A stretch of DNA of 33,520 nt, taken from the NCBI GenBank assembly GCA_947441075.1, contig CANESK010000011.1, positions 1 to 33,520 of the forward strand. Direction: 5' to 3'. Source of the stretch: Verrucomicrobia subdivision 6 bacterium. GTDB taxonomy: Bacteria; Verrucomicrobiota; Verrucomicrobiia; Methylacidiphilales; Verrucolacustridaceae. Positions 1-33,520 of this stretch are shown here, in pieces; the stretch's first letter is position 1; the number at the start of each line of letters is the position of its first letter. A program made the position numbers and the translations under genes. Under the pieces are notes generated by a model. It was not told where the DNA came from and did not search any database. It was given only the letters and a program-made list of their open reading frames with translations.

Positions 1-779
1 GGTTGCTGTTCAATGTGATGCCCCTCTACTACACCGGTGTACTTTCGTCCTACAAGTTTGACGATTACCTCGATGGAAAATTGGGCGTAGTTAACGGTTC
101 CAACAGCGATAACAACACCACGACCAACCCCAACGGTTCGGACGGCGTGGCCTTGCTCGCAGCGTTGAACGTGACTGCCCCTGGTGGCAATGCGAACTGG
201 AGCAACAACTTCCAGTACAGCACCGGCAACGACAACAACACCTCTGTCTCCTCAACACAGAACAGCAACTTCACATCGAGCTCGGTATCAGCGAATGTAT
301 CTGCTTATACCTTGATCTATAACTCATGGGGAAATTGGGCACCGAAGTTCGCCAACGACAAACTGCTCTTGGCCTTCAATGCTCTCTTAGGAAACACTTC
401 GGGTTCTGGGTCGGCGGGCGGTACAGGTGGGGATACGAATGTGAACTCTTGCTGGTATGGCGCGGGCGCGTATGCGAAATACCAGTTTAACGACTGGTTC
501 TCGCTCTGCAGTCGTGGTGAATACCTCGGTTCGAACAACAGCTACGCTTTTGGCAATCAGGGAAAAACCAGCACTTCCTACAGTCATGTGACTGGTGACA
601 ACCTCTGGGAGTACACCCTCACAGCAGGGTTTAACGTGATTGATAATCTCCTCATCCGTGCAGAGTACCGAATGGATTGGGGCAGCAATATCTACAGCAC
701 CGCAAATGGTTACTCGAATGGTTCGCAGTCTGGCGGACCGGCTTACTACGCTGGTGCGGAAGTTGTTTATAGCTTCTAA
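1..779 (+). CDS. Outer-membrane beta-barrel protein (OmpL-like porin), 3' part only
   Basis: This is the C-terminal part, about 258 residues, of a gene that begins before the window. The protein is rich in Asn, Ser, Gly, Thr and aromatic residues. It has alternating polar/hydrophobic strands such as LTAGFNVIDNLLIRAEYRMD and ends in VVYSF. A terminal Phe is the usual C-terminal signal for insertion by the BAM complex. The strand pattern (an RxEY strand, then a final long strand) fits the putative beta-barrel porin-2/OmpL-like family, which is expected in the outer membrane as a pore or structural barrel. The substrate cannot be read from the sequence. A GU-rich hairpin with a T-run follows at once. 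The family assignment comes from recalled pattern, so the beta-barrel call is stronger than the exact family. The TTG at position 3 is inside the gene and is not taken as a start. Confidence 0.72.
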   Translation, partial: LLFNVMPLYYTGVLSSYKFDDYLDGKLGVVNGSNSDNNTTTNPNGSDGVALLAALNVTAPGGNANWSNNFQYSTGNDNNTSVSSTQNSNFTSSSVSANVSAYTLIYNSWGNWAPKFANDKLLLAFNALLGNTSGSGSAGGTGGDTNVNSCWYGAGAYAKYQFNDWFSLCSRGEYLGSNNSYAFGNQGKTSTSYSHVTGDNLWEYTLTAGFNVIDNLLIRAEYRMDWGSNIYSTANGYSNGSQSGGPAYYAGAEVVYSF

Positions 780-800
780 GAAGATTCCCTGCTTTAAAGA

Positions 801-836
801 AAACCCTGGGAGACTTCGGCTTTTCGGGGCTTTTTT
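801..836 (+). terminator. Probable intrinsic terminator after the porin gene
   Basis: CCCTGGGAG can pair with CTTTTCGGGG (several G-U pairs), followed by a run of six T. It lies 20 bases after the porin stop codon and before the convergent osmC-like gene. The stem is not perfect, so confidence is moderate. Confidence 0.5.
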
Positions 837-872
837 ATCGATACGGCTTAGGGATTAAGGAGGAATGGGGTG

Positions 873-1286
873 TTAGGAGCTTTGCCAAACAAACTCGACG
901 GGCTTTGCGATCCGTGGGTCCAAGCTGTGGTGAACAGGGCAGCCGAGGGCGGCTGCTTCCAGTAGTTTTCTTTGCGGATGATTTGAAGAGAGTGGAATGG
1001 TGATCGTCGATTTGAGTGCCACGATTCTCCGTGGCGTATCGCTACTCATTTCTTTTGTCGTTTCAATGGTCATCCCCTCAAGGTTGACGGAATGGCGTTT
1101 AGCAGAAATCCCCATGATCGTAGCCATACAGGTGGCCAAAGCGGTGGCAACAAGGTCGGTGGGAGAGAAGGATTCTCCCTTTCCCTCATTATCGACAGGG
1201 GCATCGGTCGAGAGCGCGGCCCCTGACGGCCCGTGGGTAGCGGAGCAGCGAAGCTGGCCCTCGTACGAAACCGAGATTTTTACCAC
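873..1286 (-). CDS. OsmC/Ohr-family protein
   Basis: The product is 137 residues, the usual size for the small OsmC-like family. OsmC and Ohr proteins are cytosolic thiol peroxidases that reduce organic hydroperoxides. YhfA-like members are less well understood. Both family cysteines are visible: one in LATCMATIMG after the FSPTDLVATAL segment, and one in the GCPVHHSL motif near the C-terminus. The pair forms the redox-active site in the family. The start is the first ATG of the open frame, giving MVKISVSYEGQL. Nine bases separate it from the upstream membrane-protein gene on the same strand, so the two are probably cotranscribed. The exact substrate (organic peroxide or other) is not decided by the sequence. 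Confidence 0.85.
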   Translation of the reverse strand: MVKISVSYEGQLRCSATHGPSGAALSTDAPVDNEGKGESFSPTDLVATALATCMATIMGISAKRHSVNLEGMTIETTKEMSSDTPRRIVALKSTITIPLSSNHPQRKLLEAAALGCPVHHSLDPRIAKPVEFVWQSS

Positions 1287-1295
1287 GTGCTCGGC

Positions 1296-1979
1296 TTAGT
1301 CGTGAGTCGCACCGGAGCTGCGAGCCCAACTCCCCGCGAGACCGAGGAGGAACATAATTCCCGAGCCCGCCACTGCACCAAGAAGAACCTTCAAGAGCTC
1401 GAGGGTCATTGACCGACGCTGATTTTGCAAAGCGCGGGCGGTGCCTTCTCTGAGTTGGGCCTTTTGGGTTTCAGTCTGGGCCGTGAGCTTGGAAATAAAT
1501 TCGTTAGCTTGAAGGGTGGTGCGATTTTGCTGATTAAAATTCACCACCACACTTTGGAGTTCAGCCGGAGTGAGAATTTTAACCCGATCAACGGTGGTTT
1601 CGAGCTGGCGCATCTGCGCTTGGCTTTGAGTGGTGATCTGCTGTTCGGCGGCAACGATTAGGCGATTACCAGTGGCTAGAGCGGCAACGATGACGACGAG
1701 AAATCCGCCCGCGTAGACAAAGGGGACAAAAGAAAGAAGGCGCATCACCGTCCTTTCGATCGGTAGGGGCATGACCCGCGGGAAAGCGAGCAGAACTCCA
1801 AGAGCAAGAAGGGGAACGGGGGTGCGATCGACCAGGCCTGAGCTAAACCGAAATGCTTGGAGAGCCCCACCAAATGGATTGCCGAGAAGTTGAAAGAGAA
1901 GATCGATGCCAGCGAAGACGAGCAGGCCGTAACCGACAACGCGGATGATTTGAGGGGCAGGATTTGTAGTGGATTTCAT
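1296..1979 (-). CDS. HpsJ-like membrane protein with central coiled coil
   Basis: The product is 227 residues. Visible parts in order: a first hydrophobic segment (VVGYGLLVFAGIDLLFQLL, about residues 14-32), a second around 55-70 (LLALGVLLAFPRVMPL), and a third around 85-105. A Gln-rich helical region about residues 110-190 follows (QQITTQSQAQMRQLETTVDR), then a last membrane segment about 196-218. This layout resembles HpsJ-type proteins of filamentous cyanobacteria, which are linked to hormogonium polysaccharide secretion. That resemblance is recalled, not computed. No other hps-type gene is nearby, so a polysaccharide role here is only a possibility. It is transcribed just ahead of the osmC-like gene and diverges from the DUF1800 gene. 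Confidence 0.6.
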   Translation of the reverse strand: MKSTTNPAPQIIRVVGYGLLVFAGIDLLFQLLGNPFGGALQAFRFSSGLVDRTPVPLLALGVLLAFPRVMPLPIERTVMRLLSFVPFVYAGGFLVVIVAALATGNRLIVAAEQQITTQSQAQMRQLETTVDRVKILTPAELQSVVVNFNQQNRTTLQANEFISKLTAQTETQKAQLREGTARALQNQRRSMTLELLKVLLGAVAGSGIMFLLGLAGSWARSSGATHD

Positions 1980-2144
1980 AGCTCGAAGGGTGGGCTACGA
2001 TCTTGATTTGTCGAGCATCAAGGGAGTTTCTGCCAGATAGCTCGTGAATAAATGAGAAGGGACGACGAGCCGCTGGTTGCCCATGTCCATTCATCTAAAG
2101 AAAGACGGCGACATTCTTTGCTCTGGTGTATATTGGGACTCGAG

Positions 2145-3770
2145 ATGATGGCGCTCCTCAATGCCTCGGATTGGGATCGAACGAAGGCGGGCATGCTCCT
2201 CCAGAGGGCTGGATTTGGGGGCACTCCAGATGAAGTGGACGCTCTCGCCAAACTTTCCCCGGCTGAGGCCGCTGAGTCGCTCTTGGGCGCTTCCAAGTCT
2301 CTTGCCTCCGATCCCCCCTCCTTCTTAGGGGAGGTGAATATTAAAGATCTCACACAAGAAGAGCGGACCAAGATGAGCTCCCTTTCCGAGGAGGGAAAAC
2401 AGAAGGCAAAGCGGGAATTCGCTCAGTACGCCCGTGCCACTCAGAGTCGGCAATTGACCGAGTTGCGTGGATGGTGGCTCAAGCAGATGGCCGACCCAGC
2501 GCGAGCGGCTCGTGAAAAGCTGACCCTGTTTCTTCACGGGCACTTTGCCACCAGTTTCGAAAAGGTCCGTAGCCCTTACCTCCTCTATCAACAAAACAGC
2601 CTCTTTCGCGAAAAAGGTTACGGCTCCTGGTCGGATCTGGTTCTGGGGGTTGCTCAGGACCCCGCCATGCTGATCTATCTCGATGGAACTCTCAGCCGAG
2701 CGGAGGCCCCTAACGAGAATTTTGCCCGCGAGCTGTTTGAACTTTTTCTTCTTGGCGAAGGTAATTATACGGAAAAAGATATCCAAGAGAGCGCCCGCGC
2801 TTTCACTGGCTGGACCGTCAGTTCGGGAAGCGGAAAAAAGGGTGGCCTTCAGTCCGGGTCTCGCCCCTCTTTTAAAAATGTGACGAAATGGCATGACTCA
2901 GGATCGAAGACGATTTTTGGATCAACTGGAAACTTCGATGGGACAGATGTGGTTCGATTGGCCTTAGCCCAAGAAGCTTCTTCGCGATGGATCTCGCAAA
3001 AGCTTTGGCGCTTCTACGCAGGCTGGTCGCCTCCCGAGCCCCTTCTGCAGGAGTTGGTGCGCGAATGGAAATCTCTCGGAGGCCAGATTCGTCCCTTCCT
3101 GATGGCGATGTGGACGAACCCAAACTTTTACGATCCCGTCCGCGCGGCCGACCGAGTGAAATCCCCCACCGAGTGGTTGGTGGGACTGTGCCGACAGATC
3201 GATCGACCTATGCCTGCCCCCGCTCTTTCCGCCCATATTTTGAGCCAGCTCGGTCAAATTCTTTTCGAGCCGCCCAATGTTAAAGGATGGGACGGGGGTA
3301 TCGCGTGGATCAACACGGCCAGTATCACCCGCCGTTATGAGTACGGTTCCTGGTTGGTTGAGGGTACCCAAGGACTACAGAAACTCGGATCTCTCAATAT
3401 GGTGCGGGTGGCTGCAGAGAGTGGCGCGATGGCCGTAGCCCCCCCAGAGATCAACCCTGAGGGGATGGTAGTCAGCCATTCCGCCAAAGACATGGCCCCA
3501 GCAGAAAAACAGGCCGCCACAGAAAAAATGCGGGAAACGATCGCACTTTCCCCTGCTCCGATTGCCTCGATTGCCACCGCAGAGCAACGTCAAAGCCCAG
3601 AAAAGCTTCTGGCGGCGCTTTCCACACGGTTCCTGCCTGGCGAAACGATCTCCGAAGATTTGCGTAAGCGTTTCCAGGAAGCGGCTGGGGATAAAGTTCC
3701 GCTGACCGATGCTGCCATTCGTAAAATGATTTTGTCGATTGTGCAAAGCCCCCTTTATCAGGTGACATGA
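2145..3770 (+). CDS. DUF1800 domain-containing protein
   Basis: The product is 541 residues from the chosen start, typical of the DUF1800 family found in Planctomycetota, Verrucomicrobiota and Proteobacteria. Family landmarks are present: an N-terminal LLQRAGFGGTPDEV segment, NENFARELFELFLLGEG followed by ARAFTGW, the WRFYAG segment, PPNVKGWDGG, and a C-terminal IVQSPLYQ. The biochemical function of the family is unknown. It is almost always encoded next to a DUF1501 gene, as here, where only 10 bases separate them, so the two form an operon and probably act together outside the cytoplasm. ATG codons at 2145 and 2148 both suit the family N-terminus (MALLNASDWDR). An in-frame ATG at 2052 would add 31 residues that look unconserved. 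No strong Shine-Dalgarno sequence precedes any of them. Confidence 0.88.
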   Translation: MMALLNASDWDRTKAGMLLQRAGFGGTPDEVDALAKLSPAEAAESLLGASKSLASDPPSFLGEVNIKDLTQEERTKMSSLSEEGKQKAKREFAQYARATQSRQLTELRGWWLKQMADPARAAREKLTLFLHGHFATSFEKVRSPYLLYQQNSLFREKGYGSWSDLVLGVAQDPAMLIYLDGTLSRAEAPNENFARELFELFLLGEGNYTEKDIQESARAFTGWTVSSGSGKKGGLQSGSRPSFKNVTKWHDSGSKTIFGSTGNFDGTDVVRLALAQEASSRWISQKLWRFYAGWSPPEPLLQELVREWKSLGGQIRPFLMAMWTNPNFYDPVRAADRVKSPTEWLVGLCRQIDRPMPAPALSAHILSQLGQILFEPPNVKGWDGGIAWINTASITRRYEYGSWLVEGTQGLQKLGSLNMVRVAAESGAMAVAPPEINPEGMVVSHSAKDMAPAEKQAATEKMRETIALSPAPIASIATAEQRQSPEKLLAALSTRFLPGETISEDLRKRFQEAAGDKVPLTDAAIRKMILSIVQSPLYQVT

Positions 3771-3780
3771 AAGGAGCCCG

Positions 3781-5103
3781 ATGAATATTGATGAGCTAAA
3801 AACACGGCGGGAGTTCCTCCGAACAGGACTCTTGGGAGGTTCTCTCTGCTGGACTATGCCTGCTTTCCTCAGTCGGACGATGCAGTCGCTCCACGCTCAA
3901 GCCGACGGGGCCTTAGTTCAGGGGGTTACGGGACGAGACGGAAATATTTTAGTCGTGCTGCAACTTGCGGGTGGAAACGACGGCTTAAACACAGTGATTC
4001 CATTGGGGAACGACGAGTATCGCAAATCTCGCCCGACGATTGGGGTCCCCGAGGCGTCGATCCTGAAGCTTGATCCTCAAACTGGGTTGCACCCGTCTCT
4101 TTCTGGACTGGCTTCCACATACCATGAGGGCCATTTGGCGGTTGTACAAGGCGTCGGTTACCCAAATCCCAACCGATCTCACTTTCGCTCGACCGAGATT
4201 TGGGCGACGGCGGTTGATTCGAATAAATCATCTAACACCGGTTGGATCGGTCGCTATTTCGATAACGCGTGTTCTGGTTGCGACGCCTCGGTGGGAATTG
4301 CCATGGCCTCCCAAATGCCCCAAGCCCTGACCGCTTCCGTTCCAAAAGGGGTTCTTTATCAAGGCGGGGGCGGGGGTGGAAAAAAGAAGAACAAAAAAAG
4401 TGGTGGGGCGAAGGCTGAAGCTGACGGATCGATGATGATGGAGGAGGACGATGACGCTGGCCGGGCAGGAGGCTCGATCGGCATGTTGAATGGGCCAGGG
4501 AATCTTGGAAAGCTCTCGGCTCTTGATTTCTTAGAGCGAACCGAGATGGACGCCAAGGTCAGCCAGCAGGAGATTGCCCAAGCTTCCGGCAAAGCGAAAA
4601 ATTCTGTCCCCTACCCCGGCACGCGACTCGGTCAAAACTTTGCCATGGTTTCTCGCTTGATTGCGGGTGGCATGCCCACGCGAATTTACTACCTATCTTT
4701 GGGAGGATTCGACACCCACACCCAGCAGGCTGGAGCCCATGAAAGGCTTCTCAAAGAATTGGGAGACGCGGTGGCGGCGTTTTTGAGCGATCTGAAAGCG
4801 CAAGGCAATCTTGGGCGCGTGAGTCTTATGACCTTCAGTGAGTTCGGTCGGAGAGTGAAGGAGAATGCTAGTGGGGGGACTGATCACGGGGCGGCGGCGC
4901 CGATGTTTCTAGCGGGCGGCGGTATTCAATCGGGACTTTTAGGACAAATGCCCTCCCTCGCTCCGCAGGATCTTTTCGATGGAGATGTGAAGTACAACAC
5001 CGATTTTCGATCGGTCTACGCCACGGTCTTGGAAAAGCACTTGGGGGTGAAGTCGGCTGGAATTTTGCGGACTCAGTTTCCTCTTTTAGGAGCCTATAGT
5101 TAA
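3781..5103 (+). CDS. DUF1501 (sulfatase-like fold) protein with Tat signal
   Basis: The product is 440 residues. The N-terminus carries a twin-arginine signal (TRREFLRTGLLGGS, residues 8-21) followed by a hydrophobic stretch and an AQA-type cleavage region near residue 41, so export of a folded protein is expected. Family motifs follow: LAGGNDGLNTVIPL, PNPNRSHFRSTEIW, GGFDTHTQQ, TFSEFGRRVKEN and GGTDHG. DUF1501 belongs to the alkaline phosphatase/sulfatase-like superfamily, but its reaction is not established. A low-complexity insert lies at about residues 194-232 (six Gly, then Lys-rich, then Met/Asp/Glu-rich) and is unusual for the family. It follows DUF1800 by 10 bases with a GGAG ribosome site and ends before a strong bidirectional hairpin. 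Confidence 0.9.
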   Translation: MNIDELKTRREFLRTGLLGGSLCWTMPAFLSRTMQSLHAQADGALVQGVTGRDGNILVVLQLAGGNDGLNTVIPLGNDEYRKSRPTIGVPEASILKLDPQTGLHPSLSGLASTYHEGHLAVVQGVGYPNPNRSHFRSTEIWATAVDSNKSSNTGWIGRYFDNACSGCDASVGIAMASQMPQALTASVPKGVLYQGGGGGGKKKNKKSGGAKAEADGSMMMEEDDDAGRAGGSIGMLNGPGNLGKLSALDFLERTEMDAKVSQQEIAQASGKAKNSVPYPGTRLGQNFAMVSRLIAGGMPTRIYYLSLGGFDTHTQQAGAHERLLKELGDAVAAFLSDLKAQGNLGRVSLMTFSEFGRRVKENASGGTDHGAAAPMFLAGGGIQSGLLGQMPSLAPQDLFDGDVKYNTDFRSVYATVLEKHLGVKSAGILRTQFPLLGAYS

Positions 5104-5149
5104 AAAAGCTGATGTGTGAGGTTGGGCGCGCCCGTTAGCCCCCAAAAGG

Positions 5150-5181
5150 AAAACCCCCGATGGCTATCCATCAGGGGTTTT
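5150..5181. terminator. Bidirectional intrinsic terminator between DUF1501 and glnA
   Basis: AAAACCCC pairs with GGGGTTTT and GATGG pairs with CCATC around a CTAT loop, with one C/A mismatch between the two stem parts. The A-tract and T-tract on opposite sides let it terminate transcription from both the DUF1501 side (plus) and the glnA side (minus). Confidence 0.85.
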
Positions 5182-5205
5182 CGCAAGCTTGTCTTCTAAG
5201 ACGGA

Positions 5206-6639
5206 TCAGACGTCGTAGTACATGAAAAATTCATGTGGATGCGGACGCAACCGCAAGGCGTCGTAATCTTTGACCCGCATTTCCACGATAGTATCGATCA
5301 TGTCCTTGGTGAAGACATCTCCCTTGAGCAGGAACTCGTGATCCTTCTCGAGGGCTTGGGCAGCGCCGAGGAGGGAGTCGGGCGCACTGGGAATCTTAGC
5401 GAGCTCCTTGGGAGGAAGTTCGTAAAGATTCTTGTCCATCGGATCTCCCGGGTGAATACGGTTCTGGATTCCATCCAACCCTGCAAGGAGCTGGGCGGCA
5501 CAGGCCAGATAAGGATTCGCTGCGGGGTCTGGGGTGCGGAACTCTATCCGGACTGACTTCGGGTTGGACGAGTAGGTGGGGATGCGGATGGCCGCACTCC
5601 GATTCCGCGCACTGTAGGCAAAGTTAACTGGCGCTTCGTAGCCTGGGACGAGTCGCTTAAAGCTATTAGTGGTGGGGTTGGTGATGGCGGTCAGGGCCCG
5701 CGCATGTTTGATAATCCCGCCGATGTAGAACAGGGCCAACTCACTGAGATTGGCGTAGCCTTTACCAGCGAAGAGAGGCTTTCCGTCCCTCCAGATGCTT
5801 TGGTGACAGTGCATTCCTGAGCCGTTGTCCCCGAAAAGAGGCTTGGGCATGAAGGTGGCTGTCTTGCCGTGACGACGAGCAATATTTCGCACGACGTATT
5901 TGTAGAGGTTCATTTTGTCACCCGTTCGAACAAGGGTGTCAAAGCGGATATCGATCTCGGCTTGGCCGGCGGTGGCTACCTCGTGATGCTGACGTTCGAT
6001 CTGCACTCCGAGATCTTCGAGCAAAAGAGTGATCTCGTTGCGGATATCCTGTTGGGTGTCGGCAGGAGGGACGGGAAAATATCCTTCCTTCGGGCGAATT
6101 TTGTAGCCGGTGTTGGGCATTTCATCTCGACCGCTGTTAAAGATGCCCTCGACAGAATCCACCTTGTAAAAAGCCCCTCGGGAAGAGGAGTCATACTGAA
6201 CGTCGTCGAAGATGAAGAATTCGGCTTCTGGACCAAAGAAGGCAGTGTCGCCAATCTTCGTCGTCTGGAGATATTTCTCGGCACGCAGTGCGATGCTTCG
6301 AGGATCCCTTTCGTAGGTTTGCATAGTGATCGGATCGATGACCGTACAAACGAGACTGAGAGTGGGCTCGGCATTAAACGGATCGATCATGGCGGTAGCG
6401 GGATCCGGCAGGACAAGCATGTCGGAGGCGTTGATCGACTTCCACCCACGGATGGAGGAACCATCGAATCCTAATCCCTCCTTGAAGGTAGATTCCTCAA
6501 GCTCGGCAAGGGTGGTGGTAAAGTGCTGCCAGGTGCCAGGGATGTCGCAGAATTTATAATCGACCAATCTGGCGTTGTGCGCCTTGGCGAAGGCCAACAC
6601 TTCTTTTCCTGTTTTTGCGTTGAGATATCGTGCTTCCAT
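5206..6639 (-). CDS. glnA: Glutamine synthetase type I
   Basis: The enzyme condenses glutamate and ammonia to glutamine using ATP, the entry step of ammonium assimilation, in a cytosolic dodecamer. The 477-residue length fits GSI. Motifs seen: [10 protein letters not shown] at 57-66, GPEAEFFIF at 136-144, the ATP-binding segment [16 protein letters not shown] at 266-281, and the NLYELPP loop with Tyr405 at the position adenylylated in enterobacterial GlnA. This suggests control by GlnE-type adenylylation, although glnE is not in the window. The ATG at 6639 (MEARYLNAK) is preceded by AGGAG eight bases upstream. An upstream in-frame extension overlaps the PII gene and is not conserved. It is the last gene of the amtB1-PII-PII-glnA run, 46 bases after PII-a. 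Confidence 0.97.
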
Positions 6640-6685
6640 TTTTTTAGCTCCTGTTTGTTGGTTGTTTGATTTGCTGGTGGGCATT

Positions 6686-7048
<363 letters not shown>

Positions 7049-7060
7049 TTAGTTTTTCAA

Positions 7061-7117
7061 GCGTGACGGGTCATGGAAGGTATTGGTCATACCCTGCCAC
7101 CCATCTGCCCGTCACGC
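7061..7117 (-). other. Inverted repeat / hairpin between the two PII genes
   Basis: GCGTGACGGG at 7061-7070 and CCCGTCACGC at 7108-7117 are perfect 10-base inverted repeats. Between them lies a second, smaller inverted repeat, GGTAT with ATACC, around position 7085. In the minus-strand transcript this forms a branched or long hairpin just after PII-b and before the ribosome site of PII-a. It lacks a clean T-run in either direction, so it is not a classical terminator. It may set the relative expression of the downstream genes by partial termination, RNA processing or protection. The inverted repeat is directly visible. The role is inference. Confidence 0.6.
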
Positions 7118-7131
7118 CAGAAATCTTCCTT

Positions 7132-7485
<354 letters not shown>

Positions 7486-7508
7486 TTATTTTATGGATCG
7501 AGCACCGA

Positions 7509-8978
7509 TCAATAGATGTAGCCCTTTTCTTCGTGATCGTTGATATCCAGACCCTCGCGCTCCGCCTCGGAAGAAGCGCGTAGACCCATGAGCATTTTGA
7601 TGGCGAAGGCGATGACCGCCGTGCCCACAATGGAGAGAACGAGAGTTAAGGCGATGGCCTTGCACTGTTCGGCTACGAGGGTTTTACCTACGATCTCTTT
7701 CAAATTCAGATTTAGGTTCGCGTTGACCTCGGCGGTGGCGAAAACTCCCGTGAGGAATGCGCCCATAGTTCCTCCGATGGCGTGGACGCCGAAGGTGTCG
7801 AGGGCGTCGTCATAGCGGAACCATTTCTTCACTCGGGTACAGAAAAACCAAGGTACTAACCCAGCGGCGACGCCGATGACGATGGAACCTGTGGCATCAA
7901 CAAACCCGGTGGCGGGGGTGATGACGACAAGTCCCGCGACAGCGCCCGAGCAGAAGCCTAGGACGCTTGATTTGCCTTTGTCGAAGTACTCGGCGGTGGC
8001 CCAAACAAAGGCGGCCACTCCAGTAGCGAGGGTGGTGGTCATAAAGGCATTAGCTGCGACGCCGTCTGCGGCGACAGCCGATCCAGCGTTAAATCCGTAC
8101 CAACCAACCCAGAGCATGCCTGTGCCGATCATACAAAGGACCATGCTATGCGGAGGCATCGGTTCTTTGCCGAACCCGAGGCGCTTGCCGAGGATTAAGC
8201 AGAGAATCAGAGCCGACCAACCCGAAGACATGTGCACGACCGTACCTCCTGCGAAGTCGACCGCCTTAATTGCGGCCGTGGCATTCCACACTCCATTCAT
8301 TAATCCATTCACGCCCCAAACCATGTGCGCGAGGGGAAAGTAGACGATAAACATCCATGCCCCGACAAAAAGGACGATGGATGAAAACTTAATTCTTTCC
8401 GCGATCGCCCCGATGATCAGCGCGGGGGTGATGATGGCGAACATCATCTGGTACATGCTAAAAACGTTTTGGGAAACCCAGTAGGCATAGTCGGTGTTGG
8501 GGGCTGAGGTGACTCCCTTCAGAAAGAAAAACTCGGAGCCACCAAGAATTGGGCTGCCGAAACTTTTCCCGAAGACGAGGCTGTAGCCGACTGCCCACCA
8601 GAGGATGGTGACCAGGCCGGTGATGCCGAGGCACTGAGCCATAATCGAGAGGACGTTTTTAGAGCGAACCAACCCTCCATAAAAGAGGGCTAGCCCAGGG
8701 AGAGTCATGAAGAGGACGAGGGCGGCCGAGGTCATCAACCAGGCGTTATGTCCTGGGCCTGCGACGCCAATGGACGCGGTGGTCAACCCTTCAGGAATAT
8801 TTCCTTTTTCATCTTTGAGAGCAGCCGTGGGGTCTCCGTTCCCGAGGTAGGCTTCGAGACCTGCCACTCGCTGTTCGAGGGTTGGGGCGGGCGCATCGGC
8901 CCAAGTTCCTACAACTGACACTCCTAAGACTGCAAGCACCGCCAGAGGGCGCCATCCCAAGATACTTTGTATGATCAT
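7509..8978 (-). CDS. amtB: Ammonium transporter AmtB (canonical twin-His copy)
   Basis: The product is 489 residues with an N-terminal signal sequence (hydrophobic core LAVLAVLGVSVVG, cleavage near ADA). A short periplasmic segment, TLEQRVAGLEAYLGNGDP, follows, then eleven membrane helices. It conducts ammonium across the inner membrane as a trimer. Visible family marks: the GGLVRSKNVLS region, QNVFSMYQMMFAI, DFAGGTVVHMSSG with the first pore His at residue 249, WYGFNAGS, FGVHAIGG with the second pore His, and the C-terminal EREGLDINDHEE that matches the GlnK-contact tail of E. coli AmtB. AAAGGAG precedes the ATG. A sigma-54 promoter lies about 90 bases upstream of the start. It heads the amtB1-glnK-glnB-glnA run. 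Confidence 0.96.
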   Translation of the reverse strand: MIIQSILGWRPLAVLAVLGVSVVGTWADAPAPTLEQRVAGLEAYLGNGDPTAALKDEKGNIPEGLTTASIGVAGPGHNAWLMTSAALVLFMTLPGLALFYGGLVRSKNVLSIMAQCLGITGLVTILWWAVGYSLVFGKSFGSPILGGSEFFFLKGVTSAPNTDYAYWVSQNVFSMYQMMFAIITPALIIGAIAERIKFSSIVLFVGAWMFIVYFPLAHMVWGVNGLMNGVWNATAAIKAVDFAGGTVVHMSSGWSALILCLILGKRLGFGKEPMPPHSMVLCMIGTGMLWVGWYGFNAGSAVAADGVAANAFMTTTLATGVAAFVWATAEYFDKGKSSVLGFCSGAVAGLVVITPATGFVDATGSIVIGVAAGLVPWFFCTRVKKWFRYDDALDTFGVHAIGGTMGAFLTGVFATAEVNANLNLNLKEIVGKTLVAEQCKAIALTLVLSIVGTAVIAFAIKMLMGLRASSEAEREGLDINDHEEKGYIY

Positions 8979-9065
8979 ACTTCTATCTCCTTTGTTTCGT
9001 CTGGTTTCTATCGTCGCAAGGACGGATCTCTGAAGCAGACTTCCTCCAAGAGATCACTTCTTATT

Positions 9066-9083
9066 TAGCAAGCGGCGTGCCAA
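9066..9083 (-). promoter_or_regulatory. Sigma-54 (RpoN) promoter for amtB1-glnK-glnB-glnA
   Basis: On the minus strand the site reads TTGGCACGCCGCTTGCTA, a full match to the RpoN consensus YTGGCACG-N4-TTGCW, with exactly ten bases between the GG and GC elements. The predicted transcript start is near 9056, about 78 bases before the amtB1 ATG. RpoN promoters need an enhancer-binding activator such as NtrC, which fits nitrogen control of the operon. Two imperfect palindromes upstream (9112-9123, and GCCAC/GTGGC at 9153-9179) are possible activator sites, but neither is a clear NtrC box. Confidence 0.85.
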
Positions 9084-9208
9084 GTTCCTTAACTTTTTTA
9101 AATAAATGCAACTCGTTGACGAGCAGGTTCATTTCGGCGGCCGTTTCATGGGGCCACTGCTAGCACTAAGATTTGTGGCTATTTTCCGCCGCAACCGACT
9201 CAAGCGGG

Positions 9209-10669
9209 TTAGTAAATATATCCTTTTTCTTCGTGATCATTCACATCGAGTCCCTCTCGCTCCGCTTCGCTTGAAGGTCGCAAGCCCATCAGATGTTTCA
9301 CGGCCAAGGCCACCACAGTTGTGCCGATCACAGAAAGAAGAAGAGTGATGCCGATTGCTTTGCACTGCTCGACGAGGAGGGTTTTCCCCACGATGTCTTT
9401 TAGATTGAGGTTGAGATTAGGATTCACCTCCGCCGTTGCGAGAATGCCTGTGAGAAAGGCCCCCAGAGTGCCTCCGATCGCATGGACCCCAAATACATCG
9501 AGCGTGTCGTCGTAGCCAAACCACCTCTTCACTCGGGTACAGAAAAACCAAGGCACAAATCCACCTGCGACCCCAAGAAGGACCGCGCCTGTCGCATCGA
9601 CAAATCCAGCGGCGGGGGTGATGGTGACCAGTCCTGCGACGGCGCCAGAGCAGAATCCGAGAACGCTCGCCTTCCCCTTGTCCAAATATTCGGCGATCGC
9701 CCAGACGAAAGAGGCCGCGCTGGCCGCTAGGGTGGTGGTCAGGAATGCGTTGGCGGCAACCCCATCTGCCGCGAGAGCCGACCCGGCGTTGAAGCCGTAC
9801 CATCCCACCCAAAGTAGTCCCGTGCCCACCATACAAAGGACCATGCTGTGCGGCGGCATGGCCTCTTTGTTAAACCCAAGGCGTTTTCCGAGAATGATGC
9901 AGGCCGCTAGTGCCGACCACCCTGAAGCCATTTCCACCACAAATCCCCCAGCAAAATCGATCGAACGTATCCCTGCATTCGGGTTCCAGACTCCATTCAT
10001 CCACCCATTGCTCCCCCAGACCATATGGGCGAGAGGAAAGTAGACGACGAACATCCACGCCCCAGTAAAGAAAAGGACTGCAGAAAATTTCATCCGCTCT
10101 GCCACTGCACCGATTAGGACCACAGGAGTAATAATGGCGAACATTAGCTGGTACACACTAAAGACATTCTGCGAGACCCAATAGGCGTAGGTAGTGTTTG
10201 GCGCCGAAGTGACTCCTTGGAGAAAGGTAAATTCTAACCCCCCTAGAATCGGACTATGTAGGCTTTCCCCGAAGACGAGGCTATACCCTGCCGCCCACCA
10301 AAGAATCGTGACGAGGCCGGTGATCCCAAGACATTGCGCCATGATTGACAGAACGTTTTTTGAGCGAACCAATCCTCCATAAAAAAGCGCCAATCCAGGT
10401 AGAGTCATAAACAAAACCAGCGCAGCGGAAATCATCATCCACGCGTTGTGGCCAGGTCCAGCTATGCCAACGGAGGCGGTCTTAGCCAATACCCCTTGCT
10501 TCCCTTGGCCGTCGCTGAGGGTTGCGGCGGGGTCCCCATTCGTGAGATAAGCTTCCAAACCGGCTACACGCTGCTCAAGGGTCGGGGTGGGCCCCCCTGC
10601 AGAAACAGTCATCGCGGGAGCGAGGCACAAACAGAATGCCAAGACCGATGCCCTTGCCCCAATTTTCAT
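9209..10669 (-). CDS. Ammonium transporter family protein with Glu replacing first pore His
   Basis: The product is 486 residues and a close paralogue of the neighbouring amtB1, with the same signal peptide layout, TLEQRVAGLEAYL segment, eleven-helix core and EREGLDVNDHEEKG tail. The striking change is DFAGGFVVEMASG: residue 246, codon GAA at 9932-9934, is Glu where Amt proteins have the first His of the twin-His pore pair. The second His (FGVHAIGG) is kept. Fungal Mep1/Mep3 transporters also carry Glu here, so a working but kinetically different transporter is plausible; a sensor role is another option. The ATG at 10669 (MKIGARASVLAF) gives a good signal peptide and avoids overlap with tsf, although its ribosome site is weak. 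It lies 50 bases after tsf. Confidence 0.93.
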   Translation of the reverse strand: MKIGARASVLAFCLCLAPAMTVSAGGPTPTLEQRVAGLEAYLTNGDPAATLSDGQGKQGVLAKTASVGIAGPGHNAWMMISAALVLFMTLPGLALFYGGLVRSKNVLSIMAQCLGITGLVTILWWAAGYSLVFGESLHSPILGGLEFTFLQGVTSAPNTTYAYWVSQNVFSVYQLMFAIITPVVLIGAVAERMKFSAVLFFTGAWMFVVYFPLAHMVWGSNGWMNGVWNPNAGIRSIDFAGGFVVEMASGWSALAACIILGKRLGFNKEAMPPHSMVLCMVGTGLLWVGWYGFNAGSALAADGVAANAFLTTTLAASAASFVWAIAEYLDKGKASVLGFCSGAVAGLVTITPAAGFVDATGAVLLGVAGGFVPWFFCTRVKRWFGYDDTLDVFGVHAIGGTLGAFLTGILATAEVNPNLNLNLKDIVGKTLLVEQCKAIGITLLLSVIGTTVVALAVKHLMGLRPSSEAEREGLDVNDHEEKGYIY

Positions 10670-10718
10670 TTCGGCGCTGTCTGTTTTGAGAGTTTGCCGC
10701 AGCACACTCTGCCTGGTC

Positions 10719-11351
10719 CTACGTCGTTTCAGATTTCGGAGTAGTGTCTGCCCCTTCTCCGACAGCAAAGCGGGTGAATCTGCGGATCACGATATTTTCC
10801 CCTAGTTCGCCGATTTTTGAGGTGACGAGATCTTTGATGGTCAGGTTGGCGTCTTTGACGAAGGCCTGCTCCATTAGACAAACGGTGGTGTAATATTTTT
10901 CCACTTTGCCTGCGACGATCTTTTCTACGACCGCTTCTGGCTTCCCTTTGATCTGCGCGGCCGCGACTTCCTTTTCGTCATGAAGGGCTTTCTCGGGCAC
11001 TTCTTGGCGACTGACATAGATCGGGCTGGCCGCGGCAATCTGTAGGGTGATGTCTTTGACGAGCTCTCGGAAGCTTTCATTCTTCGCTACAAAATCGGTC
11101 TCGCAATTCACCTCGACGAGTACCCCTACCTTGCCTCCCAAGTGGATATAGGAAGCGATGACCCCTTCCCGTGCTTCCCTGCCCGCTTTTTTACTGGCGG
11201 AGAGGTTGAACTTTTTCCGCAATATTTTTTCGGCTTCTTCCGGATTGCCGTTGGCTTCGGTCAGCGCGTTTTTGCAATCCATCATGCCAGCGTGGGTGCG
11301 TTCACGGAGTTCCTTTACGATTTTGGGGTCGATCACGGTTGCGGTACTCAT
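10719..11351 (-). CDS. tsf: Elongation factor Ts
   Basis: EF-Ts is the nucleotide-exchange factor that regenerates EF-Tu-GTP during translation. The product is 210 residues, the short form seen in several phyla and missing much of the second core subdomain and coiled coil of the 283-residue E. coli protein. The N-terminal UBA-like region shows VKELRERTHAGMMDCKNAL, and the EF-Tu contact motif TDFVAKNESF is present. The ATG at 11351 (MSTATVIDPK) follows AAGGA by nine bases. The open frame continues upstream with a Lys/Arg/Pro-rich stretch that overlaps rpsB and is a shadow of it. It lies 34 bases after rpsB, the standard rpsB-tsf operon. Confidence 0.96.
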   Translation of the reverse strand: MSTATVIDPKIVKELRERTHAGMMDCKNALTEANGNPEEAEKILRKKFNLSASKKAGREAREGVIASYIHLGGKVGVLVEVNCETDFVAKNESFRELVKDITLQIAAASPIYVSRQEVPEKALHDEKEVAAAQIKGKPEAVVEKIVAGKVEKYYTTVCLMEQAFVKDANLTIKDLVTSKIGELGENIVIRRFTRFAVGEGADTTPKSETT

Positions 11352-11385
11352 ATTCGGTTGTCCTTTCGGTGACGGCGGCAGTGGG

Positions 11386-12171
11386 TTAGGCGGTGAGAGC
11401 TGCTTCTTTTGCTTTGGGGGTTCTCTCTTTGGCCTTTTCCTTATCCTTCTCTTTTTCCTTTTTGTCCTGGGTTTCGGTCGATCCACGACGACGACCTTCT
11501 TCGATAGCTTCCGCCATCGGTTCCATCACGGCACGAATGGAACGAATCGCATCGTCATTGCACGGCACAGGAATGTCGGCCTGATCGGGATCGGCATTTG
11601 TATCGGCAAGGGCGATGACAGGAATTCGAAGGCGCCGGGCTTCCTTGACTGCGATTTCTTCTCGGGGCATGTCGACTACGATCATGGCGGCAGGAATCTT
11701 GTCCATCTCCAGTACTCCAGCGAGATTGCGGTAAAGTTTAGCTTTTTCGCGACGAAGTGCGGCGGACTCCTTTTTGGGCAAAAGATCCATCGCGCCCGAT
11801 GTTTCTTTGGTTTCGATGCTCTTTAAGCGGGCGACGCTACGTCGAATGGTGGTGAGATTGGTCAGGGTACCCCCGAGCCAACGGCCAGTGACGTAGTGGG
11901 AACCGGTCCGTTCGGCTAATTCCTTGACTACTTCCTGAGCGGGCTTTTTTGTGCCGACGAACAGGACGCGCCCACCTTTGGCGGAGGCTTCGCGCAAAAA
12001 GTCGGTCGCTTTGCGGACCTGTTCTGCGGTCTTAGAAAGATCGATAATGTAGATCCCGTTTCTTGGCCCGAAGATAAATTGTTTCATCTTGGGATTCCAC
12101 TTGTCGGTGCGATGTCCAAAATGGACTCCGGCTTCGAGTAGGCGTTTCACTTCTGTTTCGGTCACTACCAT
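11386..12171 (-). CDS. rpsB: 30S ribosomal protein S2
   Basis: S2 binds late to the small subunit near the head-body junction and recruits S1. The product is 261 residues. Typical motifs are present: LLEAGVHFGHRTDKWNPKM near the N-terminus, VLFVGTKKPAQE, YVTGRWLGGTLTN, and PVIALADTNADPDQADIPVP. The last 35 or so residues are a highly charged Lys/Glu tail (KKEKEKDKEKAKE), a lineage-specific extension. The ATG at 12171 (MVVTETEVK) has AGGAG upstream at good spacing. It precedes tsf by 34 bases. Two small hairpins lie in its 5' leader and could take part in autoregulation, as S2 does in enterobacteria. Confidence 0.97.
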   Translation of the reverse strand: MVVTETEVKRLLEAGVHFGHRTDKWNPKMKQFIFGPRNGIYIIDLSKTAEQVRKATDFLREASAKGGRVLFVGTKKPAQEVVKELAERTGSHYVTGRWLGGTLTNLTTIRRSVARLKSIETKETSGAMDLLPKKESAALRREKAKLYRNLAGVLEMDKIPAAMIVVDMPREEIAVKEARRLRIPVIALADTNADPDQADIPVPCNDDAIRSIRAVMEPMAEAIEEGRRRGSTETQDKKEKEKDKEKAKERTPKAKEAALTA

Positions 12172-12196
12172 AATGGTGTCTCCTGTTCGTCTATGA

Positions 12197-12229
12197 CCCC
12201 GACGAGTCGGGGCTTCCCTTTCTAGGGAA
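12197..12229 (-). promoter_or_regulatory. Tandem hairpins in the rpsB 5' leader
   Basis: CCCCGACGAGTCGGGG at 12197-12212 is a perfect six-base stem with a tetraloop, and TTCCC/GGGAA (12214-12229) forms a second stem directly next to it. Both are 25-60 bases upstream of the rpsB ATG in the minus-strand transcript. They are not followed by a T-run, so a leader structure is more likely than a terminator. A link to S2 autoregulation is inference only. Confidence 0.5.
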
Positions 12230-12366
12230 TAGGGTTTCAGTTTCGTTGTCCGCAAAAGCGAACGTGGATTCTAGGCTTCATGTCACCTCTCCAATCGAAA
12301 AAGTAAAATGAAGCATCATCAACATAGGGATTTTCTCCGCGTAGCCAAGCTTCCCTTTTGCCTTTT

Positions 12367-12427
12367 GGGGTCAGACGTAGGGTCAGACGTGGGGTCAGAC
12401 GTGGGGTCAGACGTGGGGTCAGACCCC
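12367..12427. repeat. 12-bp tandem repeat ending in a palindrome
   Basis: The unit GGGGTCAGACGT occurs five times head to tail (one copy starts AGGG, and the last breaks off after GGGGTCAGAC). The last unit runs into CCC, making the perfect inverted repeat GGGGTCAGACCCC at 12415-12427. The block sits in the 312-base gap between rpsB and the following secreted-protein gene and makes an artificial Val-Arg-Arg-Gly repeat in one frame. Such GTC-AGAC palindromes look like REP-type elements. No transposase is nearby. Confidence 0.9.
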
Positions 12428-12483
12428 AAGGTTTTTACATTATTCTATTGACAAAGCGTGTTAAGTCATTCATGGTGGGGTTA

Positions 12484-13245
12484 ATGCAGATAATTCGCAG
12501 CCTCTTGGCTCTTGTTTTAACTTGTTTTCTTGCTTCACAAGCCATTGGGGTTGAAACGATTAAGCCAAAAGCTGACCCGAGAAAGGCGCCCACCTCGACC
12601 ACTACCGATAGTTTCCCGACCAAGCGCAATATTATCACCACCTATTTTTGGATTGGGCAGGGCGGCACCAGCATCAGTTCCACAACAAACATAAAAAGTG
12701 CGTGGGATGAGTTTTGGAAAAAGAACTTCGGTGGGATCGACTGCCCAGAAGACCGGAAGGACGCGAAAAAGTTCAGGGAAGCGAGCCTACCCGAGAAGTT
12801 TGCCCCCACCTTAAACCCCTTCTACGTTGCGCTTCCCTTCAACGATATTGCCTTTCCTAAAAAAGCGCGGGCCTTTGTTCCCTGGTGGAGTGAGAAAGAA
12901 TTCAAAAAAGATCACCTCGAATCGCAGTGTAAAGGACGATGGGTCATGATTAAGTTTCAAAATAAAGTCTGCTTTGCCCAATGGGAAGATGTCGGTCCCC
13001 TCCGCTATGACCATGCCGAGTATGTTTTTGGTGATGAACGCCCAACACGCTACTCCCGAGCTGGGTTGGATGTCTCCCCCACCGTCCGAGATTACTTGGG
13101 GCTAAGCGGGCTGGATAAAACCGACTGGAAATTTGTGGAAGATGATCAAGTCCCCTACGGCCCGTGGATCGAGTACGGAGAACAGGCCATTCTTTATAGC
13201 GCGATTAAAAGTCAGACTGCCAAAAAGCTCAACCGCGAGCTCTAA
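12484..13245 (+). CDS. Secreted hypothetical protein with double-psi-barrel-like motif
   Basis: The product is 253 residues. The N-terminus is a clear signal peptide (MQIIRSLLALVLTCFLASQA, then IGVE). The mature protein has no membrane segment. Near the C-terminus, GRWVMIKF, WEDVGP (167-172) and GLDVSPTVRDYLGL (194-207) have the order and spacing of the DPBB fold of RlpA and expansins, whose core reads roughly DRGP then DLS-A-LG. This similarity is inferred from the motif, so an RlpA-type glycan-binding or lytic role is only a suggestion. The ATG at 12484 is preceded by GGTGGGG. Earlier in-frame starts either lack a ribosome site (12472) or read through the tandem repeat (12358). It converges on mnmG. 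Confidence 0.7.
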   Translation: MQIIRSLLALVLTCFLASQAIGVETIKPKADPRKAPTSTTTDSFPTKRNIITTYFWIGQGGTSISSTTNIKSAWDEFWKKNFGGIDCPEDRKDAKKFREASLPEKFAPTLNPFYVALPFNDIAFPKKARAFVPWWSEKEFKKDHLESQCKGRWVMIKFQNKVCFAQWEDVGPLRYDHAEYVFGDERPTRYSRAGLDVSPTVRDYLGLSGLDKTDWKFVEDDQVPYGPWIEYGEQAILYSAIKSQTAKKLNREL

Positions 13246-13324
13246 TCCCAACCTCGCCCCTAATCTAGGCCCTCCCTGCTCCTGTTTCTCGAGGAGGACG
13301 AACGGATTATCCCCCTCCTGAATT

Positions 13325-15190
13325 TCACCCCCGCGTCGCCCAGACCGCCAGCGCCGAAATGTCCGAGGGATTGACCCCGGCAATCCTTGCGGCTTGGCCG
13401 AAGGTGCGAGGCCTGATTTCTGAAAGTTTTTGCCGCGCCTCTTTCTTAATCCCCAAGACTTTTTCATAGTTAAATCCCTCGGGGATTTCTCGGCTCTCCA
13501 TCTCTTTCATCGTGCCAATTCTCTCGAGATCGCGAGTGATGTAGCCGGAATATTTGATATCGGCTTCCACCGATTCGGCGACTTCGCCAGGCACGCGCTG
13601 AAAGGCTTCGGGCAGATCGTTCCAAGTTATTTCTGGGCGACGGAGCCACTCTTCGAGCGTTTTCCCCTCGCGGCGGGTCGAGGCTAGGCCTGCGCGACAA
13701 TTTTCGATTTGTGCACGCTTCTCGCGCACGCGACGAACTCGCTCGGCGGAAGCTAGGCCAAGCTCCCCTCCCCTTTCCGTCAATCGGAGATCGGCATTAT
13801 CTTGGCGAAGAAGGAGACGATACTCCGCGCGGGAGGTGAACATTCGGTAGGGCTCGCGAGTTCCTTTGGTAACGAGATCATCCACCATCACTCCGATGTA
13901 CGATTCATGGCGGTCTAGTTTCCATGGGTCGGCGCCTCGAGAGGCTAGGGCCGCATTTATTCCGGCCAAAATCCCCTGCCCCGCCGCTTCTTCATACCCA
14001 GAGGTGCCGTTAAGTTGCCCCGCAAAATAAAGTCCTCTGACCTGCTTAGTCTCAAGACTGGGCCAGAGCTGAGTCGGCGGGCAGTAGTCGTACTCCACCG
14101 CATAGCCTGGACGCAGAAATTCCGCTGCTCCAAGCCCAGGAATAGAGCGAATCATTTCCACCTGAACATCGAAAGGCAGACTAGTGGAACAGCCATTAAC
14201 GTAGTATTCGTTCGTATGCCGACCCTCTGGCTCCAGAAATATCTGGTGACCCTCCTTGCCGGGAAACTTAACTATTTTATCCTCGATAGATGGGCAGTAT
14301 CTTGGTCCAACTCCCTGAATGACACCACTATACAAAGGAGATCTATGCAGATTTTTTCTGATTATTTGGGCGGTCATGGCGGTGGTGTGGGTCACCCAGC
14401 ATGGTATTTGTTCCACGTGGAACAGTCCGTCTTTCCAGTGGTTGAGGGTGAAGATCTGATCGCTTGTTTTATCGATGGTATCGACCATGTAGCTGAAGTT
14501 AGGCGGGGGGTTATCTCCATGCTGCGGCTCCATTTTTGTGAAATCGATACTTCGTTTATTGAGGCGGGGTGGGGTTCCGGTTTTGAGCCTCTCCACCTGG
14601 AATCCAAGCCTTTTGAGTTCGTCGGAAAAGCCGCTTGATCCGTCACCCATTCTGCCCCCAGCAACGTTCCTGTCGCCGACATGCATTAGGGCCTTGAGAA
14701 ATGTGCCTGTTGTAATAACCGTCTTCTTCGTGTTGTAGCGGACCCCGAGATTAGTGATGATTCCGCATACATCCCCATTCTCGACGATGAGCTCGCTTAT
14801 TTGGCCCTGCTTGAGGTCGAGATGCGCCTGCTGTTCAAGGGCGTATTTCATTCTAAACTGGTAAGCCTTTTTGTCACACTGAGCACGCGGACCGCGAACA
14901 CTCGGGCCTTTGCTGGCATTAAGCATTCGGACCTGGATGGCGGTAGCGTCGGTATTTATTCCCATCTCGCCACCGAGAGCATCGATTTCACGGACGATGT
15001 GCCCCTTAGCAAGACCCCCGATAGCAGGGTTACAACTCATCTGGCCGACACTATCCAGATTCATAGTGAGGAGCATAGTTTCCGCGCCCATCCTGGCAGA
15101 CGCTAGCGCCGCCTCGATTCCGGCATGCCCCGCCCCTATGACGATGACGTCATAATTCTTCGGGAAGGTAAAAAAGCCACTAGCACTCAT
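13325..15190 (-). CDS. mnmG: tRNA uridine-5-carboxymethylaminomethyl modification enzyme MnmG
   Basis: MnmG (GidA) is the FAD protein that, with MnmE, builds the cmnm5 group on U34 of certain tRNAs. The product is 621 residues, close to the usual 620-630. Motifs: dinucleotide-binding VIGAGHAGIEAALA at the N-terminus, CNPAIGGLAKGHIVREID, GRHTNEYYVNGCSTSLP, YAVEYDYCPPTQL and FAGQLNGTSGYEEAAGQG. The ATG at 15190 (MSASGFFTFPKN) puts the FAD motif close to the N-terminus as in relatives. The ribosome site is weak (TAAG). It follows the nitroreductase gene by seven bases, so the two are likely cotranscribed. mnmE is not in the window. Confidence 0.97.
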   Translation of the reverse strand: MSASGFFTFPKNYDVIVIGAGHAGIEAALASARMGAETMLLTMNLDSVGQMSCNPAIGGLAKGHIVREIDALGGEMGINTDATAIQVRMLNASKGPSVRGPRAQCDKKAYQFRMKYALEQQAHLDLKQGQISELIVENGDVCGIITNLGVRYNTKKTVITTGTFLKALMHVGDRNVAGGRMGDGSSGFSDELKRLGFQVERLKTGTPPRLNKRSIDFTKMEPQHGDNPPPNFSYMVDTIDKTSDQIFTLNHWKDGLFHVEQIPCWVTHTTAMTAQIIRKNLHRSPLYSGVIQGVGPRYCPSIEDKIVKFPGKEGHQIFLEPEGRHTNEYYVNGCSTSLPFDVQVEMIRSIPGLGAAEFLRPGYAVEYDYCPPTQLWPSLETKQVRGLYFAGQLNGTSGYEEAAGQGILAGINAALASRGADPWKLDRHESYIGVMVDDLVTKGTREPYRMFTSRAEYRLLLRQDNADLRLTERGGELGLASAERVRRVREKRAQIENCRAGLASTRREGKTLEEWLRRPEITWNDLPEAFQRVPGEVAESVEADIKYSGYITRDLERIGTMKEMESREIPEGFNYEKVLGIKKEARQKLSEIRPRTFGQAARIAGVNPSDISALAVWATRG

Positions 15191-15197
15191 ACTAGGC

Positions 15198-15848
15198 TTA
15201 GATGGCGGGCGAGGGGATCCGATCGGTGAAAATAGTCTTCGAAGGGTGCAACCTGCCAGGATGCTTGGGGTGACTGGCAGGGACACCAATGGGCAGGACA
15301 AGAGCTATGCCTATATTTTTATCTCCTTCTACACCAATTATTTGCTTGACTTTGGCCTCATCCCATCCGTTGATATAGCAATTACCATAGCCTCTCTCTT
15401 GGGCGGCTAGGGCGAGGGTAGTTGCCATGATCATGGCGTCTTTGATGGCGTACTCCCGCTCTTTTTCCCCGAGGCCTTTTTGGAAGCCTGGTGCGTTTTC
15501 GCGAATCCAGTCCGCAAATTTCTGGGGCCACGCCTCTGATGACACTCCCGTTTTTAGAATCTCGTCCATGTGCTTGTCCCAACCACGGATAGAGACGGCA
15601 AAAACAAAAGTTACGGGGGCTTCGAGAATCTGCTTCTGACCCCACGCTGCTGCAGCGAGGGCTTCTTTTTGCTCTTTCGAGCGGATCAGGACCACTCGGG
15701 TAGGCTGGAAATTCCAAGAGGAGGGGGCGTCTTGCATAAGGGAAAGCAGCTCTTGGAGGACCGGCTCTGGGATGGAGTCGCTTTTGAAAGACTTAATACT
15801 ACGCCTAGCACGAATGGCTTCGGCAACTGTCTGGCCAACTTTATTCAT
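15198..15848 (-). CDS. Nitroreductase-family FMN oxidoreductase
   Basis: The product is 216 residues, typical of the FMN-dependent nitroreductase superfamily. These are cytosolic dimers that use NAD(P)H to reduce nitro compounds, quinones or flavins. Family marks: AIRARRSIKSFKSDSIPEPV at the N-terminus, with the Arg-Arg-Ser that contacts FMN phosphate; then APSSWNFQPTRVVLI, which is the classic flavin-binding segment; and a C-terminal ALVLPIGVPASHPKHPGR. Helix ALAAQERGYGNCYING matches the conserved core. The ATG at 15848 is chosen because the family starts there. Further upstream the frame reads through a palindrome and is not family-like. No good ribosome site is seen. The physiological substrate is unknown. 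Confidence 0.9.
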   Translation of the reverse strand: MNKVGQTVAEAIRARRSIKSFKSDSIPEPVLQELLSLMQDAPSSWNFQPTRVVLIRSKEQKEALAAAAWGQKQILEAPVTFVFAVSIRGWDKHMDEILKTGVSSEAWPQKFADWIRENAPGFQKGLGEKEREYAIKDAMIMATTLALAAQERGYGNCYINGWDEAKVKQIIGVEGDKNIGIALVLPIGVPASHPKHPGRLHPSKTIFTDRIPSPAI

Positions 15849-15894
15849 CTGATAATGGTATAGGAAAAACCATAAATGAAAAGGCGCTTGGCCG

Positions 15895-15916
15895 TGCTCG
15901 CAGCATGCTGCGAGCA
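15895..15916. repeat. Perfect 22-bp palindrome
   Basis: Half-site TGCTCGCAGCA is followed at once by its exact reverse complement. It lies in the 83-base gap between the ABC exporter stop and the nitroreductase start on the minus strand. There is no T-run directly after it, although a smaller GGC/GCC hairpin with TTTT follows on the minus strand. It could be a cruciform, a regulator-binding site for the nitroreductase gene, or part of a terminator for the ABC gene. Confidence 0.85.
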
Positions 15917-15931
15917 TGGGGGAGGGGGCTA

Positions 15932-17707
15932 CTAGCTTGCAGTAAAGAGTTCTTCGATGGTTTGAAGTTCGGTGTGCTCCGATTGGATCGACCAAAGGCG
16001 GCTGTAAAGGCCGCCTTTTCGGACAAGCTCATCGTGTTTGCCCATTTCAATAATTCGGCCGGCTTCAACGACAGCAATCGCGTCCGCCTTGCGCACGGTG
16101 GAAAGCCGATGGGCCACGACGATGCTAGTTCTCCCTGCCAAAAGATGGTCCAGAGCAAGTTGGATCTGCTTTTCTGTAGCGGTATCGACGCTGGCGGTTG
16201 CCTCATCCAAAACAAGCACCGGCGGATCTTTTAGAAGGGCCCGCGCGATCGAGAGGCGCTGTCGTTCGCCAGCAGAGAGGCGCACCCCGCGTTCCCCAAC
16301 TTTCGAGTCCCATCCATCGGAAAGTAGTCGAACAAAATTTAGAGCACACGCGGCGTGTAGAACCTTCTCGATTTCCTGATCAGTTGCGCCCGGTTTCCCA
16401 AGCTCGAGATTTTCGCGAATGGTGGCCTGAAACAAGAAAGGTTCCTGCGTCACCACCCCAACCTCTCGACGCAACTCATCCAGAGAGATCTGGGGAAGGG
16501 GAGTGCCATCAAGCAGAACCTGCCCTTGGGTGGGATCATGAAATCGAGCCACGAGAGAGGCCAAAGTTGTTTTGCCCGCTCCCGTTGGGCCAACGAGGGC
16601 GAGGGAAGTGCCGGCAGGAATGGTGAGATTGATCCCGTGAAGAACCTCCCGCCCCGTCTTGTAGGAGAAGTGGATGTTTTGGAAAAGAACCTCTCGGGCG
16701 GAACTGCGCCGCGGTGGCAGGTGTCGAAGAGAAGTCGTGGGAAGATGACCCGGCTCAGGCTCAGCATCCAAAATAGAGAACACTCTCTCACCAGCAGCGC
16801 GGCCAGCTTGAATCAACTGGTTTAAGCTATGGAGCCGCCCAACAGGCTCGTAAAACATTCCGACATAAAGAAGAAAGGCGACCAGCTCTCCGACTGCCAT
16901 TTTTCCCTCAAGAACCGACCTTCCACCCACCCAAAGGACGAGGCAGGTTCCGGCAGCGGCAAACCAAGCCATGGCTGGGGAGTAAAAGGCCCAGGCCTTC
17001 ATAATCCCCAAGGAGGCGGTCCGAACATCATGGGCAACCTTTTCAAATCGCCGGGCTCCTTCCTCAAGCCAGCCGTAGGTTTTGATTTGTCTCATTCCTT
17101 GAAGGTGGTCCATCAAGAGGGAGTTCATGGCTGAGGAGGCTTTGCGCTGAACTCGGTAACGCGGGTGGGCAGTCAGAGTGTAGTAAAGCGCGCCTGCCGC
17201 AAGAAAAGGGATAGGGGCGAGAGACCAAGCGGCAAGAATGGGATCGATTCGAAAGAGAATAAATCCGACCCCGAGAAGTTGAAGAATGGCGATGAGCCCC
17301 TGTTCAATGCCATCGATCAGCATCCTCTCCATGTTCATGACATCTTCGCTGACTCGGGTGAGAAGATCCCCGCTCGACCGATGGTCGTACCAAGAGGTGG
17401 AAAGACGCTGGAAAGCAAGATAGAGGTCCCGCCGAAGATCCAGGATGACCTTTTGCTCAAAAAGATTGTTGAGGAGGATTCGCACGGCGTTGAGTCCGTC
17501 GCGCCCAAGAAAAACCAGAAGCAAAAGCCCAACCAGCCAAGGAAGGCGATCCGCTTGGCCCTTAGCAATGACGTCGTCGATCAGAACTCCCGTAAGCCGA
17601 GGATAAACTAGGCCGAGCAGAGTAGAGAGAAGGGCGGCAGTAATCGTGCCAACGGCAAAGCCAGGATATTTGCGAAGGTAAGCAGCAATGCGGAGGGCCG
17701 TAGGCAT
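15932..17707 (-). CDS. ABC exporter, MsbA/multidrug type (half-transporter)
   Basis: The product is 591 residues: an N-terminal six-helix exporter domain (about 1-310) fused to one ATPase domain. It acts as a homodimer or heterodimer in the inner membrane, exporting lipids or hydrophobic compounds. ATPase motifs are complete: Walker A GPTGAGKT at 373-380, signature LSAGERQ at 477-483, Walker B VLVLDE at 497-502, then the H-loop VAHRLSTV. The coupling-helix region GDLLTRVSEDV (about 113-123) is typical of MsbA/LmrA relatives. The ATG at 17707 (MPTALRIAAYLRKYPG) matches the family start and avoids overlap with bioB upstream. Lipid A flippase is possible, but a drug exporter cannot be excluded. 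Confidence 0.93.
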   Translation of the reverse strand: MPTALRIAAYLRKYPGFAVGTITAALLSTLLGLVYPRLTGVLIDDVIAKGQADRLPWLVGLLLLVFLGRDGLNAVRILLNNLFEQKVILDLRRDLYLAFQRLSTSWYDHRSSGDLLTRVSEDVMNMERMLIDGIEQGLIAILQLLGVGFILFRIDPILAAWSLAPIPFLAAGALYYTLTAHPRYRVQRKASSAMNSLLMDHLQGMRQIKTYGWLEEGARRFEKVAHDVRTASLGIMKAWAFYSPAMAWFAAAGTCLVLWVGGRSVLEGKMAVGELVAFLLYVGMFYEPVGRLHSLNQLIQAGRAAGERVFSILDAEPEPGHLPTTSLRHLPPRRSSAREVLFQNIHFSYKTGREVLHGINLTIPAGTSLALVGPTGAGKTTLASLVARFHDPTQGQVLLDGTPLPQISLDELRREVGVVTQEPFLFQATIRENLELGKPGATDQEIEKVLHAACALNFVRLLSDGWDSKVGERGVRLSAGERQRLSIARALLKDPPVLVLDEATASVDTATEKQIQLALDHLLAGRTSIVVAHRLSTVRKADAIAVVEAGRIIEMGKHDELVRKGGLYSRLWSIQSEHTELQTIEELFTAS

Positions 17708-17759
17708 GGAAGTGAAAGAGTAGCCCCAACCGCTCGGGCGGCCAATGGCTGATGAAAAA

Positions 17760-18722
17760 TTAGGAAGCCTGAACCAGGCCCAGAGTCCGCAGAAGGGCGC
17801 GGTCATCCGACTCGTCGGGATTCGGTGCCGTGAGCAACTTATCTCCGAAAAAGATCGAGTTGGCGCCCGCATAAAAACAGAGGGCTTGGGCCTCTCGGCT
17901 TAGGATGGTTCGGCCCGCGCTCAGTCGAACGCGGGCACGGGGCAGGGCGATTCGAGTAGTGGCAATGAGACGGACCAACTCGAAAACGTCGACCGGTTTT
18001 TGGCCGGCGAGGGGAGTGCCCTCTTGCGGCATGAGGCAGTTGATCGGCACGCTTTCGGGTGAAGGATCAAAACCGCAAAGAACCTCGAGCATCTTGAGTC
18101 GATCATCCTCAGCCTCTCCCATTCCAAGAATCGCTCCACAACAGACGGCCATCCCCGCCTTCTGCACAGAGCGGATAGTGCGAAGACGATCTTCGAAAGA
18201 GTGGGTGGTGACGATGTTCCGATAGTGCTCAGGAGAGGTGTCGAGATTGTGGTTATAAGCGGTCACGCCCGCTTCTTTGAGTTGGCGGGCCGCCTCATCG
18301 GTGAGTTGGCCAAGAGTGACACAGACTTCCATGCCGAGCTGCTTGACGTCGCGGACAATATTCAGGACTGACTCAAACTTGGCTTCTCCTTCTTTGACCC
18401 CCTTCCAAGCGGCCCCCATGCAAAAACGGCCTGCGCCAGCTGCTTTGGCCTGCCGCGCTTCCGAAAGGACGTCCTCGCGCTCCATCAATCGCTCAGCTTT
18501 GACTCCGGTATTGTAGCGAGCGCTTTGGGCGCAGTAGCCGCAATCTTCACTGCAGCCGCCTGTTTTGATGCTGAGCAGACGGCAGAGTTGGACTCCTTCT
18601 TTTTCCCCCCAATGCTGGCAATGGACCCTGCGAGACTGATCGAGAAGGGAGAACAGTGGTTGATAATAAATGGGCGAGAGCTGGGCAAATGTTTTGAGAG
18701 TCATTCCGTTGGTGGCAACCAT
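17760..18722 (-). CDS. bioB: Biotin synthase
   Basis: BioB is a radical-SAM enzyme that inserts sulfur into dethiobiotin, the last step of biotin synthesis, using a 4Fe-4S and a sacrificial 2Fe-2S cluster. The product is 320 residues. The radical-SAM cysteines are Cys57, Cys61 and Cys64 in GGCSEDCGYCAQS. The substrate/cluster region VRLSAGRTILS carries the conserved Arg, and GANSIFFGDKLLT lies near the C-terminus. ATG codons at 18722 and 18704 are both possible starts (MVATNG or MTLKTF), neither with a strong ribosome site. No other bio gene is adjacent. It lies 52 bases upstream of the ABC exporter gene. Confidence 0.96.
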   Translation of the reverse strand: MVATNGMTLKTFAQLSPIYYQPLFSLLDQSRRVHCQHWGEKEGVQLCRLLSIKTGGCSEDCGYCAQSARYNTGVKAERLMEREDVLSEARQAKAAGAGRFCMGAAWKGVKEGEAKFESVLNIVRDVKQLGMEVCVTLGQLTDEAARQLKEAGVTAYNHNLDTSPEHYRNIVTTHSFEDRLRTIRSVQKAGMAVCCGAILGMGEAEDDRLKMLEVLCGFDPSPESVPINCLMPQEGTPLAGQKPVDVFELVRLIATTRIALPRARVRLSAGRTILSREAQALCFYAGANSIFFGDKLLTAPNPDESDDRALLRTLGLVQAS

Positions 18723-18798
18723 GGCAAGAGGGTGGCGGAGGCGGGGGCATAGGTCAAAAACGGATTGCGGAGACCAAAAAACGGGGGAACATCATAGG

Positions 18799-19320
18799 AT
18801 GAACCTCCATCTCAGAGTTGCCCTACTGTCTGCAACCTTTGCTGCTATAATGACCAGTACCGGTCGAGCGGATTTTTTTAGCGAGCTCGAGCCCAAACTT
18901 ATTTCCGCCAAAGGGGAGAAAGGCGTGCCATTTAAAAAAGAGGGGGCGAATCCAAAATTCACGGCCATCTACTACTCCGCCCACTGGTGTCCACCCTGCC
19001 GCGCTTTCACGCCAGAACTGGTCAAGTGGTACAATGGGTTCCAGCCGAAACACAAAGATTTTCAGTTGATTTTCGTTAGTTCCGACAAAGACGAGGCGGC
19101 GATGCTTGGGTACATGACCGAGATGAAGATGCCGTGGCCCGCGCTGAAGTTTGGAGAGAAAAAGGAGACAGCCGTAACCAAGTACGCCGCAAGCGGAATT
19201 CCCTACCTCGTGCTCATCGATGAGAACGGCAAAGATCTGACTGGAGAGAAGGACAACGAATGGCAACCTCCTCAAGGAATTTTAAAGAAAATTGAAGAAA
19301 TCGTTGGGGCGAAAAAATAG
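18799..19320 (+). CDS. Exported thioredoxin-like (nucleoredoxin/tryparedoxin-type) protein
   Basis: The product is 173 residues with an N-terminal signal peptide (LRVALLSATFAAIMTS, cleavage near GRA). The redox motif is Trp63-Cys-Pro-Pro-Cys67 in AIYYSAHWCPPCRAFTPELV. The following LIFVSSDKDEAAMLGYM and cis-Pro segment SGIPYLVLID are typical of tryparedoxin/nucleoredoxin-like thioredoxins found in Planctomycetota and Verrucomicrobiota. It is probably a periplasmic thiol reductase or disulfide exchanger. The ATG at 18799 is set by the signal peptide and follows TAGG. The next small gene starts inside its stop codon, so translation of the two is likely coupled. It diverges from bioB. Confidence 0.88.
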   Translation: MNLHLRVALLSATFAAIMTSTGRADFFSELEPKLISAKGEKGVPFKKEGANPKFTAIYYSAHWCPPCRAFTPELVKWYNGFQPKHKDFQLIFVSSDKDEAAMLGYMTEMKMPWPALKFGEKKETAVTKYAASGIPYLVLIDENGKDLTGEKDNEWQPPQGILKKIEEIVGAKK

Positions 19321-19601
19321 TGCAACGCGTAATCATTTTTTTATCTTTGCTGACCTGGGTAGTGGCAGGGGGCGTCTGGGCTGAGAGCTATGCGGACTAC
19401 ACCGCGCGTCATCAGAAAATGCAGAAGATGATGAATCCTTTAAATGTGCCTGTGGCCAATGTGATGAACGATGCGTGGGATGCCAATCCAGAATACGCCA
19501 ACCCGAAGGAATGCGCCGAGACTCCAGGACCTAAGGTATTTTATATTAAATCCTCCCGCGACAGTCACGGGCAGGTAACGCGTTTGCCCAGAGCCAAGTA
19601 G
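19320..19601 (+). CDS. Small secreted hypothetical protein
   Basis: The product is 93 residues. The GTG start at 19320 shares its first base with the TAG stop of the thioredoxin-like gene, which suggests translational coupling. A signal peptide is visible (VIIFLSLLTWVVAGGVWA, then ESYADYTARH). The mature part is about 70 residues, rich in Asn, Pro and Met, with one Cys (KECAETPG). No family is recognised. The single Cys and the neighbour suggest a possible partner or substrate of the thioredoxin-like protein, but that is only inference. Its last 30 bases overlap an open minus-strand segment of uncertain status. Confidence 0.6.
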   Translation: MQRVIIFLSLLTWVVAGGVWAESYADYTARHQKMQKMMNPLNVPVANVMNDAWDANPEYANPKECAETPGPKVFYIKSSRDSHGQVTRLPRAK

Positions 19602-19897
19602 TCGGCGATCGTCCGGAAAGTGCCCTGCCGGCTAAGCCAGGCGCAAAGTTTTCTCATCCGCTCCACCCTTTGGGCTTTTGTTCTCCTTGTCAGCCAGAAG
19701 GGTAGCTCCGCCTCGGATAATTCGGAAAGTTCCCACGGATGAAAATCCCGTGAGAGCAGACTATCTTTGGCTAGAACAAGACGAGGGACGCTTCGTTATG
19801 AACGGGAAGAGCCAAGAGGGCTGTCTTACCTGCCCCATATCATTTTTTTGGCAAATCCGATTTCTCGACGAACTCCTTCAAGGTGCTTAGGTAAAGT
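19602..19897. other. Gap without a confident gene
   Basis: The plus strand holds one possible 70-codon frame at 19678-19890 with no family-like features. The minus strand is open from 19795 down to a stop at 19565, and the peptide looks protein-like (PWELSELSEAELPFWL, then AQRVERMRKLCAWL and TIADYLALG). However, it has a stop codon directly before it and no ATG until the Met of VERMRK. This may be a remnant of a decayed gene or a small gene with an unusual start. A hairpin CACGGAT/ATCCCGTG lies at about 19735-19752. Confidence 0.4.
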
Positions 19898-20527
19898 ATG
19901 CGCTCTTCTGGCCCCCAAGTTGTGCTAGTTCGCCACGGCGAGACAGAGTGGAGCGAAAGCGGACAGCACACCTCCTTCACCGACCTGCCTCTGACCCACG
20001 ATGGAGAAAAGCAGGCGAAGTCTCTTTGTGAATCTCTGAAAAGCTGGGAATTTACACTGGTCCAAACCAGTCCGCGTCAGCGGGCGGTGCGGACAGCGGA
20101 GTTGGCAGGATTCAAAGAAAGCGCGATCGAAGATCCTGATTTGGCCGAGTGGAACTACGGAGCGTACGAAGGATTGACCACGGCAGAGATTAGAAAAACC
20201 GATCCAGGATGGACCGTCTTCGGAAAAACCCCTCCTGGCGGGGAGTCCGCTACCGAGGTCGCGATACGTTGTGATCGGCTGATTGCAAAAATACGAGCCG
20301 CCTCTGGCGATAGCCTGCTTTTTGCCCACAGCCATATCTTGCGAGTTTTAATCGCCCGCTGGCTGGAGTTGCCGCCAGAAGATGGCAGACATTTTGTGAT
20401 TCAGACGGGAACGATGGGAGTCTTGAGTTACGAACACGAATCGCCCGTGCTCTTGTCGCTGAATGCCACCCAATTTCGGCAAGGCCTACGACTTCCTCCC
20501 GCCTCAAAGAAAAAACGGAGTCTTTAG
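19898..20527 (+). CDS. Histidine phosphatase family protein (PGM-like)
   Basis: The product is 209 residues. The catalytic RHG motif lies in VVLVRHGETEWSESG, with the phosphorylated His at about residue 13. The second conserved His is in LLFAHSHILRVLIARWL, and the RAVRTAEL segment carries the usual Arg. This branch-1 family includes cofactor-dependent phosphoglycerate mutase, alpha-ribazole phosphatase (CobC) and many broad phosphatases. The FTDLPLT segment and the length favour a small-molecule phosphatase over a glycolytic mutase. AGG lies about seven bases before the ATG. The stop codon overlaps the stop of the convergent deacetylase gene by three to four bases. Confidence 0.88.
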   Translation: MRSSGPQVVLVRHGETEWSESGQHTSFTDLPLTHDGEKQAKSLCESLKSWEFTLVQTSPRQRAVRTAELAGFKESAIEDPDLAEWNYGAYEGLTTAEIRKTDPGWTVFGKTPPGGESATEVAIRCDRLIAKIRAASGDSLLFAHSHILRVLIARWLELPPEDGRHFVIQTGTMGVLSYEHESPVLLSLNATQFRQGLRLPPASKKKRSL

Positions 20528-21261
20528 AAAAAACGCCGAAAGAAGTTCTTGAGGGTTCGGCTGGGATAACGAGCGGTCCAACGCTTTAATTCAAGGGCTG
20601 GAGTTTTGGTCAGGTTAATCCCGCGGTGCATGGTGCAGGCGGTTTTAAATCCCGCTTCTCGAACGAGTTCAATGGTAGAGTCATCGTAATCACCATAGGG
20701 ATAGGCAAAGTGCTCTACTGGCATCCCAAATCGATCCTCCAGCTTTTTTTTGCCGCTAAAAATTTCCTCCCTGGCCTCCTTGCGGGAAAGGAGAGACAAC
20801 CGGGGATGGGTGCAGGTGTGGGCCCCGATCCAGTGCCCCGCGGCCAGCCACTCCCGAATCTGCGATTCGTTCATCAGCGGGTCCGCTTCTCCCCCTTCGC
20901 AAGCTTCCCAATCACTGGTTTGCCCAATCCGATCGGCCACGAGGTAGTTGATGGCGCGGATGCCCGCTTGCTGCATCAGGGGAACCGCCTCGGTCAGATT
21001 GTTTATGAATCCATCATCGAAGGTAATGGTAATGGACGATCCACTCGAGTGAGTCGCCTCATTGGGTGGCGTAGAAATTAACCCCGCCTGCGAAATTTCA
21101 TTCATCTGACTAAAAAATAAGTTCGGGTCGAGATAAAGTCCCTTGATCCGCGCCTTGGCGGGTGGGGGGGCGATCTTGTGATAACACAAAATAGGGTGTC
21201 CCTCCTTAAAGTGCTTCAGAAAGGGGCGCAGTTCGGAGTAGTAGTCGGGCAAAGCCATCAT
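20524..21261 (-). CDS. Polysaccharide deacetylase (NodB/CE4 domain)
   Basis: The product is 245 residues. CE4 enzymes remove acetyl groups from N-acetylated sugars such as peptidoglycan, chitin or exopolysaccharide with a divalent metal. The metal/catalytic Asp pair is in ITITFDDGFINN, the His pair in IGAHTCTHPRLSLL, and the third motif in HFAYPYGDYD. No signal peptide is visible, so the enzyme may act in the cytoplasm or be anchored through a partner. An AAAAGG element precedes ATG codons at 21261 and 21258. An in-frame ATG at 21276 would overlap the upstream glycosyltransferase by 14 bases. The tight coupling to a GT9 gene suggests work on LPS or another surface glycan. Confidence 0.88.
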   Translation of the reverse strand: MMALPDYYSELRPFLKHFKEGHPILCYHKIAPPPAKARIKGLYLDPNLFFSQMNEISQAGLISTPPNEATHSSGSSITITFDDGFINNLTEAVPLMQQAGIRAINYLVADRIGQTSDWEACEGGEADPLMNESQIREWLAAGHWIGAHTCTHPRLSLLSRKEAREEIFSGKKKLEDRFGMPVEHFAYPYGDYDDSTIELVREAGFKTACTMHRGINLTKTPALELKRWTARYPSRTLKNFFRRFF

Positions 21262-21262
21262 C

Positions 21263-22306
21263 TTAGCCTTTTCCATTCATCAGAAGTGCGCTCAGCGCGG
21301 CTTGAGCAACCTCCGTGGGAGTGATTTTGGAAAGGCAGAGTGCGCGACTTCCTGAGCAGGCGGCTTTACCGGTCTGGTTACATGAACAGTCGCGCAGGAG
21401 TACGCGGTGTTTTTCCCCTCGCGGGGCCCAGCCTGGACGGCCTTCCGAATCGCGAAAAAGGGAAACGGTGGGCTTGCCGAGAGCCATTGCAAAATGCATA
21501 ACACCGGAATCCAGGCCGAGGTGAAGGCTGGATTCCTGTAAAAATGCGGCGAGTCGAGACATAGGCAAGCGATCGAAAAAGATTTGCAGACGCTCATCTT
21601 GGACTAAAGACACAAGATCCGCGAGGCGGGCGGTTTCGCGTTCCGACCCCACTCCGGTGGCGATCACTCGGGTGTGAGGAGATTTAAGCCAAACCTGCCG
21701 AAGTGTTTCCGACCACGCATCCAAAGGCCACTCGTTCAGCGGGGAGCTGGCGGCACTAATGGAGAGGTGGAGAAAGGGTGCGCGGATTTGCTCACGAGCC
21801 CACCTGACATCAGCCTCGGGTATTTTCCAAGCCCACCCCGGATTGTTTCCGGTCCAACCGAGATGGCGAAGAATGGAGAGGCGTTGTTCGTAGACGGGAT
21901 GGGAGCGATCACGGGCGGCTACTGTTTGGGTGAGGCGCCAGCGGGCGGGCCAAGAGTTGCGGCCGCTTAGATGAGCAATCCGTTGGCGGGCACCGCTCCA
22001 GCCGGTGCAGTAAAGATTTCGATCCGATCCAACGAAGGTGATCGCGAGGTCGTACTTCTCGGCGCGGATGGCGCGCAAAGTTCCGAGATGACTCCACGGG
22101 GGGGGACTTGGCTTCGCTAAAGGAACAATCCAAGAGCGACTTACTTCGGGAACGAGGGCGAGCAATTCAGCTCCAACAGAGGTGGTCATGACATCGACTT
22201 GGGCTCCAGATTGCGCAAGGGCGCGCAGAGCAGGAATCGAGTGGACGGTATCGCCTAAAAAACCTAGATCCACCACGAGTACCTTTTTCCAAGAAGGAAG
22301 TGCCAT
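21263..22306 (-). CDS. Glycosyltransferase family 9 (ADP-heptose:LPS heptosyltransferase-like)
   Basis: The product is 347 residues with the two-Rossmann GT-B layout. The N-terminal LVVDLGFLGDTVHSIPALRA is the acceptor-domain signature of heptosyltransferases. LSISAASSPLNEWPLDAW is the nucleotide-sugar region, and LHLGLDSGVMHFAMALGKPT is the typical GT9 donor-site motif. The Cys-rich end (DCSCNQTGKAACSGSRALCL) is common in WaaF-like proteins. It probably adds a heptose to the LPS inner core on the cytoplasmic face, which implies a Gram-negative envelope. The ATG at 22306 (MALPSWKK) fits the family but lacks a clear ribosome site. The deacetylase start immediately follows its stop. Confidence 0.9.
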   Translation of the reverse strand: MALPSWKKVLVVDLGFLGDTVHSIPALRALAQSGAQVDVMTTSVGAELLALVPEVSRSWIVPLAKPSPPPWSHLGTLRAIRAEKYDLAITFVGSDRNLYCTGWSGARQRIAHLSGRNSWPARWRLTQTVAARDRSHPVYEQRLSILRHLGWTGNNPGWAWKIPEADVRWAREQIRAPFLHLSISAASSPLNEWPLDAWSETLRQVWLKSPHTRVIATGVGSERETARLADLVSLVQDERLQIFFDRLPMSRLAAFLQESSLHLGLDSGVMHFAMALGKPTVSLFRDSEGRPGWAPRGEKHRVLLRDCSCNQTGKAACSGSRALCLSKITPTEVAQAALSALLMNGKG

Positions 22307-22390
22307 GGGGGGAGTTTCCGTCAGAGATGGGGAATGGCCAACCCGAAACGCCGTCTTGGCCGAAGACACGAAATCGAACAAGATAGCGGA

Positions 22391-22873
22391 ATGCGACCCG
22401 ATCCTCTTCCTTATGTCTTCGAATACGCCAGCAATCTTAAGGCTGACCCGCGAAGGGTATTTGAATTTCATCTTCAGCCCAAAAACATTTCACGGGTTAA
22501 CCCATGGTGGATTCGCGTGGTCTCACTCCAGTCTCCCGAGCAGATCGTGGCAGGCGGACAAATTCGCCTCAAAGTCCGCTCGATGGGGCTTCCTCAGACG
22601 TGGGAAGTTACCGTCCAAGAAGTAGAAGATTTTTCAGGGACTCCGGGCCGCGCCCATATTTTGGATGTGGCCCAACGGGGACCCTTTCCATTTTGGCGGC
22701 ACCTGCATGAGTTCTGGGCGGCTCCCGATGGGACAACGGGGCTGGTGGACCGAGTAGAGTTTCTCCCTCCAGGAGGTTTGGTGGGAGTTTTGCTTCTTCC
22801 CTTGATTCGGAAAGTTTTTACGGAAATGTTCAGGGCACGACATGAAGCCACCCAAAAGATCTTTGAGTCGTGA
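22391..22873 (+). CDS. SRPBCC (cyclase/dehydrase-like) protein
   Basis: The product is 160 residues from the chosen start. The opening YVFEYASNLKADPRRVFEFH and the later DRVEFLPPGG with the final LRKVF-like helix (PLIRKVFTEMFRARHEAT) follow the START/SRPBCC ligand-pocket pattern. Bacterial stand-alone members bind hydrophobic ligands, but their ligands are mostly unknown. An earlier in-frame ATG at 22334 would add 19 charged residues (NPKRRLGRRHE). Both starts have only a weak GGA very close to the ATG, so the choice is uncertain. It diverges from the GT9 gene and converges on the exonuclease gene. Confidence 0.75.
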   Translation: MRPDPLPYVFEYASNLKADPRRVFEFHLQPKNISRVNPWWIRVVSLQSPEQIVAGGQIRLKVRSMGLPQTWEVTVQEVEDFSGTPGRAHILDVAQRGPFPFWRHLHEFWAAPDGTTGLVDRVEFLPPGGLVGVLLLPLIRKVFTEMFRARHEATQKIFES

Positions 22874-22907
22874 GCACCCTTGGGTCGGGTCTCGCACTGC
22901 TATCAAG

Positions 22908-23498
22908 CTAGGCGGCGACGGTTGCTGGTTTTTCTAAGAGATGCCCCACGGGGCCGATGGCAGCCCAATCGACCTTGGCAAATTGCTTCAGTTTGGTTTT
23001 AAAGCTCATGTAAGCCACTTGCCCCGTGCGAACCCCGTGTTCGTGAACCATGCGAGTCGCCTTGACGTCGTAGCAGCAGTATTCGGCGACCTGCTGATGC
23101 TTGCCCTCGCGCCACCACTGGATGGATTCGAGGCCCGAGGCTGTCTTTTTGATTCCGCAAGTGGCGCTGGCCACGGCATCTAGCCCGACGCGGTGACCAA
23201 TCTTTTCCTCAAGGCTGACCATGAGATCCAGGGTGGGCACGCTGGAAAAATCAAAGACCGAGTAGGCGGAGAGAACGGTGTAGTCGAAGCGGAGAACGTT
23301 GAACCCGACCACCAGATCGGCTCGGCGCAGGTCGGCCACGAGTTGATCCGCATCCTTTTCCAAATAAACAGAATATTCGCTCTTGTCGGTGTGATAAAGC
23401 ACGGCCACGGCCAAGCCCATCTTGTCAATATGACCCCAACCACCGACTTCTGTGGCAATTTTTTGGGTTTCGAGGTCGAAGTAAACAATGTTGGCCAT
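22908..23498 (-). CDS. DnaQ-like 3'-5' exonuclease (RNase H fold)
   Basis: The product is 196 residues. Three exonuclease motifs can be seen: Exo I, YFDLET near the N-terminus, with the metal-binding Asp-x-Glu; Exo II, DLVVGFNVLRFDYTVL, with Asn-x-x-x-x-Asp; and Exo III, VAEYCCYDVKAT, with Tyr-x-x-x-Asp. This set places it with the predicted RNase H-like exonucleases related to YprB rather than with DNA polymerase III epsilon. Substrate (DNA or RNA) is not decided. The start ATG at 23498 is preceded by AGAG. It diverges from the PfkB gene with a 100-base gap. Confidence 0.82.
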   Translation of the reverse strand: MANIVYFDLETQKIATEVGGWGHIDKMGLAVAVLYHTDKSEYSVYLEKDADQLVADLRRADLVVGFNVLRFDYTVLSAYSVFDFSSVPTLDLMVSLEEKIGHRVGLDAVASATCGIKKTASGLESIQWWREGKHQQVAEYCCYDVKATRMVHEHGVRTGQVAYMSFKTKLKQFAKVDWAAIGPVGHLLEKPATVAA

Positions 23499-23584
23499 GT
23501 CTCTAATGGAAATCGCACAAAGAGTAAGAAAGGCAACCGCTTTTCTTTCGGCGAGTTTGACTTGTTAATTTTGCTCCCACGGCG

Positions 23585-23590
23585 TATAAC
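23585..23590 (+). promoter_or_regulatory. Candidate -10 box for the PfkB gene
   Basis: TATAAC at 23585-23590 lies 17 bases after TTGTTA (23562-23567), a good sigma-70-like pair. The expected transcript start is at or just before the ATG at 23599, so the mRNA would be leaderless or nearly so if this promoter is used. The prediction rests on spacing and sequence only. Confidence 0.4.
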
Positions 23591-23598
23591 GACAGGTT

Positions 23599-24711
23599 AT
23601 GACTGACTCCAGACTGGCAAGACAAACGGCGGAACGATTGATCGGCTCTAGGGCCCAACTCCTAAAATTCAGCTGCTTGCTGGGTTTCGATGGCTTTCTC
23701 GACTCGATTTTACAGGTGGTGGACCAGCGTCAAACGGCCACCAAGTACCTCCCTTACACCTCGATAAAGCCTTTTGCCAAGAAGCTGGGCGAAGCGGCGG
23801 GTAAGAGCGCCAATTTCGAAGTGGTGCCGACAATGGAGAAGATTGGTGGCAATGGACCTTTGATGGCTTTCGCCATGTCCACCCTCGGCGCTCCCGTGGA
23901 GTACATGGGAATGTGTGGCTACCCAAAGCTCCACCCCGTTTTTACCGAATTTGCTAAACGGGCCAAGGTTCACTCCTTTGCTGAGCCTGCACAGACTTCC
24001 GCCCTCGAGTTCAATGACGGGAAAATTATGCTCGGCCAATTGGCTTCGGTGCAAGACGCCAACTGGGAAACGATGCAAGCGCGTCTCGGCGACAAGGTGA
24101 TGCAAAAGCTTTGGTCCTCAGCCGCTTTCGTAGGAATGGTCAACTGGACCATGTTGCCCCATATGTCCGCCATTTGGAAAAAATTGCTGACCGAATACAA
24201 ACCAGTGAAGCCGGACAAGCGGAAGCATCTTTTCTTTGATCTGGCCGATCCTGCGAAGCGGATTGAAGCGGATCTCTTGGCCGCCTTAAAAATCATCGGC
24301 GAGTTCCAGGTCGATAACGACGTAACCATTGGATTGAACGAGAGTGAGGCGATGCATGTGGCCAAAGTTCTCCGTCTCCGTGGCGGGACGAAAACTCCGA
24401 AGGCCTGTGCTTCCTTGGCGGGCGCCATCCGTGAGAAGATGGGCGTTCAAGTGGTGGTGATTCATCCCATCCAGTACGCCTGCGCGGCGGATGCGGAAGG
24501 GGAGGTGTTCGTCACCGGTCCCTACACCTCAAAACCGAAGATCAGCACAGGAGCAGGAGACCACTTCAATGCGGGCTTCTCCATTGCGCGCTTGCTGGGC
24601 TTGGGCTTGCCCCACTCGCTTCAGTTGGCCGTCGCGGCCTCGGGCTTCTACGTGCGTCACGGCAACAGCCCGAACCGCGAGCAGCTCGTCCGCTTCCTGC
24701 AGACGCTCTAG
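23599..24711 (+). CDS. PfkB-family carbohydrate kinase
   Basis: The product is 370 residues, long for a ribokinase-type enzyme (about 300). The PfkB signature 2 with catalytic Asp is seen as STGAGDHFNAGFSIARLLG. The substrate-side GG motif is in EKIGGNGPLMAFAMSTLGAPV, preceded by LLGFDGFLDSI, the family N-terminal strand with the sugar-contact Asp. An internal NESEAMHVAKVL helix is typical. Such enzymes phosphorylate sugars or nucleosides with ATP in the cytoplasm. The actual substrate is unknown, and the extra length lies around residues 180-230. The gap to the convergent photolyase gene is only six bases. Confidence 0.88.
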   Translation: MTDSRLARQTAERLIGSRAQLLKFSCLLGFDGFLDSILQVVDQRQTATKYLPYTSIKPFAKKLGEAAGKSANFEVVPTMEKIGGNGPLMAFAMSTLGAPVEYMGMCGYPKLHPVFTEFAKRAKVHSFAEPAQTSALEFNDGKIMLGQLASVQDANWETMQARLGDKVMQKLWSSAAFVGMVNWTMLPHMSAIWKKLLTEYKPVKPDKRKHLFFDLADPAKRIEADLLAALKIIGEFQVDNDVTIGLNESEAMHVAKVLRLRGGTKTPKACASLAGAIREKMGVQVVVIHPIQYACAADAEGEVFVTGPYTSKPKISTGAGDHFNAGFSIARLLGLGLPHSLQLAVAASGFYVRHGNSPNREQLVRFLQTL

Positions 24712-24717
24712 TCCGAC

Positions 24718-26067
24718 TTAATCGCGAGCTTTTTGGTACATGGCCAGCGCGCGGACGCGTTGGCGGGCGTGATCCACAATCGGAGCAGGGTAGGTGAGGC
24801 TTTGGGCTTCCGGCACATACTTCTCGATAAACTTTCCCTCAGGATCGAAGCGTTCCGCCTGGCTGGAAGGATTGAAAATTCTAAAATAGGGCTGGGCATC
24901 GGTCCCTGTGCTCGCGGCCCATTGCCAGCCCCCGTTATTCGCGGCTAAATCGCCATCCAAAAGTTGTTTCATAAAGTAGCGCTCGCCCCACTGCCAAGAG
25001 ATAAGCAGGTCTTTGGTGAGGAAAGAGGCCACGATCATGCGTAGGCGGTTATGCATCCAACCTGTTTGATTCAGTTGGCGCATAGCCGCATCAACAATGG
25101 GGTAGCCAGTCTGGCCTTCGCACCAGGCCTGGAAGAGTTGCTGATTGTTTTCCCAATCGAGCTGGTCATAAACCGGTCGAAAAGCTCCCTGAGCGACGTG
25201 AGGAAACTCCCAGAGGATCTGTTTGTAGAAATCTCTCCAGATCAGCTCGGATATAAAGACGTCCACCTGCTTTTTGCTCGATGGATCCTCCACCTTAACC
25301 CTTCGTGCCGCCGCCAAGACCGTGCGCGGGGAAATCGTGCCGAAACGTAGGTGTGGAGAAAGGCGAGAGGTCGAGTCCGCCAGAGGAAAGTTTCGGGTGG
25401 ACTCATAGTGCCGGATATTTTTGGAGACAAAGGAGCGCAAAAGCTCTTGGGCCGCCTTCTCTCCCCCTAAAGGGATAGAAACGTCCAGCTTCTCTAAGCC
25501 GAGATCGGCAAGAGAGGGAAGAGGAGTCGCTTTAGACTGGGAAAATTCCGTCAGCTTCTTGGGTCTCGGCAGAGGATCATGCGGTGGTCGGGCCAGCCAA
25601 GTCTTCGAGTAAGGAGTGAAGACAGTGTACGGCCCGCCCGTGCCTTTCTCAATTAGACCAGGAGGGTGAATCATCAAATCATCACAGGCCACCACCTCAA
25701 CGCCCTCCTCAGAAGCCATTGCCATGACCTTCTCATCACGTTGCCGTGCGTAGGGCTCAACATCCTTGTTGAAGAACAGGTGTTTGGCTCCGGTGCTCTT
25801 GAGCAAGGCACGTAACTCGACCTCGGGAGGGCCCCTTCGAGTGATTAGTTTAGGGCCAAGGGCCTGGAGGTTTGAGGAGAGGCTCTCGAGGCAGGAAAGG
25901 AGAAAGGCGACCCTCCGACTACTGGCGCTGGAAGGGCGCAAAAGTGCGTCATCGAAGATAAAAACTGGCACGATCGGCACGGCGAGTTCGGCGGCGCGAT
26001 GGAGTGCAACATGATCAGAAACACGCAAATCCCGCCGAAACCAAACGAGGGCGGGCGCGCGGAGCAT
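24718..26067 (-). CDS. phrB: Deoxyribodipyrimidine photolyase (class I CPD type)
   Basis: The enzyme uses light and reduced FAD to split pyrimidine dimers. The product is 449 residues. It opens with PALVWFRRDLRVSDH of the antenna-binding Rossmann domain. The FAD domain shows TSRLSPHLRFGTISPR, ELIWRDFYKQIL, GQTGYPIVDAAMRQL, TGWMHNRLRMIVASFL and the long WQWAASTGTDAQPYFRIFNP segment with its conserved Trp, Asn and Asp. The ATG at 26067 (MLRAPAL) fits the family start. Upstream codons pass through a strong hairpin and are not family-like. The ribosome site is poor. A cryptochrome/DASH identity is less likely given the motif set. Confidence 0.94.
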   Translation of the reverse strand: MLRAPALVWFRRDLRVSDHVALHRAAELAVPIVPVFIFDDALLRPSSASSRRVAFLLSCLESLSSNLQALGPKLITRRGPPEVELRALLKSTGAKHLFFNKDVEPYARQRDEKVMAMASEEGVEVVACDDLMIHPPGLIEKGTGGPYTVFTPYSKTWLARPPHDPLPRPKKLTEFSQSKATPLPSLADLGLEKLDVSIPLGGEKAAQELLRSFVSKNIRHYESTRNFPLADSTSRLSPHLRFGTISPRTVLAAARRVKVEDPSSKKQVDVFISELIWRDFYKQILWEFPHVAQGAFRPVYDQLDWENNQQLFQAWCEGQTGYPIVDAAMRQLNQTGWMHNRLRMIVASFLTKDLLISWQWGERYFMKQLLDGDLAANNGGWQWAASTGTDAQPYFRIFNPSSQAERFDPEGKFIEKYVPEAQSLTYPAPIVDHARQRVRALAMYQKARD

Positions 26068-26092
26068 TCTTTTTTTTAGCGCAGCGCGAAGA

Positions 26093-26125
26093 AGATCGCA
26101 CGCGCAAAGGTGCGATCTTTTTTTT
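26093..26125 (+). terminator. Strong intrinsic terminator upstream of dnaA, no plus-strand gene before it
   Basis: AGATCGCAC pairs perfectly with GTGCGATCT around the loop GCGCAAAG, followed by eight T on the plus strand. It is about 150 bases before dnaA, in the leader region of the minus-strand photolyase gene. No plus-strand gene ends nearby. It probably stops antisense read-through before the replication region, or ends an unseen short RNA. Confidence 0.8.
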
Positions 26126-26149
26126 CCTCCTCCTAAAATCTGCTTTTTT

Positions 26150-26183
26150 ATGTTCAAGCAAGTTGTCAAGCGAAGTTGTTCAA
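26150..26183 (+). promoter_or_regulatory. Repeated TTGTTCAA-like elements upstream of dnaA
   Basis: Three close copies occur: ATGTTCAA near 26150, AAGTTGTCAA at 26160-26169 and AAGTTGTTCAA at 26173-26183, in AT-rich sequence about 95-125 bases before the dnaA ATG. They could be regulator sites or weak initiator-binding sites. They do not match the DnaA box closely. Confidence 0.35.
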
Positions 26184-26276
26184 ATAAATTTTCGATAAAA
26201 AATAAAATTCCGCTTGCACCATTATTTTTTGGCGCGAATGATTCATCCCCGAAACCAAAAAGGAAAATAAAAACAA

Positions 26277-27632
26277 ATGAACAATCCTCCGGAAATCTGG
26301 GTCAAAGTCTGTCGCGAACTTGAAAAAGTAATCACCCCTGACGCTCTTCACCGCTGGTTCTCCTCCATTGTCCCCTTGAGCTATGAGGCTGGCCGCCTGG
26401 TTCTCGGAGTAGAAAACGCCATCTATCAGTACTGGATCGAAGAAAACTACCTCAATCAGCTCCGCGAGTGCGCCACCTTGGCCATCGGCCGCGAGGTAAA
26501 AATCAGTTTTGATGTGGTCGGCTCGAAGGATCGTCCTACCCCCACCGCAGAAGACCATCTCTTGCAAGCAGAAGGAAAAGAAAAGTCCAAGCCTCTCTCT
26601 GGAGAGTTGGTCAGTCGTTACACCTTTGAGTCCTTTGTCGCAGGGGTGAACAGCCAGTTTGCCCACGCCGCCGCCACCGCTGTGGCTGATGCACCTGCCC
26701 GCACCTACAATCCTCTTTTCATTCACGGCTCTGTTGGCTTAGGGAAGACCCACTTGCTCCACGCGATCGGCCATCGGGTCATGCAAAAGAAAAAAGGCGC
26801 CAAAATCGTTTACGTGACCTCGGAACAGTTCACCAATGAGTTCATTTCCGCCATCCAACATGGGGAGTTGGTCAAGTTTCGCCGTCGCTTTCGTCAGGCC
26901 GATTGTCTTCTGATCGACGACGTGCAATTCTTCTCGGGTAAGGATCGCTCCCAAGAGGAGTTTTTCCATACCTTTAACACCCTCTTTGATGGGAATCGCC
27001 AGATCGTCTTGACCAGCGACAGTCCTCCCGGAGACGTGGCCAATCTACAGAAGCGTCTCGTCTCCCGCTTCGAGTGGGGGCTGAGTGCAGAGTTGCAGTC
27101 GCCAGATATCGAGACCCGCTTGGCTATCTTGCGCAAGAAAACCTCCACCATGCAGGTTCGCCTGGGGGAATCGGTGCTCCATTTCATCGCCGAGCGCGTG
27201 AAGACAAACGTCCGACGTCTCGAAGGCGCCTTGAATCGGGTAGCTGCCTGGGCGGCACTCCACGATCGTCACATCACTCCCGTACAAGTGGAAGAGCTCC
27301 TCAAGGATTTCATCCAGCAAGAGACCAAGCCGATCGTAACGATCGAGTTGATCCAGCGCCGGGTGGCCGAAGGCTACGATCTGCGAATCGCAGATATGAC
27401 GAGCAAGCGTCGTCCGGCTCACATCGCCCTCCCACGGATGGTTGCGATGTATCTCAGTCGCAAAATGACTGGGAAGAGCCTGCAAGAAATCGGCGAGTCC
27501 TTCGGGGGTCGCGATCACGGCACCGTACTGCACGCGTGCAAGACGATTACCTCCAAGATGCAGGGCGATGACCGGCTTCATCAAATGGTGGGCCTGCTCA
27601 CCCACAAGCTCGAAGAGCCTGCCGATCGCTAA
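26277..27632 (+). CDS. dnaA: Chromosomal replication initiator DnaA
   Basis: DnaA binds DnaA boxes at oriC and melts the origin. The product is 451 residues. Domain I is the N-terminal 90 or so. The AAA+ core has Walker A GSVGLGKTH at 151-159 and Walker B LLIDD at 211-215, with the arginine-rich RFEWGL region and the VRRLEGALNR segment at 312-321. Domain IV carries the DNA-binding signature GRDHGTVLHACK from 411. In most DnaA proteins the residue after DH is Ser or Thr; here it is Gly. AAAGGA lies about 12 bases before the ATG. It is followed by a 450-base gap with candidate DnaA boxes and then dnaN. Confidence 0.97.
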   Translation: MNNPPEIWVKVCRELEKVITPDALHRWFSSIVPLSYEAGRLVLGVENAIYQYWIEENYLNQLRECATLAIGREVKISFDVVGSKDRPTPTAEDHLLQAEGKEKSKPLSGELVSRYTFESFVAGVNSQFAHAAATAVADAPARTYNPLFIHGSVGLGKTHLLHAIGHRVMQKKKGAKIVYVTSEQFTNEFISAIQHGELVKFRRRFRQADCLLIDDVQFFSGKDRSQEEFFHTFNTLFDGNRQIVLTSDSPPGDVANLQKRLVSRFEWGLSAELQSPDIETRLAILRKKTSTMQVRLGESVLHFIAERVKTNVRRLEGALNRVAAWAALHDRHITPVQVEELLKDFIQQETKPIVTIELIQRRVAEGYDLRIADMTSKRRPAHIALPRMVAMYLSRKMTGKSLQEIGESFGGRDHGTVLHACKTITSKMQGDDRLHQMVGLLTHKLEEPADR

Positions 27633-28082
27633 CTGCGCCACTTCCTCCGTCTGGCATTGGCTCAAACCACTTTCGTGTGGCTGGAGGTGCGTCGCCGTTC
27701 AATTGGCCTCTTTTTATCTATACAAACCTATGAACCGCTCAACCGAACTCAAACACGACCGATCTTTTTCTCGGCGCTTACTGGAAACTTTTTCCGAGTT
27801 ATTCCTGTGGAAATCTCGGGTTCACCCCATCTTGCTCACCAGTACAGAGGGAGATTCGTTTGTCCTGTGAATAGGGGCATAACCAATGCGGAATCCATGT
27901 GAAAAGGAGTTCTCCAAATCAACAAGCGCATTTAAAACCCTTTTTATTCGTGGCTTATTCTTGGCGCAAAACTCTCGTCCGCCGCGTCTTAGGCAAAAAC
28001 GCGTGACTTATCCACTCGCTTATGATTATGGTTGTATTGAATCTATATCTATCTATCCCAAACTTCTAACTCACGAACCTAT
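27633..28082 (+). other. dnaA-dnaN intergenic region, candidate origin of replication
   Basis: The 450-base gap has no convincing gene. It holds several DnaA-box-like 9-mers: TTATCCACT at 28008-28016 (one mismatch to TTATNCACA), TGTGAATAG at 27866-27874 (one mismatch on the other strand), and weaker sites TGTGGAAAT at 27806-27814 and TGTGAAAAG at 27898-27906. A run of ATCT-type AT-rich sequence at 28041-28059 lies between the best box and dnaN and could be the unwinding element. Location between dnaA and dnaN is a common origin position. The origin call is inference from position plus these sites. Confidence 0.5.
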
Positions 28083-29192
28083 ATGAAACTCATCCTCCAA
28101 AAGCAAAAATTCCTTGGTGCACTGGCCGCAGTCCAAAATGTCGTAGGCACCAGGACACCCATCGGCATTTTGAATAATCTCTTGCTCAAGGCAGATAAAA
28201 ACCAGTTGATGATCTCGGCTACAGATTTAGACATCGGCATTCGGACGGCTTGTGAAGCAGGCGTCGAAAAAGAAGGGGCCGTAACACTCCCTGCCAAAAG
28301 ACTTTTCAGTATTATCCGTGAGCTACCGTCAGAAGAGCTTACTTTGGATGTAGACGGGAAGCTTGGTGCAACTATGCGGTGTGGCTCGGCCTTCTTTAAG
28401 ATCATGGGGATGCCCTCGGATGAATTCCCCGCTATTCCTGAGTTCCCTTCGAAAGGCGGAGAAAAAAACCCGATTTACAAGATAGAGCAAAAGGGGCTGA
28501 AGGAGCTGATGAAGCGGGTCTCTTACGCGATGTCGGCCGACGAGAAGCGGTATGTCCTCAATGGCCTGCTTATCTGTTTGAAAGAGGGGAAGCTGACAGT
28601 GGTCGCGACCGACGGGCGGCGACTCGCCTTAGCGGATCAGGAGCTCGACTTCCCGAAATCAGGCGAACGGGAGTTCATTCTGCCTGCCAAGGCGGTGCAC
28701 GAGCTCCAGAGGCTTCTGGGGGACAAGGATGACGTCTCCTTTGCCATTTTGGAAAATCAGATACTCTTTTCTTTCGGGCACACCGTGATCGCGGCCAAAA
28801 TGGTTGAGGGTAATTATCCCAACTATCGTCAAGTCATCCCCGCTGAAGCGAAAGAGCGGGTTACTTTAGAGCGGGAGTTGTTTCTTAACTCCGTTCGGCG
28901 GGTGGCCTTGCTCTCAAGCGAGAAAACCAACTCGGTCAAACTGACTTTTGGCAAACACAACTTGGAAATTGCGGCGAATACCCCCGATGTGGGTGAGGCC
29001 CATGAGTCAATTCCCGTTCAATATAAGGGGAAAGAGTTTACCATGGCCTTTAATCCGGAGTTTTTGGCGGATCCGCTGAAAAACATTGATAGCGACACAA
29101 TCCATTTTGATTTTATCGATGAGCTCAGCCCCGGAGTCATTCGCTACAACAAACCTTTTCTCTACGTGATCATGCCGATGCGGACCGCCTGA
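28083..29192 (+). CDS. dnaN: DNA polymerase III sliding clamp (beta subunit)
   Basis: The dimeric ring clamp tethers DNA polymerase III and many repair proteins to DNA. The product is 369 residues, the standard length with three similar domains. Recognisable segments are LNNLLLKADKNQLMISATDL in domain I, GLLICLKEGKLTVVATDGRRLAL in domain II, and the domain III tail FNPEFLADPLKNID ending LYVIMPMR, the usual MPMR end that forms part of the partner-binding pocket. The ATG start directly follows the candidate origin. There is no strong ribosome site, only ACGAACCTAT. recF follows after ten bases. Confidence 0.97.
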   Translation: MKLILQKQKFLGALAAVQNVVGTRTPIGILNNLLLKADKNQLMISATDLDIGIRTACEAGVEKEGAVTLPAKRLFSIIRELPSEELTLDVDGKLGATMRCGSAFFKIMGMPSDEFPAIPEFPSKGGEKNPIYKIEQKGLKELMKRVSYAMSADEKRYVLNGLLICLKEGKLTVVATDGRRLALADQELDFPKSGEREFILPAKAVHELQRLLGDKDDVSFAILENQILFSFGHTVIAAKMVEGNYPNYRQVIPAEAKERVTLERELFLNSVRRVALLSSEKTNSVKLTFGKHNLEIAANTPDVGEAHESIPVQYKGKEFTMAFNPEFLADPLKNIDSDTIHFDFIDELSPGVIRYNKPFLYVIMPMRTA

Positions 29193-29202
29193 GCCGAGCG
29201 GC

Positions 29203-30267
29203 GTGCTTCGCCGACTCCGCCTTACTTCGGTACGCTGTCACACAGCTCTTGATCTAGAAAACCTTGGATCGCGCGTTTTGCTCGCGGGAGCAAATGGACT
29301 GGGCAAAACCACTATTTTGGAATCGGTCTCGGTCCTCGCCCGCTTACGATCCTTCCGGACGCGCGCCTTGCGGGACTTGACCCAACATGGGGCCGAAGGT
29401 TGGCGAATCGAAGGCTCCTGGGCGGATGAAGCAGGGCCAGTTCGGCTGGGGGTGGTTTTTCGGGATGCGGGTCGAGAGTTGGAGTTGGACGGGCGGGCTG
29501 GGGTTACGACCGATGAGTTTTGGGGGAGAGCCCTAACGGTGGTGGCTCATGGGGGGGACACGGTTGTTCTTGAGGGGGGTTCGGCAGAACGGAGGGCAGG
29601 ATTTGATCTTTTGTTAAGCGAGATTGAGCCGAGCCGACTTCCCGAATTTCGGCGATTGAGGGAGATCACTCGTCAAAGATCGGCTCTCCTTCGCCGTCCC
29701 CAAGCTTCGCGGGAGGAGTGGGAGGCGTGGACAACCACACTAGCGGAGCTGGCAGCGAGCATCCGCCCCGCTCGGGAGGCTTTGGCACGCACCTTTTTGC
29801 CTCACCTCGAAAAAGCTCATCGAGAGCTGACGGCCGGAGCGGAGAAACTGAGGGTGTCCTATCAACCCGATGATCCAATTCCTTTAACCGGGGCTGAAAG
29901 AGATCGGCTTTGGGAGCAGGAAAGAGAGCGAGGCCTCAACTGTACGGGGCCGCAGCGGGACGACTGGGATTTTAGTTTAGGAGGACGGAGTTTATCGCGA
30001 TTTGGGTCGGAGGGGCAGCGACGCTCGGCGAGCTTGGCGTTGCGAATCGCCGAGGTGGAACTGATTCGTGAAGTGAGGCGACGCACCCCAGTTTTGCTAG
30101 TGGATGATGCCCTGAAAGAGCTGGACGAAACTCGGCGGGACGCGTTTTGGAGAATTGTGCCAAAGGAATGTCAGGTCTTGTACGCATCGGCGCATGATCG
30201 GCCCCCACAGGGGAGCGATTCGTGGGTTATTCTCGAGATCTCCCCCGGTTCGGGTCGAACGAAATAA
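29203..30267 (+). CDS. recF: DNA replication and repair protein RecF
   Basis: RecF is an SMC-like ATPase that helps RecR/RecO load RecA at gaps. The product is 354 residues from a GTG start. The Walker A motif is GANGLGKTT at 29-37, the ABC-type signature is in FGSEGQRRSASLALRIAEV, and Walker B/D-loop is VLLVDDALKELDETRR. The N-terminal LRLTSVRCHTALDLE and LARLRSFRTRALRDL match the family. The common D-loop reads LDDVLSELD elsewhere, so the DDALKELD form is a mild variant. It is ten bases after dnaN, so the two are cotranscribed. The dnaA-dnaN-recF order is ancestral in bacteria, but gyrB does not follow here. Confidence 0.93.
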   Translation: MLRRLRLTSVRCHTALDLENLGSRVLLAGANGLGKTTILESVSVLARLRSFRTRALRDLTQHGAEGWRIEGSWADEAGPVRLGVVFRDAGRELELDGRAGVTTDEFWGRALTVVAHGGDTVVLEGGSAERRAGFDLLLSEIEPSRLPEFRRLREITRQRSALLRRPQASREEWEAWTTTLAELAASIRPAREALARTFLPHLEKAHRELTAGAEKLRVSYQPDDPIPLTGAERDRLWEQERERGLNCTGPQRDDWDFSLGGRSLSRFGSEGQRRSASLALRIAEVELIREVRRRTPVLLVDDALKELDETRRDAFWRIVPKECQVLYASAHDRPPQGSDSWVILEISPGSGRTK

Positions 30268-30351
30268 GGGGAGGTCTTGCCAAGAGCGTAGCAAACCCGA
30301 TACGATTTGCGCCCGTTTGATTCACCCAAAGAAAAAAGAAGGAGACGAGTT

Positions 30352-32400
30352 ATGGCCACTGAAGTAGGACCGGTTCAAGCAGTTGAGGCGCCGCCTCTTT
30401 GCCCGCTGAAGATTCCCAACCGCTTAGCGCCGACCCCGTCGCAAGGGCCAAAATATCCCGCTCACGTAAAAAATGGAGCAGGCAATCAGGTTACTCTGGC
30501 TGATCCGGTGATGACTCGGGCGCTGATCGCGTTGATGGATACTCATGCAGTGATTGGCGGAGCGGCTTGTCACTGGGGCGGTCCCGCGGCTTTGGCCGAG
30601 ATCATGTCTGCGATTCATGGGCTGATGTTTATGGAAAAAGGACGTCCGTGGCACGAGGCCTACAACTTTGTTAACGATGCGGGCCACACCGAAAACGGGG
30701 TTTACGCTCTGCGAGCTCAATACGGGTTTGATGAGATGACTTTCAACGACCTTAAAAAATTCCGCTCGATCGAGAGCAAGCTAACTGGGCACGGGGAAAG
30801 CCATTTGAATCCCGAAGGAGTTTTTATTAGCAATGGCCCACTGGGCTCGGGAATTCCCGTGGCCCAAGGACTGGCCCTGGGGGATAAGCTGGCCCATCGG
30901 GACCGGTTAACTTTTTGTGTGATATCGGACGGGGCCTGCATGGAGGGGGAAGCGAAGGAGGCATTCGCCGCTATCCCTGGCTTGGCGAGCCGCAATGAAA
31001 TCAACCCCTTCGTTCTGATCGTTTCCGACAACGACACCAAACTTTCGGGTCGCATCTCGGTCGATAGTTACACCATGGAACCAACCTTTGCTGGATTGGC
31101 TACGCTGGGGTGGAACGTTCGCCATGTGAAGGAGGGACAGAATCTTCAGGTTGTCTATCAAGCGGTGGAGCAGGCGGTGGCGGAGGCCAAAGGGGATCCG
31201 CGTCGGCCGGTTTGCCTTTGGGTTAAAACGGTCAAGGGATATGGGGTCAAGGCAACGGTGGAAAGCTCTTCGGGTGGGCATGGATTCCCGCTGAAAGACG
31301 GGGAGAAAATCATTCCCTTTGTTGACGAAATTACGGGGGGAGAGACTCCGCCCGATCTAAAAAAATGGGCGGAATCTTTGCGTCGGGGCTGGGAAGAAAA
31401 GCAGGAGGCCAAAAAAGCAGGATCGAGTGCGGTAAAAAAAGAAAAAGTGCAGGCGGGTTTCGCGCGGGCGGCAATCAAGGCGGCACAGGCTGGGTTGCCC
31501 GTGGTTTCGATCAGCGCGGATTTGCCGGGGTCTACGGGGATGGCCGCGTTTCAAAAAGCGGTCCCAGGCCGCTCCTTCGACATCGGAGTGGCGGAAGCCA
31601 ACATGATCAGCACTTGCACGGGCTTGGCAAAAGCGGGGTTTCTCCCCGTCGCGGACACTTTTACTCAGTTTGGAGTGACCAAAGGCAACCTGCCTCTGGT
31701 TATGGCCGCGCTCTCCCAAGGGCCGATCGTGACAGCGTTCACCCACGCGGGATTTCAGGATGCGGCTGACGGAGCATCCCATGAAGCCACGACCTATTTT
31801 GCCGCGGTCAGTGCGATTCCGCACACTCTGGCGATTGCGGTGAGTTGCTCCAATCAAGCGGAGGCCCTAATGCTCGCCGCTTTTCAGAGAATTGCGAAGG
31901 ACGTGCAGGCAGGGAAAAACGGAGAAAGCGCGCTCTTCTTTGCTGGGCGAGAAGATTTTCCCGCTCAAGTGGGAGAGAGGCCCGCAGGTTATCCTTGGGG
32001 CAAGGCGACAGTTCTCCGTGCGGGCACGGATGTGGTCTTGGTGGCTTGCGGTCCGATGGTACCTCTCGCTCTAGAAGCGGCTGAGAGATTGGAGAAGGCA
32101 GGAATTCATGCTGCGGTCATCGACAATCCGTTTGTCAATCGCCCTGATCTGGAGACGATCGGCCCAGCGGTGCAAAACGCGGGAGGCAAAGTGGTCACAG
32201 TGGAGGATCACCAGATCGTTGGAGGCATGGGGGCAATGCTTCTTCATGCGTTGATCTTGGCTGGGATTAGTTGTCGGGCTGCTTCCATCGGCATGCGGGG
32301 CGAGTTCGGACGCTCGGCCTATAGTGCGGGGGAGTTGTACGATCACTTTGGGATGGGTCCAAAAGATATCGCCGCGGCGGCGCAGAAGTTGTGCGCTTGA
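30352..32400 (+). CDS. Transketolase (divergent, single-chain)
   Basis: Transketolase moves two-carbon ketol units between sugar phosphates with thiamine diphosphate. The product is 682 residues with TPP, pyrimidine and C-terminal domains. The TPP motif begins SDGACMEGEAKEAF at 192-205, with Ser in place of the usual first Gly, and ends near VSDND at 224-228. SNGPLGSGIPVAQGLALG matches the GPLGQG segment. The pyrimidine domain shows AEANMISTCTGLAKAGFLPV with the catalytic Glu. GGHGFPLKDGE is present. AAGGAG lies seven bases before the ATG. The N-terminal CHWGGPAALAE and the Ser variation differ from textbook TktA, so another ketol-transferring enzyme cannot be ruled out. A TTG-start gene overlaps its stop. 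Confidence 0.88.
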   Translation: MATEVGPVQAVEAPPLCPLKIPNRLAPTPSQGPKYPAHVKNGAGNQVTLADPVMTRALIALMDTHAVIGGAACHWGGPAALAEIMSAIHGLMFMEKGRPWHEAYNFVNDAGHTENGVYALRAQYGFDEMTFNDLKKFRSIESKLTGHGESHLNPEGVFISNGPLGSGIPVAQGLALGDKLAHRDRLTFCVISDGACMEGEAKEAFAAIPGLASRNEINPFVLIVSDNDTKLSGRISVDSYTMEPTFAGLATLGWNVRHVKEGQNLQVVYQAVEQAVAEAKGDPRRPVCLWVKTVKGYGVKATVESSSGGHGFPLKDGEKIIPFVDEITGGETPPDLKKWAESLRRGWEEKQEAKKAGSSAVKKEKVQAGFARAAIKAAQAGLPVVSISADLPGSTGMAAFQKAVPGRSFDIGVAEANMISTCTGLAKAGFLPVADTFTQFGVTKGNLPLVMAALSQGPIVTAFTHAGFQDAADGASHEATTYFAAVSAIPHTLAIAVSCSNQAEALMLAAFQRIAKDVQAGKNGESALFFAGREDFPAQVGERPAGYPWGKATVLRAGTDVVLVACGPMVPLALEAAERLEKAGIHAAVIDNPFVNRPDLETIGPAVQNAGGKVVTVEDHQIVGGMGAMLLHALILAGISCRAASIGMRGEFGRSAYSAGELYDHFGMGPKDIAAAAQKLCA

Positions 32401-33520
32401 GCCAAAGCCGAGAAGTACGGCTAATCGTTTCCCTCCTGCTTCTTTGGGCGATTGATTTGCGGGCAGAGCCAACCTTTTTGCTTTTTGAGTCTGGCAAGCC
32501 GGAGGCTCCGCCTGAAATGGTGCTGGGCGAATGGGAAACAGCCAAAGCGGGAATGATGGTTCTTCGTGAAAAGAGTGAGCCTGTACGAGAAGTCGCAGAA
32601 GCGCGTATTTTGGCGCGCCTACCAGGTTCGCCTCGGGTCGATGAAATCGTGACTCGGGAAATGGCGGTGTCCGCGATTCGCGCCCTTCTCGAGGCGAAGG
32701 CAAAAGCCCCTGCTTTGGAAAAAGTTCTTCAAGATGAGGTAGAAAAATGGAAGGAACGTCTTGATAAAATACCTAATGAGGAGGATCCCGAGGCTTTGGC
32801 CAAGGCCGAAGCGGCTTATGCGGAAGCATTAGCCCTAGCGATGCCCAAGCCCTACGACGCAACGGTTGCCTATTCTGCGGAGAAAGTGGAGGAACAGATT
32901 GCGGCGCTTGAGGCGCTGAAGAAGCAGTTCGTTGGGCGAGCGGATGAGATAAATCTTCTGGCTGGGCCGTGGAATATAGAAAAAACCGAACTTGCCGCAG
33001 GAAAAAAGAAGTTTGAGGGGCGCTGGCTCAACCCAACCGAGTGGGAACAGGAAAAAGGGGATAGAGAAAAAGCGGCGCGCGGGGTTTTTCTGCAGAAATT
33101 CCAGCTCCCTCTGGTTTCGGCGGTTCTCCTGGGCCAAACTCTCTTGCTGGGATCCTTCGCTGGGGCGGTGCTGGCGGCCCTTCTGGGCGTGAGTTTTTTC
33201 TTTCATGGAATGATTGAGCTCTGCCGGTACCGGGCATGGTGGAAGGGAACGGCTTGGACGATTGCAGGGATTGTGGCGATAGGGCTTTTGGGTCGCGCCA
33301 CAGGACTGCTTTTGGCGACTCCCGAACCACTGGCGGTTGGACAGGCGCAAAGCGCAGAGGGATTGGAAGAGCTAATGTGGAAAACGGCAGGGCAGAAATT
33401 ACCGATGCAGGGGGAAACACGCCTAGGGGACGGAGAGTTGAATGCGTGGTGGCATCAGCGTTTGCGCTTTACCCCTTTGTCGGTGACGGAAATCGCGGTG
33501 GTCAGCGTGGATTCCTGGCA
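32397..33520 (+). CDS. Secreted/membrane hypothetical protein, TTG start, runs off window
   Basis: The frame is open from a TTG at 32397, which overlaps the transketolase stop by four bases (TTGA), to the window end, 374 codons. A signal peptide fits directly (EVRLIVSLLLLWAIDLRA, then EP), which supports this start. A long Glu/Lys/Ala-rich helical part with EVEKWKERLDKIP and KVEEQIAALEALKKQ (possible coiled coils) follows. Two membrane segments come at about residues 242-277 (LLLGSFAGAVLAALLGV) and 288-310 (TIAGIVAIGLLG). A final globular part starts around 330. No family is recognised. Coupling to transketolase suggests cotranscription only. The function is unknown and the 3' end lies outside. 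Confidence 0.7.
   Translation, partial: MSQSREVRLIVSLLLLWAIDLRAEPTFLLFESGKPEAPPEMVLGEWETAKAGMMVLREKSEPVREVAEARILARLPGSPRVDEIVTREMAVSAIRALLEAKAKAPALEKVLQDEVEKWKERLDKIPNEEDPEALAKAEAAYAEALALAMPKPYDATVAYSAEKVEEQIAALEALKKQFVGRADEINLLAGPWNIEKTELAAGKKKFEGRWLNPTEWEQEKGDREKAARGVFLQKFQLPLVSAVLLGQTLLLGSFAGAVLAALLGVSFFFHGMIELCRYRAWWKGTAWTIAGIVAIGLLGRATGLLLATPEPLAVGQAQSAEGLEELMWKTAGQKLPMQGETRLGDGELNAWWHQRLRFTPLSVTEIAVVSVDSW

Follow-up and report, generated by a model that had tools for sequence, protein, structure and literature searches.

The glnK-amtB and glnA promoters of enterobacteria are controlled by NtrC and sigma-54, and sigma-54 control of genes encoding ammonium transporters (Amt), P-II proteins and glutamine synthetase (GS) is a classic arrangement, to which the locus described here adds one more confirmed case, from a verrucomicrobial genus. 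Among riboswitches, preQ1-II forms an H-type pseudoknot whose third loop carries an additional hairpin, located just before the ribosome site. Regarding the RNAs of nitrogen genes, PMC2864571 associates the glnA RNA (glutamine-I) with nitrogen-assimilation genes, including those for P-II, GS and ammonium transporters, and PMC6698751 presents glutamine-II as a pseudoknot near the start codon, thought to act on translation. The present locus combines a promoter of the enterobacterial kind with a structured leader RNA; this leader, unremarked in the initial annotation of the DNA, is the less ordinary part of the locus and could provide further control on top of the promoter.

The window, i.e., the whole stretch of DNA that was analysed, comprises 33,520 nucleotides and is contig 11 of a 1.73-Mb assembly (114 contigs, 91% complete; G000 hereafter). 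The closest named relatives of its amt genes belong to Verrucomicrobia, the nearest being 'subdivision 6' genomes such as BACL9. On the minus strand the gene order is rpsB, tsf, amtB2, amtB1, P-II, P-II, glnA, and the genes that had been called as amt, P-II, P-II and glnA, together with a second amt, stand on the basis of Pfam and TIGR profile matches:

9209..10669, minus strand: amtB2, second ammonium transporter (PF00909, E 2.2e-105)
7509..8978, minus strand: amtB1, ammonium transporter (PF00909, E 1.2e-106; TIGR00836 over cut-off)
7132..7476, minus strand: P-II protein 1 (PF00543, E 3.6e-34)
6686..7030, minus strand: P-II protein 2 (PF00543, E 8e-33)
5206..about 6639, minus strand: glnA, type I glutamine synthetase (TIGR00653, 657.8 bits; start picked by eye as the ATG after AGGAG)

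The tandem P-II genes (window 6686-7476) have products that are nearly identical over residues 1-60. Upstream of amtB1 lie two elements:

9176..9191, minus strand: candidate activator (enhancer) dyad, CGGCGGAAAATAGCCA, core GGC-N8-GCC, centred at about -127 from +1
9066..9083, minus strand: sigma-54 promoter, with the -24 GG at 9081-9080 and the -12 GC at 9069-9068

Read on the minus strand from 9083 to 9066, the promoter is TTGGCACGCCGCTTGCTA, of the form TTGGCACG-N4-TTGCTA, and it has what defines a sigma-54 site, namely GG and GC with N10 between them and TGGCAYR-N4-TTGCW. The match at every conserved RpoN base, with exact GG-N10-GC spacing, had already been claimed for this site and is confirmed here: the full consensus TTGGCACGNNNNTTGCW occurs once in both strands of the window and in none of 100 dinucleotide shuffles, and the site is the top-scoring one of the window, reaching 52 of a maximum of 52 with our own matrix, built on the RpoN consensus. 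The second-best score, 48, belongs to a sigma-54-like site at 17652-17636 of the minus strand, TTGGCACGATTACTGCC, inside the ORF 15932-17872, which is probably due to chance. A looser pattern with two mismatches was found 10 times against 10.6 expected by chance, so only the full consensus match is informative. In the whole 1.73-Mb assembly TGGCACGNNNNTTGCW has two copies, the other (C33) lying within a 440-codon open frame. The exact spacing places the predicted +1 near 9056, with 78 bases between it and the amtB1 ATG (8978).

Relatives of amtB1 were found in 12 of the 21 genomes of the genus, and in 11 of them the gene is orthologous and has its upstream region. All 11 of these regions carry TTGGCAYG-N4-YTGCT, 102-104 bases before the ATG, with the TTGGCA, G and TGCT columns invariant, and none of the 34 columns immediately upstream is invariant. 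In the twelfth genome, G002, the amtB1 orthologue comes second in the run and has no such site, and promoter, dyad and leader precede a first gene that is a different amt (36% identity). Conservation of the site in relatives, which the initial annotation had proposed as a check, thus holds for 11 of 11 orthologous regions and one non-orthologous amt, with drifting flanks. The control cassette before a different amt, with the usual amt second, is seen both in G002 (L111/L152) and in BACL9 (L054), where the first gene has apparently been replaced or inserted under a kept control cassette; the cassette therefore seems to have been kept with function. By eye, the initial residues of the first-gene amt of G002 are similar to those of amtB1.

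The suggestion that the two transporters are under different control also fits, since the best sites around the amtB2 start score only 32-36 of 52 in four genomes, and likewise at a fifth, partial, locus; upstream of amtB2 in the window no good sigma-54 site was found, the best scoring 32 of 52. Among other verrucomicrobial amt genes, 36 of 98 upstream regions, taken from 80 loci, have sites scoring at least 46 of 52. Within the 21 genus genomes there are 14 exact matches to TGGCACG-N4-TTGCW, four of which are the amtB1 site. Eight of the other ten (L121 and L123 included) lie within long same-strand open frames, one (L113) lies opposite a 389-codon frame, and one (L114) lies in shorter frames, 27 bases before an ORF. 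L121 and L123, in G018 and G019, read TGGCACGTAA(G/A)TTGCA and are located 30 bases before dnaK, with the frame open through the site; a second sigma-54 promoter of the genus is possible there. As for the amtB1 promoter, it is well supported by these comparisons as a real, ordinary promoter of a known kind.

A promoter of this kind requires an activator, and the assembly encodes two proteins of NtrC architecture (receiver, AAA and Fis-type domains; C8 and C66), both with intact AAA domains; these REC-AAA-Fis proteins and the conserved candidate dyad would supply what is required, their pairing being putative. By eye, one of the two activator genes adjoins a histidine kinase gene. With regard to the sigma factor itself, the absence of rpoN from the genome had been named beforehand as a refutation: a profile search with the sigma-54 DNA-binding domain (PF04552) gave no matches in this 91%-complete assembly, and rpoN is present in 16 of the 21 genus genomes. 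Its absence here, and from 5 of the 21 genus genomes, would be expected if sigma-54 had been lost, the promoter being a relic and the operon being transcribed by another factor. This is very unlikely, as the site is undamaged, with no departure from the consensus at any of its positions, and activators with intact AAA domains remain. Moreover, the absence from the assembly is not decisive, because the whole rpoN neighbourhood is missing and 16 genomes of the genus have the gene. The 10-kb rpoN surroundings of G013 find only 25-43-base matches in G000, as expected of a missing contig, the absent stretch including the genes for EPSP synthase and the CCA-adding enzyme. G015, a near relative with 93-97% identity in this region, has its rpoN stretch between contig ends, namely the C42 edge and base 1 of C41. 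We read the absence of rpoN as missing sequence and not as loss, which is not proof.

Regarding the activator site, GGY-N8-RCC followed by A, centred -126 to -131 from the predicted start, occurs in 12 of 12 upstream regions, as GGT...ACC in three genomes and as GGC...GCC in nine, with the symmetry retained. Six of the 11 orthologous regions have, by eye, no amtB2 before the dyad, which is therefore linked to the amtB1 promoter rather than to the amtB2 end. Some upstream regions carry further, non-conserved matches to the loose dyad pattern. The dyad is not tied to a particular activator, because the other sigma-54 matches of the genus genomes yielded scattered matches only. An earlier idea was that two nearby palindromes, which were not specified, may be enhancer sites; the dyad that is conserved is the one at 9176-9191. 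Of the repeats near the promoter, the arms 9018-9031/9049-9062 lie at and after +1 and represent the leader RNA hairpin. The repeat at 9111-9124 of the minus strand, GCTCGTCAACGAGT followed by a T-rich stretch, is terminator-like and comes after amtB2 in this genome; inspection by eye found it not visibly kept as a dyad in relatives.

Downstream of the promoter, the following elements make up the predicted 5' leader:

8976..9056, minus strand: structured 5' leader RNA, from the predicted +1 (9056) to the amtB1 start codon
9025..9055, minus strand: leader hairpin P1, GATCTC/GAGATC and TGGAG/CTTCA
9036..9040, minus strand: GTCTG of the P1 loop, 5' strand of the pseudoknot (comparative pairing)
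9012..9024, minus strand: leader hairpin P2, CGTC/GACG
8999..9003, minus strand: pseudoknot 3' strand CAGAC (comparative pairing)
8987..8993, minus strand: Shine-Dalgarno AAAGGAG, with AGGAGAT as a possible partner of ATCTCTT in the P1 5' strand

From +1 to the ATG, mean identity is 85% over 12 sequences, and the conserved stretch starts at the predicted +1, as expected if this position is right and the constraint is on the RNA. The single leader sequence folds no better than its shuffles (z -0.47, with 53 of 200 shuffles doing as well), and shuffling the tails of 10 sequences yields a pseudoknot complement of at least five bases in 6-52% of cases, so the case for structure is one of comparison. 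Over the alignment, whose rows are related to each other, 96.4% of 220 cells are paired, compared with 33-46% when partners are slid; six pairs have changes in both partners, whereas shuffles average 1.3 such pairs and none of 500 reaches six, and four of the six owe their change to G004, the most divergent row. P1 (11 pairs) has 95.9% of its cells paired and both-side changes in four pairs, and P2 (4 pairs) has 93.2%, with U-A replaced by C-G in two distinct rows. For G004 the alignment of P1 and P2 is imperfect, three of its four P2 pairs being broken as aligned and forming one column away in a constrained fold. All five pseudoknot pairs form in 11 of 11 distinct sequences, one of them changing from G-C to U-A (G004) and another from U-A to U-G (G002). 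CAGAC stands 5-6 bases before AAGGAG in nine of the ten sequences tested, and in G002 the longest match ends four bases before it. A covariance-model alignment, with a model that lacks the pseudoknot, gives the same pairing numbers (the present leader matches 81 of 81 positions with 104.2 bits, its own sequence being in the model), and RNAalifold alone recovers nearly the same two hairpins. The conserved, covarying structure precedes an amt as first gene in 12 of 12 cases, and it is a candidate structured RNA outside Rfam 15.

P1 is also an inverted repeat in the DNA, and the block downstream of +1 could in principle be the operator of a repressor. Such an operator, already disfavoured, is extremely unlikely given that one P1 position most often has U-G (5 of 11), a pair also present at several others, which breaks the DNA symmetry and fits RNA better than a DNA dyad, and that the distant pairs, between the loop and CAGAC, covary. 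A leader peptide was rejected as well, by eye: indels of one base, in the loop of P2 and at other places, shift the TTG-started 14-codon frame of G000 (TTGGAGGAAGTC...TAG) in relatives, and no ribosome site precedes it.

The leader was found in few genomes. It occurs once per genome in 12 of the 21 genomes of the genus, the same 12 in which an Amt family protein was found; the nine others are 63-87% complete, and its absence there may reflect gaps. No credible leader was found in the 41 other genomes of the order (62 searched), nor elsewhere in the samples of the class (384 genomes) and the phylum (387), bearing in mind that the order, class, phylum and amt-locus sets overlap and that the strict search filters lose weak matches. 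Beyond the genus, thresholds were passed only by G053, G112 and G536 (E 0.00175, 6.4e-4 and 2.4e-4 per genome, respectively), all of which we count as chance: the match in G112 lies in a coding stretch and precedes no amt, and those in G053 and G536 come via the Shine-Dalgarno tail, lack the P1 loop and stand before other genes. In addition, of the 80 amt loci from named genomes only L014, L015 and L054 match the leader model, and their leaders are identical to those of G020, G010 and G002, so that they bring no new sequences; among those compared, the leaders of the other verrucomicrobial amt loci are different and many are short. As sigma-54-like sites are frequent at these other amt loci, with other leaders, the comparison indicates that the promoter predates the leader, which was added at the level of the genus.

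Taken together, sequence comparison establishes the promoter, the dyad, the leader structure and their co-conservation. With good confidence we propose that a sigma-54 start, the candidate dyad and a leader acting in cis on amtB1 translation would operate jointly at this locus. We infer that amtB1, the two P-II genes and glnA would be transcribed into a single four-gene mRNA from about 9056, from a sigma-54 promoter needing an enhancer-binding activator, for which the dyad at 9176-9191 is the best candidate site. The transcript would open with a 78-base leader containing P1, P2 and the pseudoknot formed by the P1 loop with CAGAC, which lies six bases before the AAGGAG core. This leader is most likely a cis-acting translational one and its role is likely regulatory, whatever the direction of its effect and the signal it may sense.

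One way in which it could work is a switch: the P1 5' strand would pair either with the P1 3' strand, leaving the Shine-Dalgarno free, or with the Shine-Dalgarno, which would then be blocked; either state would allow the pseudoknot helix. In seven of ten sequences tested, AUCUCUU of the P1 5' strand is complementary to the Shine-Dalgarno AGGAGAU, and in G004 the pairing is CUCCUU/AAGGAG; pairing of at least four was found in neither G012 nor G010, so it is not universal. When the pseudoknot energy is excluded, the folds that free and that pair the Shine-Dalgarno differ by no more than about 1.5 kcal/mol in 8 of 11 sequences, and the blocked fold is favoured by 4.6-6.3 in G005, G004 and G002, the pseudoknot again not being counted. 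In the blocked fold of several sequences, the GTCTG/CAGAC helix persists as an ordinary stem. The switch is a plausible model and not a demonstration. A tentative proposal is that the leader represents a new nitrogen-sensing riboswitch class directly behind a sigma-54 promoter, with the P1 5' strand swapping between P1 and the Shine-Dalgarno and glutamine as a conceivable ligand; the operon would then answer first to the NtrC-type activator and next to its own RNA. Binding of a protein instead of a small ligand, either an operon product in autoregulation or an RNA-binding regulator, is a comparably speculative option; a small, compact leader with one gene context in one genus is as typical there as of riboswitches; against it, none of the four operon genes encodes an RNA-binding protein. 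It may also be, though we doubt it, that the leader is passive, with the 5' hairpin and pseudoknot protecting the mRNA or keeping the ribosome site open and all regulation residing at the promoter. P1 begins at +2, where stabilising 5' hairpins are usually located, and the Shine-Dalgarno is outside the comparative structure; against this, a protective hairpin needs no conserved loop, pseudoknot or second hairpin, and all 12 rows keep the GTCT of the P1 loop unchanged.

If the cis-acting leader does regulate, these genes would come under double control, by an activator and by an RNA, in a clade whose nitrogen control is little known, and the locus would provide a nitrogen-gene leader RNA unrelated to the cyanobacterial glutamine riboswitches, in the form of a compact pseudoknot of about 60 bases that is directly testable for ligand binding. 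If it does not, the promoter stays an ordinary one. In the open-access literature searched, neither this leader nor a riboswitch of verrucomicrobial amt genes was found described, which does not establish that they are absent from print.

At the gathering score, Rfam 15 has no matches in the whole window, and a permissive scan of 301 bases gave two chance-level matches, one of them on promoter letters; the glutamine riboswitches RF01739 and RF01704 do not match at gathering or at E 10. The narK RNA (RF03032) reaches 11.8 bits (E 8.2) against a gathering score of 43.2 and covers the sigma-54 promoter letters only, so its weak likeness is limited to the promoter and the leader itself is unmatched. 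The match of RF03032 to these letters (L094 3039-3070, minus strand) suggests that the 5' part of the narK RNA family is itself a sigma-54 promoter.

With glutamine-I (glnA, RF01739) and glutamine-II (Downstream-peptide, RF01704) the leader shares the association with nitrogen-assimilation genes, and with the latter also a pseudoknot near the start, but sequence and helix order differ, as does the distribution, cyanobacterial and marine in their case and a verrucomicrobial genus in this one. The pseudoknot-plus-hairpin layout is shared with preQ1-II, whereas there is no Rfam sequence match and the genes are unrelated. Other verrucomicrobial amt loci likewise have sigma-54-like sites in common with this locus, but, apart from three, do not match the leader model. 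Finally, the enterobacterial NtrC/sigma-54 promoters of glnK-amtB and glnA have the same -24/-12 elements, a dyad beyond -100, and Amt, P-II and GS as targets. The dyad here differs from the enterobacterial NtrC site, of the GCAC-N7-GTGC type, the activators here are candidates only, and at this locus +1 is followed by a structured leader.
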